Assembly: GCF_012720115.1 (NCBI RefSeq)
Contig: NZ_VNWN01000004.1
Span: 1-64,000 of the forward strand
Direction of reading: 5' to 3'
Source: Sneathiella chinensis
GTDB lineage: Bacteria > Pseudomonadota > Alphaproteobacteria > Sneathiellales > Sneathiellaceae
Length of the DNA: 64,000 bases
The notes beneath the pieces were generated by a model, which saw only the letters and a program-made list of their open reading frames with translations, was not told the origin of the DNA and ran no database searches. Of the stretch, positions 1 to 64,000 are shown one piece after another. How positions within the stretch are numbered: position 1 is the first letter of the stretch; each line of letters opens with the position of its first letter. A program made the translations under genes and the position numbers.

Positions 1-13
1 ACCCCCGCAACCA
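1..13 (+). other. 3' end of tRNA-fMet and left attachment site of element A
   Basis: The window opens on CCCCCGCAACCA, the acceptor-stem 3' half plus encoded CCA of an initiator tRNA-Met gene whose body lies left of the window. The same 12 bases return at 8132 and 10514, so this is read as the left boundary of DNA integrated into the tRNA. The base before the repeat is A here but G at 8131 and 10513, so the T-stem of this copy is slightly different from the remnant at 8.1 kb. Confidence 0.75.
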
Positions 14-21
14 AGAATATC

Positions 22-54
22 AACGGCTTAGCGTGCAACCGCTAAGCCGTTTTT
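22..54 (+). terminator. Rho-independent terminator behind the tRNA
   Basis: An 11-bp perfect stem (AACGGCTTAGC at 22-32 with its complement at 41-51) is followed by a T run. It would end transcription of the tRNA gene and shield the element from read-through. Confidence 0.75.
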
Positions 55-60
55 GCGTTC

Positions 61-91
61 AGGGCTACCAAAGGGCTACCTTGAGGGCTAC
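61..91 (+). repeat. Three direct AGGGCTAC(C) repeats at the left end of element A
   Basis: AGGGCTACC occurs at 61-69 and 72-80, and AGGGCTAC at 84-91, so the copies are spaced 11 and 12 bases apart. The same word occurs twice at the other end of the element, at the integrase start codon (7960-7978). Repeats of this size near both ends of an integrase-bearing element are the usual form of arm-type integrase or excisionase binding sites. The role is inferred. Confidence 0.5.
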
Positions 92-445
92 AGGGGAACG
101 GGGGAACGTAGGCCGGAATAGTGATGGATGTCGTCATCTTGGGCTTTGAGAGAGCTACAAAATGAGGATTGTCACTAATGGTAATTATACTTTTTTGCTT
201 GATGCATTACTTCTAAGCGTTAGTAACGGTCTATAATCTGAAGCATTCATTGCGCAGTGGGGCGAAAATAATATCATCAAAACTTAGGCTTTTAGAACAA
301 AGTCGTTGCAGAAGAACTGCAATTTCTTTTTCTGTCAGAAAAGATAAAACTTTGTTTGCAAATATCCCTCAATATACCAACATCCTTTTTCAGGTATTTC
401 AACCTCCTGTATAATTGGAGACCAGTCTTTCGGAGTGTTCTTTAT
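92..445. other. Non-coding left-end region of element A
   Basis: AT-rich sequence between the arm-type repeats and the end of the first cargo gene. No reading frame with a convincing start, no RNA and no strong hairpin was seen. Confidence 0.5.
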
Positions 446-1531
446 CTACTTGCTCTTAAATTCGGAGCCAAGTTGTTTTGCTGTCCACTTGGCAATTGCC
501 AATTTCTCGCTAGGCATAGCTAGGTCGAATAATGTTTTTATCTGATTGACTAGCAATTCGCCTTTCATTGATGTATCGATATTGGCGATATCTTTTCTAA
601 TGTTTGTGAAGTCTTCTTCTAATGCATTGTAATCTAAAGTTTTCAAATGCCCTAATTGGTCGTTTATTTTATCATAAATATTTAACAACGTAGCACCAGT
701 TTCACTTAGTTTGTCTGCTGATTCGTGATAGAATCCAGATAATAAGGTGTTTCTGAGTCTACTTTTAAAGTATAAATATGGAATTGATTCATATAAATTA
801 TCTATATTTTTGTATTTATTATATATATTGTTTATTTCGTCAAATGATTTTGAATCATTTAAGCTGGTTATTACTTGATTTGAAATTGATTTTAGTACGT
901 AATTATAATTTTTTCTTTCAGAGTATATTTTTTTCAAATCCTCTGATTCAGAATACGCCGTATCATCCACATGCATTTTATCGGAAATTCTCTTTATGCT
1001 AGCTTGAAGTTCATTCCTAATTTTCTCAAAATCAGGTTCTTTCCCATCTAAGGGGACATCTCCAAGTTTTGTAATTCGACCATCATAATTCGCCTGCCAA
1101 AGGTCTATGAGCCCCCTAAGTCTTATGATTGATTGTCCTCCTAGCTCTTCATCTTTTGATGCAAAGTCATTATACGTCTTTCCTCCTATTTTTATTATTT
1201 TCAAAAGATAAGGGTCTTTGAATGCTTTTCGGTATTCCTCAGAACAAACAAATTCAACTAAGCTAATGCCAGTTGTTGACAAAATAAAATCATCAACTTC
1301 ATTTACAATCTGAGAAAACTCCGTATTAGATTTGCCTGATGATTGGCAATAGCAATCAATAAACCCGTACGTAAAAAGAAGAACCTTAATACGGAGCTCT
1401 TTATTTAACGATATAATTGGAATTGGCTGAAAAAAAGTTCCTGCAGAAGGTGAAAAATATAAAATCTCCAACAAGCCACGGATCACTTCACTATCCGCCT
1501 TTGGTTTTGATTTTTTGAAGAATGAAAACAT
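446..1531 (-). CDS. Hypothetical 361-residue cargo protein of element A
   Basis: I do not recognise this protein. It begins MFSFFKKSKPKAD, without a cleavable signal peptide. It is mostly charged and helical, with a hydrophobic patch near residues 48-60 (KVLLFTYGFIDCYC) and a heptad-like C-terminal half (roughly residues 170-330) that could form coiled coil. Its codons are strikingly AT-rich compared with the integrase and the chromosome, which points to recent transfer. It is the leftmost gene of element A, transcribed toward the tRNA, in the cargo position of satellite-like islands. A defence or host-interaction role is possible only from position. The gene call is secure from its length and base composition. 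Confidence 0.6.
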   Translation of the reverse strand: MFSFFKKSKPKADSEVIRGLLEILYFSPSAGTFFQPIPIISLNKELRIKVLLFTYGFIDCYCQSSGKSNTEFSQIVNEVDDFILSTTGISLVEFVCSEEYRKAFKDPYLLKIIKIGGKTYNDFASKDEELGGQSIIRLRGLIDLWQANYDGRITKLGDVPLDGKEPDFEKIRNELQASIKRISDKMHVDDTAYSESEDLKKIYSERKNYNYVLKSISNQVITSLNDSKSFDEINNIYNKYKNIDNLYESIPYLYFKSRLRNTLLSGFYHESADKLSETGATLLNIYDKINDQLGHLKTLDYNALEEDFTNIRKDIANIDTSMKGELLVNQIKTLFDLAMPSEKLAIAKWTAKQLGSEFKSK

Positions 1532-1729
1532 TTTGACACTCCCTCGAATAAGCAGTCTATGTTTACTGCTTAGAAGTGGTTCTGCTTTTTTGACTTGTTA
1601 GCAGGACCACCTCTTTGTGAAAGACACGGAGCACCTCTGCTAACCTGTCATCAATCGCCGACATTTTGTTTTTATCATATTATCAACGACGATTTCCGCT
1701 GCCAACCATCGACGGCTCATTAACCTTGT

Positions 1730-1942
1730 CTATCCTCGAACATAGAAATACTTCTTTTTGTTAGGCGAAGCAGGTAGCCATACTTCAGCGCGCAATTGCC
1801 CAATTTTTCCGCCCTCTACAAGGGGCTCGCCCCCACCACAAATACTTTCTGCGGCTTTCTGTTCATTCAGCGCTTCAATGTTGCGAGGAGCGGCTTTATC
1901 CCAGAGGCCACCTTCATAGCACTTTACTTTATAGCATGGCAT
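1730..1942 (-). CDS. Small hypothetical protein, 70 residues
   Basis: Unknown 70-residue soluble protein (MPCYKVKCYEGGLW...), rich in Gly, Lys and Tyr, with three cysteines (residues 3, 8 and 35). Its ATG overlaps the TAA of the 36-residue frame upstream in the order TAATG, so the two are probably translationally coupled and form a bicistronic cargo unit. No signal peptide or membrane segment is visible. No function is proposed. Confidence 0.5.
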   Translation of the reverse strand: MPCYKVKCYEGGLWDKAAPRNIEALNEQKAAESICGGGEPLVEGGKIGQLRAEVWLPASPNKKKYFYVRG

Positions 1943-2052
1943 TAGGCGTCCTCCACGTCCGAGCCTGAATCATATGATGAACTGGCCCCGTAAATCGCTG
2001 GCAATCCTGTCCAACCATTGGGGAATAGCTCAGTATATTTGCTGCGTTTCAT
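1942..2052 (-). CDS. 36-residue peptide gene coupled to the downstream gene
   Basis: A short frame begins MKRSKYTELFPNGW and ends in an acidic tail (SGSDVEDA). It has a good ribosome-binding site (ACGGAGG, seven bases before the ATG). Its stop codon overlaps the start of the next gene by one base. The ribosome-binding site and the coupling support a real gene. It may be a leader peptide or a small partner of the 70-residue product. Function unknown. Confidence 0.45.
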   Translation of the reverse strand: MKRSKYTELFPNGWTGLPAIYGASSSYDSGSDVEDA

Positions 2053-2119
2053 GAGTGCCTCCGTAAAAAAGAACGAAAACACCAACTTCAAACCGGACCT
2101 AGATTCAGGGTGGTAGCAA

Positions 2120-2501
2120 TCAATCAGGGTTTGACGAATTTTTTGGTAAGCGCTTACTCTTGTGACAAATCAAAAAAGCTATCGTACCGGAAGCGGCAAT
2201 AGAAGTAGTTGTTATTATGCTACCAACTAATGGGTTCGTAATTTGTCCAGTAAAAATCATTACCCACTCAAGCGCCCATACAGAACCTCCAAAAACTGGC
2301 CCTAGAAAAACGGCAACGATACGTCTGGAAGTTTGTGTTCGATACCATATAGCTATTTGAGAAGGAACAAACAGTGCCAAAATTAGTGATTTGGCAATAT
2401 AAGTTCTGTGGAACACTACTTGCGACAACGGAATCCCAACAAATCCCGAAACAATAAGTGCAATTACACGGTAATCCCCCCATTTTTATTGCGGTTGGCA
2501 T
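2120..2501 (-). pseudogene. Small membrane protein with a frameshift in a G6 tract
   Basis: A good start exists at 2501 (GAGG, then ATG, protein MPTAIKMG...). That frame goes wrong at a run of six G (C run 2476-2481 on the plus strand). Removing one G joins it to the downstream frame, giving about 127 residues with three or four hydrophobic segments (for example VIALIVSGFVGIPL, LVGSIITTTSIAASG). The downstream frame alone has only a TTG start at 2428, in the middle of a hydrophobic stretch, and no ribosome-binding site. Either this is a decayed gene, a phase-variable or slippage-controlled gene, or a sequencing error in the homopolymer. The family is not recognised. Confidence 0.55.
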
Positions 2502-2646
2502 TTATCAACCCTCGCAGCAGCTAAAAAACTGATCTTACCCGTTTACGGTAATTTAGGGTGACGGAATGCATATTCCAGTTTTACGCGCTATTTTGAATAA
2601 TTAGTGGAAAAGAGTTTCCGCAATTTTTAAGAATCCGGAGGACAGG

Positions 2647-3273
2647 ATGAAAGCGGTCATCATAGCGTGCCTTTGTAGCTTAATCTGTGTCACAGCTTCG
2701 GCTGCGACCATGACATTCACGGGAGGCTCTTTAAGTGCAGGAGGGGAAATCTATTCAGAGGATGGAATAACAGTAACATCAGTTAGTGGGTTGCCTTTTT
2801 TTGGCTTTGATAACGGTGATCTCGGTATTTATGCGAACGGAACGACAGCCTATGCAGGTGATGTAAGTTTCTCAATGGCAAAAAGGTTTAATGTTCTTGG
2901 GTTTGATATTGATCCGTTTGTACGGGCAAGCTGCCTCGGGGTGTGCGATGCGCTGATATATGAGACTGTTAGTATTACTGGCTATCGTGATGGCTCTATT
3001 GTTGCCTCAAGTGAGATTACGGGTTTTGGTGACTATGTAAGTTTTCACCCCGGTGTAGGTTTTATGAACTTGGATTTTCTAATAATAGGTTTGAATAGGG
3101 TGCCTATTTCTTGTCCGGTTCCTTGTGTGCAGGCGAATTTGGATAATGTGCGCTTATCTGTTATCCCTTTACCTGCTGCTGTCCCGTTGTTTGGTACAGG
3201 AATATTCCTGTTGGGCTGGTTTGTCCATTGGTGGGGAAGGAGAAGAGGTAGAGATGAAAAAGAGATCCTCTAG
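2647..3273 (+). CDS. Secreted surface protein with VPLPA-CTERM sorting tail
   Basis: The 208-residue protein has a clear Sec signal peptide (MKAVIIACLCSLICVTASAA) and a beta-rich Gly/Ser/Thr body. The C-terminal tail has the tripartite PEP-CTERM-type layout: the motif IPLPAAVPL near residue 174, a hydrophobic helix (FGTGIFLLGWFVHWW) and a basic cluster (GRRRGR). This is the VPLPA variant of exosortase sorting signals. The ribosome-binding site is strong (CCGGAGGACAGG). It is the only gene of element A transcribed rightward, and it is AT-richer than the core. Exosortase substrates are usually processed at the inner membrane and released into the exopolymer matrix. No exosortase gene is in the window. 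Confidence 0.75.
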   Translation: MKAVIIACLCSLICVTASAATMTFTGGSLSAGGEIYSEDGITVTSVSGLPFFGFDNGDLGIYANGTTAYAGDVSFSMAKRFNVLGFDIDPFVRASCLGVCDALIYETVSITGYRDGSIVASSEITGFGDYVSFHPGVGFMNLDFLIIGLNRVPISCPVPCVQANLDNVRLSVIPLPAAVPLFGTGIFLLGWFVHWWGRRRGRDEKEIL

Positions 3274-3349
3274 TGAAGTGACCTACCCAGATTTTGTTGT
3301 CGAGTTAGATAGCTGATGAATAATCGTAATGGATAAAAAGGGCCTACTG

Positions 3350-3628
3350 ATGATCAGAGAGTGCTTGATAGAGCCTGCATCCGTGAAAGATATTTCAATT
3401 TTTCCATGGCGGTTATTCCAGTGGGGGGTGAATTATTTTTTGCAGGATACCCTTGAAGTAATCTGAACGGGGATTGATATTTACTCTGTTGAGTTTGAGG
3501 GAGAACGGAGTAGTCTGTCCGCCTCTGTGCTTAAGGTTTTCCATGATATGGGCTATGACTGGAAAGCCATGCCGGGGAGGGCCTTTTGGCAATTTGACGG
3601 AGAAACGCTGGATGAGAGGCGTCAATAG
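3350..3628 (+). pseudogene. Short gene interrupted by an in-frame TGA
   Basis: A frame starting at 3350 (MIRECLIEPASVKD) runs 38 codons to a TGA at 3464-3466. It continues in the same frame for another 53 sense codons (TGIDIYSVEFEGERS... to DGETLDERRQ) to a TAG at 3626. Both halves have protein-like composition and AAAGGG lies ahead of the ATG. This suggests a 92-residue gene broken by one nonsense mutation. Stop-codon read-through is a less likely alternative. The family is not recognised. Confidence 0.4.
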
Positions 3629-3710
3629 ATGGACGCGGGTGAGTAGGAGCTGAACAGAGGGCGGCGTTTGGAAAAGATGGTAGTTCGTAAGGGAATTGAG
3701 TTGTGAGGGG

Positions 3711-3754
3711 CCGTTTCACCGTTTCGGGGCCTAGCCCCCGAAACGGTGAAACGG
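3711..3754. repeat. Perfect 19-bp inverted repeat downstream of the helicase gene
   Basis: The arms are CCGTTTCACCGTTTCGGGG (3711-3729) and its exact complement (3736-3754), with a six-base loop. No T run follows on either side, so a simple terminator is unlikely. It lies beside the element's replication genes, where satellite elements often place their origin, and within 60 bases of TACGTA-rich repeats. An origin or single-strand initiation structure is inferred. Confidence 0.6.
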
Positions 3755-3810
3755 TGCGTATGGAAGGCCCGGCCCTGCTGAAACCTGCCTTTGAACCTTA
3801 CCTTTCCATG

Positions 3811-4045
3811 TCGTACGTACATACGAACATCCGGTTTCTCGTACGTATGTAGGGGGCTTGTTATAGCAGCCCCTCGGCTTGCGCCTTTTGCTTCATACGA
3901 GTGATGGTGGGTTTCGATACGTTTAGCTCCTCGGCTATTTCCCCGTACGGTAGGTTCTCTTTCAAAAGCTCAATGCACCTTACGTAGGTGGGATCACCCG
4001 CCGCGTACGTCCAAACGAGGGAGCCCTCTTCGTTACGTAACGTAG
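3811..4045. repeat. Cluster of CGTACGTA/TACGTA words
   Basis: CGTACGTA occurs at 3812-3819 and 3840-3847, each within a longer TCGTACGTA-x-x-TA word. Further TACG/ACGTA words follow inside the end of the helicase gene (about 3946, 3980, 4004 and 4032). The density is far above the rest of the window. Together with the adjacent palindrome this resembles an iteron field. The function is inferred only. Confidence 0.35.
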
Positions 4046-5393
4046 CTTCCATATCTCTTGTGTCCTTGGCTTCCAGATGCCGTGCCTTCGTATACCTGAC
4101 GAGCATCCGGGTGGCGTCCTCCCCGGCCAGATAGTCATCGGGCCGTTTTAGCTGGATCACAATGTCCATGACATCCTCTTTCTTGTGACTGCCCCGCTGC
4201 TTGCCTTCCTTGTTGGCATGATGAACAAACACAATGGCAATGCCACGTTTTCGAAGCTGGACAGCCCATTCCTGCACCGGGGCCCAGCTATCCCCCTCAT
4301 TCTCGTTACCAGTCCGTACGAAGGTCGAGATGTTGTCGATAAACACCACCCGGGGATTGACCAGGGCAATCAGTTGGTCGATTGCCTGCCGTCCCGTATC
4401 GAGACCGATATCCGGCGTGCCGCTATCCTGATCCTGAATGTCCGGGGTATAGATATGGAGGGGAGCCTTCGTGTCATCTCCATTCGAAAGTGCCCTGAAC
4501 CGCTCCTGCATGGCCGTGGCCTGCATCTCCCCATCCAGATAGAGGACAGGGGCCGGGGCAGGGGCCTCAAAGCTTAGGAAGGTGCCTCCATTGGCCACGG
4601 CAAGGGCCGCTGACAGGCAGAAGAAGGTTTTGCCAATCCCACGGTCGGCAAACACCATATTGATCGATCCCTCGGCCAGCCATGGCCCAAGCAGCAGTTT
4701 CCTCTCGGGGAGCTTGAGCTGCCTGAAGTCATTGGCGGCAATCAGCCGGTGTTTGTTCGGCGTGACAATGAATTTCCAGTGAGCCGGAACGGGCTCCCTG
4801 TTCTGCTCAATATAGCTGTTGAGATGGCTCCGGACTTGGTATCGATCTGGATGATCGGCTAGATCATCCAGTTCGTTCCAGTCGGCAAGCTCAGGCAGGG
4901 AATTGAGGTAATCGCAAATATCCGCTTTGTCCCGAAGCGGGAAGCGAAGCACATATAGTGCTACGGAGTCCACCAAAGGCCGGAGGGCTTCATAGACCTT
5001 CCGGGCATACTGATCCCCGGCCTCATCGGTATCGGGGAGAATGTATATCTCACTCATGCCGTTGAGGATCGACCAGTCAGCAAGCTGGACCTGATTGCTG
5101 CCCCCCAAGCTGGTCACGGCCTGATAGCCCAGCCCGTGCAAGGCCGCACTACATTTCTCCCCCTCAGGGATAAAGACCGGTGCAAACTGGTCTGACAGGG
5201 TTTCAACCCCGAATAACCGGTTGCATCCGGGAAGATCGCTGGGAATGCCCGGTTTTCCGTCCGGTCTAAAGTAAGGGATAATCTGCTTTTTAACCGGATC
5301 AATCTGTTTGCTTCCGGTTTCGTCCAGTCGAATAACATGGCCGATACTGGTTCCATCTGGTTTGCGATATATCCACCGCTTCACTTCCGTCAT
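3861..5393 (-). CDS. TOPRIM domain plus RecA-fold replicative helicase of element A
   Basis: The 510-residue protein probably unwinds DNA for element replication. Residues 70-130 form a TOPRIM fold with EGEK (77-80) and DTDEAG (121-126). Residues 230-420 form a RepA/AAA_25-type ATPase with Walker A (RGIGKT, about 251-256), LYLDGEM (284-290), Walker B (VVFIDN, 349-354) and a VFVHHANKEGKQRGS sensor region. The C-terminal 40 residues look like a helix-turn-helix (EIAEELNVSKPTITRMK). The start at 5393 overlaps the TGA of the CHC2 gene (ATGA), so it is preferred over a longer upstream frame. In one-piece satellite primases these domains are fused to the zinc finger; here they are split in two. Confidence 0.85.
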   Translation of the reverse strand: MTEVKRWIYRKPDGTSIGHVIRLDETGSKQIDPVKKQIIPYFRPDGKPGIPSDLPGCNRLFGVETLSDQFAPVFIPEGEKCSAALHGLGYQAVTSLGGSNQVQLADWSILNGMSEIYILPDTDEAGDQYARKVYEALRPLVDSVALYVLRFPLRDKADICDYLNSLPELADWNELDDLADHPDRYQVRSHLNSYIEQNREPVPAHWKFIVTPNKHRLIAANDFRQLKLPERKLLLGPWLAEGSINMVFADRGIGKTFFCLSAALAVANGGTFLSFEAPAPAPVLYLDGEMQATAMQERFRALSNGDDTKAPLHIYTPDIQDQDSGTPDIGLDTGRQAIDQLIALVNPRVVFIDNISTFVRTGNENEGDSWAPVQEWAVQLRKRGIAIVFVHHANKEGKQRGSHKKEDVMDIVIQLKRPDDYLAGEDATRMLVRYTKARHLEAKDTRDMEATLRNEEGSLVWTYAAGDPTYVRCIELLKENLPYGEIAEELNVSKPTITRMKQKAQAEGLL

Positions 5394-5683
5394 GGATAGA
5401 CCTCCTGCAAATGCCGCAGGGCTTGCCTGAAAGAAAGCTGGCTGGCCTGCATATGAAAGGACAGGATATCGCCGCCTTGTGCCCCGCAAGCGAAGCACTT
5501 AAACGCCCCGCTTTCCCGGTTCACGACAAACGAGCCGGGTTTCCGGTCGGGGTGGAACGGGCAAAGCCCGTTCCAGTGATACCAGTTGTGGCCCGTATGG
5601 CGGCCAAAATGGCCTTTCAGGTGCCGGCTGTAATAATGGTCCGGTGATATCCGGTTTTTTATTTCTGTCGCTGTGACCGTCAT
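5390..5683 (-). CDS. CHC2 zinc-finger primase-type protein
   Basis: The 97-residue protein matches the N-terminal zinc-binding module of DnaG-type primases: Cys41, His44, Cys63 and Cys66 in CPFHPDRKPGSF...FKCFACGAQGGD. It lacks the catalytic RNA-polymerase part. The TOPRIM and helicase parts are encoded by the next gene, with which it shares an ATGA overlap. Its own ATG overlaps the stop of the AlpA-like gene (TGATG). The two proteins presumably act together to start DNA replication of the excised element. Confidence 0.8.
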   Translation of the reverse strand: MTVTATEIKNRISPDHYYSRHLKGHFGRHTGHNWYHWNGLCPFHPDRKPGSFVVNRESGAFKCFACGAQGGDILSFHMQASQLSFRQALRHLQEVYP

Positions 5684-5871
5684 CAGGAAGCCTCCCCGTT
5701 CAGGCGGGAGAGGATGAAGGCATGGACGTCCTGCTCCCTGTAGCGCACCAGCCGCCCGGATTTGACATAAGGCAGGTCATAGCGTTTCGTCGCCCGCCAG
5801 ACGGCCAGCGTACCCGTGGTGACGCCAAGGATGTTGGAGACTTCGCCCGCAGTCAGAAGATTTATGCTCAT
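5683..5871 (-). CDS. AlpA/excisionase-type DNA-binding protein
   Basis: The 62-residue protein is a single winged helix-turn-helix of the AlpA/HTH_17 type (LLTAGEVSNILGVTTGTLAV, then KSGRLVRYREQDVHAFI). Family members activate integrase or act as excisionases in P4-like satellites. It heads a three-gene overlapping operon with the CHC2 and helicase genes, so element excision and replication would be co-controlled. The region upstream to 5996 is AT-rich and holds the promoter. Confidence 0.8.
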   Translation of the reverse strand: MSINLLTAGEVSNILGVTTGTLAVWRATKRYDLPYVKSGRLVRYREQDVHAFILSRLNGEAS

Positions 5872-5995
5872 TTATTGGTTCCAGAATAATCAAACACACC
5901 GAACACAACGCCCGGTGCTTCTGGATTATTAAAAAGCAATTTTCTTTAACGGTTTTTAGGTTGAAAAAAGTGGTGAAAAAATCACCCTTAAAAAT

Positions 5996-6649
5996 TCACC
6001 TAAATTGAAGGAGGATATGCGGGGGAGCTGTTTGATACGTGTCTGCCGCAGTTTTTATGAGGGTTAGCAGGTCTTCCGGTATGTAAATAGTGATGCGGCC
6101 ATAGTTAGTTTTCCCGTTACAGGCATTCAGGAATTCCCTTAAGCATTGTCCAAAATGGCCATCCCTGTATTTGGTGATCCGGATTTGCTTTCTTGCCAGT
6201 TCTCTAGCTAATTCCGTGGCAATCTCCTGCCGCGTATCAGTGAAAGTCTGTCTGTTGGATTTCTTTCTTGCGCTCAGCTTTTCTTTTGCAAATTCGCCGC
6301 CCTCAATCAGGAGATTGATATGTTCCAAAATATCCACAAGCTGCGGGCCGTCTTGGGGAAAGGCGGTTTGAAAAGCATCAATCATTGTATAGCCAGATGT
6401 TTCAACAATTAGCTTGTGCAGTTTCTCAGCATATTTTTGGACCCTTTCAATATCGCTCCGGATTTTTTTGTTGTCGGGTATGCTTTGCTCAACGAAATAT
6501 TTTTTTCGGAGTATTCCGATAAGGTTGTTGATTGTATCTGCAGATTTTTCATCAAACTCCACCCCTGTGATCGTTTCAAATTTAGCAACGAGTTCCTGCA
6601 ACTTATTTTCAGAAAGCTCCAGTGGCTTCCTTTGATCTCGCATATACAT
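5996..6649 (-). CDS. Hypothetical 217-residue protein of element A
   Basis: I do not recognise this protein. It is helical and charged, with likely coiled-coil stretches (about residues 55-85 and 115-155). A C-terminal segment (YGRITIYIPEDLLTLIKTA, near 183-201) resembles ribbon-helix-helix or small regulatory domains. It has no signal peptide or membrane span. It lies between the integrase and the AlpA-type gene, 12 bases after the integrase stop and in the same direction, so it may be co-transcribed with the integrase. Alternative ATGs at codons 1 and 3 cannot be separated. Confidence 0.6.
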   Translation of the reverse strand: MYMRDQRKPLELSENKLQELVAKFETITGVEFDEKSADTINNLIGILRKKYFVEQSIPDNKKIRSDIERVQKYAEKLHKLIVETSGYTMIDAFQTAFPQDGPQLVDILEHINLLIEGGEFAKEKLSARKKSNRQTFTDTRQEIATELARELARKQIRITKYRDGHFGQCLREFLNACNGKTNYGRITIYIPEDLLTLIKTAADTYQTAPPHILLQFR

Positions 6650-6661
6650 CTTGTGTCTTTC

Positions 6662-7969
6662 TTATTTTTTGAATTGCAGCATGGCTTCGGTGGCCTTGTC
6701 GATAGAGGCCCGAACCGGGTCATTGTGGAGCCTTGCATAGACACGGGTGGCCTGACTGGACTTGTGGCCTAGGGACTTGCCGATAATCGCCTCGCTGGCC
6801 CCGGTAATCGCCTGATAGCTGCCAAAGGTGCGGCGGATATCATGGATACGGATATCCATCAGTCCGGTCGGTAACCGAATATCCTTGTCCTTGGCGGCCT
6901 GTTCAATGGCCTTGAATACCTGTCCGATATCCTCATCGGGATCGCGCCCTTCCTGCACCTTGCTAATCAGGGGAAGCAGGATGTCATCCTGTTTCCAGAG
7001 GGCAAGGGTGGCTCGTTGGCGAATGCGTGTCCAAGCCTTCTTGGGATCATTCAGATGCCCCGCCTTGCTCTTGTCGCTGGGAAACACCCATGGGGAGCCC
7101 TGAGAAGCCTTCAGGCGGCTTTCCAAGAGCTGCTCGGCTGGAATGGAGAGCGGAACGATGACAGGGTCCCCGTTCTTGGTTTCCGGGATGCGCCATGTCC
7201 TGTTATGCCAGTCTATCTGCTCCCACCGCATTTGCAGCACATTGGTTTTTCTGGCCCCGGTATAGAGGGACACATAAAGATAGTCCCGCGCCACCTCGTT
7301 CAGTTCCTCATCCAAGGCGGCAAAGAGCAGGGGCAGTTCATTGGGCTGGGCATAGCGGTCCCGCGCTTCTTCCCGGAACTTCTTGATCCCGTTGGTCGGG
7401 TTGTCGCCGTTCCATCCCCATTCGATGGCCTTGTTATACATGGAGCGAATGCGCTCCAATATCCGGTTGGCCTGATAAAGCCCGTTCCTCTCCTTGGTCT
7501 TGAGATGCAGGGTCTTGATGTCATACTTGCTGATGCTGGAGATTTTACGGTTGAACCAGTGGGACAGGAACTTGTTGATTTCCCGCTCATCATAGCGCCA
7601 GCTTTTCTTCTCAACCTTGCTGTAGCGGTCCATATAGAGATCAAACAACTCCTTGAGGGTGATTTCCTTGCGAAGGCGGTTTTTCTCGACGTTGGGGTTA
7701 GTGCCGCTGGCAAGCTCGCCCTTGGCCTGTGTGGCGGCGTTACGGGCCTTCTCAATGGTCATGTCGGGGAACTTGCCCAAGGTTACCCGGATCGGCCGCC
7801 CCTGAAGCTTCTGATAGAGCTGGAAGCTTTTCAGGCCGCTCGGCATGACCCGGATAATCAGGCCGGGCACCCGGCTATCCTTGAAGGAATACCGCTTGCC
7901 TTCCGGTGGCAGGGGAAGGGCGGTGAGCGCCGCCTTGGTAAAATTGATTTTCTCGTTGGGGGCTACCAT
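6662..7969 (-). CDS. int: Tyrosine recombinase integrase of element A
   Basis: The 435-residue site-specific recombinase belongs to the P4/DUF4102 class. The N-terminal arm-binding domain covers residues 8-95, the core-binding domain about 105-205, and the catalytic domain 210-420. Catalytic residues are visible: Arg240 (TGARKTN), Lys265 (ETKNG), His376-x-x-Arg379 (IHDIRR), His402 (LGHKSS) and nucleophile Tyr411 (RVYARL). It is full length. It lies 125 bases from the tRNA remnant at 8.1 kb, reading away from it, the normal position of an integrase next to its attachment site. Its start codon sits inside GGGCTACC repeats, so integrase binding there could repress its own gene. Confidence 0.95.
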   Translation of the reverse strand: MVAPNEKINFTKAALTALPLPPEGKRYSFKDSRVPGLIIRVMPSGLKSFQLYQKLQGRPIRVTLGKFPDMTIEKARNAATQAKGELASGTNPNVEKNRLRKEITLKELFDLYMDRYSKVEKKSWRYDEREINKFLSHWFNRKISSISKYDIKTLHLKTKERNGLYQANRILERIRSMYNKAIEWGWNGDNPTNGIKKFREEARDRYAQPNELPLLFAALDEELNEVARDYLYVSLYTGARKTNVLQMRWEQIDWHNRTWRIPETKNGDPVIVPLSIPAEQLLESRLKASQGSPWVFPSDKSKAGHLNDPKKAWTRIRQRATLALWKQDDILLPLISKVQEGRDPDEDIGQVFKAIEQAAKDKDIRLPTGLMDIRIHDIRRTFGSYQAITGASEAIIGKSLGHKSSQATRVYARLHNDPVRASIDKATEAMLQFKK

Positions 7970-7978
7970 AGGGCTACC
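7958..7978 (-). repeat. Two GGGCTACC repeats at the integrase start
   Basis: GGGCTACC at 7960-7967 and AGGGCTACC at 7970-7978 match the three copies at 61-91. They overlap the integrase ATG and its upstream leader. Candidate arm-type sites with possible autoregulation. Confidence 0.45.
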
Positions 7979-8093
7979 TATTTCCGTAAAATTGACCGCA
8001 TTGAGTTTATCTCTATTAAACGAATGTGGCGGAAATATGTATAGAAAATAACAGGTTATATCTATTCAGTAACCCCGGTTAAACACTCCCCTG

Positions 8094-8372
<279 letters not shown>

Positions 8373-8385
8373 TTCTCTGGTCATG

Positions 8386-8523
8386 TCAGGGCCACGCCGC
8401 AAATGTTTTGGGGGGGAGTTGCTCCTGCTTTTTGGTTCTGAATTGACCGGGGGAAAGGCCCATATGCTTTCGAAAGAAGCGGTGAACGACTCCGCGTCAG
8501 CGGCAAAACCGGAGCGCGTGCAG
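8386..8523 (-). pseudogene. Decayed C-terminus of an AraC/GlxA-family regulator
   Basis: On the minus strand the sequence reads SGFAADAESFT in one frame. After a one-base shift it reads FFRKHMGLSPGQFR followed by a short tail and TGA at 8388-8386. Together these are the second helix-turn-helix of an AraC-family regulator (GF-x-DA-x-SF-x-R-x-F-R-K-x-x-G-x-SP-x-x-FR). Only about 45 residues remain and the frame is broken, so it is a relict. It abuts the yaiI relict exactly where homology to copy 2 stops. Confidence 0.65.
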
Positions 8524-8559
8524 AAATCAAGCTTTTGCACGTGCATTCGGCTGTCATGC

Positions 8560-9723
8560 CTAGGCCTTCTCGGATGGCTCGAAGGTCAGAGCGAACTCGG
8601 GATCACCAATTAGGCTTACAAGATCATCCTCATCTTTGATATAGCTGAAACCCCATGGGCTCAGAGTCAATAAGCCTTCATTTTTCGTGTCGGCTTCTCT
8701 TTGGTCCCACAAGCCTCGCGCTTCGACGTCATTTAGCAGCTCGGCAAACTTGTTTTTAGAAAGATCAATTTCGGATGGCTCAAAGCCGTGTTCAAAAAAG
8801 TCTACATTCGGAATATCGTCGCATCCCTCAGCTCTGAACACAGCCATGACGTAACCACCAAGATATTCGTTGATCGCCTCCTGCGCCAAATACTCTGGTG
8901 ATGTTACAGAGCCGGGCGAAGAGCCACTGATTGAAAACGCTCCTGTTTCGGAGTCATAGCTAACTGTCCAGGGCATCGGAAGGTTTGCGCTAAAGCGCCC
9001 GATGATCTCTCGCGGTGGATCGAAAGACTGAACCGCAAATGTGCGCAGTGCCTGAAGCGTTTGGAAGAACGCCAAACCGATGCCAACTAAATCAGACACT
9101 TCTGCATACTCAATGCGAGTCACATTCCCACCATTTCGACGGCGCAGTCGTAGTCCATCGTTCCAGAGGATGTAATCGGAGTGATACATCCCGTTGCGTA
9201 CATCGTCACGGAACACATTCTCGAATGCTGACGACAGCCCTGTCATTCCGATCTTTTGGGCTTGGATCGCCAAGTCTCGGAATGTTGCATTCGCGTTTGG
9301 CCCAATAACACGATTGGGATTTTGCTTGACCCGTACCAAATCTCGGAACGGCCAAAGATTGTAGGGAGCATTCTCAACGATACCCATCATGTTCTTTAGG
9401 CTCTCATACACGCCTCCAGCCTCTGAAAGCTGGCAGTATAGAAGCAAGATTATTCGCATTTCGGCGAGAGTTTCCACAGGACTTGCTGCCATCCGCTCGT
9501 TTAGCTCTTCGAACACTTGTTGCGCAGTGATTGTGGTGGACCAACCTGCATCTTGCATGCCCCTGAATTCTCCACTCAACGATCCTGCGAAATCTAACTC
9601 GTTCATTTGGCGAGCAAATTTAAAGAGAAGTCCAAGTTGTCGGGCTGTTTCGTTGACAAAGGTCGTTGGTGAGTTCAAAGGACTAAACCGCATGTTATTT
9701 TTTATATCACTGGGTAACACCAT
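8560..9723 (-). CDS. Hypothetical protein with HEPN-like RNxxxH motif
   Basis: The 387-residue protein is soluble, without signal peptide, and its family is not recognised. The first 190 residues are largely helical and end in RNGMYH (Arg176 to His181) within DDVRNGMYHSDYIL. This is the RNxxxH signature of HEPN ribonucleases found in toxins, CRISPR effectors and abortive-infection proteins. The second half (about 215-387) is of mixed composition with an acidic tail. It is the main gene of the segment between the second and third tRNA-end copies, an island setting that suits a defence gene. The start is uncertain: ATG at 9723 or 9693, neither with a clear ribosome-binding site. The HEPN assignment rests on the motif and helical context only. 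Confidence 0.6.
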   Translation of the reverse strand: MVLPSDIKNNMRFSPLNSPTTFVNETARQLGLLFKFARQMNELDFAGSLSGEFRGMQDAGWSTTITAQQVFEELNERMAASPVETLAEMRIILLLYCQLSEAGGVYESLKNMMGIVENAPYNLWPFRDLVRVKQNPNRVIGPNANATFRDLAIQAQKIGMTGLSSAFENVFRDDVRNGMYHSDYILWNDGLRLRRRNGGNVTRIEYAEVSDLVGIGLAFFQTLQALRTFAVQSFDPPREIIGRFSANLPMPWTVSYDSETGAFSISGSSPGSVTSPEYLAQEAINEYLGGYVMAVFRAEGCDDIPNVDFFEHGFEPSEIDLSKNKFAELLNDVEARGLWDQREADTKNEGLLTLSPWGFSYIKDEDDLVSLIGDPEFALTFEPSEKA

Positions 9724-9802
9724 ATCACGTTACCCGCAACGTATACCTCTCTACGTCGCAGAGTTGGCACTGATCGAATGCCTCAAAAGTCAATATAGCT
9801 AC

Positions 9803-9843
9803 CTATTAATTTTTCAAATTAATAGTCTTTGATCGAACGTTCG
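9803..9843. promoter_or_regulatory. Two perfect palindromes upstream of the HEPN-like gene
   Basis: CTATTAATTT (9803-9812) pairs perfectly with 9816-9825 across three bases. CGAACGTTCG (9834-9843) is a perfect 10-bp palindrome. They lie 80-120 bases upstream of the 387-residue gene. They could be operators or, for the first, a terminator-like hairpin. No regulator gene is linked. Confidence 0.4.
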
Positions 9844-9928
9844 CTTCCGGGAATATACATGCTAGATCGCTACTAGTAGATGAAGGTCGGCTATGGGCCC
9901 GCTGGACGGCAAAATATTTTAACGTTAA

Positions 9929-9958
9929 GTTCCGCTACGCTTGGTAGCGTAGCGGAAC
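9929..9958. terminator. 12-bp perfect hairpin overlapping the end of a small gene
   Basis: GTTCCGCTACGC (9929-9940) is the exact complement of 9947-9958 around a six-base loop. The last codons and stop of the 47-residue gene lie inside it. It is followed on the minus strand by the palindrome TTAACGTTAA and an AT-rich run. Probably a terminator of that gene, though there is no uninterrupted T run. Confidence 0.5.
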
Positions 9959-10078
9959 AATGGATGGGATGATGCCACCAAGGAAACCCGCTCCGAACGA
10001 CACTGCGATTTCATGAATAGCTTCGTGGACGGACTTAGACAGGTTGATGTAGGCATTAACGTTAGACTTTTTTTCCAT
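9935..10078 (-). CDS. Small membrane-associated protein, 47 residues
   Basis: The 47-residue protein has a polar N-terminus (MEKKSNVNAYINLSKSV) and a hydrophobic, Gly-rich C-terminal helix (SFGAGFLGGIIPSIV). The start is chosen because AAAGGAG lies eight bases before the ATG. The same frame stays open upstream to 10255 and would add a second transmembrane segment (LVLSGLALIFLALIIAS). That version has only TTG or poorly supported starts, but an 86-residue form from ATG 10195 cannot be excluded. Unknown function. Small one-helix peptides in such islands are often toxin or holin-like, which is not shown here. Confidence 0.45.
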   Translation of the reverse strand: MEKKSNVNAYINLSKSVHEAIHEIAVSFGAGFLGGIIPSIVPLRYQA

Positions 10079-10511
10079 AGAGGATCTCCTTTCATTGCTG
10101 GTGCCCTTACGTAGCCAATGTTTCGAGGCGATTATTAGAGCCAGAAAAATCAGAGCGAGTCCTGATAACACCAGGGGAGTCGAACCCCCCACCATCCCCA
10201 GAGACACAACGGTCTCCAACTGAATGACTGTTAAAATATGAGCTTGCGAGAGCAATTCGTCAAGTCAACCCGATGCACCAACGGACATTTTCGAGGTAAG
10301 TGGTTAGTCTAAACTTGGGCAGTACTGCATTGTGAACGACCGCTTTGGTGATGCTACATTGGGCGTCTTAGGATGTATTTAACGGCAGGAATGGGCCGTT
10401 CGTGACCAATGGTGAATCAAGTATTGTTAGACATTACGGGCACAGCGCAGATGTGACAGCAGTTTACCTAGCTGTTTTGGCAGGTATTTTTATAGACTGT
10501 CGTTGCTTGCG
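10079..10511. other. Right part of element B, no convincing gene
   Basis: Apart from the possible N-terminal extension of the 47-residue frame, no gene is seen. On the minus strand near 10165-10195 there is a T-arm-like sequence (GGGGGTTCGACTCCCC) preceded by a small hairpin (GAGAC...GTCTC). No complete tRNA cloverleaf can be drawn. Confidence 0.4.
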
Positions 10512-10755
10512 TGCCCCCGCAACCAAAACAAAAAGCCTCGCTACAAAGCGGGGCTTTTTTTATGCCCAAAGCACATCCTCAAACCTTACAGAAAACGTAA
10601 AGATTTACGCTGACAGTCAGAAAAGAACTGCCGATTGCCACAAGAATAACGAATAACGTTAAAAATTACGGGTTTTTACGATTTGAGGCAGGCGGTGCCG
10701 GGCGTGATCTGTCGCGGGAGTGCTCAGGCTCGTTTCAGTTTTTGCAGGGTGTTCT
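10512..10755. repeat. Third tRNA-end copy and native flank (copy 2)
   Basis: TGCCCCCGCAACCA at 10512-10525 is followed by the same terminator hairpin, spacer and yaiI 3' end as at 8130-8372. Only the last 14 bases of the tRNA remain, so the right junction of element B differs from that of element A. The yaiI gene is intact here, so this is taken as the resident chromosomal flank. Confidence 0.7.
10533..10561 (+). terminator. Terminator of the original tRNA locus, copy 2
   Basis: Same stem and T run as at 8151-8179. Confidence 0.75.
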
Positions 10756-11173
10756 CGAGCACGTTGAGGAAATTGCTGCGATCTTTTTTGGAGAAGGATG
10801 CGTTGAAGCCGAAAATCTCTCCCATATCCCGCAAATGGGCGTTGAGGTCTCGCATAGCGAGTTTCATGCCAATGGAGTTGTGGGTGAAGAGAGAACCGGT
10901 TGGGCCCAAGACAACGCTCCCGGCCTTCAGGCATCGGTCCGCCAGGGGAATGTCCGCGGTGACCACCACATCCTTCGGGCCGCAGTTGTCCGCAATCCAG
11001 TCATCCGCAGCATCAAACCCGGCATCGACCACAACCTGTTCAATCAGCGGGCTTTGGGGCAGGCGGAGCCAGTTATTGCTTACCACATAGCTTAATAGCT
11101 TATGTCGTCCTGCGACCCGGTAAATCTCATCCTTTACCGGACAGGCATCTGCATCAATAAAAATACGTGTCAT
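10724..11173 (-). CDS. yaiI: YaiI/YqxD family protein (DUF188)
   Basis: The 149-residue protein matches the DUF188/YaiI family in length and motifs: FIDADACPVKDEIY at the N-terminus, CGPKDVVVTADIPLADRC (about 64-81), GPTGSLFTHNSIG (90-102) and a basic C-terminus. Members have a PIN-like nuclease fold with conserved acidic residues, but their cellular role is undefined. It is the first intact chromosomal gene right of the tRNA islands, and its last codons are duplicated at 8.35 kb. Confidence 0.9.
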   Translation of the reverse strand: MTRIFIDADACPVKDEIYRVAGRHKLLSYVVSNNWLRLPQSPLIEQVVVDAGFDAADDWIADNCGPKDVVVTADIPLADRCLKAGSVVLGPTGSLFTHNSIGMKLAMRDLNAHLRDMGEIFGFNASFSKKDRSNFLNVLENTLQKLKRA

Positions 11174-11528
11174 CTGGTCCCTGTATCTGTCTGCCGCGCT
11201 GTCACTGGTTCCCCCTATCCCGAGGGAATGGGGGCTGTCTATAGGCTGCCAGTATCGGGCATTATAAGTCTGTATTGATTGGTGAGGGTAGCATCATTGA
11301 CGCTAGAGGGCACGGAAACCCTTTCTTGCGACACCGTATACCGGACTTTTCAGGGGCAGGGCTTAGCGGAGAAGGGCAGGGCCGAGCAGATCAGGGTAGG
11401 GCATCGCATTGTGGGGCACGGGGTGTGATGCTGGAGGTTTGCTGAAAGAGAAAGGTTTCACACGCCGCAAGACCGGGGTCCGACGGCGTGTGAGTGTTAA
11501 AGGCCAAGGGCCGGAGCCTTTCGCCGGG
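11174..11528. other. Intergenic region between yaiI and the TRAP operon
   Basis: 355 bases without a gene. It holds the yaiI promoter at its left and a GGGCAGGG-rich stretch around 11350-11400. The TRAP operon terminator lies at 11459-11492. Nothing else was seen. Confidence 0.5.
11459..11492 (-). terminator. Terminator of the TRAP operon
   Basis: CACACGCCG (11459-11467) pairs with CGGCGTGTG (11484-11492). On the minus strand it is followed by a pyrimidine-rich run with several T. It lies 37 bases after the dctM stop. Confidence 0.6.
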
Positions 11529-12854
11529 TTAGCTGAACAGGTAATTGGGCAACCAGAGCGCAATGGTTGGGAAAATCACGATGATCAGCAAGCCGGACAG
11601 TTCGACCAGTGTATAGGGGCCAACGGACCAGTAGATATCCTTCATGGTGACCTCGGGCGGGGCAACAGACCGCAAATAGAAGAGGTTGAAACCAAAGGGC
11701 GGGGTCATGTAGCCGATCTCCATCATGATGACAAAGAGAATGCCGAACCAGACGGGGTCAAAGCCGTGTGCAGCCACCAGTGGCAGGAACACAGGCAGGG
11801 TGATCAGCATGATGCCCACCGGGTCCAGAACCATGCCAAGCATCAGTAGAACCAGCATCATGAAGGCGAGCGCCCCCCATTTTCCGCCGGGGATTTGGGC
11901 GGTCAGATGGGTGATGAATTCCTCGGCCCCCATGGCGGTGTAGGCCATGGAATAGGCATGGGCGGCAAACACAATCCATGTGATGACAGTGGTCAGACGG
12001 AAGGTACGCAAGGAGGCTTCGGAGATCACTTTCCAGCTCAGTTTCCGGTTCACGGCACTGGCAACCAGAGCCCCGAAGACGCCAACCGCTGCCGCCTCGG
12101 TAACCGTGGCAAAACCGCCAAAGATAGCGCCGAGCACGATGAAGATAATGAAGACCGGCAGAAAGATCGCCTTGAGCGCATTGATCTTTTCCGCCCAGTC
12201 GGCCCGTTCTTCTTCGGGAAGGGACGGACCGAGATGGGGCTGGAACCAGCACCGAATGCCGATATAGAGCGAGACAAGGACAAAGAGCAGCAGACCGGGG
12301 AACACCCCGGCGGCAAACAGCTTGCCAACCGAAACCTCGGTAATCAGTGCATAGAGAACCATCAGGATGGACGGCGGGATCAGGATGCCCCATCCTCCGC
12401 CCGCATTGATGGCCCCAAGCGCCAGCCGCTTGTCATAGCCCCTTTTAAGCATCTGGGGGAGGGCGATGGTGCCCATGGTGACCACAGCCGCCCCGGAGAC
12501 CCCTGACATGGCGGCAAAGATGGTGCAGATACCAACGGTGCCGATGGCCAACCCACCGCGCAGCCCGCCCCACCAGAGATGCATCATCCGGTAGAGGTCA
12601 TGGGCCACCCCGCTTCTCTCCAGCAGGAGGGCCATGAAGACATAAAGGGGAATGGCGATGAGGGAGGAGGTCTCCATCAGGTCCCACATCTTGGAAGCGA
12701 TCAGGTAGAAGGCGATGGGACCTTGCTCGAAATAGAGAAAGACAATCGACAGGCCGCCCAGAACAAATGCCAGCGGTACGCCCAGCATGATGAAGACAAA
12801 GAGGAGGCCAAAGAACAGGAGGGTGAGAACCTCGATACTCAGGAGATCATACAT
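11529..12854 (-). CDS. dctM: TRAP transporter large permease DctM
   Basis: The 441-residue inner-membrane protein has about 12 hydrophobic segments, the DctM signature regions (GVPLAFVLGG near the start, AAMSGVSGAAVVTMG around 115, GAINAGGGWGILIPPS around 150) and usual family length. It forms the sodium-coupled transport core with DctQ. Its ATG overlaps the dctQ stop (TGATG), giving tight coupling. It is the last gene of dctP-dctQ-dctM. The imported substrate is most likely an organic acid, but the permease does not reveal which. Confidence 0.93.
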   Translation of the reverse strand: MYDLLSIEVLTLLFFGLLFVFIMLGVPLAFVLGGLSIVFLYFEQGPIAFYLIASKMWDLMETSSLIAIPLYVFMALLLERSGVAHDLYRMMHLWWGGLRGGLAIGTVGICTIFAAMSGVSGAAVVTMGTIALPQMLKRGYDKRLALGAINAGGGWGILIPPSILMVLYALITEVSVGKLFAAGVFPGLLLFVLVSLYIGIRCWFQPHLGPSLPEEERADWAEKINALKAIFLPVFIIFIVLGAIFGGFATVTEAAAVGVFGALVASAVNRKLSWKVISEASLRTFRLTTVITWIVFAAHAYSMAYTAMGAEEFITHLTAQIPGGKWGALAFMMLVLLMLGMVLDPVGIMLITLPVFLPLVAAHGFDPVWFGILFVIMMEIGYMTPPFGFNLFYLRSVAPPEVTMKDIYWSVGPYTLVELSGLLIIVIFPTIALWLPNYLFS

Positions 12855-13420
12855 CAAACGGTCTCCTTCTCGTGGATATCGTCATCGTTTAACGGGCCGA
12901 AGGCGGTTTCATCCACCTCCATATCCAGCAGGATCATGATATCCGCAATCAGCTTGACGATCCCCTGCAGCAGCAACAGGGCTGCAGCCACAAAGATCAG
13001 GGTTTTCGAGGGCCAGATATAGGGGCGCCATGTGGTCTCATAGCTCACTTCCATACGGGAAATACTGTCGGTCGCCATGGAGAAACTTTCGGTCAGCAAA
13101 ACCCCGAGGAACAGGAAGAACAGAAAGGATGTGGCGATATCGGTCAGGGCCTTTTTCTTGGGTGAGAAGCTGCCGTAAAAAAGGTCAACATTCACATGAT
13201 CGCGCCGGGCCAGAAGATATCCGCCGCCGATGATGGCATAGACGCCAAAGATCATTTTTGAGGCCAGCGATGACCAGGATACAGGGCTTTGTGTGACATA
13301 GCGCATGATCACATCGCCCAGCAACAGGATGAAAAGTAAAAGAACGGCATAACTTGCCAGGCGCCCGATCCAGGCGTTCGTCGCCGTAACAGCACGGGCG
13401 AATGCGACCAGTCCCCTCAT
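12854..13420 (-). CDS. dctQ: TRAP transporter small permease DctQ
   Basis: The 188-residue protein has four hydrophobic segments (about 18-38, 48-70, 90-112 and 135-160), as usual for DctQ, and an acidic C-terminal tail. It pairs with DctM in the membrane. It is separated from dctP by 163 bases that carry a large hairpin, and coupled by overlap to dctM. Confidence 0.9.
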   Translation of the reverse strand: MRGLVAFARAVTATNAWIGRLASYAVLLLFILLLGDVIMRYVTQSPVSWSSLASKMIFGVYAIIGGGYLLARRDHVNVDLFYGSFSPKKKALTDIATSFLFFLFLGVLLTESFSMATDSISRMEVSYETTWRPYIWPSKTLIFVAAALLLLQGIVKLIADIMILLDMEVDETAFGPLNDDDIHEKETV

Positions 13421-13485
13421 ATTAGCCTCCCCATTATTATTGTGTTTGTGGTTGCAACAGTAGAGATTTCTTTGCGGTAGTCTGC

Positions 13486-13550
13486 ACCGCCAGCCATCCC
13501 GCCTCCCGTTCAGGAAGAAAATCCTGACGAGAGGCGACGAGGCTGGCGGT
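13486..13550 (-). terminator. Three-tier hairpin between dctP and dctQ
   Basis: Nested perfect arms: ACCGCCAGCC (13486-13495) with 13541-13550, GCCTC (13501-13505) with 13531-13535, and TCAGGA (13510-13515) with 13522-13527. On the transcribed strand no long T run follows. It probably acts as an mRNA 3'-end stabiliser or partial terminator that keeps the binding protein mRNA abundant relative to the permeases. Confidence 0.7.
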
Positions 13551-13583
13551 TATTTGGCTGATGTCCGAAAGGCGGGGCCGTGC

Positions 13584-14624
13584 CTATACGTATCCCATGC
13601 CTTTGAGGAAGCTGACGAGCAGGTCGGCTGCCTTGGTTGCATTTCCGCCTTTCGCGCTTTCTTCGGCCAGAATGGCACTGGAGGCTTCCGAGAATTTCTC
13701 CAGCACATCGGGCGGGAACTGGGCAATGGTGATGTTCTGTTCTTTCAGGCCCTTGGTGAGAGCCAGCTTTTCCTTGTACTGGTATTCTGCTGTCCGTTTC
13801 CAGAAACGCATGTCCAGAAGGTTGAAGAATTCGGACCGCAGGTCTGCGGGCAAGTCATCAATGGCTTTCTGGTTCATAATCAGTGTGTCCACGGCCAGTC
13901 CCATGGTCGGTTTCATGTGGTATTTGGCAACTTCCCAAAGGCTCATGGACAGGGCGCCTTGAGCGGCACCCCAATGGGCACCGTCCACGACACCACTGGC
14001 CAGACTGGAGTAGAGTTCAGGCCCGGCGATATTCTGGGTTGAGGCCCCGGCGGCTTCGAGGAATTTCAGGTAACTGCCGGAAGAGCGGAGTTTCAACGAG
14101 GAAAAGTCCGCCAGTGAATTGATAGGCTTGGAGACAACCAGTTCCGTTGGATAGATTTTCTCGGCCCGGCTGACCACTCCATGTGCGGCAAGGTCTTCGT
14201 TGAACAGGTCTTCAAATCCCATATTCTTGAGGAAATGGGAGAATTCCCATGCTTCGCGGAAGGTGCCCGGCACGCCAAGCGCGATACCGGCTGTGGGGGC
14301 TTCGCCGAGAATATAGCCCGGTGAAATCGTGCCCATTTCCACGACACCGCGACGCACGATATTGAAAATCTCGCGGCCCTTGGCAAATTCACCCGCGCCG
14401 AAAAGCTGAAGTTCAAACTGACCGTCGGTGTTTTTCTTGAGTTCCTCGGCGATGATCATCAGGCTGTCGCCAAAGGATGAGGATGCCTTGGGCCAGTGTG
14501 ATTGAACTTTCCAGGTGACTTTTGTCGCGGCGGCGGCCTTGCCGATCATGAAAGGCGCGGCGACGGCAGCGGCCCCCCCGGCAAGTGCGTGGCGACGGTT
14601 TATTCCCTGTGTTGTTTTTGTCAT
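13584..14624 (-). CDS. dctP: TRAP transporter substrate-binding protein DctP
   Basis: The 346-residue periplasmic binding protein has a twin-arginine signal (GINRRHALAGGAAAVAAPFM), so it is probably exported folded. The DctP fold follows from about residue 34. The anion-binding region includes SLKLRSSGSYLKF (about 174-186), whose Arg would hold a carboxylate, and PELYSSLASGVVDGAHWG (about 200-217). The layout is closest to 2-oxoacid binding members such as TakP, but substrate identity is inferred. First gene of the TRAP operon. Confidence 0.92.
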   Translation of the reverse strand: MTKTTQGINRRHALAGGAAAVAAPFMIGKAAAATKVTWKVQSHWPKASSSFGDSLMIIAEELKKNTDGQFELQLFGAGEFAKGREIFNIVRRGVVEMGTISPGYILGEAPTAGIALGVPGTFREAWEFSHFLKNMGFEDLFNEDLAAHGVVSRAEKIYPTELVVSKPINSLADFSSLKLRSSGSYLKFLEAAGASTQNIAGPELYSSLASGVVDGAHWGAAQGALSMSLWEVAKYHMKPTMGLAVDTLIMNQKAIDDLPADLRSEFFNLLDMRFWKRTAEYQYKEKLALTKGLKEQNITIAQFPPDVLEKFSEASSAILAEESAKGGNATKAADLLVSFLKGMGYV

Positions 14625-15035
14625 GCAGTTTCTCCCGAGTTGCGGTGCTACGTCTGTCCCAATCAGCCGTATTATTCATTGTTGGTTACCGCAGCAATTA
14701 GTCCCTTGTTAGAAAACATACTGGGATCCGGGCCGTGAAATTTGGGGTCTCTGGTTATTTCATTATGCCCAATTTCAGTATATTTCTAAAAAATGATAAA
14801 ACATGAAAGCCGGATTTACAAGCCTTCACAATATGATACGGAAAATCATGCAGGTGGCTGCCCAGGCGGCGCTGTAGCCGGGCTTGCCGGGAAGGGGGCC
14901 TGCCGCGCTGGCGATATGGGGCGCAGATAGAGGGCGGCAGAAACGGGTGGGGGAGCGGTTGGGGACCAGCCCCGGGGGAAAGAGAGAGAACGGTTCGCCC
15001 CATGGACGCGGGGCGAACCAGAAGGGGGGAAGGGG
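14625..15035. other. Intergenic region between TRAP and purine operons
   Basis: 411 bases without a gene. The left part is the dctP leader and promoter, with an AT-rich stretch at 14750-14840. The right part is GC-rich and ends in the terminator at 14992-15019. No RNA gene was recognised. Confidence 0.5.
14992..15019 (-). terminator. Terminator of the purine operon
   Basis: GGTTCGCCCC (14992-15001) pairs perfectly with 15010-15019, starting 16 bases after the BMP-protein stop. On the minus strand it is followed by a CT-rich run. Confidence 0.65.
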
Positions 15036-16121
15036 TTATTTCGGCAGGCTGCCGATCACGCCTTCAACATAGTAGTTCATGCCAGCCAGTTCCGCATCCG
15101 GAATGGTCTTGCCTTCTTCAACAGCAATGGAGCCGTCCTGCTTGCGCAGCGGGCCGGTGAAAGGATTGATTTCACCCTTGGCAATGGCGGCTTCTGTTTT
15201 GCGAGCCATTTCGGCAATTTCTTCAGGCATGTTGGTATAGTCGGACATCTTGACCATGCCTGTGCTGAGGCCATCCCAGACTTCGCCGGTTTTCCATGTG
15301 CCGTCCAGAACTTCCTGGGTGCGCTTCACATAGTAGGGAACCCAGTTGTCCTCGATGCCGGTCAGTTGGGCATTGGGGGCAAAGGCGATCATGTTGGATG
15401 CCTGACCGAAGGCGAAGATGCCTCTTTCCTCGGCGACCTGCAGGGGGGCCGGGGAATCGGTGTGCTGGGTCAGGATGTCAACGCCCTGATCGATGAGGGC
15501 CTTGGCTGCGTCGCCTTCCTTGCCCGGATCATACCAGGTGTTTACCCAGACCGGTGTGATGGTGGCTTCGGGATTGACGGAACGGGCGCCGATGATAAAG
15601 GCATTGATCCCGCGAACAACCTCGGGAATGGGGAAGGACGCAACATAGCCGATCTTGTTGGTCTTGGTCAGCTTGCCGGCAATCTGGCCCATGATGTAAC
15701 GGCCTTCGTAGTAGCGACCGGCATAGATGCTGAGATTGTCAGCGGTTTTGTACCCGGTTGCATGTTCGAATTTCACGTTGGGGAATTTCTTGGCAACCTT
15801 GAGGGTGGCGTTCATGAAACCGAAAGAGGTGGAGAAGATCAGGTTGTGACCGGAGGAGGCCAACTGACGGATCACCCGTTCTGCATCCGCGCCTTCCTTG
15901 ACGTTTTCAACATAGGTGGTTTCGATCTTGTCGCCGAGGGCTTTTTCAAGGCCAAGACGGCCCTGATCGTGCTGGTAGGACCAGCCATAGTCGCTGATCG
16001 GACCGACATAGACAAAGCCGACTTTCAGCTTGTCTTCCGCGCTTGCCTGGGCGGCAGTGAGGGCGAGGGCCGCCGCAGAGAGCGTACCGAGCAGGGATTT
16101 GAGGAAAAATCTGCGTTTCAT
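15036..16121 (-). CDS. BMP-family (PnrA-type) substrate-binding protein
   Basis: The 361-residue protein is predicted periplasmic, with a Sec signal (LLGTLSAAALALTAAQASA, cleaved near residue 28). The mature part is the BMP/Med fold: KVGFVYVGPISDYGWSYQHD, FSTSFGFMNATL and YAGRYYEGRYIMGQIAG are family hallmarks. BMP proteins bind purine nucleosides or related compounds for ABC import. It is last in an operon with two purine deaminases, which supports a purine ligand. No ABC ATPase or permease lies nearby, so it must use one encoded elsewhere. There is no lipobox Cys, unlike many lipoprotein members. Confidence 0.88.
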   Translation of the reverse strand: MKRRFFLKSLLGTLSAAALALTAAQASAEDKLKVGFVYVGPISDYGWSYQHDQGRLGLEKALGDKIETTYVENVKEGADAERVIRQLASSGHNLIFSTSFGFMNATLKVAKKFPNVKFEHATGYKTADNLSIYAGRYYEGRYIMGQIAGKLTKTNKIGYVASFPIPEVVRGINAFIIGARSVNPEATITPVWVNTWYDPGKEGDAAKALIDQGVDILTQHTDSPAPLQVAEERGIFAFGQASNMIAFAPNAQLTGIEDNWVPYYVKRTQEVLDGTWKTGEVWDGLSTGMVKMSDYTNMPEEIAEMARKTEAAIAKGEINPFTGPLRKQDGSIAVEEGKTIPDAELAGMNYYVEGVIGSLPK

Positions 16122-16194
16122 TGGTTTCCCTTTCCTATTGGGAGCTGTGGTCAGTAGTGGAAGAGGGGCGGGGGCTCCCTCTTCCTGCAGGTAA

Positions 16195-17202
16195 TCAACC
16201 CGCGTAAGCGGTCAGCTTTTCGTGCAGTTTGTCTTTTTCTGCCTGAGGGAGCCAGGAGCCGTCAAACGCGTTGCGGGTGAGTTGGATAACCTCGTTTTTT
16301 GAGAGGTTGGCTTCCTGTTGGGTCTTCACGATGTTCTCGGTCATATAGCCGACAAAATAGGCGGGGTCGTCCGAATTCACAGTGACCCGCATCCCTTTAT
16401 CCAGCATCTTCTTGATTTCCGGCGTCTTCATGCTGTCGGTTACATACCCGTTGGAGATCGGGCAGACGGTCAGGGCCAGTTTCCGCTTGATGATTTCCGC
16501 GCAAAGCGCTTCATCTTCCAGCGAGTTGACACCGTGGTCAATGCGATCAACACCGATGTCGTTCAGAGTCTGCCAGATATGCTGGACAGAGTTGTTCTGG
16601 TCCACATCACAGTGCATGGTCAGCAGATAGCCTTCCTCGCGGGCCTTCTTGAAGACCTCGGCAAACTTGAGGGGTGGGTTGCCGGCTTCGTCCGAATCCA
16701 GACCAACGCCGATGATCCAGTCCTTGTAGGGCAGGGACAGTTCAAGCGTCTTCATGGCGGATTCAGCGGACATGTCCCGCAGGAAGCACATGATCAGGCG
16801 GGTATCCACATTCAGGTTCTTGCGGGCATCCAGCTGCGCCCGGCGAATGCCCTTGATGACCGTGTCATAGGAAACGCCGCGGACGGTGTGGGCCTGTGGA
16901 TCGAAGAAAATCTCGGCATAGAGAACATTCTGCGCATGGGCCTTTTCCAGATAGGCGTAGGTCAGGTCGTAAAAGTCCTGTTCGGTGATCAGGACGGACA
17001 TGCCTTCGTAGTAGATTTTCAGGAAGGACGGCAGGTCGTCAAAATCGTAGGCGCCGCGCATTTCCTCTACGGTTGCGTAGGGCAGGCTGATGCTGTTGCG
17101 CTTGGCAAGTTCGAATTTCAGTTCCGGCTCAAGCGTTCCCTCGATATGAACGTGAAGTTCCGCCTTGGGCATGCCTTCGATAAATGTTTCAATGCTTTCC
17201 AT
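16195..17202 (-). CDS. Adenosine/adenine deaminase-family protein with altered catalytic motif
   Basis: The 335-residue amidohydrolase is of the adenosine deaminase superfamily. Metal ligands are visible: His17-x-His19 (ELHVHIEG), His197 and Asp278 (NSDDPAYF, Asp278-Asp279). The second catalytic His (DRIDHG, His223) is present. The family HAGE motif, whose Glu protonates the purine ring, reads HCDV (197-200), so the Glu position is Val. Either Asp199 or Asp201 substitutes or the substrate is different. The ATG at 17202 has AAAGGA before it and is chosen over an upstream GTG. It sits 18 bases after ade and before the BMP protein, so it should act in purine uptake or salvage. Confidence 0.85.
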   Translation of the reverse strand: MESIETFIEGMPKAELHVHIEGTLEPELKFELAKRNSISLPYATVEEMRGAYDFDDLPSFLKIYYEGMSVLITEQDFYDLTYAYLEKAHAQNVLYAEIFFDPQAHTVRGVSYDTVIKGIRRAQLDARKNLNVDTRLIMCFLRDMSAESAMKTLELSLPYKDWIIGVGLDSDEAGNPPLKFAEVFKKAREEGYLLTMHCDVDQNNSVQHIWQTLNDIGVDRIDHGVNSLEDEALCAEIIKRKLALTVCPISNGYVTDSMKTPEIKKMLDKGMRVTVNSDDPAYFVGYMTENIVKTQQEANLSKNEVIQLTRNAFDGSWLPQAEKDKLHEKLTAYAG

Positions 17203-17220
17203 CTTGTTTCCTTTCACGTG

Positions 17221-18987
17221 TTATTCCGCCGGTCCCTGCACCGGATCGACGATTTCAAGGGCCACACAGTCAACAACGCCAAGGTCTGTCATGGCGTAAT
17301 CCGGGATGGCCGTAATGGACAGGACGAACATGTACATGAACGGCCACGGGACATCGCAACCAAGGGTGCGGGCAGCATCGTCCAGCTTTTCTTCAAGCAC
17401 GGCCATTTCAAACGGTTCGATGTCGGACACAATGCCGCCGATCGGCAGGGTCAGAAACTCGACCACTTCACCGTTATCCACCACAACCTGACCACCGCCA
17501 GCGGCGATGATATGGTTGACGGCGATGCTCATGTCCTCGCTGTTGGTGCCGATACAGACGATATTGTTGTCATCGGGCGAGGTCGAGGTGGCCAGCGCCC
17601 CCCGTTTCAGGTTGAACCCGGAGGCAATGCCGGTGGGCCGGTTGTTGGTCTTGCCGTAACGCTCCACCACGGAGATATAGATCAGGTCGTTGTCAATATC
17701 GGGCAGGACCTCGCCGTTCCGAACATTCATGACAACCTCTTTGCCCTTACGGACAAAGATCTGGTTGGTGGCTTCGATGGCCAGTACCTTGACCTTTTCC
17801 GCATCCAGTGAGGTGCGAACCTTGAAATCATCCGGGGATGTCGGTTTGACCTTGAAGGTATCCGTCAGGGACGCCGGCCGGGCCGGGGCCTTCAGTTCCG
17901 TGATCATCTTGCCGCCTTTGGCGACCAGCTTGCCCTTGGCAACCACCTGCTGGACATTGAACGTGGCAGGATCGTCCACAATGACAATATCGGCCAGACG
18001 GCCCGGCGCGATGATGCCCACCTTGTGGTCAATGCGATAGGCAACCGCGCTGTTGATTGTTGCCATCTGGATGGCGCTGATCGGGTCAACACCCTCGCGG
18101 ATGGCCATGCGGACCATGTTGTCCAGATGGCCGCGCTTCAGCACATCCGAAGCCACAACATCATCGGTGCAGAAGCTGACGCGGTGCTGGGCTTTCGGTG
18201 CCAGCTTGGTCGCCAGTTGGATGTTTTCCTCAAGGAAGTGGGAGATAGAGGATTCCCGGACAACCACGAACATGCCGTTGCGCAGCTTTTCAAGGGATTC
18301 TTCAACCGTGTAGCTTTCATGGTCGAGGCGGACCCCGGCGTTGGCATAGCTGGCCAGCTTGTGGCCGCGGCACATGGGGGCGCAGCCAAAGACCGGCAGG
18401 TTGTTCTTCTCGGCGATTTCGAGGGCTTCCAGAACCTGCTCATCCTCTTCCTGAATGAATTCGCGAACTGTTTCCCAGATGCCGATACATTCGGGCCATT
18501 CGTGGGTTTCCCGGTGATCATCCGGGCCGAAATAATGGCCGACGGTGGAGGTGGGCATGGTGTAAGGGGTCTTGCACGGTGCGCCCCAGAAAATGCCCAT
18601 GGGGCTTCCATTGGCTTCATCAAGGAAGTGACGCACCCCTTCCAGTCCGGCAACGACCAGAATCTGGTCCAGCCCGGAGACAATGCTGGTGGTGCCAAGG
18701 GGAACAACCAGTTTGGCAAAGCTGGTGACGGACAGCTTGCTGCATTCAACATGCAGGTGGCCGTCGATCATGCCGGGGCTGAGATAGCCGCCCTCGGCGT
18801 CGATAATCCGGGTGTCGGGACCCTTGCAGTGGTCCACGTCGCCGATGGCCACAATATACTGGTCCTTGATGGCGACTTCCGCCGGATAGATTTCGGAAGA
18901 TGCAACGTTGATCAGGTTGCCGTTGGTGATCACGTAGTCGGCTTTAATCTCGCCCGCGCCGGCACGAATGCGGTCTCTCAGTTCCAT
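17221..18987 (-). CDS. ade: Adenine deaminase
   Basis: The 588-residue cytosolic metalloenzyme converts adenine to hypoxanthine and ammonia. It has the COG1001 layout: an N-terminal amidohydrolase barrel with GMIDGHLHVECSK (metal His-x-His), FCTDDV (metal Asp, about 290), GIIAPGRLADIVIVDD, and the C-terminal adenine-deaminase domain ending ALEIVDPVQGPAE. The length is normal. The ATG at 18987 is preceded by GAGGACAGG and is preferred over a start 33 bases upstream. First gene of the purine operon, divergent from an AraC-type regulator. Confidence 0.93.
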   Translation of the reverse strand: MELRDRIRAGAGEIKADYVITNGNLINVASSEIYPAEVAIKDQYIVAIGDVDHCKGPDTRIIDAEGGYLSPGMIDGHLHVECSKLSVTSFAKLVVPLGTTSIVSGLDQILVVAGLEGVRHFLDEANGSPMGIFWGAPCKTPYTMPTSTVGHYFGPDDHRETHEWPECIGIWETVREFIQEEDEQVLEALEIAEKNNLPVFGCAPMCRGHKLASYANAGVRLDHESYTVEESLEKLRNGMFVVVRESSISHFLEENIQLATKLAPKAQHRVSFCTDDVVASDVLKRGHLDNMVRMAIREGVDPISAIQMATINSAVAYRIDHKVGIIAPGRLADIVIVDDPATFNVQQVVAKGKLVAKGGKMITELKAPARPASLTDTFKVKPTSPDDFKVRTSLDAEKVKVLAIEATNQIFVRKGKEVVMNVRNGEVLPDIDNDLIYISVVERYGKTNNRPTGIASGFNLKRGALATSTSPDDNNIVCIGTNSEDMSIAVNHIIAAGGGQVVVDNGEVVEFLTLPIGGIVSDIEPFEMAVLEEKLDDAARTLGCDVPWPFMYMFVLSITAIPDYAMTDLGVVDCVALEIVDPVQGPAE

Positions 18988-19163
18988 CCTGTCCTCACTG
19001 GTTACTGACGTTAGAAGCATGAAAGCGGACCTTGGGCCCGCCTGTTTTTTATCTGTGAACGGGGCCGAAACAGCAATATCCGAGCTTGGACTATTTCTTA
19101 CTGAAATGAACCTCTTGTGGTATGGTCAGGAAAGTTGACGGTTAAAGCCTATAAATTTCAAGC

Positions 19164-20003
19164 ATGGTTAGGGATTTGTTTTTTAGGCTTTTGTGGAGTT
19201 GTCTTGTTGAAATGAATGTTCTGTCCTCCATCCCATCCTTTGTTTTTGGCGAGACCCTGTACCGCGGCGGCGGCCGGTTCGGGCCGATTACCAATCCGCA
19301 TCTGGAGCTTCTGGTCGTGCATTCCGGCGGGGTGGTCTTTGCCGTGGACGGAGAGGACCATGTCCTGACCGAAGGGTATGCGGCGCTGGTGCCGGTTCGG
19401 TCGCATCTTGTCTATGACTATCGGGACGGGATGGATACGCGGGTTTCATGGTGTGAGGCGATCCTGCCCGAGGCGCGAGAGGAGATTTTCCAGTTTCTAG
19501 CCACGGTGCCGTTTACATTGCCCGTATCGCACCGGATGCTGGATCTGCACCGCATGGGGGCGGGACTTGAACTGGGAGGCGGGCCAGAGGAAATGGCCCT
19601 TGCCTATTCCCTTGGGCGGACCCTGTTTCATGAATATATCTATCAGGCCCAGGTGGTGCAGCGGGAAAAACCGGTGCACAAGCTGGTCCTGCGGGCCAAG
19701 CATTTTATCGAGCAAAGTGTGGATCGGCCATGTAGCTTGAGTGATATTGCCGCTTTTGCCAATGCCACGCCGCAATATCTGACGCGGATATTCAAGCGGG
19801 ACATGGGGCAGACACCGGTTGCCTATCTGTGGACCGTCCGGTCGCAAAAAGCGGTCAGGATGCTGCGGAACAGTGGCCTGTCCGTTGCCGAAATCGCTTA
19901 TTCCTGCGGGTACGAGAATGCCAATCATTTTTCCCGTCATATCCGGGAAAAGTTCGGCGTGCCGCCAACAGAAATTCGCCGCCGGAAGTGGGGGCCGGAG
20001 TAA
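19164..20003 (+). CDS. AraC-family regulator, probable controller of the purine operon
   Basis: The protein has up to 279 residues, with an N-terminal cupin-like sensing domain (about 20-150) and a C-terminal double helix-turn-helix (178-275) with CSLSDIAAFANATPQYLTRI and the signature SVAEIAYSCGYENANHFSRH. It is divergent from ade across about 170 bases, the usual arrangement of a local activator. The start is uncertain: ATG at 19164 or at 19212 (MNVLSSIPSF), neither with a strong ribosome-binding site. It ends 31 bases before the end of the convergent oxidase operon. Confidence 0.88.
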   Translation: MVRDLFFRLLWSCLVEMNVLSSIPSFVFGETLYRGGGRFGPITNPHLELLVVHSGGVVFAVDGEDHVLTEGYAALVPVRSHLVYDYRDGMDTRVSWCEAILPEAREEIFQFLATVPFTLPVSHRMLDLHRMGAGLELGGGPEEMALAYSLGRTLFHEYIYQAQVVQREKPVHKLVLRAKHFIEQSVDRPCSLSDIAAFANATPQYLTRIFKRDMGQTPVAYLWTVRSQKAVRMLRNSGLSVAEIAYSCGYENANHFSRHIREKFGVPPTEIRRRKWGPE

Positions 20004-20034
20004 GGCTGTTCCCGGACGACGGGACAGGCGCGTC

Positions 20035-20361
20035 CTAGAGGCCCGTGCCGAAAAAGGCGCTGCGGATCGCCAGCGTATAGTCTGATTGCAGAACCATCAT
20101 CCCCACAAACATCAAAAGCAGGGCGGGCGGTAGAAGAATGACCAGAACAAGGGCCAGCCGTTCCCATGCCATATGCATGAAGACCGCCACAATCAAGCTG
20201 GCCTTGCCCAGCATGAGCAGGATAATCAAGCTCCACCGGAGGGCGCCTTCCACATGGAAATAGTCCACCAGATAGGAAAACAGGCTCAAGACAAACAGCA
20301 AGGCCCATATCATCAGGTAAATACGAATGGGGTGAAGTTGCGCCTGTGCGTGTGATGTCAT
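20035..20361 (-). CDS. Cytochrome c oxidase subunit IV-type protein
   Basis: The 108-residue protein has three transmembrane helices (about 14-33, 43-64 and 70-92), with the KASLIVAVFMHMAWE core typical of prokaryotic subunit IV/CyoD-like proteins. It assists assembly or stability of heme-copper oxidases. Last gene of the oxidase operon, nine bases after the second subunit III gene. Confidence 0.85.
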   Translation of the reverse strand: MTSHAQAQLHPIRIYLMIWALLFVLSLFSYLVDYFHVEGALRWSLIILLMLGKASLIVAVFMHMAWERLALVLVILLPPALLLMFVGMMVLQSDYTLAIRSAFFGTGL

Positions 20362-20370
20362 GATGCGTCC

Positions 20371-21099
20371 TTACCAAAGATAGAAGAAGGCGAATATGAA
20401 GACCCAGACCAGATCAACGAAATGCCAGTACAGGCCCATGGTCTCGATCTGTTCATAGGAGCCTTTTCGGCTGGTGAAAAAGCCCCGCCTTTCAAGGTCG
20501 AAGTCGCCCCGCAGAACCTTGCGGGTGATGATCAGCAGAAACAGCACCCCGACCGAGACATGAAAGCCGTGAAATCCGGTGATCATGAAAAAACTGGACC
20601 CGAACTGGGGGGCGCCGAACGGGTTGGCCCATGGGCGGACCCCTTCAGCAATCAGTTTTGACCATTCAAAGGCCTGCATTCCGACAAAGGTGGCCCCCAA
20701 CAGGGCGGTTGCCAAAAGTAGCAGGGCCGTGTTCCGGCGATCCCGGGCATAGGCGAAGCGGACAGCGAGGGCCATGGTGCCGCTGCTGCTGATCAGAACG
20801 AAGGTCATGATGGCGATCAGGAACAGGGGCAGGGTCTGACCCGCCACCTCAAGGGCGAACACCTCGCTGGGGTTGGGCCAGGGAACGGGGGTCGAGGATC
20901 GCACCGTCATATAGGCCAGCAGGAAGATGCCAAAGATAAAGGTATCGCTTAGCAGAAAGACCCACATCATCACCTTGCCCCACGGCACCTGCCGGAAGGT
21001 TTGCCGGTCTGACGCCCAGTCCCGAAGAATGCCTGTCATTCCGCCGGGGGAAGGTTGGGGCGATGATTCGCCGGTTTGGGAATAGGGCGTTTGGGCCAT
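20371..21099 (-). CDS. coxP: Cytochrome c oxidase subunit III (CoxP-type)
   Basis: The 242-residue membrane protein has about five to six helices and the subunit III landmarks ATALLGATFVGMQAFEWSKL, TGFHGFHVSVGV and, at the C-terminus, GLYWHFVDLVWVFIFAFFYLW. It is one of two subunit III homologues in this operon, as in the alternative coxMNOP oxidase of Bradyrhizobium. The symbol follows that arrangement and is an inference from order. Confidence 0.88.
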   Translation of the reverse strand: MAQTPYSQTGESSPQPSPGGMTGILRDWASDRQTFRQVPWGKVMMWVFLLSDTFIFGIFLLAYMTVRSSTPVPWPNPSEVFALEVAGQTLPLFLIAIMTFVLISSSGTMALAVRFAYARDRRNTALLLLATALLGATFVGMQAFEWSKLIAEGVRPWANPFGAPQFGSSFFMITGFHGFHVSVGVLFLLIITRKVLRGDFDLERRGFFTSRKGSYEQIETMGLYWHFVDLVWVFIFAFFYLW

Positions 21100-21120
21100 G
21101 ATGGCTTTCCTTTCCGTAGG

Positions 21121-21795
21121 TCAGGTCAACAGAAGCAGCAGGAAAATGGCGACCCAGACAACCAGAAGATAATGCCAGTATTGGCCGCAAAGTCGGATGT
21201 TGACGGCAAGGGAATGGGGGGATGCGCCCTGAAACAGGCGCACTGTCAGGATGGCCCAGAAAACCAGCCCGCCGATCAGGTGCAGGCCGTGAATGCCCGT
21301 CAGCATGTAAAAGAAGCCGTAGGACGGATTGGCGCGGGCAAAGAAACCGGCTGCGTTCAGTTGCTGCCATACAAGCAACTGCCCGATCAGGAAGCTGATG
21401 CTCAGGATGCCAACAAGGATCATGGCGTTCTTGAGCTGGCGGGTGTTCTTTTTCGCGGCCGCGTGATCCGCCCCAAGATAGACCAGACTGCAAAAGACCA
21501 GAAAGGCTGTATTGAACCACAGCAGCCCCGGTTCCTGCAGGGGGCGCCAGTCGCTGCTGGCGCGGGAAAAGGCGTTGATCGAACAGAAAAAGGCGGACGG
21601 GGACAGGGTGGATGCGTTCATGCGGGTGGCGTAGGCCACATACAGCAAGCTGAAAAGAACGGTTGCGACAACAAGAAATATCCGAAGGGCAATCGCCTGC
21701 GCTGGAACCCCGAACCGCCGCCCCGAGGCCATATCATCCCGCCGGACCTGATCGGCCATCCACGGGCGGGCGCCAAGGGTGCGGAAGGGGGTCAT
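21121..21795 (-). CDS. coxO: Cytochrome c oxidase subunit III homologue (CoxO-type)
   Basis: The 224-residue membrane protein has about five helices. Its C-terminal half keeps subunit III features (TGIHGLHLIGGLVFWA and GQYWHYLLVVWVAIF). Its ATG overlaps the subunit I stop by four bases. Its N-terminal third is less conserved than that of the following gene, so the two subunit III copies have diverged and probably form a heteromeric pair. Confidence 0.87.
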   Translation of the reverse strand: MTPFRTLGARPWMADQVRRDDMASGRRFGVPAQAIALRIFLVVATVLFSLLYVAYATRMNASTLSPSAFFCSINAFSRASSDWRPLQEPGLLWFNTAFLVFCSLVYLGADHAAAKKNTRQLKNAMILVGILSISFLIGQLLVWQQLNAAGFFARANPSYGFFYMLTGIHGLHLIGGLVFWAILTVRLFQGASPHSLAVNIRLCGQYWHYLLVVWVAIFLLLLLT

Positions 21796-23579
21796 GATGG
21801 GGGTGCTCCTGTCGGTGCGGCTTCCTCATCAGGGGCCGGGGGCTGGTTTTGGGGAATGAAATCGTCTTTGGCGCCGGGAACGCTGTAATCATAGGCCCAG
21901 CGATAGACGCGCGGCAGTTGAGGCCCGAAATTACCGTGCCGGGGCGGCATGGTCTCGGTTTGCCATTCCAGCGTGGTGGCCTTCCACGGATTGCGTTCTG
22001 CTTTTCGGCCCCAAAAGATGCTGTAGATCAGGTTGAAGATAAACACAATCTGCGCCGCGCCGACAACCAGTGCCGCAAGGGTGATGAATTTGTTCAGGTC
22101 GGCGACGCTGTCTGGAATGAAGGCGGTTTCGCCCAGACTGTAATAGCGGCGGGGGACGCCCATAAAGCCAAGATAATGCATGGGGAAATAGATGGCATAG
22201 GCCCCGACAAAGGTGATCCAGAAATGCAGATGCCCCAATGTCTGGTTGAGCCAGCGACCGGTGATCAGGGGGAACCAGTGATAAATCGCCCCGAACACCA
22301 CAAGGATGGGGGCCACACCCATGACCATGTGAAAATGCGCCACAACGAACATGGTATCGGATAGCGGGACATCGACAATGACATTGCCAAGGAACAGGCC
22401 GGTAATGCCGCCATTGATAAAGGTGATGATAAAGCCAATGGCGAACAGCATGGGCAGGCTGAGATGGATGTTGCCCCGCCATAAGGTCAGAACCCAGTTA
22501 TACACCTTGATGGCGGTCGGCACCGCAATGATCAGGGTGGAGGTCGCAAAGAAGAACCCGAAATAGGGGTTCATGCCGCTGACATACATATGGTGGGCCC
22601 AGACCACGAAACTGAGCAGACCGATGATCAGGATGGCCCAGACCATCATCCGGTATCCGAAGATATTCTTGCGGGCATGGGTGGCAATCAGGTCAGAGAC
22701 AATGCCAAAGGCCGGAACCGCGACGATATAAACCTCCGGGTGACCAAAGAACCAGAACAGGTGCTGGAACAGGATCGGGCTGCCCCCGCCATATTGCAGC
22801 TTTTCACCAAATTCGATGATATGGGGCATGAAAAAGCTGGTATTCAGCAGGCGGTCGAACAGCAGCATGATGACGCTGACAAACAGCGAAGGGAAGGCGA
22901 GCAGGGCAAGGATGGTGGCCACGAAAATCCCCCAGATGGTCAGGGGCATCCGCATCAGGGTCATGCCGCGGGCGCGGGCCTGAAGAACGGTGATGACATA
23001 ATTCAGCCCGCCCATGGTGAAACCGACGATGAACAGGGCGAGAGAGGCCAGCATCAGCACGATGCCCCATTCCCGCCCCGGCGTGCCAGACAGGATGGCC
23101 TGCGGCGGGTACAGGGTCCAGCCAGCGCCGGTTGGGCCTCCCGGCACAAAGAAGGTGGCCGCCAGCAGCAGGACCGCCGCCAGATAAATCCAGTAGCTCA
23201 GCATGTTCATGTAGGGGAAAACCATGTCCCTTGCCCCGATCATCAGCGGGATCAGGTAGTTGCCGAACCCGCCAAGGAACAGTGCGGTCAGCAGGTATAT
23301 CACCATGATCATGCCGTGCATGGTGATATACTGGTAATAGTCTGTGGGGGCGATGAAATCGAAACTGTCGGGAAATCCCAATTGCAGTCGCATCAGCCAA
23401 GATAGAACCAGGGCGACCAGTCCGATCAGGGTTGCTGTTGTGGCATATTGCAGGGCGATGACCTTGGCGTCCTGGCTGAAAACCCATTTGGTCAGGAAAC
23501 TTTTCGGGTGATACAGGTCCATCTCCGGCAGGTCAGCGGTTTCCAGATCGTCAATATCGGTGGGGGTTGCTTTGGCCAT
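21792..23579 (-). CDS. coxN: Cytochrome c oxidase subunit I (CoxN-type)
   Basis: The 595-residue catalytic subunit of an A-type heme-copper oxidase reduces oxygen to water and pumps protons. Visible are the low-spin heme region TMHGMIMVIY, WFFGHPEVYIVAVPAFG with the CuB His and cross-linked Tyr plus the D-channel Glu of A1-type enzymes, the CuB pair WAHHMYVSG, and AHFHMVMG with the two heme ligands. There are twelve or more helices and a Pro-rich C-terminal tail. It lies three bases after the subunit II gene. Confidence 0.95.
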   Translation of the reverse strand: MAKATPTDIDDLETADLPEMDLYHPKSFLTKWVFSQDAKVIALQYATTATLIGLVALVLSWLMRLQLGFPDSFDFIAPTDYYQYITMHGMIMVIYLLTALFLGGFGNYLIPLMIGARDMVFPYMNMLSYWIYLAAVLLLAATFFVPGGPTGAGWTLYPPQAILSGTPGREWGIVLMLASLALFIVGFTMGGLNYVITVLQARARGMTLMRMPLTIWGIFVATILALLAFPSLFVSVIMLLFDRLLNTSFFMPHIIEFGEKLQYGGGSPILFQHLFWFFGHPEVYIVAVPAFGIVSDLIATHARKNIFGYRMMVWAILIIGLLSFVVWAHHMYVSGMNPYFGFFFATSTLIIAVPTAIKVYNWVLTLWRGNIHLSLPMLFAIGFIITFINGGITGLFLGNVIVDVPLSDTMFVVAHFHMVMGVAPILVVFGAIYHWFPLITGRWLNQTLGHLHFWITFVGAYAIYFPMHYLGFMGVPRRYYSLGETAFIPDSVADLNKFITLAALVVGAAQIVFIFNLIYSIFWGRKAERNPWKATTLEWQTETMPPRHGNFGPQLPRVYRWAYDYSVPGAKDDFIPQNQPPAPDEEAAPTGAPPS

Positions 23580-23582
23580 ATG

Positions 23583-24437
23583 TCATTCCTTCCCCGCCGG
23601 GGCGTCGGTGGCAATTTTGACGGGTCTGTTCTGGTGCAGGCGGGCGTCTTGCTGGATCTGCCGGAATGTCTGCTGCTCGGCAAGCCATGTTTGGAAGGTG
23701 TCTTCCTCCTCGATCAGGATGCCGCCCCGCATCTGGTGGTGCCCCAACCCGCAGAGTTCCGCACACAGGATTTCAAATTCGCCGGTTCGGGTGGGGGTGA
23801 TCCAGAAATAGGTGACCATGCCCGGAACAAGGTCCATTTTTGCCCGGAATTGGGGAATGAAGAAATTGTGCAGCACATCGTGGGAGCGCAGCAGGAACTT
23901 GACAGGCCGGCCAAGGGGAAGGTGCAGGGCGTCCCCCTCGATCAGGATGTCATCCTGCCCGGCCGGGTCCGTGGGGTTGATGCCAAAGGGATTGTCGAAA
24001 CTGACAAGGTTGGCATCGGTGGTGCCAAGGATGCCATCCTGTCCGGGGTAGCGAAAGCTCCACTGCCATTGCTGGCCCACGATCTCGACCTCATCCGCGT
24101 TTGGCGGGGGCGAGACATATTGCTGCCAGACCCACAGGCCGGGGGCCAGCATGCCAATAACCCCAAGGGAGGTGAGAATGGTCAGCCAGAGTTCCAGCTT
24201 CTTGTTTTCCGGTTTGTATTCGGCCCGGCGGTTCTTGGAATATCTGAATTTCACAACGCAATAGGCAACGAACAATGTCAGGGCGACAAACACAATGCCC
24301 GTGATCCAGAAGGTGATCACCACGGTCAGGTCAATCTGGTTCCAGTTGGACGCAATTTCTGTCCACCACCACGGGCTGTAGATGTGAAAGGCGACAGAAC
24401 CGACTGCCACCAGTATCAGGACAATTGCGATAGCCAT
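23583..24437 (-). CDS. coxM: Cytochrome c oxidase subunit II (CoxM-type)
   Basis: The 284-residue protein has two or three N-terminal hydrophobic segments and a periplasmic cupredoxin domain binding CuA: RSHDVLHNFFIPQF supplies the first His and CAELCGLGHHQM supplies Cys-x-x-x-Cys, His and Met. GQQWQWSFRYPG is the conserved aromatic entry for electrons from cytochrome c. No fused cytochrome c domain is present. First gene of the oxidase operon. Confidence 0.94.
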   Translation of the reverse strand: MAIAIVLILVAVGSVAFHIYSPWWWTEIASNWNQIDLTVVITFWITGIVFVALTLFVAYCVVKFRYSKNRRAEYKPENKKLELWLTILTSLGVIGMLAPGLWVWQQYVSPPPNADEVEIVGQQWQWSFRYPGQDGILGTTDANLVSFDNPFGINPTDPAGQDDILIEGDALHLPLGRPVKFLLRSHDVLHNFFIPQFRAKMDLVPGMVTYFWITPTRTGEFEILCAELCGLGHHQMRGGILIEEEDTFQTWLAEQQTFRQIQQDARLHQNRPVKIATDAPAGKE

Positions 24438-24516
24438 GGATCGCTTTCCTATGGGCCTTCCGCAGGGGCGCTGAACGCCGGGGGCTGCAGATGAGCGGTT
24501 TGGTCAGGGGCGGGAC

Positions 24517-25134
24517 CTAGTGGATGATGTGGTAAACGGTCGACCGTCCCTCCCTGACTTCGTAGGGTGTGCTGGTCAGGTCATGCACGTGAATATCTTC
24601 GGCATTGTTGGCGCGCAGGGTCTTCAGGGCCTGCTTTTCATGGGCGGCGTCTTTCAGGTGTATCCAGACGGGAATGCCGCCATGGCGGACCTGTTCATCA
24701 TAATAGGCGTCTTTCCGTCTCTTCAGCCAGTAGGCCGCACCGCCCCCAAGAACAGCCCCGAGAAGACCGCAGAGTGCCGCAACCGACACTATGATGGATG
24801 TGGAGGCCCCAAGGGCAGCCGATATGCCCGTCCCTGCAAGCGTGAAGACATAGAGCGGGATGGCGACCAGTGCCCCTTCGGCGTCGCCGATGGATTCCGG
24901 GTCCACAAAGGCCCCTCTTTTGGCGGAGGGGTTGTCCTCGGCTGCCTGTGTGTTGATCCCTTGCCGCAAAACGGCAACCTTTTTCAGGTGAGGATGATCC
25001 AGCATGGTGATGTCAGACCGGTCAAAACCGTTCATCTGCAATTCATCAATGCAGTTATACAAGGACTTTACATCCGTGAAGATGCCAACCGCCTCGCGGA
25101 TCTGCGTGTCATCATTTATGATTTTTCTGGCCAT
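24517..25134 (-). CDS. Stress-type membrane protein of unknown function
   Basis: The 205-residue protein has an N-terminal alpha/beta domain (VGIFTDVKSLYNCIDELQMN) like general stress protein 17M/YflT domains, a central glycine-rich double hydrophobic hairpin (about 95-145, LCGLLGAVLGGGAAYWL), and a C-terminal soluble domain with VRHGGIPVWIHLKD and EDIHVHDL. Proteins of this layout sense or transmit stress or redox conditions in some bacteria, but the function here is unknown. It is 79 bases upstream of coxM in the same direction and may be its first operon gene. Confidence 0.7.
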   Translation of the reverse strand: MARKIINDDTQIREAVGIFTDVKSLYNCIDELQMNGFDRSDITMLDHPHLKKVAVLRQGINTQAAEDNPSAKRGAFVDPESIGDAEGALVAIPLYVFTLAGTGISAALGASTSIIVSVAALCGLLGAVLGGGAAYWLKRRKDAYYDEQVRHGGIPVWIHLKDAAHEKQALKTLRANNAEDIHVHDLTSTPYEVREGRSTVYHIIH

Positions 25135-25334
25135 GGCCGAAACCCTTTCGTCAGCGACAGTCCCAGTTTGTCTGACTGTCGATAGGATGATGGGTTAATA
25201 TATTAGTGTATTATAAATTTATTAATTTTCAAGTTTTGTCGGGATCAGGTCTTACGGAATGATGATTACCTGATATACATGGTTTCAGGTTGGAGCCGGG
25301 AGACGGTATTTCCCGGAAAAGGCAGACAAGGTAT

Positions 25335-27614
25335 ATGGACGTAGAAGTCGTGCAACAGGATCCGGTATTCAGGGCGCTGGATACGATGTCGGATGCCATG
25401 ACGGTTTTTAATCGGAATGGCGCCCTGATTTATTTCAATAACAGTTTACTGAAGCTATATGGCTTTACCGGGGATCAGGTCCGTCTGGGCATGTTGTTTG
25501 CGGACCTGTTGGAACTGGTCGAGGCGCAGGAAGCGCCGCAGGCAACCGGCGCCGCTGAGGGGGGCGGGACGTCCCAAATGCCGTATCCGGATTTTTCCGA
25601 CCGAAAGGACTGGGAATTCGAGATCCCGTTGGCAGACGGGCGCTGGGTGCGCTGTGCGGGCAGTTGGACGGAAGAAGAATTGCTGATCTGCTTTCAGAAG
25701 GACATAACCGCGCAGGTCCTTGAGGATCGCGAGCGGAACCGGCTTCATGCCTTGTACCGGGCCGCGTTTGATGCCAACAACCATCTTGGCTCGATCACGG
25801 TTCTGGAAACCGGTAAATTTATTGATGTGAATGATGGCTGGTGCCAGAAATCCGGCTATCGCCGTGAAGAGGCGATTGGCAAAACGGCGCTGGAACTGAA
25901 TATCTGGGCGTCCCCGGCGGAACGGGAAAGGCTGGTGGCTGCGCTGCAAGCAACCAGCAAACTTGACCATTTTCCCATGGTGATGCGGACGCGGCAGGGG
26001 GAGCTTCGGAATATCGTCCTGAATACAGAGGTCATTTCGGTGGGCGGGGTTCGGTGCCTGTTCCTGTCAGCGATCGACGTAACGGACAGCCTTGAAATGC
26101 GGCGGGCGTTTGAGATTACGGAAAACCGGGTCCGCGCCATTTTCGACAACGCGCCGATCGGGATGGCGCTTTACAATCAGGCGCTTTCCCGCGTGGTTGT
26201 GGCGAATGACGAATATTATCGGGTGCTGGGGCGCAGTCCGGCGGAATTGGAGCATTTGGGTTGGCGCGGGATTACCCACCCGGACGATCTGGTTCGGGAT
26301 GGAACATATTATGACCGCCTGATCCGCGCGGAAATTCCGGGATACGAGACGGAAAAGCGTTTTGTTCACCCGGACGGGGCCGTTGTCTGGGTCAATGTAT
26401 CGGTTGTCGGGATCGAGCCGGGCAAGGATGGCATGTTCACGCACCATCTGGTCATGGTGACGGATATTACCGAAAAGAAGAAAACCGCTGTGGCGCTTGA
26501 AGCCGTGCAGGACCGGCTGCGTGATTTCACCAGTGTCAGCGCCGACTGGTACTGGGAAATCGATCACGAAGGACGGCTTGCCTATCTTTCCATTCAGGAT
26601 AGCGAAGGGGGGGAAACCCAACCGGAGCAATATGCCGGGCAGGATGTTTTTGAGATATTGCAAAGGCAGTCCGATGATCAGGAAAGCTTGCAGCTTTATT
26701 CAGAGAAGGTCGCGAACCGGGAGGCCTTTCGGGACCTGTCCCATTTTCGGATTGATCCGCAAACAGGGCAGAAGCAGTGGATCCGAACCAGCGGAAAACC
26801 GTTCTATGACAGTCAGGGCGGCTATCTCGGGTTTCGGGGGTCTGCAACCGATGTGACCGAGCAGGTGGAGTTGGAAGAAAAACTCATTCAGGCCCAGAAG
26901 ATGGAAGCCGTGGGGCAACTGACCGGGGGGATTGCCCATGATTTCAACAATCTGTTGGCGGTGATCCAGGGCAATGCGGAGATCGTCCGGGAAAATTTGG
27001 AGCAGGGGGGAGAGGTCTCGCTTGCGCAGGTGGATACCATCATTCGGGCCGTCATGCGCGGTGCGGAATTGACGCAAAGCATGCTGGCCTTTTCCCGCAA
27101 GCAAAATCTGAGGCCGCGTGCGTTTGATGTCAGGCCCTGCATCGAAGGGATGGCTGTTATCCTGCGGCGGGTTCTGGGCGAAGCGGTGGAGGTGAAAACG
27201 GCCTTTGATGACGGTCTGTGGGATTGCCTCGCCGATCAGGGGAAGGTGGAAAATGCCCTCCTGAACCTGTCGATCAATGCCCGGGATGCCATGCCGGAGG
27301 GGGGTGTACTGACCCTTGAGGCCCGGAATGCGGTTCTGGACAACGGCGATGCGGCCCGGCTCAGGGACCTGAAACCGGGGGACTATGTCGTTCTGACAGT
27401 CCGGGATACCGGCGTTGGCATGACACCGGAGCAGTTGGAGCATGTGTTCGAGCCGTTCTATACCACCAAGGAAATCGGCAAGGGAACCGGCCTTGGTCTC
27501 AGCATGGTGTATGGGTTCGCCCGTCAATCCGGGGGGCATGTGGCCATAGATTCCGTGCCCGGGCGCGGGACTGTGGTGCGGCTTTACCTGCCGGTTGCCA
27601 CCCCGTCTGCCTGA
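25335..27614 (+). CDS. Multi-PAS sensor histidine kinase
   Basis: The 759-residue protein has four or five PAS domains (about 12-60, 140-260, 268-395 and 400-515), no transmembrane segments and so probably cytosolic. The HisKA domain carries phospho-acceptor His535 (GGIAHDFNNLL). The HATPase domain has N box NLSINARDAMPEGG, G1 DTGVGM, F box FEPFYTTK and G2 GKGTGLGLSM. No receiver is attached and no response regulator is adjacent, so its partner is unlinked. The start at 25335 has AAGG before it. An upstream TTG at 25290 is less likely. The ligand is unknown; neighbouring operons suggest respiration or glycerol metabolism only by position. Confidence 0.9.
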   Translation: MDVEVVQQDPVFRALDTMSDAMTVFNRNGALIYFNNSLLKLYGFTGDQVRLGMLFADLLELVEAQEAPQATGAAEGGGTSQMPYPDFSDRKDWEFEIPLADGRWVRCAGSWTEEELLICFQKDITAQVLEDRERNRLHALYRAAFDANNHLGSITVLETGKFIDVNDGWCQKSGYRREEAIGKTALELNIWASPAERERLVAALQATSKLDHFPMVMRTRQGELRNIVLNTEVISVGGVRCLFLSAIDVTDSLEMRRAFEITENRVRAIFDNAPIGMALYNQALSRVVVANDEYYRVLGRSPAELEHLGWRGITHPDDLVRDGTYYDRLIRAEIPGYETEKRFVHPDGAVVWVNVSVVGIEPGKDGMFTHHLVMVTDITEKKKTAVALEAVQDRLRDFTSVSADWYWEIDHEGRLAYLSIQDSEGGETQPEQYAGQDVFEILQRQSDDQESLQLYSEKVANREAFRDLSHFRIDPQTGQKQWIRTSGKPFYDSQGGYLGFRGSATDVTEQVELEEKLIQAQKMEAVGQLTGGIAHDFNNLLAVIQGNAEIVRENLEQGGEVSLAQVDTIIRAVMRGAELTQSMLAFSRKQNLRPRAFDVRPCIEGMAVILRRVLGEAVEVKTAFDDGLWDCLADQGKVENALLNLSINARDAMPEGGVLTLEARNAVLDNGDAARLRDLKPGDYVVLTVRDTGVGMTPEQLEHVFEPFYTTKEIGKGTGLGLSMVYGFARQSGGHVAIDSVPGRGTVVRLYLPVATPSA

Positions 27615-27632
27615 AAACGGGGCGGCAGCCGC

Positions 27633-27754
27633 TTTCATTTATCTTTCATTTGATCTGACTATGGTGCGGATGTCCGTGTGAAAACCGGGCGACGGGCGTT
27701 TGCAGGCCCTTAAAAATGTCCGTTTCTGCAAGCCGCGAGTGGATTTTCATTTGA
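27633..27754. promoter_or_regulatory. TTTCATTT repeats upstream of glpD (candidate GlpR sites)
   Basis: TTTCATTT occurs at 27633-27640, 27644-27651 and 27745-27752. The first two are spaced exactly 11 bases. The glpK upstream region carries a related pair (CTTCATTTAC then TTTCATAT on the minus strand, 40826-40843). Shared direct repeats ahead of two glycerol genes near a glpR gene suggest GlpR operators. Inferred. Confidence 0.4.
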
Positions 27755-27839
27755 CATTCGTTAGTGGTTCGTATTACCTGCAAATGCTTTCGTGATATTT
27801 CAATTTTTGATCCGGTGAAAGCGACAAGAGGAAGACTCA

Positions 27840-29345
27840 ATGTCGGCAGATTACGATCTTTTCATTATCGGCGGTGGTATCAATGGCTGTGGTATCGCCC
27901 GGGATGCGGTCGGGCGGGGCTATTCCGTCGCCTTGTGTGAAATGAATGATCTCGCCAGCGGGACTTCTTCCGGATCAACGAAGCTGGTGCATGGCGGTCT
28001 CCGCTATCTCGAGCACTACGAATTTCGTCTGGTGAGGGAAGCGCTGGGCGAGCGAGAAGTGCTGTGGCACATGGCGCCCCATATCATATGGCCGTTGCGC
28101 TTTGTGCTGCCGCACCATTCCGGGCTGCGCCCGGCGTGGTTGCTGCGACTCGGGTTGTTCCTTTACGATCATATTGGGGGACGAAAGGAACTTCCCGGCA
28201 CCAGGTCCGTTGACTTGCGATCAGACGAGGTGGGAACTCCCCTCAAGGACGATTTCAAGCGCGGGTTTGAATATTCCGACTGCTGGGTGAATGACGCCCG
28301 TCTTGTGGCCCTGAACGCCATGGATGCCGCCGCACGCGGGGCCCGGATTGAAACCCGGACAAAATGTGTGCGCGCCGTTCGAAAAGACGGTCTGTGGCAT
28401 ATCACAACCCGGAACCAGTTGACCGGGGCTGAAGCGGAAACAACGGCCCGGATGCTGATCAATGCCTCTGGCCCTTGGGTGGATGCGGTCCTTGGCGATA
28501 CGGTTGGGGAAACCGATCCTCATAACGTCCGGCTTGTTCAGGGCAGCCATATTGTGGTGCCGAAAATTTTCGATCATGACCGCTGCTACATTTTCCAGAA
28601 TGCGGACGACCGCATTATTTTCGCTATCCCTTACGAGCAGGATTACACCCTGATCGGCACCACGGATCGGGATTACAAGGGCGATGTGAATGACATCCGT
28701 ATTTCCGGCGAGGAAACCACCTATCTTGTGAAGGCGGCCAGCGAGTATTTCAACACGCCGCTGCGCGAGGAAGACGTTGTCTGGACCTATTCCGGGGTGC
28801 GCCCGCTGTATGATGACGGCGCCACCAAGGCGCAGGAAGCGACCCGGGATTATGTGCTCCGGCAGGATGGTGAACCCGGCGAGCCGCCCCTGATCAATGT
28901 GTTCGGCGGCAAGATCACGACCTATCGCCGTCTTGCAGAATCCATGCTGGAAAAAGTTGAGGCGGCCTTGGGGAAAAAGCAGGCTCCGTGGACAGAAAAA
29001 TCTGTTCTTCCCGGGGGGGATTTCGGAACGCAGGAATTTGATGCGGTCGTGTCAGCCTTGCAGAAGGATTATGCTTTCCTGCCGGAAGGGCTGGCATGGC
29101 GGCTGATCCGCTCCTACGGGACACTGGCCCGCGACATTCTGGGGGACGCCCGGTCTCTTGCCGATTTGGGGCAGAATTTCGGTGTGGGCCTCTATGAGCG
29201 CGAGGTCCGCTACCAGATGGATCAGGAATGGGCCGTATCCGCAGCAGACGTGGTCTGGCGGCGCAGCAAGCTGGGGATCCGCATGAGCGAAGACCAGATT
29301 GCGGCCCTTGAGGACTGGATGCAGGGGCAGCGCGCCGCAGCCTGA
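27840..29345 (+). CDS. glpD: Aerobic glycerol-3-phosphate dehydrogenase
   Basis: The 501-residue membrane-associated flavoenzyme oxidises sn-glycerol-3-phosphate to dihydroxyacetone phosphate and passes electrons to quinone. FAD binding: DLFIIGGGINGCGIARDA at residues 6-23. Other landmarks are SSGSTKLVHGGLRYLE (about 43-58), LIGTTDRDYKGD and INVFGGKITTYRR. The length is normal for GlpD. It begins the window's glycerol group with ugpBAEC, glpK and glpR. The ribosome-binding site is GAGGAAG. Confidence 0.95.
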   Translation: MSADYDLFIIGGGINGCGIARDAVGRGYSVALCEMNDLASGTSSGSTKLVHGGLRYLEHYEFRLVREALGEREVLWHMAPHIIWPLRFVLPHHSGLRPAWLLRLGLFLYDHIGGRKELPGTRSVDLRSDEVGTPLKDDFKRGFEYSDCWVNDARLVALNAMDAAARGARIETRTKCVRAVRKDGLWHITTRNQLTGAEAETTARMLINASGPWVDAVLGDTVGETDPHNVRLVQGSHIVVPKIFDHDRCYIFQNADDRIIFAIPYEQDYTLIGTTDRDYKGDVNDIRISGEETTYLVKAASEYFNTPLREEDVVWTYSGVRPLYDDGATKAQEATRDYVLRQDGEPGEPPLINVFGGKITTYRRLAESMLEKVEAALGKKQAPWTEKSVLPGGDFGTQEFDAVVSALQKDYAFLPEGLAWRLIRSYGTLARDILGDARSLADLGQNFGVGLYEREVRYQMDQEWAVSAADVVWRRSKLGIRMSEDQIAALEDWMQGQRAAA

Positions 29346-29426
29346 TTGCCCGGCCATGTTGTCTTCCGGGGAAAATGCTGCTAGAGAGCGGTCTTTCCGG
29401 TATTTTGAACGTCAGGGCCTTGGAAT

Positions 29427-29852
29427 ATGTCAGCTCCCGAAAAATCAATTGAAGAAACCATTCAGGATTTCAAGGATGCCTTCCTGTTTCTGGAGGAATG
29501 GACCGACCGCTACGGGTACCTGATTGATCTGGGACGCAAGCTGCCTGACTTTCCGGAAGCCGCCAAGGTGGATGAGAACCTGATGGAAGGCTGTCAGTCA
29601 CAGGTCTGGTTGCTGTCTCATATGGAAGGCGATCGCCTGCGTTTTCAGGCGGCCAGTGACGCCCTGATCGTCAGCGGCCTGATCGGCCTGTTGCTGGCGG
29701 TGTATGACAATCGAACGCCAGCGGAAATTCTGGATACCGATCCGGCCTTCCTGCAGGAACTGGGGCTAAACCAGCATCTCTCCCCCTCTCGCAGCAACGG
29801 CCTTTATTCCTTTGTGAAGCACATTAATGCCGCGGCCAGCCGCGCATCCTGA
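29427..29852 (+). CDS. sufE: Cysteine desulfuration protein SufE
   Basis: The 141-residue protein accepts sulfane sulfur from SufS onto its active cysteine for Fe-S cluster assembly. The conserved block DENLMEGCQSQVWLL (about 49-63) carries the active Cys56. SNGLYSFVKHI lies at the C-terminus. It is full length. It stands alone between glpD and the carboxylase gene, away from a suf operon. Confidence 0.93.
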   Translation: MSAPEKSIEETIQDFKDAFLFLEEWTDRYGYLIDLGRKLPDFPEAAKVDENLMEGCQSQVWLLSHMEGDRLRFQAASDALIVSGLIGLLLAVYDNRTPAEILDTDPAFLQELGLNQHLSPSRSNGLYSFVKHINAAASRAS

Positions 29853-29946
29853 CGTGTAAAACAAAACTCCGTCTTTCAATCATATAAACGCCGGTATAGC
29901 ATATCTCCAAAACAACAAGGAGCGGTCCAACCGCAGTAGGAGGAGT

Positions 29947-32900
29947 ATGTCTATTCGGTGCCTTGCCATCGCCAATCGCGGCGAGATTTCCCTGCGAATT
30001 ATCCGGTCAGCCCGCCTGTTGGGGATCGAGGCCGTTGCCTTGCATTCCGAAGATGATGCCGGGGCCCTGTTCGTGCGCCGTGCCGATCGGGCGGTGGTCT
30101 TGCCGGGCACCGGTCCCGCCGCCTATCTGGATATTCCCGCCGTTGTTGAGGCGATAAAACAGGCTGGCGCCGATGCGGTCCATCCCGGTTATGGCTTTCT
30201 GAGTGAGAACCCACAGTTTGCAGAGGCGTGCCGGGAAGCGGGCATTACTTTCGTTGGCCCGACACCCGAAACCCTGCAACAGTTGGCTGATAAAAGTGCG
30301 GCCCGGCGGTTGGCAATGGATATGGGCGTTCCCTGTCTTGGGGGGACCAATGACCCCACCAGTCTAGAGCGGGTAGAGGCCTTCATGGCGGACCTGCCCG
30401 CTGGCGAGGCCCTGTTCATCAAGGCGGTTTCGGGCGGGGGCGGGCGCGGAATGCGACTGGTCCATAAAGGGGATGATCTGGCCGCGGCCTTTAAAAGTGC
30501 CGAAGCGGAGGCCATGGCCGCTTTCGGGGATGGGCGCTTGTATGTGGAGCGGTTCATGCCGTCCGCCCGGCATGTGGAGGTGCAGGTGATCGGCGATGGA
30601 CAGCAGGTCTGCCATTTGTTCGATCGGGATTGCAGCCTGCAAAGGCGGCACCAGAAAATCGTTGAAATTGCACCTGCAGGGGATGTTGCGCCAGAAGTGC
30701 GCGAGCAATTATTCGATGCTGCCCTTCGAATGGCGGCAGCCTTGTCCTATCGCGGTGTGGGAACGTTCGAGTTTCTGGTTTCGAATGTGGATGGGACATT
30801 CGCCTTCATGGAGGCAAATCCCCGTTTGCAGGTTGAGCATACAGTGACCGAGGAAATATTGGGGTTGGATCTTGTCAGCCTGCAACTGGAGATCGCAGGC
30901 GGCAAAAGCCTTGTGGACCTTGGGGTGGTCCAATCCGCACTGCAGCCTGACGGCGTGGCCATTCAGGCCCGGATCAATGCGGAGGTGATCTCGGAAACCG
31001 GGGAGGTGCGCCCGGCAGGCGGGGCCTTGACCGGGCACGAGGTGCCAACGGGCAAGGGCATCCGTGTCGATGGCTGTGCCCATGGTGGCTGGCAACCGAA
31101 CCCCCGATATGACTCGCTGGTCTCCAAGGTGATCGTCCATACGGCCTATGGCGGGCAACAGGCGGCACTGCATCTGCTGGACAGGGCGCTGGGTGAATAT
31201 GTCATCGCCGGGACCGAAACCAGTATCCCGTTCGTCCGCGCTGTTCTGCAACATGAGGATGTCTTGCAGGGAAAGCTTTATACCCGCTTTGTGGATGACC
31301 ATGTGGCGGCCCTGTTTGCAGCATCACAACAGGTGCGAAAGACGCAGGAGGGGTTGGCGCCAACCGGGCAGCAAGGCCAGACGCAGTCGCATCTGCAGGC
31401 ACCGCCCGGAACCCGGCCCATTGAAAGCCATCTGATGGGGACGGTGGTTGAGCTGTCCTTGCAGCAGACGGATACGGTCGGATCAGGTCAGGTGGTTGCC
31501 ATTCTGGAAGCCATGAAAATGGAGCATCAGATTATCGCGTCTTTCTCCGGGCAGGTTGCCGGGGTGGCAGTCTCTGTGGGAGAGACGGTCGCCGAAGGCC
31601 AGCCCCTGTTCTTTGTGGAGCCAGCGGATATCGACAGGGCGCATGACACCATAGAGGAAACCGTGGACCTTGATGCGGTGCGCCCCGATCTTGCGGCCCT
31701 TCTTGAAAAGCAGGGCGCCGTTCTGGATGCCGCCCGCCCCGAGGCCGTGGCAAAGCGTCATGCCAAGGGCAAGCGGACGATCCGGGAGAATATTGCCCGG
31801 CTTGTGGATGACGGCAGTTTTTCAGAATATGGCAGCCTGAATATCGCGGCCCAGCGGTCCCGCCATTCGGTGGAAACCCTTGAGAAGATAAGCCCCGCCG
31901 ATGGCATGGTGGCCGGAACCGCCAGCCTGAACGGCCAGCATTTCGATGAAAGCCGGGCGGCTTGTGTTGTGCTCGGCTATGACTATACCGTATTTGCCGG
32001 CACGCAAGGGGTGATGAACCACAAGAAGACCGACCGCATGCTGCATCTGGCAGAGGCGCGCCAGCTTCCCGTGATTTTTTATGGGGAAGGCGGCGGCGGG
32101 CGGCCCGGTGATGTGGACTTGAACGCGGCTTCCACGCTGGACGTGCCAACCTTCCAGACCTATGCCCGGCTTTCCGGTCTGGTGCCGCGTATCGCCATCG
32201 CCAGCGGGCGGTGCTTTGCGGGTAATGCGGCCCTGATGGGGGTGAGCGATATCCTGATTGCAACGGAGGATACGACCATTGGCATGGGCGGTCCGGCCAT
32301 GATCGAGGGGGGCGGCCTTGGTGTGTTTACCCCGGACGAGGTGGGGCCTGTTTCCGTTCAGGGGCCAAACGGGGTTGTCGATCTGGTGGTGCCGGACGAG
32401 GAGGCGGCGACCGATGCTGCCCGCACCGTTCTCTCGTATTTCCAGGGGGAGGTAAAGGATTGGACGCAGGAGGATCAGCGGAAACTGCGTTTTGCCATTC
32501 CTGAGAACCGTCTGCGTGTCTATGACATTCGTGCGGTTATCGACCTGATTGCAGACACCGGATCGGTGACGGAACTTCGCCCTGACTTTGCGCCCGGAAT
32601 GTTGACCTGCTTTATCCGGATTGAGGGGCGCCCCCTTGGGCTGATTGCCAATAACCCGCAACATCTTGGCGGGGCGATTGATGCGGATGGGTCTGAAAAG
32701 GCGGCCCGGCATATCCAGCTTTGCGATGCCTTTGATATTCCGATCCTGTCGCTTTGTGATACCCCCGGTTTCATGGTGGGGCCGGAAGCCGAGAAAACGG
32801 CGCTGGTCCGAAAGACCGCCCGGCTTTTTGCGGCGGCGGGCAGTGTGACCGTTCCTTTTATGACGGTTATCTTGCGAAAAGCCTATGGTCTTGGGGCGCA

Positions 32901-33234
32901 GGCCATGGCGGGGGGCTCCACCCATGCGCCGTTCCTGACAATTTCATGGCCCACCGGTGAAATGGGTCCGATGGGGCTGGAGGGGGCCGTGCGGCTTGGC
33001 TTCCGAAAAGAGCTGGAGGCCATCGCGGATGAAGGCGAGCGGCAGGCGGCTTTTGATCAGATGGTGGCTGCGGCCTATGTGCGGGGGAAGGCCGTCAATG
33101 CGGCGGCCTTCATGGAAATTGATGATGTCATTGATCCGCTGGAAACCCGCACACGGCTGGTCATGGCGTTGAAGGCGGCCGGCAATGGCGCGCGCATTCG
33201 CGGCAAGAAACGGACCTTTGTCGATAGCTGGTAA
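29947..33234 (+). CDS. Single-chain biotin-dependent acyl-CoA carboxylase
   Basis: The 1095-residue multidomain enzyme carboxylates an acyl-CoA. Residues 1-450 are biotin carboxylase (HPGYGFLSENPQFA, ATP Gly loop SGGGGRGMR, FMEANPRLQVEH). Residues about 485-555 are the biotin carrier with EAMKMEH, biotinylated Lys524. Residues 575-1095 are a fused beta-alpha carboxyltransferase with GEGGGGRPGD and a C-terminal DTPGFMVGPEAEKT region. The order BC-BCCP-CT in one chain matches the single-chain long-chain or broad-range carboxylases described from Mycobacterium avium and Rhodopseudomonas palustris. The acyl chain used cannot be read from sequence. A strong GGAGGAG site precedes the ATG. Convergent with a LysR gene nine bases downstream. 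Confidence 0.92.
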   Translation: MSIRCLAIANRGEISLRIIRSARLLGIEAVALHSEDDAGALFVRRADRAVVLPGTGPAAYLDIPAVVEAIKQAGADAVHPGYGFLSENPQFAEACREAGITFVGPTPETLQQLADKSAARRLAMDMGVPCLGGTNDPTSLERVEAFMADLPAGEALFIKAVSGGGGRGMRLVHKGDDLAAAFKSAEAEAMAAFGDGRLYVERFMPSARHVEVQVIGDGQQVCHLFDRDCSLQRRHQKIVEIAPAGDVAPEVREQLFDAALRMAAALSYRGVGTFEFLVSNVDGTFAFMEANPRLQVEHTVTEEILGLDLVSLQLEIAGGKSLVDLGVVQSALQPDGVAIQARINAEVISETGEVRPAGGALTGHEVPTGKGIRVDGCAHGGWQPNPRYDSLVSKVIVHTAYGGQQAALHLLDRALGEYVIAGTETSIPFVRAVLQHEDVLQGKLYTRFVDDHVAALFAASQQVRKTQEGLAPTGQQGQTQSHLQAPPGTRPIESHLMGTVVELSLQQTDTVGSGQVVAILEAMKMEHQIIASFSGQVAGVAVSVGETVAEGQPLFFVEPADIDRAHDTIEETVDLDAVRPDLAALLEKQGAVLDAARPEAVAKRHAKGKRTIRENIARLVDDGSFSEYGSLNIAAQRSRHSVETLEKISPADGMVAGTASLNGQHFDESRAACVVLGYDYTVFAGTQGVMNHKKTDRMLHLAEARQLPVIFYGEGGGGRPGDVDLNAASTLDVPTFQTYARLSGLVPRIAIASGRCFAGNAALMGVSDILIATEDTTIGMGGPAMIEGGGLGVFTPDEVGPVSVQGPNGVVDLVVPDEEAATDAARTVLSYFQGEVKDWTQEDQRKLRFAIPENRLRVYDIRAVIDLIADTGSVTELRPDFAPGMLTCFIRIEGRPLGLIANNPQHLGGAIDADGSEKAARHIQLCDAFDIPILSLCDTPGFMVGPEAEKTALVRKTARLFAAAGSVTVPFMTVILRKAYGLGAQAMAGGSTHAPFLTISWPTGEMGPMGLEGAVRLGFRKELEAIADEGERQAAFDQMVAAAYVRGKAVNAAAFMEIDDVIDPLETRTRLVMALKAAGNGARIRGKKRTFVDSW

Positions 33235-33243
33235 GGGGCAGGA

Positions 33244-34137
33244 TCAACTCAGGGTGAAGGGCTGAAGGCTCTCCCGGAAATACTTGATAAACTCCTGAAG
33301 AAGCAGGGATCGGGGGTGGTATTTCGGGTAGAGAAGATCCAGCCGAAAAGGCAGGGACGGTTCAAAGGGGCGCGTGATCAGTCCGCGCCCGGCATATTCC
33401 GCCGCATCAATGGAACTGACAATGGCGGCCCCGACCCCTTTTTTGGCCAGAATACAGGCGGTTGCAAACTGGCGGACCTCAACGCGGGGCACCAGAATGG
33501 CCCCGGCATCGTCAAAGGCCTGTTTGACCAGATGATAAAACCGGTTGCCGCGATCCTGTATAATCATGGGCATCCCGCTCAGGTCTTCCGGGCGGATCAC
33601 TTTTTGCGCGGCCAGCGGGTGCTGGGGCGACAGGGCGCAGACGGTGCGGATATTCACGGACTCGTGGATCACCGCCCGGTGCCCCTCAAATTCATCGGCA
33701 ACGCCGATGTCATATTGCTGTGCCGCGATCCATTCCCGAACCCGGGCGGAGGAGCGGGTCTGGATCGACATGGTGACCTTTTCCCGGTCAGCCAGAAAGC
33801 CGGCAACAACCTCGGGCATCAGGGAGGTGGCGAAGCCGGGCAGGCAGGCAATGCGCAGATGGCCAGCTTTCTGGTTTCGAATATCTTCGGTTAGCTGGGC
33901 GATATGTTCAAGGCTGGCAATGGCCCGGTCAATCTCGCCGATCAGGAATTCCGCTTCATGGGTGGGGTGCAGGCGGCCTTGCCGCCGCTCGAAAAGGGGG
34001 ATGCCCATGGTCTGCTCAAGGCTGGAAATCAGTTTGCTGACTGCCGGTTGCGAGATATGCAGCATATGGGCCGCCTGGGTGACGCCGCCGGTCAGCATAA
34101 CGGCACGGAATGCCTCCAGTTGCCTGAGTCGAATCAT
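33244..34137 (-). CDS. LysR-family transcriptional regulator
   Basis: The 297-residue regulator has an N-terminal winged helix-turn-helix (RQLEAFRAVMLTGGVTQAAH, then SQPAVSKLISSLE) and a C-terminal effector-binding domain. The start at 34137 is preceded by GGGAG and begins MIRLRQLEAF; a longer frame exists but would add a non-family extension. It is divergent from ugpB across 243 bases that contain a 21-bp inverted repeat, so it probably regulates itself and possibly ugpBAEC. Regulation of the carboxylase gene behind it is another option. Confidence 0.9.
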   Translation of the reverse strand: MIRLRQLEAFRAVMLTGGVTQAAHMLHISQPAVSKLISSLEQTMGIPLFERRQGRLHPTHEAEFLIGEIDRAIASLEHIAQLTEDIRNQKAGHLRIACLPGFATSLMPEVVAGFLADREKVTMSIQTRSSARVREWIAAQQYDIGVADEFEGHRAVIHESVNIRTVCALSPQHPLAAQKVIRPEDLSGMPMIIQDRGNRFYHLVKQAFDDAGAILVPRVEVRQFATACILAKKGVGAAIVSSIDAAEYAGRGLITRPFEPSLPFRLDLLYPKYHPRSLLLQEFIKYFRESLQPFTLS

Positions 34138-34164
34138 GTGAGTTCTCCCGTTCCTACAGAGACA

Positions 34165-34185
34165 TCCATAACATAAAGTTATGGA
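34165..34185. promoter_or_regulatory. LysR-type operator between the LysR gene and ugpB
   Basis: TCCATAAC (34165-34172) and GTTATGGA (34178-34185) form a perfect 8-bp inverted repeat with five bases between, 28 bases upstream of the LysR start. Size and placement fit a LysR autoregulatory site. Confidence 0.6.
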
Positions 34186-34242
34186 GTTATTATACGATTT
34201 TATTGCTGGCGAAGAAAAAGGAAGGTTTCCGGCCAACTTCTG

Positions 34243-34260
34243 CTGTTTGTCATCAAACAG
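34243..34260. promoter_or_regulatory. Inverted repeat upstream of ugpB
   Basis: CTGTTTG (34243-34249) and CAAACAG (34254-34260) are perfectly complementary across four bases, 120 bases before ugpB. Candidate operator for an unidentified regulator. Confidence 0.4.
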
Positions 34261-34380
34261 TCATTGATACTGGAAAAAATCCCGATACTGTTACGGAGGG
34301 AGAAAGGTTGTCTCCGTGCAATAACTAATCATTATGGCCTGATCACGGGCCCTGATAGCAACAACCTATAGGGAAGAGCA

Positions 34381-35694
34381 ATGTCAATTACAAAGAAACT
34401 TGTCATGCCGGCCGCGCTGGCCGCTTTGGTCGGGAGCACCAGCTTTGCTTCTGCCGCAACAGAAATCAACTGGTGGCACGGTATGGGCGGCACCAATGGC
34501 GACCGCATCAACAAGATGGCCGAGGATTTCAACGCCTCCCAGTCAGACTACAAGGTCGTTCCCACATACAAGGGGAACTACTCCGAAGTAATGACAGGCG
34601 CCATTGCCGCCTTCCGGGCAAAGCAGCAGCCGCATATCGTACAGGTTTTCGAAGTCGGCACCGCAACCATGATGGCCGCCAAGGGCGCGATCTATCCGGT
34701 TGAGAAAATGATGAACGATGCGGGTGTTCCGTTCGACAAATCAGACTATCTCCCGGCTGTGGTCAGTTACTATCAGACCCCTGAAGGGGAACTGTTGTCC
34801 ATGCCGTTCAACAGCTCCACACCGGTTATGTGGTACAACAAGGACGCCTTCAAGAAAGCCGGTGTTGCCAAGGTTCCGGAAACTTGGAACGAAGTTAAAG
34901 ATGCCTCCGACAAGCTGCGCGCTGCCGGTTACAAATGTGGTTTCTCCTTCGGTTGGCAGTCCTGGGTCATGATCGAGACTTTCGGCGCGTGGCACAACTC
35001 CCCGATGAGCACCCGCGAGAACGGCTTTGCCGGTCTGGATGTTGAATTCACCTTCAACAATGACCTGATGAAGAAGCATTTCAACAATCTGGCATCATGG
35101 AGCAAGGACGGCACCTTTGCCTATGGTGGTCGCCGCGGTGACAGCCTGCCCATGTTCGTGAACCAGGAATGTGGCATCTGGATGAATACTTCTGCCTATT
35201 ATGGTGCCCTGAAAACACAGGCCAAGTTCGACTTCGGTCAGGCCATGCTGCCTTACTATGATGATGTGGTTGAAAAACCGCAGAACTCAATCATTGGCGG
35301 TGCGACCCTTTGGGTTCTGCAGGGTCATGACAAGGAAGAATACAAGGGCGTTGCCGAGTTCATGAAGTATCTGTCATCCCCGGATGTACAGGCATGGTGG
35401 CATCAGGAAACCGGTTATGTTCCGATTACCAATGCGGCATATGAGCTTTCCAAGAAGCAGGGCTTTTATGAGAAGAACCCGGGCACAGACATTGCCATTC
35501 AGCAGCTCAGCCTGAACGAGCCGACATCAAATTCCCGCGGTGTTCGTTTCGGTAACTTTGTTCAGATCCGCGACGTGATCAACGAAGAAATGGAAGCCAT
35601 CTGGTCCGGTGACAAAACAGCGGAACAGGGCCTTGACGATGCAGTGAAGCGGGGCAACGACCTTCTTCGCAAGTTCGAAAAAGCCAACAAGTAA
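34381..35694 (+). CDS. ugpB: Glycerol-3-phosphate ABC importer, binding protein
   Basis: The 437-residue periplasmic protein has a Sec signal (VMPAALAALVGSTSFASA, cleaved near residue 26). The mature part follows the UgpB pattern: INWWHGMGGTNGDRINKMAE, MPFNSSTPVMWYNKDAFKKAG, FGWQSWVMIETFGAWHN and WWHQETGYVPITNAAYE. It binds sn-glycerol-3-phosphate or glycerophosphodiesters. It is followed by a hairpin before ugpA, allowing excess synthesis. The product would feed glpD. Confidence 0.93.
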   Translation: MSITKKLVMPAALAALVGSTSFASAATEINWWHGMGGTNGDRINKMAEDFNASQSDYKVVPTYKGNYSEVMTGAIAAFRAKQQPHIVQVFEVGTATMMAAKGAIYPVEKMMNDAGVPFDKSDYLPAVVSYYQTPEGELLSMPFNSSTPVMWYNKDAFKKAGVAKVPETWNEVKDASDKLRAAGYKCGFSFGWQSWVMIETFGAWHNSPMSTRENGFAGLDVEFTFNNDLMKKHFNNLASWSKDGTFAYGGRRGDSLPMFVNQECGIWMNTSAYYGALKTQAKFDFGQAMLPYYDDVVEKPQNSIIGGATLWVLQGHDKEEYKGVAEFMKYLSSPDVQAWWHQETGYVPITNAAYELSKKQGFYEKNPGTDIAIQQLSLNEPTSNSRGVRFGNFVQIRDVINEEMEAIWSGDKTAEQGLDDAVKRGNDLLRKFEKANK

Positions 35695-35711
35695 TTTTCC
35701 CTTCTGGTAGT

Positions 35712-35744
35712 TTTCGCCGCGTGTGCTGGTGCCGCGCGGCGAAA
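35712..35744 (+). terminator. Hairpin between ugpB and ugpA
   Basis: TTTCGCCGCG (35712-35721) is the exact complement of 35735-35744. A short T-rich run follows. It probably acts as a partial terminator or 3'-end stabiliser. Confidence 0.65.
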
Positions 35745-35769
35745 GCGTTTTCTTCAGGTTTGTCCTAAA

Positions 35770-36651
35770 ATGCTGAAACGTGTGCATTTCAAGCCGTCCG
35801 TCTTGCCGTATCTGCTGGTCGCGCCGCAGATCATCGTGACGCTGGTGTTTTTCATCTGGCCGGCAAGTCAGGCTTTGTACCAGTCCTTTCTGCTGGAAGA
35901 TGCTTTCGGGCTGAGTACCCAGTTTGTCTGGTTCGACAATTTCATTGAACTGTTTGAAGACCCGCTCTACTGGGGGACATTCAGTAAAACCATTTTCTTC
36001 TCCTTTTCCGTTGCCTTCCTGTCCATGGCGATCGCCCTGTGTCTGGCAGTGATGGCGGATCGGGTTGTCAAGGGCTCCGGCGTCTACAGAACCCTGCTCA
36101 TATGGCCTTATGCCGTTGCTCCTGTAGTCGCGGGCGCCCTGTTCTTCTTCATTTTCAATCCAACCTTGGGCATCCTGCCCTATCTGCTGAAGTTTCTCGG
36201 ATATAACTGGAACCACAAGCTGAACGGAAACGAGGCCATGGCGCTGGTGATCTTTGCCGCCGCCTGGAAACAGATTGCCTATAATTTCCTGTTCTTCCTT
36301 GCCGGCCTGCAGTCCATTCCGAAATCCCTGATTGAGGCGGCGGCCATTGACGGGGCCGGTCCGGGGCGGCGCTTCTGGACAATTATTTTCCCGCTGTTGT
36401 CACCGACCACTTTCTTCCTGTTGGTGATCAATGTCGTGTATGCGTTCTTCGAAACCTTTGGCGTCATCGATGCCCTGACACAGGGCGGTCCGGCCAACTC
36501 AACCCAGATTCTGGTGTATAAGGTTTACAGCGACGGTTTTGTCGGGCTGGACCTTGGTGGATCAGCGGCCCAGTCCGTGATCCTGATGGCCATCGTGATT
36601 GGTCTGACCTTTGTACAGTTCCGGTTCGTAGAGAAGAAGGTTGAATACTGA
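35770..36651 (+). CDS. ugpA: Glycerol-3-phosphate ABC importer, permease UgpA
   Basis: The 293-residue inner-membrane permease has six transmembrane helices. The EAA loop that contacts the ATPase is [20 protein letters not shown] (about 194-213). It starts [17 protein letters not shown], as UgpA does. Its stop overlaps the ugpE ATG. Confidence 0.93.
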
Positions 36652-37499
36652 TGATTGAAAACAGACCTTTTCTCAAAGTCCTGTCCCATGTGATCCTGAT
36701 CTTCGGGGTGTTGTTGGTGGCCTTCCCGATCTGGGTCGCTTTTGTTGCGGCCACCCATGATGCGGGCCGGATGAATATCCTGCCGCTGCCCATGTGGCCG
36801 GGGGGGCATTTCCTTGAAAATCTGGACGTGGCGTTGAACCAGGGTGTCTGGGGCGGCGACGGTCAGGGGGTTGCCTTCATGCTGTTCAACAGCATGATCA
36901 TGGCGCTGGTCATTGCGTTCGGCAAGATCGTCATTTCCCTGTTGTCGGCCTTTGCCATCGTGTATTTCCGCTTCCCGTTCCGGATGTTCTTTTTCTGGAT
37001 GATTTTTGTCACCCTGATGCTGCCGGTCGAGGTGCGTATCCTGCCCACATTCGAGGTGGTGGCTAATCTGGGGATGCTGAACAGTTACTGGGGGCTGACC
37101 GTGCCGCTGATTGCGTCGGCCACGGCAACCTTCATGTTCCGGCAGGTGTTCCTGACCATCCCGGATGAGTTGCTGGAAGCCTCGCGTATTGATGGGGCGG
37201 GTCCGCTCCGCTTTTTCAAGGATATCCTGATCCCCATGTCGCAGACCAACATCGCGGCGCTGTTTGTGATCCTGTTTATCTATGGCTGGAACCAGTATCT
37301 GTGGCCGCTTCTGATCACGACGGATCAGGACATGTATACCATCGTGATCCAGATCAAGCGCATGCTTGAGGCGGGCGAGGAAGCGCCGCAATGGCATATT
37401 GTGATGATGACAACGCTTCTGGCGATGTTGCCGCCCGTAGTGGTGGTTGTGTTTATGCAGAAACTCTTCGTCAAGGGTCTGACGGAAACTGAGAAATAG
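36651..37499 (+). CDS. ugpE: Glycerol-3-phosphate ABC importer, permease UgpE
   Basis: The 282-residue permease has six helices and EAA loop LLEASRIDGAGPLRFFKDIL (about 174-193). It forms the channel with UgpA. The gene begins at the overlapping ATGA of ugpA and ends 16 bases before ugpC. Confidence 0.93.
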   Translation: MIENRPFLKVLSHVILIFGVLLVAFPIWVAFVAATHDAGRMNILPLPMWPGGHFLENLDVALNQGVWGGDGQGVAFMLFNSMIMALVIAFGKIVISLLSAFAIVYFRFPFRMFFFWMIFVTLMLPVEVRILPTFEVVANLGMLNSYWGLTVPLIASATATFMFRQVFLTIPDELLEASRIDGAGPLRFFKDILIPMSQTNIAALFVILFIYGWNQYLWPLLITTDQDMYTIVIQIKRMLEAGEEAPQWHIVMMTTLLAMLPPVVVVVFMQKLFVKGLTETEK

Positions 37500-37515
37500 G
37501 AATTGAAGGTAAAAG

Positions 37516-38604
37516 ATGGCAAGTGTAACTCTTGATAATATCCGCAAGACCTATCCTAACGGCTATCAGGCGATCCACGGTGTGGATGTGGATATCCGGG
37601 AAGGCGAGTTTCTGGTTCTGGTCGGACCGTCCGGCTGCGGAAAATCAACCCTGCTGCGCATGATTGCCGGGCTGGAAGGTGTCACCGAAGGCACAATCCG
37701 GATTGGTGAGCGCGAGGTCAACAAGCTGGAACCGTCCCAACGGGACATTGCAATGGTGTTCCAGAATTATGCCCTGTATCCGCATATGAGTGTGTATGCC
37801 AACATGGCGTATGGCCTGAAAATCCAGGGGCTTCCCAAGGATGAAATTGACCAGCGTGTCAACGCGGCTGCCGAAATTCTGGAACTGACCGAGGAACAGC
37901 TGACCCGCAAGCCCCGACAACTGAGCGGCGGACAGCGTCAGCGTGTGGCCATGGGCCGGGCGATCGTTCGCGAACCCAGCGTGTTCCTGTTCGACGAGCC
38001 GCTGTCCAATCTGGATGCCAAGCTGCGGGTTCAGATGCGCCTTGAAATCAAGCGCCTGCAGGAACGGCTGGGGATCACCAGCATCTATGTGACCCACGAT
38101 CAGGTCGAAGCCATGACCCTTGGGCACCGGCTGATGGTCCTGAACGGCGGGGTGGTTGAGCAACTGGGCACACCGATTGAGCTGTACGAGCGGCCGGCAT
38201 CCCTTTTCGTGGCTGAGTTCATTGGCTCGCCGTCCATGAACCTTATTCCAACCAAACTGGGCGCCGACGGCAAAACCATCCGGATTGCGGACGGCATCGA
38301 ATTGTCTCTCGCCAATGGTGGCTTGGCCGATCAGGCCGGCGAAGAGGTGGTCTTCGGAGTTCGTCCGGAGCATCTGGAGCTTGCAAGTGGGGACGAGGCA
38401 TCCTTGCCTCTGACGGCCACACTGGTGGAGCATCTGGGGGCAGATACGCTTATTCATGGGCATTTTGGTGATGATCGTGCGGACCTTACGGTGCGTCTGT
38501 CCGGAACACATCTGGTTGCCGCGGGAGATGTCCTGCCAATCCGTATAACCGCAGATCACATGCATCTGTTCAATCCGAATACCGAAAAAAGGCTGGCCCT
38601 CTAG
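37516..38604 (+). CDS. ugpC: Glycerol-3-phosphate ABC importer, ATPase UgpC
   Basis: The 362-residue ATPase is of the MalK/UgpC type: Walker [10 protein letters not shown] (38-46), Q loop, signature [14 protein letters not shown] (about 135-148), Walker [13 protein letters not shown], His switch [13 protein letters not shown]. The C-terminal regulatory OB domain (about 235-362) is present, so transport may be controlled by a cytosolic partner. Last gene of ugpBAEC. Confidence 0.93.
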
Positions 38605-38622
38605 GCCCGCCTGACCCGGATG

Positions 38623-38656
38623 AGGGGAGATGGCTACCGCGGGAGCCACCTCCCCT
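38623..38656. terminator. Bidirectional terminator after ugpC
   Basis: AGGGGAGaTGGCT (38623-38635) pairs with AGCCAcCTCCCCT (38644-38656) with one A-C mismatch. It lies between convergent ugpC and the isomerase homologue and overlaps the isomerase stop region. Confidence 0.6.
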
Positions 38657-39257
38657 TATAGGGGCGGGACAGGGCGCGTTCGACCAGTTCAAGCCTGTCC
38701 TGACCATAGAACATGTCATCACCCACGAAATAGGTGGGGGAGCCGAAAACACCCCGACGGATGGCTTCGCGGGTATTCTCGTCATATTCCGCCTGTATTG
38801 CGCTGGCCCCTGCAAGGTCGAACAGGGCGGCGGCGTCCACCCCCGCATTTGTGCAGATGGCTTCAAGGTCAGCCCGGCTGGCAAGATCGGCATCTTCCGC
38901 CCAATGGGCACGGAACATGTCCTCGGATAATTTTCCAACATTCAGGCCGGATTTTGCCGCCGCAATCAACAAACAGTTCGATGTGCGGATTTCATTGCCG
39001 TGATGGGTGGGCATCCCGTCCATGATGGGCAGGTCCCGGTGCTCCGCCCAGCGGGCAATCTCGCGCCGGAAGAAATACTCGATATGGTTCTTGCTGCGCT
39101 CTCCAAAGGGCTGGGAGCCGGAGGCGGACACGACCGCCCGCAGGTCCATGGGGCGATGAAGGATTGTCGCCCCGGTCCTGTCTGCAATGCGGGCAAGCTC
39201 GACCGATCCCAGATAGGCAAAGGCGGAATAGGACGCGTAAAAATACTCAATCTGCAT
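38634..39257 (-). CDS. 2-hydroxychromene-2-carboxylate isomerase homologue
   Basis: The 207-residue thioredoxin-fold protein is of the DsbA-like kappa-GST group. MQIEYFYASYSAFAYLG replaces the CxxC site of DsbA with the YxSYSAF signature; the C-terminal GVFGSPTYFVGDDMFYGQDRL is the cis-Pro and tail motif of HCCA isomerases. Characterised members act in naphthalene breakdown using glutathione, but no aromatic pathway is nearby, so the real substrate is unknown. It lies 14 bases after glpK in the same direction and may be co-transcribed with it. Confidence 0.85.
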   Translation of the reverse strand: MQIEYFYASYSAFAYLGSVELARIADRTGATILHRPMDLRAVVSASGSQPFGERSKNHIEYFFRREIARWAEHRDLPIMDGMPTHHGNEIRTSNCLLIAAAKSGLNVGKLSEDMFRAHWAEDADLASRADLEAICTNAGVDAAALFDLAGASAIQAEYDENTREAIRRGVFGSPTYFVGDDMFYGQDRLELVERALSRPYKGRWLPR

Positions 39258-39270
39258 GGGGTCTATCCTG

Positions 39271-40761
39271 TCAGCTTTGGCTTAAAGTGCGCCTGACCGC
39301 ATCCTGCCAGCGGGCATAGGCGCTATCCCGTGCTGCGGCGGACAGGGTCGGGGTGAAGCGGTTTTCCCGCATCCAGAGTTTTGCGAACGCCTCGGGATCG
39401 GGATAGAAGTCCATTTCCAGCCCGGCCAGATAGGCCGCCCCAAGGGCCGTTGTTTCCAGAATGGTTGGGCGATCCACCGGTACACCCAGAAGATCCGCCA
39501 ATCGCTGCATGGTCCAGTCTGATGCCACCATGCCGCCATCAACGCGCAGGACGGTGTCCAGTTCCGATCCCATGTCGGCGGTCATGGCCGTCAGCAGGTC
39601 ACGGGTCTGGTAACAGACGCTTTCAAGGGCGGCGCGGGCAAATTCGCGGGGGCCGGAGGCGCGGGTCAGGCCAAAAATGGCTCCCCGGCATTCAGAATCC
39701 CAATAGGGGGCGCCAAGGCCGACAAAGGCCGGGACAAGAATGACATTCTGTCCGGGGTCCGCGTCATTGGCAAGTTCGCCGGAATGGGCGGCATGCTCAA
39801 TCAGGCCAAGCCCGTCGCGGAGCCACTGCACCGCTGATCCCGCCACAAAGATGGAACCTTCAAGGGCGTAGGTCGGTTTGCCGTTCAGTTGATAGGCAAG
39901 GGTGGTCAGCAACTTGTTGCTGGAACGAACCGGTGTGTCGCCCGTGTTGAGAAGGGCAAAGCAACCGGTCCCGTATGTGGATTTCATCATTCCCGGCTGG
40001 AAACAGGCCTGCCCGACGGTTGCGGCCTGCTGATCCCCGGCAACGCCGCCAATGCGGGTTGTGCCGCCAAACACGGCCGGGTCAATCATCCCATAATCGG
40101 CGGAACTGTCTTTAACGTCCGGCAACAGGGATGCCGGGATGCGAAGGATTTCCAGAAGGTCATCGGACCAGCCACCGGTATGGATGTCATAGATCAGGGT
40201 GCGGCTGGCATTGGTGGCATCGGTTGCATGAACCCGGCCACCGGTCAGATGCCACAGAAGGAACGTGTCAATGGTACCGAAGGCGAGCTTTCCCTGATTG
40301 GCGGCTGTGCGAGCCCCGTCGACATTGTCCAGCAGCCACGCGATCTTGGTGCCGGAGAAATAGGGGTCAAGCAGCAGTCCGGTTTTCTCGGTGAAAAGGG
40401 GCTCCAGCCCGTCTTCTTTCAGTTTGGCGCAAAGCGGTGCCGTGCGGCGGTCCTGCCAGACAAGGGCATTGTGGATGGGCTTGCCCGTCTCCCGGTCCCA
40501 GATGACTGTTGTTTCGCGCTGGTTGGTGATGCCGATCGAGACCACCTGATCGATTGTGGCGTCTGCTTTTGCCAGTGCCTCGCGGCAGGTGGCAAGGGTG
40601 CTGTTCCAGATGTCCGCCGGGTCATGCTCCACCCAGCCGGATTGCGGGAAATGTTGCGGGAATTCCTGCTGTCCCACCGAGACGATCCTGAAATCCTTGT
40701 CAAAAAGGATTGCGCGTGACGATGTTGTTCCTTGATCAATCGCCAGAATATACCGAGACAT
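39271..40761 (-). CDS. glpK: Glycerol kinase
   Basis: The 496-residue cytosolic enzyme phosphorylates glycerol to sn-glycerol-3-phosphate. FGGY-family marks: [19 protein letters not shown] (ATP loop, 5-23), [19 protein letters not shown] and [18 protein letters not shown] (about 407-424). The length is normal. A GGGAGG site precedes the start. It is followed by the isomerase homologue and preceded by glpR in the same direction. Confidence 0.95.
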
Positions 40762-40825
40762 GCAGCGTGTTTCCTCCCGCCAGATGAGCTTTCTGTTTCC
40801 TTCACTTTATCAGTAAAGGACGCCA

Positions 40826-40843
40826 ATATGAAAGTAAATGAAG
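40826..40843 (-). promoter_or_regulatory. Repeat pair upstream of glpK (candidate GlpR site)
   Basis: On the minus strand the sequence reads CTTCATTTACTTTCATAT, two TTCAT words 10 bases apart. It resembles the TTTCATTT repeats ahead of glpD. Inferred operator. Confidence 0.35.
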
Positions 40844-40862
40844 GCGCCGCTGCGGGAAACTG

Positions 40863-41648
40863 TCACGCGTCGCTGTGCAACTTGTCGTCCGTGACCCGAA
40901 CATCCACCTCATGCTCCGTGCACATTTCCTGCAATCGCTTGGGCAGGGGCTTGTCCGTGACCACATAATCCATCTGTGTCATGTGACCGATCCGAACCGG
41001 GGCGGAGCGTTCCAGTTTCATGCTGTCGGCAACCAGAATGGTGTGGCGGGCATTTTCAATAATGGCCTGCGCCACCTTCACCTCGCGGTAGTCGTAATCC
41101 AGCAGCGAGCCGTCCTCGTCAATGGCGGACACCCCAATGATGGCATAGTCCACCTTGAACTGCTTGATGAAGTCCACCGTTGCCTCGCCGACGACGCCGC
41201 CATCTGTGGGGCGCACCACACCGCCTGCCACGATCACCTCGAAATTGGGGGTCCCGGACAGGATATTCACCACATTGATATTGTTGGTAATGGCCAGCAT
41301 GCCTTCCCGGCCTCGAAGGGCAATGGCCACCTGTTCGGTGGTGGTCCCGATATTGATCAGCAAGGTGCAGTTGTCCGGCACAAGGGACGCCGCCAGAACA
41401 CCGATGCGGCGCTTTTCTTCGACGGCCAGCAGACGGCGGGCTTCATATTCGAAATTCTTGACGCCGGAAGACAGGACCGCCCCGCCATGCACCCGGTGCA
41501 ACAGGTGCTGATCCCCCAGTTCGTTCAGATCCTTTCGGATGGTCTGCGGGGAGACATTGAAAAAAGCGGCCAGTTCATCGACACCAACCCGCCCGTCCTG
41601 ACGAAGCATGTTCATGATGTCGGCTTGCCGGGGGCTGATCAGTTCCAT
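40863..41648 (-). CDS. glpR: DeoR-family glycerol-3-phosphate regulon repressor
   Basis: The 261-residue regulator has an N-terminal DeoR helix-turn-helix (RQADIMNMLRQDGRVGVDEL, VSPQTIRKDLNEL) and a C-terminal sugar-phosphate sensing domain (LINIGTTTEQVAIAL, VVGEATVDFIKQF, DYAIIGVSAIDEDGSLLDYD). Its place 100 bases upstream of glpK identifies it as GlpR. The ATG at 41648 begins MELISPRQ, the family start; a TTG 63 bases upstream is less likely. Probably represses glpK and glpD until glycerol-3-phosphate accumulates. Confidence 0.9.
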   Translation of the reverse strand: MELISPRQADIMNMLRQDGRVGVDELAAFFNVSPQTIRKDLNELGDQHLLHRVHGGAVLSSGVKNFEYEARRLLAVEEKRRIGVLAASLVPDNCTLLINIGTTTEQVAIALRGREGMLAITNNINVVNILSGTPNFEVIVAGGVVRPTDGGVVGEATVDFIKQFKVDYAIIGVSAIDEDGSLLDYDYREVKVAQAIIENARHTILVADSMKLERSAPVRIGHMTQMDYVVTDKPLPKRLQEMCTEHEVDVRVTDDKLHSDA

Positions 41649-41791
41649 TCTTGCGTATCCATTTTTGTCTTGCGGATCGATCCCTGAGTTTCTTTCTTTT
41701 ACGCGAAACAACCGACGGGTTCAATAACTGCGGGCCGGTTTTCCGCCGCTGCCGCCGGAAGGGGATGACGGGCATGCGGGCGGCGGTTGTA

Positions 41792-41812
41792 CAAAAGGCG
41801 GCCTGCCTTTTG
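41792..41812. promoter_or_regulatory. 8-bp inverted repeat between glpR and the aldo/keto reductase gene
   Basis: CAAAAGGC (41792-41799) pairs perfectly with GCCTTTTG (41805-41812) across five bases, in the 244-base region between two divergent genes. Operator or leader hairpin; not assigned. Confidence 0.35.
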
Positions 41813-41892
41813 AAAACCTGATTGAATTTTCCAGCCTTTCCTTCAACAATGTTCCTCTAAACCATTGTTGCTTCACGAGGAAAGAGTGTCCT

Positions 41893-42888
41893 ATGCGTAC
41901 CAGAAAAATTGCCGGATTTGATGTTTCTGTTATCGGTTTGGGTTGTATGAACCTGTCCTATGGGTATGGCCCGGGGCCGGATGAGGCATATGGTGTGCGC
42001 CTGCTGAACGAGGCGCTGGATGCCGGATATACCTTCATGGATACGGCCGCCCTGTACGGGTTCGGGGCCAACGAGAAGCTGGTTGGCAAGGCCATCGGGC
42101 ACCGGCGGGATGACTATGTTCTGGCCAGCAAATGTGGCCTGCGCCGCAACAATGAAGGAGTTCGGGAAATCAACGGCCGCCCTGACGTGATCCGCGAGAC
42201 CTGCGAACAATCCCTGTCCCGTCTCGGGGTGGATGTGATCGATCTGTACTATCTGCACCGGATGGACCCGAATGTGCCCATTGAAGACAGCGTCGGGGCG
42301 CTCAGCGATCTGGTGCGGGAAGGAAAAATCCGCGAGGTCGGCTTGTCGGAAGTATCTGCAGATACCATTCGCCGGGCCCACAAGGTACATCCCATTGCGG
42401 CGGTTCAAAGTGAATATTCCCTGTGGACGCGAAACCCGGAAATTGCTGTTCTGGACGCCTGCGAGGACATTGGCGCGGCCTTTGTCGCCTTCAGCCCGGT
42501 TGCGCGAAAATTCCTGACCGGCACATTGCAGGATGTCAGCGGCCTGCATGACGATGATATCCGCAAGACCATCCCGCGGTTTGACCCGGAAAATTACGAA
42601 AAAAACCTGGAGCTGCTGGAAGAATACGCCAATCTTGCCGAGGAAACCGGTTGTTCAATGGCGCAGCTTGCGCTGGCTTGGTTGCTGGCCAAGGGCGATA
42701 CCATCATTCCCATTCCGGGCACCACTTCCATCGAGCATATGCTGGAAAATGCCGCCGCAGCGGATGTGTCGGTCAGCTTTGACGTGATGACCTGCCTTGA
42801 AAGCCTGATCAACCAGAATACGGTCATCGGGGCCCGGTATGATGCCAAGGCCCAGAAGTCCGTCGGGACGGAAGAGTTTCCGTCCTAG
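41893..42888 (+). CDS. Aldo/keto reductase
   Basis: The 331-residue NADPH-dependent (beta/alpha)8 reductase shows FMDTAALYGFGANEKLVGKA with catalytic Asp and Tyr, KCGL with catalytic Lys, YLHRMDP with catalytic His, and IPIPGTTSIEHMLEN near the NADP site. It is closest to the AKR13-like YajO/IolS groups. The substrate is unknown; aldehydes are usual. Its end overlaps the end of the convergent flavin monooxygenase gene by four bases. Confidence 0.9.
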   Translation: MRTRKIAGFDVSVIGLGCMNLSYGYGPGPDEAYGVRLLNEALDAGYTFMDTAALYGFGANEKLVGKAIGHRRDDYVLASKCGLRRNNEGVREINGRPDVIRETCEQSLSRLGVDVIDLYYLHRMDPNVPIEDSVGALSDLVREGKIREVGLSEVSADTIRRAHKVHPIAAVQSEYSLWTRNPEIAVLDACEDIGAAFVAFSPVARKFLTGTLQDVSGLHDDDIRKTIPRFDPENYEKNLELLEEYANLAEETGCSMAQLALAWLLAKGDTIIPIPGTTSIEHMLENAAAADVSVSFDVMTCLESLINQNTVIGARYDAKAQKSVGTEEFPS

Positions 42889-43895
42889 GTTAGCTGGAAG
42901 GCATCCGCCAGAAGTTTGTAGGAGTGGAGCCGGGCCGCATGATCGTGGGTGATTGTCACGACCACGGCCTCGTCCACTCCATACCGGTTCAGGGTTTCCA
43001 GCAATCCCGCTTTCACCGTTTCCGGGTTGCCGACAATATTGCGGCGGCGGTGATACTGACGGCGCATTTCCTCTTCGGGGGAGTAGTCATAGGCAAGCGC
43101 CTCCTCCACCGACGGGACCGGGCCGATCTGCCCCCGGTCAAGGCGAACCCGCCATAAATCCCGGCTGGCCGCCAGTCTGTCCGCTTCCTCGTCCGTATCG
43201 GCGCAAATGACGAAAATGCCGATATTCCCTTCCGGCTCCGGGATCAGGCCGGAGGGCTGAAAGGTTTTGCGATACATGTTCATGATTTCCGGCCCCTGTT
43301 CATCTGTGATGAAATGGGCGAAGGAAAAGGGCGTTCCGAAATGAGCGGCCATCTGGGCGGACTGGTCCGAACTTCCCAACATCCAGACAGGTGCTGGATT
43401 GTCCGGTACCGGTGTCGCATGAACCGCAGCAAGCGGGTGGTCGGCGGGCATCTGGTCATGCAGAAAGCCGATCAGGTCGCGCACCTGTGTGGGGTATTCG
43501 CGGGGGCCACGGGGCGGGGTGCCATAGGCCAGTGCATGGGCTGTGATCTGGTCACTGCCGGGGGCGCGGCCAATCCCCAGATCAATCCGCCCCGGATACA
43601 GGGCTTCCAGCAGGTTGAAGGTTTCCGCAACCTTGAACGGGGAATAATGGGACAGCATCACCCCCGCCGATCCCAGCCTGATCCGCTGTGTGGCGGCGGC
43701 AAGGCGGGCGATCATGATTTCCGGGGCCGAGCCGGTCAATCCGGTGGAGTTGTGATGCTCTGCCACCCAATAGCGGTAAAAGCCCAGTCGATCCGCGAGC
43801 TTTGCCAGTTCGATGGTTTCAAAAAGGGCGTCTCCGGCTGTTGCGCCCGCGCGCACAGGGGACTGGTCCAGAACGGAAAGGCGGATTTTTCTCAT
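42885..43895 (-). CDS. Luciferase-like (LLM) flavin-dependent oxidoreductase
   Basis: The 336-residue protein is of the bacterial luciferase superfamily, MsnO8/YhbW-like group: LSVLDQSPV at the N-terminus, FYRYWVAEHHN, GSAGVMLSHYSPFKVAE and GRIDLGIGRAPGSD. It would oxidise a substrate with reduced flavin or F420; flavin is likelier here. The start at 43895 (MRKIRLS) is the family start; a longer frame adds a non-conserved extension. No pathway context. Confidence 0.88.
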   Translation of the reverse strand: MRKIRLSVLDQSPVRAGATAGDALFETIELAKLADRLGFYRYWVAEHHNSTGLTGSAPEIMIARLAAATQRIRLGSAGVMLSHYSPFKVAETFNLLEALYPGRIDLGIGRAPGSDQITAHALAYGTPPRGPREYPTQVRDLIGFLHDQMPADHPLAAVHATPVPDNPAPVWMLGSSDQSAQMAAHFGTPFSFAHFITDEQGPEIMNMYRKTFQPSGLIPEPEGNIGIFVICADTDEEADRLAASRDLWRVRLDRGQIGPVPSVEEALAYDYSPEEEMRRQYHRRRNIVGNPETVKAGLLETLNRYGVDEAVVVTITHDHAARLHSYKLLADAFQLT

Positions 43896-43984
43896 TATCT
43901 TTATCCCGGTTGCTGTTTTCCCTAGGGTCGGCCGGGCGTCGCTCCTTGTCAACCGTTGTGCGCGGCAAAAAGCGGGATGCGGGA

Positions 43985-44016
43985 CGAAAAAGGGCGGTGA
44001 GAAACCCACCGCCCTT
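43985..44016 (-). terminator. Rho-independent terminator of phoX
   Basis: AAGGGCGGTG (43990-43999) pairs perfectly with CACCGCCCTT (44007-44016). On the minus strand it is followed by five T. It begins 24 bases after the phoX stop. Confidence 0.8.
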
Positions 44017-44039
44017 CAAGGTCCTAAAACGGGAGATTA

Positions 44040-46040
44040 TCAGCTTCCGATGATCCCGCCGCCTTTCTTTGTCACAACAACCACAGACGGCCGGGGCGGC
44101 AGTTTCGGGTCGAAGTCGGGCCAGCGGGTTGCCGGATCCTCAAAGGTGGAGTTCCGCTCGAAGCCCGGGAAGGCCTTTGCCCCGTCAGAAGCCGGATGCT
44201 GAACCGCGAGGAACAGAGCGGTGTCATCCGGGGTGAAGCACGGGCCGCACATTTCCGCGCCGACCGGCACGCGATAGAACATCTTGCCAGTGCCGCGCAG
44301 GGCGCCTTCGGTTTCAAGGGCCCAGATGCCGTCGGCGGTGCCGGTTTTTGGCCATGCGCTGCCCTGATCGGTGGAAATCCAGAGACGACCCTTGCCGTCA
44401 ACCGCCGCATTGTCGGGAGAGCCGAACCAGCCGTTTTCGCTGGTGGCCGGGTTAAAGACGGCCTTGTGTTCCGGGTTGGCCGGGTTGCCGCCCTGTACCA
44501 GAATTTCCCATGTCCCTTTCAGGTCGGCATGGTCGTCTGCGGCTGGGGTGATTTCAATGATATGGCCAAACGGGTTCTTTTCACGCGGGTTGGCGGCATC
44601 AACAGGATGCTTGCTGCCCCGGTGCTTGTTGTTGGTCAGGCAGACATAAACCTTGTTGGTTTCCGGGTTCGGCTGAACATCTTCCGGGCGGTCCATCTTG
44701 GTCGCGCCAAGCGCGTCCCCTGCCTTGCGGGAGAAGACCAGAACCTCGGCCTGGTTGTTGAAGCCGTTTTCCGGGGTCAGCGGGCCTTCACCGGCAATGA
44801 GCGGCAACCAGTCCAGTGTGCCGTCTGCATTGAAGCGGGCAACATACAATGTGCCTTCATCGAGCAGGTCCATGTTTGCGGCCCGGTTGTTCTTGTCAAA
44901 CTTGCCTTTGGTGACAAACTTGTACAGATAGTCGCCCCGTTCATCATCGCCGGAATAGACCACAACCCGGCCATCCTTGTTGACGATGGTTTCCGCCCCT
45001 TCATGCTTGAAGCGGCCAAGCGCGGTCCGTTTTTTCGGAGTTGAGGTCGGGTCCATCGGGTCCACCTCGACGATCCAGCCGAACCGGTGCAGTTCGTTGG
45101 GATCCTTGGCAATATCGAACCGGTCGTAATAGGCTCCCCAGCTGTACCATTCACCCGGTGCGCCATATCGCTTCAGCATGTCGGCATGGGGATGAGCCGC
45201 TGCGGCATCCTTGTTCCAGAAATAGCCGTTGAAGTTTTCCTCGGCCATCAGGTAGGTGCCCCACGGGGTGATTCCGCCCGCACAGTTGTTAAGGGTGCCA
45301 AGAACCTTGCGGCCGGACGGATCGGCGTTTGTTTGCACGAGGGCATCGCCTGCGGCCGGGCCGGTCATTTCCATCGGGGTCGTGCCGGTCAGGCGGCGGT
45401 TGTATTTCGAGCCGACGATGGCCTTCCATTTTCCGTTCTCTCTGGCGATTTCCACAACCGTTCCGCCGTGGGCGGCAATTTCCACATCGGCAATCGCACG
45501 GGTCATGCCGGCATAGGCGGAATTGTCCTGACGCCCAAGGCCCGGGAACATCAGTTCCTCGTTGGTATATTCGTGGTTTACGCACAGCAGGCCGCGATCG
45601 GCGGCACCGGCCAGAGGGATAAAACCGACATAGTCGTTGTTGTATCCGAACTGGCGTTCCTGCGAGGAGCGGCTTTGCCGGGCCGGATCAAAGGCTGGCG
45701 AATCCGTGAACAGCGGGTCGCCCCAACGCAGCAGGATATCGGCATCATAGCCTTCTGCAACATGGTGGTTTTCGTCCACGCCGTGGCTGATTTCCTTGAA
45801 CTTGAACGCGGCCTTGGCGCCGGAGGCGTCCGCCGTTCCCGCAAGCAGGGCAGAGCCAAACAGGTGAGTGGCGCCGCCAATGGCGGTAACGGCCAGCATC
45901 CCTCTGAGGGCGTCCCGGCGACCCAGACGGGCATTGATGATATCGCCCATGGTGTCGTTGGTGTTCGGGTTGCTGGATTGGTCTTCGGAAATTTCCATGC
46001 GGTAGGCACGGGTGGTCGAGAAATTCTTTTGCTCAGACAT
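44040..46040 (-). CDS. phoX: PhoX-type alkaline phosphatase
   Basis: The 666-residue exported phosphatase of the DUF839/PhoX family has a twin-arginine signal (LGRRDALRGMLAVTAIGG) about 40 residues in, after a long n-region typical of PhoX. Conserved blocks: LCVNHEYTNEE, NCAGGITPWGTYLMAEENFNGYF, GAYYDRFD, GRFKHEGAETI, DRPEDVQPNPETNKVYVCLTNN, FGSPDNAAVDGKGRLWISTDQ. PhoX releases phosphate from esters using Ca and Fe cofactors. The start at 46040 has GAGGGG before it. It is divergent from olsB with a shared 201-base control region, which fits induction by phosphate starvation. Confidence 0.92.
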   Translation of the reverse strand: MSEQKNFSTTRAYRMEISEDQSSNPNTNDTMGDIINARLGRRDALRGMLAVTAIGGATHLFGSALLAGTADASGAKAAFKFKEISHGVDENHHVAEGYDADILLRWGDPLFTDSPAFDPARQSRSSQERQFGYNNDYVGFIPLAGAADRGLLCVNHEYTNEELMFPGLGRQDNSAYAGMTRAIADVEIAAHGGTVVEIARENGKWKAIVGSKYNRRLTGTTPMEMTGPAAGDALVQTNADPSGRKVLGTLNNCAGGITPWGTYLMAEENFNGYFWNKDAAAAHPHADMLKRYGAPGEWYSWGAYYDRFDIAKDPNELHRFGWIVEVDPMDPTSTPKKRTALGRFKHEGAETIVNKDGRVVVYSGDDERGDYLYKFVTKGKFDKNNRAANMDLLDEGTLYVARFNADGTLDWLPLIAGEGPLTPENGFNNQAEVLVFSRKAGDALGATKMDRPEDVQPNPETNKVYVCLTNNKHRGSKHPVDAANPREKNPFGHIIEITPAADDHADLKGTWEILVQGGNPANPEHKAVFNPATSENGWFGSPDNAAVDGKGRLWISTDQGSAWPKTGTADGIWALETEGALRGTGKMFYRVPVGAEMCGPCFTPDDTALFLAVQHPASDGAKAFPGFERNSTFEDPATRWPDFDPKLPPRPSVVVVTKKGGGIIGS

Positions 46041-46139
46041 GAAAGGGTTCCCCTCGGTTTGATCGTCCAAGTATCGAGACTTGATGGCCGCGAGGCTAGG
46101 ATCCGAGTGTTGCAGGAGGATGACGAACAGGGGACGGTC

Positions 46140-46157
46140 CTGTCATCCAATCTTAAT
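46140..46157 (+). promoter_or_regulatory. Partial PHO-box-like sequence between phoX and olsB
   Basis: CTGTCATCCAATCTTAAT has one perfect CTGTCAT half, a four-base spacer and a poorly matching second half. PhoB sites in alphaproteobacteria consist of two CTGTCAT-like halves. The weak second half lowers confidence, but the gene pair makes PhoB control plausible. Confidence 0.35.
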
Positions 46158-46241
46158 GAAGTTGCCAAGAAACTGACGCTGGCGCCACCTAGCTTTCCCG
46201 AAGCGCACATGAACGGATTTGGATGTTCAGGAGAGACTTTA

Positions 46242-47045
46242 ATGAGCAACGCGTCGACCTCGGGTCTTATTATCCGCCTGGCGGAAAACAGGCAGGAAAT
46301 TATCAAAGCCCAGAAGCTGAGATACAAGGTGTTTTATGACGGAATGGGGGCGACGCCATCCGCTGAAATCCGGGCCGAGGAACGGGATTTTGACGCATTC
46401 GACGATTATTGTGATCATCTGGTTGTGATTGATACGGGGCGATCGACTGTCGGCAATCCCTGTGTGGTCGGAACCTATCGGTTGCTTCGCCGATCAGTCG
46501 CGGAACAGAATAGCGGCTATTATTCAGCCAGTGAATTTGATCTGTCGAGATTGGCCGGATATGCAGGGGAGCATGTGGAACTGGGACGGTCCTGTGTGGA
46601 CCCGGAATATCGCGGCAAGGCTATCATGCAGCTTTTGTGGCGGGGGATTGCCGATTATATCGCGGATTACGATATCTCCCTGATGTTTGGCTGTGCCAGT
46701 TTTCCGGGAACGGATCTGACACAGATGGCCGCCGCCCTGACATATCTTCACCAGAACCATGAGGCACCGGGCCGCTGGCGTCCGCAGGCCCAGCCGGACC
46801 GCTTTGTGTCCATGAATGTGCTGGCGGATACCCAGATTGACATGCGCTCTGCCATGCGCGAGATGCCGGCCCTGATCAAGGGGTATTTGCGGGTTGGCGG
46901 TGTCATCGGGGAAGGCGCAGTCATCGACTACGAATTCAACACCACCGATGTGTGCCTGCTGGTCGAGACAAGCAACATCACGGATCGGTACCAGAAACAT
47001 TTTCTGGATCAGCACGTCACCGAGGCAAACCGTCTGTCCGCCTGA
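46242..47045 (+). CDS. olsB: L-ornithine N-alpha-acyltransferase (ornithine lipid synthesis)
   Basis: The 267-residue GNAT-fold acyltransferase is of the OlsB/hemolysin-like group. Family blocks: IIKAQKLRYKVFYDGMGA (about 20-37), DDYCDHLVVID, VGTYRLLR, VELGRSCVDPEYRG (about 114-127) and LMFGCASFPGTD. OlsB transfers a 3-hydroxyacyl group from acyl carrier protein to ornithine, the first step to phosphorus-free ornithine lipids. The ATG at 46242 has AGGAGAG before it; a long open frame upstream is only the antisense of phoX. No olsA is adjacent. Confidence 0.9.
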   Translation: MSNASTSGLIIRLAENRQEIIKAQKLRYKVFYDGMGATPSAEIRAEERDFDAFDDYCDHLVVIDTGRSTVGNPCVVGTYRLLRRSVAEQNSGYYSASEFDLSRLAGYAGEHVELGRSCVDPEYRGKAIMQLLWRGIADYIADYDISLMFGCASFPGTDLTQMAAALTYLHQNHEAPGRWRPQAQPDRFVSMNVLADTQIDMRSAMREMPALIKGYLRVGGVIGEGAVIDYEFNTTDVCLLVETSNITDRYQKHFLDQHVTEANRLSA

Positions 47046-47079
47046 GCGGATAGCACGGGGGGAAGGCAGGTGCCGGGGA

Positions 47080-47871
47080 TCACGCCCCTGCCATTTCCTT
47101 GCGGGTAAAGCCCCGACTGGCTTCGATCAGCCCCTGTGTATAGGGCGTTTCCGCCGTTCCTGATTGCAACTGTTTGTCCTGCAGGACTTCGGTGATCTTA
47201 CCCTGATGCATGACCAGTATCCGGTCGCACATATGGGAAATGACAGCCAGATCATGAGAGACAAACAGGAAGGTCAGTCCCCGGTCTTTTCGAAGATCGG
47301 ATAGCAGGTTGAGGATTTCCGCCTGCACCGACACATCCAGTGCCGATGTGGGTTCATCCAGCAACAAAAGGCGGGCGTTCTGGACAAGGGCGCGGGCAAT
47401 CGCGACCCGTTGTCGCTGGCCCCCCGACAACTGATGGGGATAGCGAAACCGGAATTTCGCCCCCAGTCCTACCTCTTCCAGAACCTGTCTGACCCGATTG
47501 TCGATATCCGTGGCCCCCTGAAGGCGGAGCGGCTCGCTCAGGCAACGGTCAACCGTGTGCCGGGGGTGCAGCGACGCATAGGGGTCCTGAAAGACCATCT
47601 GAACGGTGGAATAAAAGGATTTGTCGCGGGGTCCTGTCAGGGGAGTTCCGTCCAGATGGATATGCCCGGATATATCTGTCGCCAGATGGGTGATAGCCTT
47701 CAGGATGGTGGATTTCCCGGAACCGGATTCCCCGACCAACCCAAGGCTTTCCCCGGCAGCAAGGGTGAAACTGACCGTATCGACGGCCTGAAACCGGTTG
47801 TGGGTATCCCCGAACCAGACGGACAGGTCCTGCACGGAAAGCATCGGGGCGGGGGTATCAGATAATGGCAT
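47080..47871 (-). CDS. Peptide-type ABC importer ATPase (DppF-like)
   Basis: The 263-residue ATPase shows Walker A GESGSGKST, DPYASLHPRHTVDRCLSEPL (OppF/DppF hallmark), signature [15 protein letters not shown], Walker B LLLLDEPTSALD and FVSHDLAVISHMCD. The ATG at 47871 has AGGAGGA before it and overlaps the end of the DppD-like gene by 14 bases. Last gene of a five-gene importer operon. Confidence 0.9.
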   Translation of the reverse strand: MPLSDTPAPMLSVQDLSVWFGDTHNRFQAVDTVSFTLAAGESLGLVGESGSGKSTILKAITHLATDISGHIHLDGTPLTGPRDKSFYSTVQMVFQDPYASLHPRHTVDRCLSEPLRLQGATDIDNRVRQVLEEVGLGAKFRFRYPHQLSGGQRQRVAIARALVQNARLLLLDEPTSALDVSVQAEILNLLSDLRKDRGLTFLFVSHDLAVISHMCDRILVMHQGKITEVLQDKQLQSGTAETPYTQGLIEASRGFTRKEMAGA

Positions 47872-48715
47872 TGACACTTTCCTCCTGTTTCCAGCTTTCA
47901 TCCCGTGTCAGAACGGAAAGCCGTTCACGGGGATGCCGGATGTCCGGCAGCGACTGAAGAAGGCCGCGGGTATAGGGGTGGGTTGCCTGATCCAGTTGAT
48001 CGGCGCGGCAGGTTTCCACAATCCGGCCCCCATACATGATCAGAATGCGGTCGCAGAAGGAGGAAACAAGGGGCAGGTCGTGACTGATAAAAATCAGCCC
48101 CATGCCGCGCTTTTCCACCAACTGGTCCAGCAGTTGCAGAATTTTAAGTTGAACCGTCACATCAAGGGCGGATGTTGGCTCGTCTGCAATCAGGACCTTG
48201 GGGTCGGGAATGAGCATCATGGCAATCATGACCCGTTGCCCCATCCCGCCGGACAGTTCACTGGGATAGGCTTTATACACCCGCTCCGGGTCGCGGATTT
48301 GCACCTCTTCCAGCATCTCCAGTGCTTTGGCCCGTGCGATTTTCTGGGAGACGCGATTGTGCAGGCGATAGGCTTCGGTAATCTGTTCGCCAACGGTCAG
48401 GACCGGGTTTAGGGAATATTTCGGGTCTTGCATGACCATGGAAATTTCCTTGCCCCGGATATGGCGCATTTTCTTCTCCGGCAAGCGGTGAAGGTCCTGC
48501 CCCAGAAAGTCAATGCGGGTTGCACTGACGTCGCCGGGGGGACGGACTAGGCCCAGCAGGGCGCGGCCGGTCATGGATTTCCCCGATCCGGATTCCCCGA
48601 CAATGCCCAGCCGCTCCCGCCCCAGTGAAAAGCTGACACCGCGCACCGCCTCGACCATGTCATAGCGGGTTTTGAAACGGACCCACAGATCCTCAACCGT
48701 CAGAAACCGTTTCAT
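47858..48715 (-). CDS. Peptide-type ABC importer ATPase (DppD-like)
   Basis: The 285-residue ATPase shows Walker A GESGSGKSM, signature LSGGMGQRVMIAMML, Walker B VLIADEPTSALDVT, and the C-terminal HPYTRGLLQSLPDI segment of oligopeptide ATPases. The third Walker A Ser/Thr is SMT, as in many DppD proteins. The ATG overlaps the stop of the DppC-like gene. Confidence 0.9.
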   Translation of the reverse strand: MKRFLTVEDLWVRFKTRYDMVEAVRGVSFSLGRERLGIVGESGSGKSMTGRALLGLVRPPGDVSATRIDFLGQDLHRLPEKKMRHIRGKEISMVMQDPKYSLNPVLTVGEQITEAYRLHNRVSQKIARAKALEMLEEVQIRDPERVYKAYPSELSGGMGQRVMIAMMLIPDPKVLIADEPTSALDVTVQLKILQLLDQLVEKRGMGLIFISHDLPLVSSFCDRILIMYGGRIVETCRADQLDQATHPYTRGLLQSLPDIRHPRERLSVLTRDESWKQEESVNAII

Positions 48716-49632
48716 GATTGCGCCTTTTTGGGGTCAAGGACATCCCGCAGGCCATCCCCGAGCAGGTTAAAACCGAGACTGACGATAAAAATGGCCAGCC
48801 CCGGCATGGTGGCAACCCACCAGTAATCCAGAATATATTTCCGGCCACTGGAAATCATGGCCCCCCATTCCGCCATGGGCGGCTGCGCCCCCAGCCCCAG
48901 AAACCCAAGCCCCGCAGCGGTCAGGATGATCCCCGCCATATCCAGTGTCACCCGCACAATCAGCGAGGACACACAAAGCGGCCAGATATGCCCGACAATA
49001 ATGCGGATCGGTCCGGCCCCTTGCAGGCGTATGGCAGCAATATAGTCCATGTTACGGACGGTCAGCGTTTCGGCCCGCGCCAATCGGGCGTAGGGCGGCC
49101 ACGATGTCAGGGCAATGGCAAGGACCGCATTCTCGATCCCGGCGCCAAGGGCGGCCACAAAGGCCAGCGCAAGGATCAGCTTTGGAAAGGCAAGAAAGAT
49201 GTCAGTGATGCGCATCAGGGCCGCATCGGTCCAGCCGCCAAGATAACCGGAGACAGTCCCCACAATCAGTCCCGCCACCGGGGCCGTCAGGGTGACCAGC
49301 AGAACAATATAGAGGGTTGTTCCGGCCCCGTGAATGATCCGGCTGAGGATATCCCGCCCCAACTCGTCCGAGCCAAGAAGAAAGCCGTCCTGCCCCGGGG
49401 CAAGAAGACGCCGGGACAAATCCTGGGCGTAGGGGTCCTGCGGCGCAAGGAAGGGGGCGAACAGGGCGGTGACCACCAGCCCCAGAATAATGATCAGGCC
49501 GATCATGGCCAGCTTGTTGGACCGAAGATCCTGCCAGCCGTTATAGACCTGAATGCACCGCGCCTGCAGCCGCGAGGCAGGCTCGTCTGTACGCAGCCAG
49601 CGGGTCAGGGAACGGGTCGAAGACTGTGTCAC
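48712..49632 (-). CDS. Peptide-type ABC importer permease (DppC-like)
   Basis: The 306-residue permease has an N-terminal cytosolic extension, LAMIGLIIILGLVVTALFAP as first helix, FLLGSDELGRDILSRIIHGA, and an inner loop with AIRLQGAGPIRIIVGHIWP. The start is GTG at 49632, overlapping the stop of the DppB-like gene (GTGA); a longer frame upstream only reads through that gene. Confidence 0.9.
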   Translation of the reverse strand: MTQSSTRSLTRWLRTDEPASRLQARCIQVYNGWQDLRSNKLAMIGLIIILGLVVTALFAPFLAPQDPYAQDLSRRLLAPGQDGFLLGSDELGRDILSRIIHGAGTTLYIVLLVTLTAPVAGLIVGTVSGYLGGWTDAALMRITDIFLAFPKLILALAFVAALGAGIENAVLAIALTSWPPYARLARAETLTVRNMDYIAAIRLQGAGPIRIIVGHIWPLCVSSLIVRVTLDMAGIILTAAGLGFLGLGAQPPMAEWGAMISSGRKYILDYWWVATMPGLAIFIVSLGFNLLGDGLRDVLDPKKAQS

Positions 49633-50702
49633 GATTGCCTCGCTCTCGGATCGACGATCTTGTATAGAAAATCGGACAGAAGATTGAGCCCGACAAACAA
49701 TATGCCCACCACAACCGTTCCCCCCAGCACCGCGTTCATGTCCGCCGACAGCAGCGATGTGGTGATATATTGGCCAAGTCCGGGCCACGCGAAGATGGTT
49801 TCTGTCAGGACAGATCCTTCCAGAAGGGTGGCATAGGACAGCGCAATGACGGTGATCAGCGGAATGAGCACGTTGCGAAAGGCATGGCGCCATAGAACCG
49901 CCTGCTCCGACATGCCCTTGACCCGGGCCGTGATGACATATTCCGACGCCAGTTCTTCCAGCATGAAGCTGCGGGTCATGCGGCTGATATAGGCCAGCGA
50001 ATAATATCCCAGAATAAGGGAGGGCAGGATGATGTGACTGACCGCATTCCAAAAAATGGTCATGTCCCCGGCGATCAGGCTATCAATCAGGATCATGCCC
50101 GTGATGGTGGGGATCATGTCCTCATAAAAGATGTCCAGACGTCCGGGGCCGCCAACCCATCCCAGCATCCCATAGAAAATCAGCAGCCCGATCAGGCCGA
50201 TCCAGAAAACCGGCATTGAATAGCCGAACAGGCCAAAGACCCTGACAAACTGATCGAACCAGCTTCCCTGTGAGGCGGCGGCATAAACCCCCATGGGAAC
50301 GCCGACCAGCACGCCGATCAGCGTGGCAACCGTCGCCAGTTCCAGTGTGGCGGGGAAGACGCGGGCGATATCGTCGATGACGGGGTTTGACGTCAGAAGG
50401 GATTTGCCGAAATCCCCCTGAAAAACCTGTGTGATATAGACAAAGAACTGGTGATAGAGGGGCTTGTCGAGACCCATGCTGAGCCGGGCCGCCTCATAGA
50501 CTTCGTTGGAGGCACGCTTGCCTACCACCGCCAGTACCGGGTCAATGGGCATGACCCGCCCGATCAGGAACGTGACCAGAAGCAGACCCAACAGGGTCAG
50601 GGAAACGGTAAAGAACAGGCTGGCGATTTTCTTCAGATACAGGGACAGCCGACCGGTGGATACGGCCGGCTGCCCTGATGTGACATCGGTACTTTCTGTC
50701 AT
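49629..50702 (-). CDS. Peptide-type ABC importer permease (DppB-like)
   Basis: The 357-residue permease has six helices. MGLDKPLYHQFFVYITQVFQ is the DppB hallmark, with inner loop ITARVKGMSEQAVLWRHAFR and TETIFAWPGLGQYITTSLLS near the end. A 30-residue cytosolic N-terminus precedes helix 1. It lies four bases after the binding protein. Confidence 0.9.
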   Translation of the reverse strand: MTESTDVTSGQPAVSTGRLSLYLKKIASLFFTVSLTLLGLLLVTFLIGRVMPIDPVLAVVGKRASNEVYEAARLSMGLDKPLYHQFFVYITQVFQGDFGKSLLTSNPVIDDIARVFPATLELATVATLIGVLVGVPMGVYAAASQGSWFDQFVRVFGLFGYSMPVFWIGLIGLLIFYGMLGWVGGPGRLDIFYEDMIPTITGMILIDSLIAGDMTIFWNAVSHIILPSLILGYYSLAYISRMTRSFMLEELASEYVITARVKGMSEQAVLWRHAFRNVLIPLITVIALSYATLLEGSVLTETIFAWPGLGQYITTSLLSADMNAVLGGTVVVGILFVGLNLLSDFLYKIVDPRARQS

Positions 50703-50706
50703 CAGA

Positions 50707-52317
50707 TTACTTTGTGACGGTCCAGTAATGAACGTCGCTGACGGCAGAACCGGTAATGAAGTCGTTGACGTTGGTGCGCCGCCCGGTCTGTTCGATCTTT
50801 TGGAACATGATCACGAACGGGGACGTAGCCTGATGGTCCTTCTGAATCTGGACATACATGCCCGCCCGCTTTGCCGTATCCAGTTCAACCACGGCGGCGT
50901 CGGTCATCTTTGTCATTTCCGGAATGTCCCAGCCGTTTCTCCAGGTCAGTTTCCCGGTCAGTTTTGCCTCATCCCGGTTGTCCGGATTGTGAGAGAACGT
51001 ATCGGCATTGGTTTGAGGATCGGGATAGTCGGGGCCCCAGGCGCCGAGATAAATATCGAAGTCCCGGTCACGATACCGGCCGAGGATCTGTTTTCCCGTC
51101 CCAACGGACAGGGTCAGCTTGATGCCAGCCTGTGCAAAGGTGTTCTGCAGCGACTGGGCAATGTCCAGACGTTCCTGCGCGTTGCGCACGATCATTTCAA
51201 CTTCGAACCCGTCGGCATGTCCGGCTTCCGCCAGCAACGCCTTGGCTTTTTCCACATTCAGGCTGAAGGGTTGGTCTTTCAACTCACCCAGATAGGTGAG
51301 GGGAAGAAACGCCTGATGGACGGTATACTGCCCTTTGAGGAAACTGTCGGCCATGCCCTTGTAATCGGCCAGATACTTGAAGGCCTGACGGACTTTTGGC
51401 TTGGCAAGAACGGGGTTTTTCTGGTTGAGCGAGAAATACATGATCCGGCCGCGCAGGTCGTTGTCGATGGCAACTCCGCTGGCACTTTCAACAGATTTCA
51501 CATCTTCGGCGCTCAGGTTTCGGGCGACATCAATGTCCCCTTTTTCCAGCATCAGGCGTTGGGTGGCGGATTCCGCCACATGCCGCACCACAACCCGTTT
51601 CATCTTGGCGTCCCCGCGCCAGTAGCCGGGCACCGCTTCCAGAATATAGGAATCGCCGGGCTTCCACTTGACCAGCTTGTAGGCGCCGGAGCCGGCGGAA
51701 TTGGTCCGCAGCCATTCATGGCCAAGATCACCATCCTTTTCATTCTCCATCACCAGCTTCTTGTCGACAATGGCGGCAATACCCGCTGTCAGGCAGTTCA
51801 GCACAAAGGACGGCGCGTATTTCTTGTCTGTCTTGATCACCAGTGTCTTGTCATCAACGGCCTTGATGGTTTCATTGATATTGTCCGCCGTAAAACCGAA
51901 CTGGGTCAGGATAAACGACGGGGTCTTGGCAAGGAGGACAGCACGGCGGAGGGAAAATTCCGCGTCATATGCTGTGACCGGGTTGCCTGAATGAAAGGAA
52001 ATGCCGGACTTCATGGTGAAGGTATAGGTCATGCCATCGTCCCCCAGTGTCCAGCTTTCCGCCAGACCGGGAACAACCCCTTTTGACAGGTCGTGCGGAT
52101 CGAAGGAGACCAACCGGTCATAGACATTCTGGGACAGGTCCATTCCGGCAAACTCGAAAATTTCAGCCGGGTCCAACTGGACCATGTCATCAATACGATT
52201 GGCAATCACCAGCATGTCGTCTGGCGTTGCCGCGACGGATTGCGTGGTTGGTGTCACCGCAACGGCCAGCGAGGCGGCCAAAAATCCTGCCCCTGCTATC
52301 AGCTTTCTGATTTTCAT
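50707..52317 (-). CDS. Peptide-type ABC importer binding protein
   Basis: The 536-residue periplasmic protein of the SBP_bac_5 family has a Sec signal (AGAGFLAASLAVAVTPTTQSVA). Landmarks are VYDRLVSFDPHD, GLAESWTLGDDGMTYTFTMK, FHSGNPVTAYDAEFSL and WGPDYPDPQTNADTF. Substrates of this family include peptides, opines, nickel and glutathione; none is indicated here. The ATG at 52317 has GGGAG before it. A longer frame upstream crosses the promoter and is rejected. First gene of the operon. Confidence 0.9.
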   Translation of the reverse strand: MKIRKLIAGAGFLAASLAVAVTPTTQSVAATPDDMLVIANRIDDMVQLDPAEIFEFAGMDLSQNVYDRLVSFDPHDLSKGVVPGLAESWTLGDDGMTYTFTMKSGISFHSGNPVTAYDAEFSLRRAVLLAKTPSFILTQFGFTADNINETIKAVDDKTLVIKTDKKYAPSFVLNCLTAGIAAIVDKKLVMENEKDGDLGHEWLRTNSAGSGAYKLVKWKPGDSYILEAVPGYWRGDAKMKRVVVRHVAESATQRLMLEKGDIDVARNLSAEDVKSVESASGVAIDNDLRGRIMYFSLNQKNPVLAKPKVRQAFKYLADYKGMADSFLKGQYTVHQAFLPLTYLGELKDQPFSLNVEKAKALLAEAGHADGFEVEMIVRNAQERLDIAQSLQNTFAQAGIKLTLSVGTGKQILGRYRDRDFDIYLGAWGPDYPDPQTNADTFSHNPDNRDEAKLTGKLTWRNGWDIPEMTKMTDAAVVELDTAKRAGMYVQIQKDHQATSPFVIMFQKIEQTGRRTNVNDFITGSAVSDVHYWTVTK

Positions 52318-52426
52318 GTAAATGTCTCCCCCATTTATTGAATTTTGATACGCCCGGTCTGTGCGGATGTATATTCGATAAACATTGACCATTTGGTCAG
52401 GAATTTGCAAGAGCCTTTCTGCGGCC

Positions 52427-54043
52427 CTACAAATCGCCGATGCCGGGGGAGAGGTTGCGGCTGCCCGGCTTGCCGGATACCAGGCGGGACGGCGGCGGTG
52501 CTGCCCGGTGGGTGCAGTTTTCCCGGTCACACAGGCCACAGGAAATCCCGACCGGCATGACCGTTCGCGGGGCGGTGAGGGTGATCCCGTCGGCGTATAC
52601 CATTCGGTGGGCATGGGCAATGTCACATCCCAGACTGAGCGCATAGTGGCGTTTTGGATGGGCAAAGCCGAGGCTGGGTTTGGTCACCGTCCGGGCAATG
52701 GCAAAGAAGCGGTGCCCATCGGGCATTTCTGAAATTTGCGTCTGGATCTGGCCCGGTGTCAGCAGCGCCGCATGCACCACCCAGCGGGGGCAGGCATTGC
52801 CGTATCGGGGAATGCGCAGACCCGATGCGCTGAACCGTTTCGAGATGTTGCCGGCCACATCCGTGCGGATCAGGTGAAAGGGAATGGCGCTGTTGCCCGG
52901 CTTTTGAAGGGTGGTCAGCCGGTGACAGATCTGTTCGTAGCTGGCGCCGAACTGTTGCTGCAGAACCTCGATATCGTAGCGGAGTTCCTCTGCGGCTTTC
53001 AGGAACAGGTCATAGGGGAGCAGGCAGGCACCCGCGAAATAGTTGGCCAGCGCCGCCGCGCCTTTTTCCCGGGCCGGGCCGCTGGCAAGGTCGGAATTAT
53101 CAAGGATCGTATTGAACAGGTCGCCATGGGCCAACTGCCCGATCAGCAGGGCAAGATGAAATCTGACGCTGGAAGGGGGCAGGGCCCGGGGCAGGATCAG
53201 GTGACGGCTGCGATCATCGAACAGGGAAATTTCCGTGGCGTGTCGGTCGCGGGTGGCATAGTCGATGGTGACATTGAACACGGTTTCCAGATGCCGGGTC
53301 AGGTCTGGAATTTCCGGCGGGGCGTTGGGTTGAAGGGTGCGCAGCAGGTCTGTTGCCGCGTCCTCCAGTTCCCCGAAATAGTTGTTGCTGGACTGAATGA
53401 AGTCGGTGGCTGCCTCCGCGGGGGAGGGGGTGAAACCCTGTTCCTGAACAAGATCACCGCCAAACACACCCAGCATCTCATTGACCGTATCGGTCAGGGA
53501 ACGACTGTCTGCAAGGACGATATCCAGAAATTCCTGTCGTTGTTCAGGCTTCAGGTCTTCATTGTCGTGCATGATCTCGGTCAGCGAGAGGATGGAGGTG
53601 ACAAGGGTGCGCAGCCGAAACGAGGAATCCGCCAGCAGACTGTCCTGCGTCAGCCGCTCGGTCATGAATTGCAGGTCCTTCACGGCCCCCTTGTAGGCTT
53701 TGTAAAGTGTGACCAGATGGCGCCCGGCGTCGGGAAAGTCGCTGGCAAGGGTGGTGATGGCGTCTTCTTCTATCGGATTGTGGGTGAAGAGAGGGTCTTG
53801 TAGCGCTTCGCGGATTTCTGCGATTAACTGGTTGTCTTTTTGCGGGGCGAACAGGTGAGGGTCGACCTTCAGGATATTGCTGAGCCGGAGCAGCAGCGGC
53901 ACCGTCAGTGAGCGCCGCCCGTGCTCGATCAGGTTCAGGTAGCTGGAGGAAATGCCCAGTTGATCGGCAAGCTCGGTCTGGCTGATCCCTTTTTCCTTGC
54001 GAAGAAGCCGGATCTTGCCACCCGCAAGTGATGTTTTAGACAT
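52427..54043 (-). CDS. ScfR/RamB-type short-chain acyl regulator
   Basis: The 538-residue regulator has an N-terminal Xre helix-turn-helix (KIRLLRKEKGISQTELADQL, SSYLNLIEHGRRSL), a long helical middle, an IrrE/DUF955-like segment around 290-350 whose HExxH zinc site is absent (VRFHLALLIGQLAHGD), and a C-terminal DUF2083 domain with cysteines (CGLCDRENC). This is the architecture of ScfR, MccR, PccR and RamB proteins that sense short-chain acyl-CoA and control acetate or propionate genes. The tandem TTTACAAA site lies 19 bases upstream of its start. It is divergent from the liv-type importer and acs block, its likely target. Confidence 0.88.
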   Translation of the reverse strand: MSKTSLAGGKIRLLRKEKGISQTELADQLGISSSYLNLIEHGRRSLTVPLLLRLSNILKVDPHLFAPQKDNQLIAEIREALQDPLFTHNPIEEDAITTLASDFPDAGRHLVTLYKAYKGAVKDLQFMTERLTQDSLLADSSFRLRTLVTSILSLTEIMHDNEDLKPEQRQEFLDIVLADSRSLTDTVNEMLGVFGGDLVQEQGFTPSPAEAATDFIQSSNNYFGELEDAATDLLRTLQPNAPPEIPDLTRHLETVFNVTIDYATRDRHATEISLFDDRSRHLILPRALPPSSVRFHLALLIGQLAHGDLFNTILDNSDLASGPAREKGAAALANYFAGACLLPYDLFLKAAEELRYDIEVLQQQFGASYEQICHRLTTLQKPGNSAIPFHLIRTDVAGNISKRFSASGLRIPRYGNACPRWVVHAALLTPGQIQTQISEMPDGHRFFAIARTVTKPSLGFAHPKRHYALSLGCDIAHAHRMVYADGITLTAPRTVMPVGISCGLCDRENCTHRAAPPPSRLVSGKPGSRNLSPGIGDL

Positions 54044-54061
54044 GTCTTGTTTTTACATCAA

Positions 54062-54077
54062 TTTACAAATTTACAAA
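54062..54077. promoter_or_regulatory. Tandem TTTACAAA operator in the ScfR/importer intergenic region
   Basis: TTTACAAATTTACAAA is two abutting perfect copies of an octamer. RamB-type regulators bind TTTGCAAA/TTTGTAAA-like words, and the complement here is TTTGTAAA twice. It is placed to repress the regulator gene and possibly the divergent importer. Confidence 0.55.
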
Positions 54078-54240
54078 ACTTAATTTTCAAAATTATCATA
54101 AAAATACGCCTGAAAACTGCGTATATGTTGGTTTTGTCATGGATGTGTGAAATTTTTACACCTCCCGAAAAGGTTGTGCATGGTGCCGTCGCCATCGGGC
54201 AGGCAGGCATGGGCTCCGGGGAATGATGGGAGGAAAACAC

Positions 54241-55587
54241 ATGACGAAAGACGGTAAGTTTGATTTTTCACGGCGCAGCCTCTTGCGGGCCGGCGCGGCC
54301 ACGGGGCTGGTTGCGGCAACACCAACCTTTTTCATGCGCAATGCCTTTGGGGCCGAGTTCCGGAACAATCCAGGCAATGCGTCCGAGGTAAAGCTGGGCT
54401 TTAACGTGCCGCAGACAGGCCCCTATTCGGAAGAAGGCAAGGACGAATTGCGCGCCTTCAAGCTGGCGGTCAAGCATCTGAACGGTGAAGGCGACGGGGG
54501 GATGCTGAATACCTTTACGCCGTCCTCCCTCAAGGGCAATGGTATTCTGGGGAAAAAGGTGAGTTACGCCACCGGTGATACCCAGACCAAGTCTGACGCG
54601 GCCCGGGCCTCTGCCAAGCGGATGATCGAAAAGGAACAGGTTCTGATGATCTCCGGCGGGTCCTCCTCCGGTGTTGCGATCGCGGTTCAGTCCCTCTGTC
54701 AGGAAGAAGGGGTCATCTTCATGGCCGGCCTGACCCATTCCAACGATACAACCGGTAAGGACAAGCGCCGTTACGGGTTCCGGCATTTCTTCAATGCCTA
54801 TATGTCCGGCCGTGCCCTTGGCCCCGTGCTGGAAAAGGAATATGGCAAGGAACGCCGGGCCTATCACCTGACAGCCGACTATACGTGGGGCTGGACACAG
54901 GAAGAGTCCATGAAGGATACCACCGAACAGTTGGGTTGGCAGACCGTTGCAACGGTCAAAACACCGGTCGGTGCCGGCGACTTTTCGCAATATATCACCC
55001 CGGTTCTCAACTCCGGCGCCGATGTGCTGATCCTGAACCACTACGGCAAGGACATGATCAATTCGCTGACACAGGCGGTTCAGTTCGGCCTTCGTGACCG
55101 ACAGGCAAATGGCAAGAATTTCGAGATTGTCGTGCCGCTCTTCTCGCGTCTCATGGCGCAGGGTGCAGGCGATGCGATCAAGGGAATTCTGGGATCGACC
55201 AACTGGAACTGGTCCCTGCAGGATGAAGGATCGCAAGCCTTCGTGAAATCGTTCGGTGCCGAATATGGTGCGCCGCCGTCCATGGCTGCCCACACCTGTT
55301 ATGTCCAGACCTTGCTCTATGCCAATGCCTGTGAAATGGCGGGCACCTTCTATCCGCCGGAAGTGATCAAGGCGCTGGAAGGGTTCAAGTTCGACGGCAT
55401 GGGCAATGGCCCGACCGAATATCGCGCCGAGGATCACCAGTGCTTCAAGGATGTACTGGTCGTGCGCGGGAACCAGAATCCCACCAGCCAGTTTGACCTT
55501 CTGCAGGTGGTCGAGCAAACCCCTCGCTCCCAGGTGGAGTATGACTGGAAGATCTTCGGGGGCGAACTCGGCCCGTACAAGGTCTGA
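54241..55587 (+). CDS. Branched-chain-type ABC importer binding protein
   Basis: The 448-residue periplasmic protein of the Peripla_BP_6 (LivJ/UrtA/AmiC) class has a twin-arginine signal (SRRSLLRAGAATGLVAATP). Landmarks are KLGFNVPQTGPYSEEGKDEL, SGGSSSGVAIAVQSLCQEEG, YHLTADYTWGWTQEESM and AHTCYVQTLLYANACEMAG. It is longer than LivJ. The ligand is unknown; linkage to acetyl-CoA synthetase and an ScfR-type regulator suggests a short-chain carboxylate or amide rather than a branched-chain amino acid. The start at 54241 has GGGAGG before it. Confidence 0.88.
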   Translation: MTKDGKFDFSRRSLLRAGAATGLVAATPTFFMRNAFGAEFRNNPGNASEVKLGFNVPQTGPYSEEGKDELRAFKLAVKHLNGEGDGGMLNTFTPSSLKGNGILGKKVSYATGDTQTKSDAARASAKRMIEKEQVLMISGGSSSGVAIAVQSLCQEEGVIFMAGLTHSNDTTGKDKRRYGFRHFFNAYMSGRALGPVLEKEYGKERRAYHLTADYTWGWTQEESMKDTTEQLGWQTVATVKTPVGAGDFSQYITPVLNSGADVLILNHYGKDMINSLTQAVQFGLRDRQANGKNFEIVVPLFSRLMAQGAGDAIKGILGSTNWNWSLQDEGSQAFVKSFGAEYGAPPSMAAHTCYVQTLLYANACEMAGTFYPPEVIKALEGFKFDGMGNGPTEYRAEDHQCFKDVLVVRGNQNPTSQFDLLQVVEQTPRSQVEYDWKIFGGELGPYKV

Positions 55588-55599
55588 CAGTGACTTGAA

Positions 55600-55640
55600 G
55601 GCGGGCCGTCGAATTGTAGGGGATTCCGGCCCGCCCTTTT
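55600..55640 (+). terminator. Terminator or attenuator after the binding-protein gene
   Basis: GGCGGGCCG (55600-55608) pairs perfectly with CGGCCCGCC (55627-55635), followed by CTTTTT. It separates the binding-protein gene from the permeases and should reduce their expression relative to it. Confidence 0.75.
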
Positions 55641-55704
55641 TCAGGACAATTCCTGCCCTGACAGGGCGTTGACCCACCAAGGGCCCCCATAAAGGTAAGT
55701 GTTG

Positions 55705-56721
55705 ATGGACGCCATTTTTCTACAAATACTGAACGGTCTCGACAAGGGAGCCGCCTATGCGCTGATTGCGCTGGGCCTGACTCTTGTTTTTGGAACGCTT
55801 GGCATTGTGAACTTTGCTCACGGGGCCCTGTTCATGCTGGGGGCGTTTTGCGCCGTTTCCCTGAACAAGCTGATGACCCTCTCCACCAAGGTTGAGGATA
55901 CCAGCGTTACCCTGTTCAAGGCCTACAAGGAACAGCCCTATCTTGAAATCTGGTTTCCCGACATGGGGCACACCCTGATCGAGTATTCTGTTCCCCTGTC
56001 CATTCTATTGGCCATACCGGTGATGATCCTTGTGGGGATCGCCATGGAACGGGGGCTGATCAAGCATTTCTACAAGCGCGCCCATGCAGACCAGATTCTG
56101 GTTACGTTCGGCCTTGCCATTGTTATTCAGGAAGTGATCAAGGCCTATTTCGGGGCCAACCCGATCCCGCAGACCGCCCCGGAAATTCTGTCCGGCAGTG
56201 CGGATATCGGAAGCTGGCTCGGGCTGGGGCAGAACGTTGTCTATCCGTGGTGGCGCATTGTCTATCTGCTGTTTTCCGGGGTGGTTATCTTTGGCGTGTT
56301 CGCCTTCCTGCAATTCACCACCTACGGGATGGTGGTGCGGGCCGGCATGCGGGACCGGGAAACCGTTGGCCTTCTCGGCATCAATATCGAGCGGCGCTTT
56401 ACGCTGGTCTTTGCGCTGGCAACCATTGTCGCAGGGCTGGCCGGTGTCATGTACACGCCTGTCCTGCCGCCGGACTATCACATGGGGATGGATTTTCTGG
56501 TGTTGTCCTTTGTGGTCGTGGTTGTGGGCGGCATGGGCTCCCTCGGGGGCGCTGTTCTTGCCGGGTTCCTGCTCGGTATCATTCAATCCTTTGCCTCAAT
56601 GACCGAGGTAAAGGCGGTTCTGCCGGGTATCGACCAGATCGTCATTTATCTGGTTGCGGTTGTTATTCTGCTGGTTCTGCCCCGCGGACTTATGGGGCGC
56701 GCTGGCGTGATGGATGATTAA
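55705..56721 (+). CDS. livH: Branched-chain-type ABC importer permease LivH
   Basis: The 338-residue permease has eight or more helices: [23 protein letters not shown] and [15 protein letters not shown] at the N-terminus, and [18 protein letters not shown] in the ATPase-contact region. An insertion of about 40 residues after the second helix ([16 protein letters not shown]) is longer than in amino-acid LivH proteins. The ATG at 55705 has AAGG before it; a GTG six bases upstream is possible. Its end overlaps livM. Confidence 0.9.
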
Positions 56722-57871
56722 GATGAAAAACGGTACGATGAACGATCTCACCCGGTTTGCAATTTTCGCAGGCGTGGTTCTGGCCATGCCCCTGTGGCTT
56801 GAGCCGCTGGGCGCCAACTATCCCGACCTGCTTCAGAAATTCGCCATTTACGGCATCTTTGCCATCGGCTTCAACATCCTGTTTGGTCTGACCGGTTATC
56901 TGTCCTTCGGGCATGCGGCCTTTCTGGGGATCGGCTCCTATGCGGCGGTCTGGTCTTTCAAGCTGTTCACCATGAACGCGATCCCGGCGGTTATTTTCGG
57001 GGTGCTGTTCGCGGGGCTGCTGGCCTATGTTATCGGGTTCCTCAGCCTCCGGCGGACGGGGATTTACTTTTCCATCCTGACGCTGGCCTTCGCGCAGATG
57101 TCCTATAATCTGGCCTATTCAGTTTTGACGCCGATCACCAACGGGGAAACGGGCCTGCAACTGTCGCAGCAGGACCCCCGCATTATCGACAGCCTGTTTG
57201 TCGAGGCCGGGGCGGGCCTGCCGTCCACCAACCTGTTCGGCATGAAAATGAGCGGATATCCGGGCTTCTACTTTTGCGCCGTCATGCTGATTATCTGCTT
57301 CTTCATTTCCATGCGCATTTTCCGCTCGCCGTTTGGCTTGATGCTGAAGGGGATCAAGTCCAACCAGAACCGCATGAACTATACGGGGCTGAATACCCGT
57401 CCCTATGCCCTGACGGCCTTTGTGATTTCGGGGATGTATGCGGGGCTCGCCGGATCGCTGCTGGCGGTAACAGACCCACTGGCCGGGGCAGAACGGATGC
57501 AGTGGACCGCATCGGGTGAAGTGGTGCTGATGACCATTCTTGGCGGTGTAGGCACCCTTGTCGGACCCATGATCGGGGCCGGACTGATCAAGTATTTCGA
57601 GAATATCTTCTCGGCGTTCAACAACAATGTGCTGGCCGACATCTTTTCATTCCTGCCAGACAGCGTCAGCGAGGTTGTCGTGTCTGTCCTTGGTCTGTTC
57701 GTGGGTAGCGGCTGGCATCTGACGCTGGGTCTGTTGTTCATGGTTGTCGTGATTTTCCTTCCCGGAGGGATCATGGAAGGGATCGACAGGGTGATTTCAA
57801 AATTCAGGTCATCCCGTCAACCGGTGGCGGATAACAAAACGGTTTCTTCACAAAACCAGCCGGGTGAATAG
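56714..57871 (+). CDS. livM: Branched-chain-type ABC importer permease LivM
   Basis: The 385-residue permease shows [34 protein letters not shown] and [19 protein letters not shown], with the conserved [13 protein letters not shown] near the end. It has a polar C-terminal tail of about 30 residues. It overlaps livH by eight bases; an ATG three codons later is also possible. Confidence 0.9.
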
Positions 57872-57881
57872 GGAGTAGATC

Positions 57882-58640
57882 ATGGAAAAACTGGTTCTTC
57901 ACCTGGACAATATCCAGAAGAATTTCGGTGGCCTCAGTGCCCTCAAGGATGTGAACCTGCAAGTGGAGGAGGGGACAACCCACGCCATTATCGGCCCGAA
58001 CGGGGCCGGAAAGTCCACCCTTCTGAATGTGTGTGTCGGGCGGTTGAAGCCGGACATGGGCAAGGTGACTTTCGATGGGCATGAACTGACAGGCCGCAAA
58101 CCTCACGAGATTGCCCAGATTGGCGTGGCGCGGGTTTTCCAGACCCCGGAGATTTTCCCGGAACTGAGCCTGCTGGAAAATGTCATGATCCCGGCCTTCT
58201 CGAAACGGGATGGGGCGTTCCGCCTTAACGGATACCAACAGCTTTCCGCGCAGGGAGAACTGCGGGCCGAGGCAGAGCATATCCTGGAGGATGTGGGCCT
58301 GCAGGAGTTGATGCACCATATTGCGGGCAGTCTGTCCCGCGGCGACAAACGGCGGCTTGAACTGGCCATGTGCCTGATCCTGCGGCCACGCCTGTTGTTG
58401 CTGGACGAGCCAACGGCCGGAATGTCCCGTCACGATACCAACCGGACGATCGACTTGCTGAAGCAAATCAAGAGCCGCGGCATGACGAAAATCATCATCG
58501 AGCATGACATGCATGTGGTGTTCAGTCTGGCGGACCGGGTCAGTGTTCTGGCACGCGGGCAGATCATCGCCGGGGGAACACCGGAAGAGGTCCGCGAAGA
58601 TCCGAAGGTAAAAGAGGCGTATCTGGGAGGGGCTCACTGA
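57882..58640 (+). CDS. livG: Branched-chain-type ABC importer ATPase LivG
   Basis: The 252-residue ATPase shows Walker A GPNGAGKST (38-46), VARVFQTPEIFPELSLLEN, signature LSRGDKRRLELAMCL (Gly at the expected place, with Arg for the usual Gly before it), Walker B LLLLDEPTAGMS and His switch IIEHDMHVV. Its stop overlaps the livF start. Confidence 0.92.
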   Translation: MEKLVLHLDNIQKNFGGLSALKDVNLQVEEGTTHAIIGPNGAGKSTLLNVCVGRLKPDMGKVTFDGHELTGRKPHEIAQIGVARVFQTPEIFPELSLLENVMIPAFSKRDGAFRLNGYQQLSAQGELRAEAEHILEDVGLQELMHHIAGSLSRGDKRRLELAMCLILRPRLLLLDEPTAGMSRHDTNRTIDLLKQIKSRGMTKIIIEHDMHVVFSLADRVSVLARGQIIAGGTPEEVREDPKVKEAYLGGAH

Positions 58641-59356
58641 TGTCAGGTGGAACACCATTTTTCAGCGTTCGGGATATCCATGCCTATTATGGGGAATCCT
58701 ATATCGTGCAAGGGGTTTCCTTCGATGTGGAGGAAGGGGAGATCATTGCGCTTCTCGGCCGGAACGGGGCGGGTAAGACCTCGACGCTCCGAACCCTTGC
58801 CCGTGTCGATAACCCGCATCTTGCCAGCGGCGAGATTTATCTGGATGGTCAGGCCGTCCACAGCATGAAATCCTTTCAGGCGGCGCAGGCGGGCATTCAA
58901 CTGGTGCCCGAGGATCGCCGGATCATCGGAGGACTAACCGTCGAGGAGAACCTGATCCTGTCACAGGTGGCCGAGCCACGGGGCTGGGCGATCGAGCGGA
59001 TTTACGATCATTTTCCGCGGCTGGGGGAGCGGCGCCATCAGGATGCGGTCACCATGTCCGGCGGGGAACAACAGATGCTGGCCGTGGCACGGGCTTTGGC
59101 GCGGGATGTGAAAATCCTGTTTCTGGATGAACCTTATGAAGGGTTGGCGCCGGTTATCGTGCACGAAATCGAAAACATCCTGAAAGAAGTCAAGAAGATG
59201 GGCATTACCACCATCATTGTTGAACAGAACGCGGTTGCGGCCCTTCAGCTTGCCGACAAGGCGCTTATTCTGGATATGGGGCAGATCGCGTTTCGCGGGA
59301 CAGCCCAACAGGTTCTGGATGATGTGGAACTGCGGCACGAATATCTGGCAATTTAG
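58640..59356 (+). CDS. livF: Branched-chain-type ABC importer ATPase LivF
   Basis: The 238-residue ATPase shows Walker A GRNGAGKTS, GIQLVPEDRRIIGGLTVEEN, signature MSGGEQQMLAVARAL, Walker B ILFLDEPYEGLAP and IIVEQNAVAAL. Last gene of the importer, followed by a short GC-rich hairpin and acs. Confidence 0.92.
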   Translation: MSGGTPFFSVRDIHAYYGESYIVQGVSFDVEEGEIIALLGRNGAGKTSTLRTLARVDNPHLASGEIYLDGQAVHSMKSFQAAQAGIQLVPEDRRIIGGLTVEENLILSQVAEPRGWAIERIYDHFPRLGERRHQDAVTMSGGEQQMLAVARALARDVKILFLDEPYEGLAPVIVHEIENILKEVKKMGITTIIVEQNAVAALQLADKALILDMGQIAFRGTAQQVLDDVELRHEYLAI

Positions 59357-59389
59357 CCGGAAATCTGGAATTTTATAAAGAGTGTTTGG

Positions 59390-59406
59390 CGCCCCCCAAG
59401 GGGGCG
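59390..59406 (+). terminator. Short hairpin after livF
   Basis: CGCCCCC (59390-59396) pairs with GGGGGCG (59400-59406) around three bases; no long T run follows. Weak terminator, so partial read-through into acs is possible. Confidence 0.45.
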
Positions 59407-59424
59407 GCATGTTTCTCAGCAAGC

Positions 59425-59435
59425 GTTTGACAAAC
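59425..59435. promoter_or_regulatory. Palindromic candidate ScfR-type site upstream of acs
   Basis: GTTTGACAAAC is a perfect palindrome about 88 bases before acs, followed by further TTTGAA and ACAAAACAAA words up to 59480. These resemble the TTTGTAAA words at 54062 and suggest common control of the importer and acs. Confidence 0.4.
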
Positions 59436-59522
59436 ACTTTTGAATTGTTTGAAATACCGAAAAATACAAAACAAATTTTTTGTCTGCATGTGTGCTGCAG
59501 ACAAGTTTAGGGATTAAAGGAA

Positions 59523-61463
59523 ATGTCCATACACGAATTGTATCCGGTTTCCAGCGAATTGGCGTCTTCAGCCTGGGCGGATAAAGCAAGTTATGAGGCC
59601 ATGTACAAGGCCTCTATCGAGAACCCCGAAGCTTTTTGGGGGGAACATGGCAAGCGGATTGACTGGATCAAGCCGTACACGCTGGTCAAGGATGTCTCAT
59701 ACGACAAGGAAGACCTGCATATTCGCTGGTTCTATGACGGGACGCTGAATGTCAGCGCCAACTGCATTGACCGGCATCTGGAAACAAAGGGCGACCGGAC
59801 CGCGATTATCTGGGAAGGGGATGAACCCACCGATGACAAGACCCTGACTTACCGCGAGTTGCACCGGGAAGTGTGCAAGCTGTCCAACGTGCTGAAAGCT
59901 CGCGGGATCAAGAAGGGCGACCGCGTCACCATTTATATGCCGATGATCGTCGAGGCGGCCATTGCCATGCTGGCCTGTACCCGGATCGGGGCCGTTCATT
60001 CGGTTGTGTTTGGTGGCTTTTCCCCGGATGCGCTGGCAGGCCGGATTCAGGATTGCGATTCCAATTGTGTGATCACGGCTGATGAAGGGGTGCGCGGCGG
60101 CAAGATCGTTCCCTTGAAGGTGAACACGGACAAGGCGCTGGAAAACTGCCCGAAATGTACCCTCTGTGTGGTTGTGAAGCGGACCGGCAATGACATTAAC
60201 TGGGTTGAAGGCCGGGATGTCTGGTATCACGAGGAAATGGAAACCGCCTCTGAGGATTGCCCACCGGAAGAGATGAGTGCAGAGGACCCTTTGTTTATTC
60301 TGTACACCTCCGGCTCCACCGGGACACCGAAAGGGGTTCTGCACACCACCGGCGGCTATCTGGTCTATGCGGCCATGACGCACCGGTATGTGTTCGATTA
60401 CCATGACGGCGATATCTACTGGTGCACCGCCGATGTGGGCTGGGTGACCGGCCACAGCTATATCCTCTATGGGCCGCTTGCCAACGGCGCGACCACCCTG
60501 ATGTTTGAAGGGGTTCCAAATTACCCCACCATGTCCCGTTTCTGGGAAGTGTGCGACAAGCATCAGGTCAATATCTTCTATACGGCGCCGACGGCGATCC
60601 GCGCCCTCATGCAGGCCGGGGACGAACCGGTCAAGAAAACCTCTCGTTCGTCCATCCGTCTTTTGGGATCTGTTGGGGAACCGATCAACCCGGAAGCCTG
60701 GCGTTGGTACTATGAAACGGTTGGGGACAGCCGCTGTCCCATTGTGGATACCTGGTGGCAAACCGAAACCGGCGGTATTCTGATTACCCCGCTGCCGGGG
60801 GCAACCGACCTGAAACCCGGATCGGCAACGCGGCCTTTCTTCGGGATTGATCCGGTTATTGTCGATAACGAGGGCAATGAACTGGACGGCGAGGCAGAAG
60901 GTGTCTTGTGTATCCGCGATAGCTGGCCGGGCCAGATGCGAACCGTTTATGGCGATCACAAGCGGTTTGTGGATACCTATTTCGCCAACTATCCCGGTAA
61001 ATATTTCACCGGCGACGGTGCCCACCGGGACAAGGACGGGTATTACTGGATTACCGGTCGGGTGGATGACGTGATCAATGTTTCTGGTCACCGCATGGGA
61101 ACCGCCGAGGTGGAAAGCGCACTGGTCGCCCATCCCAAAGTGACCGAGGCCGCCGTAGTCGGATATCCCCACGACATCAAGGGGCAGGGTATTTATGCCT
61201 ATGTCACACTGATGGCCGGGAATGAGCCGTCCGAGGAATTGCGGAAGGATCTTGTGAACTGGGTGCGCAAGGAAATCGGACCGATTGCCGCACCGGATCT
61301 GATCCAGTGGGCGCCGGGATTGCCCAAGACGCGCTCTGGTAAGATCATGCGCCGTATCCTGCGCAAGGTGGCAGAGGATGATTTCGGAAGCCTTGGGGAT
61401 ACCTCCACATTGGCAGACCCGGCTGTGGTTGACGATCTGATCGAAAACCGGATGAACCGTTAG
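59523..61463 (+). CDS. acs: Acetyl-coenzyme A synthetase
   Basis: The 646-residue AMP-forming ligase converts acetate, ATP and CoA to acetyl-CoA. ANL-family motifs: [20 protein letters not shown] (about 260-279), WWQTETGG with the Trp that limits the acyl pocket to two or three carbons (about 417), [20 protein letters not shown], and the C-terminal [11 protein letters not shown] with the Lys regulated by acetylation. It is preceded by its own AT-rich control region and followed by a terminator. Confidence 0.96.
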
Positions 61464-61498
61464 GTTCTGGCTCTGCCGGAAAAAGCGGTGTGAATATG

Positions 61499-61531
61499 CG
61501 GGCTTCCGATGATTTCGGAAGCCCGTTTTTT
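61499..61531 (+). terminator. Terminator of acs
   Basis: CGGGCTTCCGA (61499-61509) pairs perfectly with 61515-61525 around five bases, followed by six T. Confidence 0.9.
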
Positions 61532-61673
61532 ATTCTCCATGCACGGCTTTGACACTGTTCCGGGACGCGGTATAGTGATAAATAATAAAGAAAAATCGAA
61601 TTAATGGGATGGTCATTCATCCCCTTGGCTGAACTGACGGCTGTACCGTGCCATGGGAGGGGTTATCGACAGT

Positions 61674-62072
61674 ATGTCTCATACTGTGCTTGTTGTAGAG
61701 GACGAGCCGAATATTGTGCTGTCCTTGCAGTTTATCATGCGGCAGGCGGGGTTCACTGTCCGGGTGGTTTCTGACGGTGATCAGGCCCTGCGGGCAATCG
61801 AGGATTACGTCCCCGACCTTGTCCTGTTGGATATCATGTTGCCCAAACGGGACGGGTTCGCCGTGTGTGAGGCCATTCGTGCCAACCCGGCCTGTCACAA
61901 GGTCAAGATCATCATGCTTTCGGCGAAAAGCCGGGATGCGGACCGGAACAAGGCTTTGGAACTGGGCGCCGACGAATTTGTGACAAAACCGTTTTCAACC
62001 CGGAACCTTGGTGAGTTGGTGAACAGGATGTTTCTAACAGGGGCCCCGGCCTCCCCGCCCCCTAGAACCTGA
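61674..62072 (+). CDS. Receiver-only response regulator
   Basis: The 132-residue protein is a single CheY-like receiver: acidic pocket EDE (9-11), phospho-acceptor Asp53 (LLDIMLP), switch Ser and Lys (MLSAK, TKPFS). There is no output domain. The start at 61674 has GGAGGGG at some distance and gives the usual N-terminus; an ATG seven codons upstream lacks one. It lies just upstream of a small membrane protein and a symporter-type sensor kinase and probably exchanges phosphate with that kinase. Confidence 0.88.
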   Translation: MSHTVLVVEDEPNIVLSLQFIMRQAGFTVRVVSDGDQALRAIEDYVPDLVLLDIMLPKRDGFAVCEAIRANPACHKVKIIMLSAKSRDADRNKALELGADEFVTKPFSTRNLGELVNRMFLTGAPASPPPRT

Positions 62073-62101
62073 ATGCAGCCGGAACAGGGACGGACAGGCG
62101 G

Positions 62102-62389
62102 ATGAAGCGAAGCGGCAGAAAGAAGGAATGGTCGATCCTGTTGTTCAGTTTCTTTCTGCTGGGCATTGTGCCGCCGGTCATCATCGTTTTTGACAAACAA
62201 TCCCTGTTTCTCGGCTTCCCCCTCAGTTTTCTGTTCCTGTATGGCCTGTGGGCTGTGGTGATCCTGTTCATGGCGATCGGTGCCCGCAAGCGCCTGCCCG
62301 GCCCGGATCAACCGGACAGGGCCAACCTGCCCCTTTTCGGGCGGGGGGAGAGGCCTGCCGGCAGGCCCGAGGATGCCACCGATGTCTAG
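62102..62389 (+). CDS. Small membrane protein upstream of the symporter-type sensor
   Basis: The 95-residue protein has two transmembrane helices (about 10-30 and 36-60) and a basic, Pro-rich C-terminus. Genes of this size and topology often precede SLC5-type symporters or symporter-kinases and may be accessory subunits. Its end overlaps the next start by eight bases, which supports coupled translation and joint function. Confidence 0.75.
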   Translation: MKRSGRKKEWSILLFSFFLLGIVPPVIIVFDKQSLFLGFPLSFLFLYGLWAVVILFMAIGARKRLPGPDQPDRANLPLFGRGERPAGRPEDATDV

Positions 62390-64000
62390 CGGTCTGGTCC
62401 TTGCGGTATCCGCCCTCTATCTGGGGCTTCTATTTGCCATTGCCCAGTATGTGGACACCCACGAGCGGGCCAAGCGGATATTTCACCGAAACCCCTATGT
62501 TTTTACCCTGTCCATGGCTGTTTTCTGCACATCCTGGACCTTTTATGGCAGTGTCGGGCGAGCGGCTACCACGGGGTTGAGCTTTCTGCCCATCTATCTG
62601 GGGCCGACACTGGTGTTTGTGTTGTGGTCCACGCTCTGGATCAAGATCATCCGGATTTGCAAGCAGCAGCGCATTACCTCGATTGCCGACTTTATTGCCT
62701 CCCGCTACGGCAAAAGATCAACGCTGGGAGGGTTGGTCACCATCATCGCGGTTGTCGGCACCATGCCCTATATCTCGCTGCAACTGAAATCCATCGGCAA
62801 CAGTTTTCGTATTCTGGTGACATCCTCCGCTGGCAGTATGCCCGCGCAACCGGTCGATCCTCTCTTTTTTGTGGATACGACGCTGGTGGTGGCCATTGCC
62901 CTGTCCCTGTTTGCCATCCTGTTCGGGACCCGCCATCTGGATGCCAGCGAGCATCATGAAGGGCTGGTGGTGGCGATTGCGTTTGAATCCGTTGTCAAAC
63001 TGATTGCGTTTCTGGCGGTGGGGCTGTTTGTGACCTATGGCATTTTCCATGGCTTTACCGATATTTTCCAGCGGGCCTCGGTCGATCCGGCCTTGTCGCG
63101 CCTTTTTACCGTCAGTCAGGGAAGCGGGTACAGCCAGTGGATGACCATGACCCTGCTATCCATGGCGGCGATTATCTGCCTGCCGCGGCAGTTCTATATT
63201 ACCGCTGTTGAAAACCCGGATGAGGAATATATCCGTAAGGCGACCTGGCTGTTTCCGCTCTATCTGCTGGTGATCAACCTGTTTGTCCTGCCCATTGCCA
63301 TCGGCGGGCGGCTTGCGTTTGCGGGGACGCCGGTGGATGCGGACATGTTCGTTCTGACGGTGCCGTTGTATTACGACTATCCGGTTCTGGCGCTGTTCGC
63401 CTTTGTAGGGGGATTGTCGGCGGCCACCTCCATGGTGATCGTTGCCTCCATCGCGCTGGCGACAATGGTCTGTAATGATTTGGTGATGCCGCTTTTGCTG
63501 CGGTGGCGGTGGGCCAATATCAACAAGACGGCAGACCTGACAGGGCTGCTGCTGGCTATCCGCCGGATCAGTATCGTGGTGATCCTCATTCTGGGATACG
63601 GCTATTACCGATTTGCCAGCGAGAGCTACTCTCTGGTGACCATCGGACTGGTGTCCTTTGCCGCCGCCGCCCAGTTTGCCCCGTCCATCATTGGCGGTAT
63701 TTTCTGGAAAAACGCCACCTATTCGGGGGCGTTGACGGGGCTTATGCTGGGTTTCCTGATGTGGCTCTATACCCTGTTGCTGCCTTCTTTCGCGCAGTCC
63801 GGCTGGTTGCCTGTCAGCTTTATTGAGCATGGCGCCTTTGGCATCTGGTGGCTGAAGCCCTACGCCCTGTTCGGGCTGGAGGGGTTCGACCGTCTGACAC
63901 ACGCCCTGTTCTGGAGCATGCTGGTCAATATCGGGGCCTTTTGGTTGATGTCGATCCTGACCCAACAGACCGCCATTGAACGCATTCAGGCGGTCCAGTT
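62382..64000 (+). CDS. SLC5 symporter-type sensor kinase, CrbS-like (truncated by window end)
   Basis: The first 539 codons of a gene that runs off the window. The visible part is a sodium/solute symporter domain with about 13 helices: FCTSWTFYGSVGRAATTG near residue 46, TSIADFIASRYGKRS (about 96), LPRQFYITAVENPDEEYIRK (about 267) and GGLSAATSMVIVASIALATM (about 344). The TSWTFYGSVG and LPRQF signatures are those of CbrA/CrbS/MxtR-type proteins, in which this domain is fused to a histidine kinase. In Vibrio and Pseudomonas the CrbS-CrbR system turns on acs, and here acs is two genes upstream. The kinase part is out of view. The start at 62382 has GAGG before it; 62373 is an alternative. Confidence 0.8.
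   Translation, partial: MSSGLVLAVSALYLGLLFAIAQYVDTHERAKRIFHRNPYVFTLSMAVFCTSWTFYGSVGRAATTGLSFLPIYLGPTLVFVLWSTLWIKIIRICKQQRITSIADFIASRYGKRSTLGGLVTIIAVVGTMPYISLQLKSIGNSFRILVTSSAGSMPAQPVDPLFFVDTTLVVAIALSLFAILFGTRHLDASEHHEGLVVAIAFESVVKLIAFLAVGLFVTYGIFHGFTDIFQRASVDPALSRLFTVSQGSGYSQWMTMTLLSMAAIICLPRQFYITAVENPDEEYIRKATWLFPLYLLVINLFVLPIAIGGRLAFAGTPVDADMFVLTVPLYYDYPVLALFAFVGGLSAATSMVIVASIALATMVCNDLVMPLLLRWRWANINKTADLTGLLLAIRRISIVVILILGYGYYRFASESYSLVTIGLVSFAAAAQFAPSIIGGIFWKNATYSGALTGLMLGFLMWLYTLLLPSFAQSGWLPVSFIEHGAFGIWWLKPYALFGLEGFDRLTHALFWSMLVNIGAFWLMSILTQQTAIERIQAVQ

Follow-up and report, generated by a model that had tools for sequence, protein, structure and literature searches.

How a protein of the adenosine deaminase family might process a purine without its catalytic glutamate is the question raised by one gene in the window, the 64,000-nucleotide stretch of Sneathiella chinensis DNA analyzed here. 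In adenosine deaminase, the Glu of the HAGE motif protonates N1. The gene in question, which reads from an ATG at 17202 to a stop codon at 16195-16197 on the minus strand, encodes HCDVDQ where relatives have HAGEEG, with HCDV as residues 197-200. A first-pass annotation, made from the letters of the DNA, had stated that HAGE is replaced by HCDV, whereas all metal ligands and the second catalytic His remain. Both statements are borne out: H17, H19, H197, D278 and H223 are all present and, like D279, are conserved in 81 or 82 of the 82 HCD-type rows of our alignment (His197 in all 82; Table 1).

Table 1. Coordinates of the HCDV-type deaminase gene, its active-site elements and the adjacent genes in the window
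Feature	Position	Strand	Remarks
HCDV-type deaminase, cytokinin-deaminase clade	16195..17202	-	335 aa; PF00962 (cog1816)
HCDVDQ motif (197-202), comprising metal ligand His197 and the loop in place of HAGE	16597..16614	-	sequence, pattern match, conservation
HVH metal ligands His17 and His19	17146..17154	-	kept in 82/82 and 81/82 HCD rows
Second catalytic His223 (RIDHG)	16534..16536	-	81/82 HCD rows
Asp278 (metal ligand) and Asp279	16366..16371	-	each 82/82 HCD rows
Divergent cog1001 adenine-deaminase homologue ('AdeC'), first gene of apparent operon	17221..19020	-	599 aa; TIGR01178
BMP/PnrA-type periplasmic purine-binding protein	15036..16121	-	361 aa; PF02608
Divergent AraC-type regulator	19164..20003	+	PF12833, PF00165

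The Pfam A_deaminase match (PF00962) spans the entire protein, at 267.7 bits against a cut-off of 27. The solved structures nearest by sequence are 3ou8 of P. aeruginosa (332 bits), which we take to be the adenine deaminase Pa0148, and 3rys (AAur1117; 273 bits), followed by bacterial adenosine deaminases at no more than 106 bits. The AlphaFold2 model, built on an alignment of 56 homologues (mean pLDDT 96.4, pTM 0.94), has the same two structures as its closest folds (3rys, Z 48.5, rmsd 1.4, 328 residues aligned; 3ou8, Z 47.9, rmsd 1.2, 312 residues aligned), and these are likewise the top two in Foldseek. The window protein has in common with these type 2 adenine deaminases the fold (Z about 48), the metal ligands (HxH, H and D), the catalytic His and Asp, the GLDSxExxNPPxKF segment and the NSDDPAYF motif, but has the two-residue-longer HCDVDQN in place of HAGEEG. 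The catalytic-Glu HAGE motif that characterizes both type 2 adenine deaminase and Add is found neither in this protein nor in any of the 82 HCD rows. The NCBIfam equivalogs TIGR01430 (366.7 bits, cut-off 216.55) and NF006850 (450.9 bits, cut-off 419) both score above threshold and label the protein an adenosine deaminase. This label is likely a misannotation that may affect the entire clade.

The remodelling exceeds one residue. Where the HAGE-type homologues have HAGEEGPPxxI, the window protein has HCDVDQNNSVQHI, and the MAFFT alignment, which is gapped here, sets Q202 opposite the lost Glu. With two extra residues in the loop, that place may belong to V200 or to Q202, so that a plain Glu-to-Val replacement is one of two readings. 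The nearby loop following CPxSN is shorter in the HCD rows than in the HAGEEGP rows. Among the 152 collected homologues, the four-residue motif is HCDV in 73, HCDI in 8, HCDL in one (82 with HCD[V/I/L] altogether), HAGE in 69 and HSCE in one. The alignment with homologues sharing HCDV that the first-pass annotation had proposed has C198 and D199 invariant in the 82 HCD rows, Q202 in 81, and V, I or L at position 200 throughout. Sixteen positions, each defined by a residue present in >85% of one group and <15% of the other, set 81 HCD rows (without the divergent second L059 copy) apart from 55 HAGEEGP rows; these include D143 (H in 55/55 HAGEEGP homologues), T195 (V), M196 (A), N226 (R in 54/55) and W317 (F). 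A sequencing slip or frameshift is ruled out by the conservation of the motif across phyla (C198 and D199 in 82/82), and a decayed enzyme by the intact catalytic residues. As its close relatives have the unusual motif in common with it, the protein looks specialized.

Judged from these sequences, the HCDV motif marks a clade. The tree was built from 48 representatives of the 152 homologues, thinned at 70% identity and with the motif loops removed, by a quick search without bootstrap. With the motif columns thus excluded, a single branch (SH-aLRT 100) sets the 24 HCD representatives apart from the remaining rows, the HAGEEGP rows being next to them; among the four long terminal branches flagged is that of the divergent L059 HCD row. 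The clade is represented in Alpha- and Gammaproteobacteria, Actinomycetota, Chloroflexota, Spirochaetota and Bacillota. The relatives were fetched with MHCDVDQN among six search patterns and the best 80 of 250 were kept, so that the frequency of HCD among the fetched loci (79/80) is biased by the motif-containing pattern. Within the genus Sneathiella, the HCDV gene is patchy, being found by identity (71-100%) in 4 of 24 genomes, several of which are incomplete; a homologue 51-55% identical and near full length is present in 21 of the 24, with a fragment in one more, and carries HAGEEGPP in all cases where its sequence was read. The Solimonas marina locus L059 encodes, at 15627-16679, a second HCDVGQ protein that is 42-43% identical to the window protein and has APTLF as its CPxSN segment; it possibly represents a further subfamily.

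The clade very probably includes an enzyme of described activity. According to the consulted excerpt of PMC13296781, Patl2390 of Paraglaciecola sp. T6c is a cytokinin deaminase of group 3 of cog1816, with kcat/Km values of 1.3e6 M-1 s-1 for N6-methyladenine and 8e6 M-1 s-1 for N6,N6-dimethyladenine and no activity on adenine or adenosine; a passage of PMC13054789 cites cytokinin deaminase among the enzymes that prefer alkylated bases. PF00962 genes were listed in 22 genomes of the genus represented by locus L055 (uncultured Paraglaciecola). One of these, G071, is matched to T6c and carries the exact 24-base core of the patl3640 primer given in the relevant passage of PMC4954714. The family has three members in this genome, namely, the HCDV gene at 2,905,994 (+), a HAGEEGPA paralogue at 2,945,074 (-) and an ADGF-like gene in a 544-aa frame at 2,686,303 (+). 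Locus tags were assigned by gene counting calibrated between Patl_3640 and Patl_3107, which the excerpt of PMC6375700 names as the FlgT candidate. The FlgT_M match at 3,739,441 was taken as Patl_3107, and a second match at 3,414,527 that misfits the tag spacing was dropped; calibration gave 499-528 gene calls between Patl_3107 and Patl_3640 at six cut-offs, compared with 533 tags. The HCDV gene is thereby placed at tag 2390.3 (the finest setting), 2390.6, 2388.5, 2386.7, 2383.3 or 2396.7, and the HAGE paralogue, at the same six settings, at 2413-2426. The ADGF-like gene lies beyond the counted stretch and falls by hand, at ~1.2 kb per tag, near tag 2230. Hand linear interpolation between Patl_1308 (the FlgO candidate of PMC6375700) and Patl_3107, which is less exact than the direct count and in which, from three FlgO matches, those near 1,577 kb were chosen for their fit, puts tag 2390 at ~2,878 kb, with the HCDV gene ~28 kb and the HAGE gene ~67 kb away. 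With tags 2383-2397 for the HCDV gene and 2413-2426 for its HAGE paralogue, Patl2390 is very probably the HCDV protein of T6c, an identification resting on gene counting between locus tags.

The T6c protein, with HCDVNQ, and the window protein share 57% identity over 331 residues; for the HAGE paralogue, the value is 45%. Both the HCDVxQ loop and the metal site are common to the two HCDV proteins, as are 13 of the 16 clade-specific positions; the differences at positions 143, 144 and 171 mean that the specificity of the window protein may differ from that of Patl2390. Membership of both proteins in one clade follows from the support for the HCD branch taken together with the gene-counted T6c protein, which is itself absent from the tree. 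At this level of identity, the window protein most likely has the cytokinin-type activity, i.e., is predicted to deaminate N6-substituted adenines, whereas ordinary adenosine deaminase activity appears unlikely. The kind of enzyme, cytokinin deaminase, is already described and removes side groups from modified adenines, including plant cytokinins. Literature text searches on Patl2390 and nearby locus tags returned PMC13296781 as the single pertinent paper, and one on the HCDV motif strings returned no enzyme paper as judged by title and start of abstract; the original Patl2390 paper (Goble 2011) may well mention the missing Glu.

The gene is embedded in an apparent operon in which, on the minus strand, the cog1001 gene (AdeC), the HCDV gene and the BMP gene follow each other with gaps of 18 and 73 bp. 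The divergently transcribed AraC-type gene is, by its position, a candidate regulator. The first-pass annotation had named adenine deaminase and a purine-type binding protein as the partners; both are present, but the 'adenine deaminase' is itself unusual. Its match to TIGR01178 (408.4 bits) is under the cut-off of 472.5. An alignment with 3nqb and four canonical homologues (32-33% identity) shows that it retains the HxH, the Glu and the later His and Asp of the metal site, whereas the His of GH, which we take to be a metal ligand in canonical cog1001 proteins, is replaced by Cys (GCAPM) and DPHE by GLDQ. The AdeC copies at 10 other HCD loci, in Alphaproteobacteria and Acidimicrobiia, carry the same Cys-for-His and LDQ-for-PHE changes; the L003 row of that comparison is the window's own gene, truncated where the locus ends. 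Close AdeC copies (the window's own and one at 82%) were found in 2 of the 60 genomes searched, both with HCDV; in three further HCDV genomes among the 60, no AdeC copy was detected at E 1e-60.

The closest solved relatives of the BMP protein are 3s99, in which adenine is modelled, and AtzT. As stated in the excerpt of PMC6834077, Asn218 and Asn220 of AtzT are near guanine; the window protein and 3s99 both have His and Asp at the aligned positions, if the numbering match drawn from our alignment holds. The window's BMP gene has no adjoining genes for membrane partners. About 75-80 kb away in the same genome (locus L173, G000:C14:82000-100000), there is a purine uptake and oxidation run with xdhB- and xdhC-type genes, an ABC ATPase, two permeases, a BMP protein 60% identical to that of the window, a HAGEEGPP-type homologue and a class-V aminotransferase. 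The ABC membrane partners encoded in this run may serve the window's BMP protein. The HAGE-type homologue encoded there, beside xdh and the ABC transporter, is 54% identical to the HCDV protein and presumably serves plain adenine; the genome additionally encodes a HAGEFGGP-type member of the family.

The neighborhoods of the HCD genes are diverse. Thirteen gene types were chosen for a count within 6 kb of the HCD gene, covering enzymes and permeases of purines as well as BMP, AdeC, Rieske and GST. At least one is present at 37 of the 79 HCD loci (the window excluded); the remaining 42 have none, 12 of these loci being shorter than 12 kb. The most frequent types are the Xan_ur/NCS2 permease clusters (14 and 11 loci), cog0402 amidohydrolases (12), AdeC (10), the Rieske cluster (9), nucleoside hydrolase (7), and urate oxidase and GST (6 each), followed by the BMP cluster, purine nucleoside permease and nucleoside phosphorylase (3 each), and uricase and allantoinase (2 each). 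These counts are for HCD loci alone, and the clusters were annotated via a few representatives, most members being labelled by similarity; the BMP label in L033 is putative as the respective protein gave no Pfam match at 1e-8. The four cog0402 neighbors that were tested include guanine and 8-oxoguanine deaminase types. Further neighbors are a second PF00962 gene (14 loci), 2OG oxygenases (9) and LLM oxidoreductases (4). In the gammaproteobacterial-type loci L036, L038, L040 and L046, an LLM-class flavin oxidoreductase cluster gene immediately follows the HCDV gene. In nine Alteromonadaceae-type loci (L035, L037, L042-L045, L047, L054 and L060), this place is taken by DgcN/DgcA-type genes, of the N-acetyltransferase and N-acetyl-D-Glu racemase families (annotated in L037), for which a link to purines is not apparent. 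An HpnE cluster, which is not purine-related, is found beside the HCDV gene in 4 alphaproteobacterial loci.

In the Acidimicrobiia loci L022, L023, L024, L026, L027, L030 and L031, the HCDV gene adjoins AdeC and Rieske-cluster genes are near. The Rieske-cluster genes are also found in L018 (Dehalococcoidia), and GST accompanies them in 6 of these 8 loci. L022 has, near the HCDV gene, two Rieske/VanA_C oxygenases, a Rieske-plus-ferredoxin reductase and a GST. The oxygenase that was tested matches SxtDIOX (112 bits), SxtT (111), NdmB (106) and NdmA (96), and the reductase matches phthalate dioxygenase reductase (188 bits) and, with its C-terminus, an NdmD fragment (71 bits). By sequence similarity, the set resembles the genes of the methylxanthine N-demethylases NdmA, NdmB and NdmD; unlike L022, the window operon has no such genes adjoining. 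The AdeC and Rieske neighbors hint at N-alkylpurine catabolism. Another comparison is with YerA and Bh0637, cog1001 proteins that the excerpt of PMC12133300 describes as N6-methyladenine/N6-methyladenosine deaminases. The predicted reaction of the HCDV protein is alike in kind and its operon partner belongs to cog1001, but the HCDV protein itself comes from another amidohydrolase family; the AdeC partner differs from canonical Ade in metal-site residues and was compared with YerA via the C-terminal domain only.

The site that remains after the loss of Glu could be explained in several ways. The protein might be an adenine or adenosine deaminase of the ordinary type, with Asp199 or Gln202 taking over from the lost Glu, as the GLDSxExxNPPxKF segment, the other catalytic residues matching those of adenine deaminases and the NCBIfam labels would suggest. 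Such a role is unlikely, considering that Patl2390 is inactive on adenine and adenosine according to the text consulted (PMC13296781), and that the Sneathiella genome already has HAGEEGPP- and HAGEFGGP-type members. A slightly less likely alternative is a deaminase of a modified adenine that needs no N1 proton, such as 1-methyladenine, the hydrophobic residue 200 accommodating the N1 substituent. An N1-alkylated ring would need no acid, the V, I or L at position 200 in 82/82 rows fits this scheme, and genes related to N-demethylases stand beside the Acidimicrobiia copies; the known clade member, in turn, is described in the same excerpt for N6-substituted adenines.

By far the least probable option is a pseudo-enzyme or a non-hydrolytic role. 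It would account for the absence of a Glu that is regarded as essential for deamination; against it stand the metal ligands and catalytic His and Asp, kept in 81-82 of 82 rows, and the kcat/Km of 10^6-10^7 M-1 s-1 stated for a clade member in that excerpt of PMC13296781, the member being identified by gene counting. The reading that we prefer, and hold to be quite likely, is that the window protein is a metal-dependent enzyme of the cytokinin-deaminase clade that acts on N6-alkylated adenines and has a remodelled loop replacing HAGE. The suggestion in the first-pass annotation of a modified purine, with N6-substituted purines named among the candidates, finds support in the substrates listed for Patl2390 in the excerpt of PMC13296781 (linked via gene counting) and in the neighbor genes of some relatives. 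Points against the cytokinin reading are the 42 of 79 loci without the chosen neighbors, the conserved non-purine neighbors at some HCD loci, and the NF006850 and TIGR01430 calls.

Under the cytokinin-deaminase reading, a putative zinc-type amidohydrolase would cleave the amino substituent off adenines alkylated at N6 (N6-methyl-, N6,N6-dimethyl- and probably isopentenyl-type), yielding hypoxanthine and an alkylamine. A water molecule activated by the metal that is predicted to be bound by His17, His19, His197 and Asp278 would, with His223 and Asp279, attack C6. The HCDVxQ loop in place of HAGE would open room beside N6/N1, and Asp199 or Gln202 might provide a substitute contact to N1. The base could be delivered by the paralogous purine-binding protein, probably via the ABC system ~75-80 kb away, and the hypoxanthine would be passed on to xanthine dehydrogenase.

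Tentatively, and with the odds rather against it, the widespread glutamate-less clade with its invariant Cys-Asp-(V/I/L)-x-Gln loop, found partly in a module with the remodelled cog1001 protein, the purine-binding protein or Rieske oxygenases, could represent an unrecognized pathway in which N-alkylated adenines, coming from plant hormones or the turnover of RNA/DNA, end up as hypoxanthine. The clade is a natural test of how necessary the textbook Glu is for purine deamination, and HCDVxQ offers a simple marker for correcting adenosine deaminase labels, given that the characterized member cannot use adenosine. The neighborhoods of the HCD genes, finally, suggest where bacterial breakdown of N-alkylated adenines might take place.
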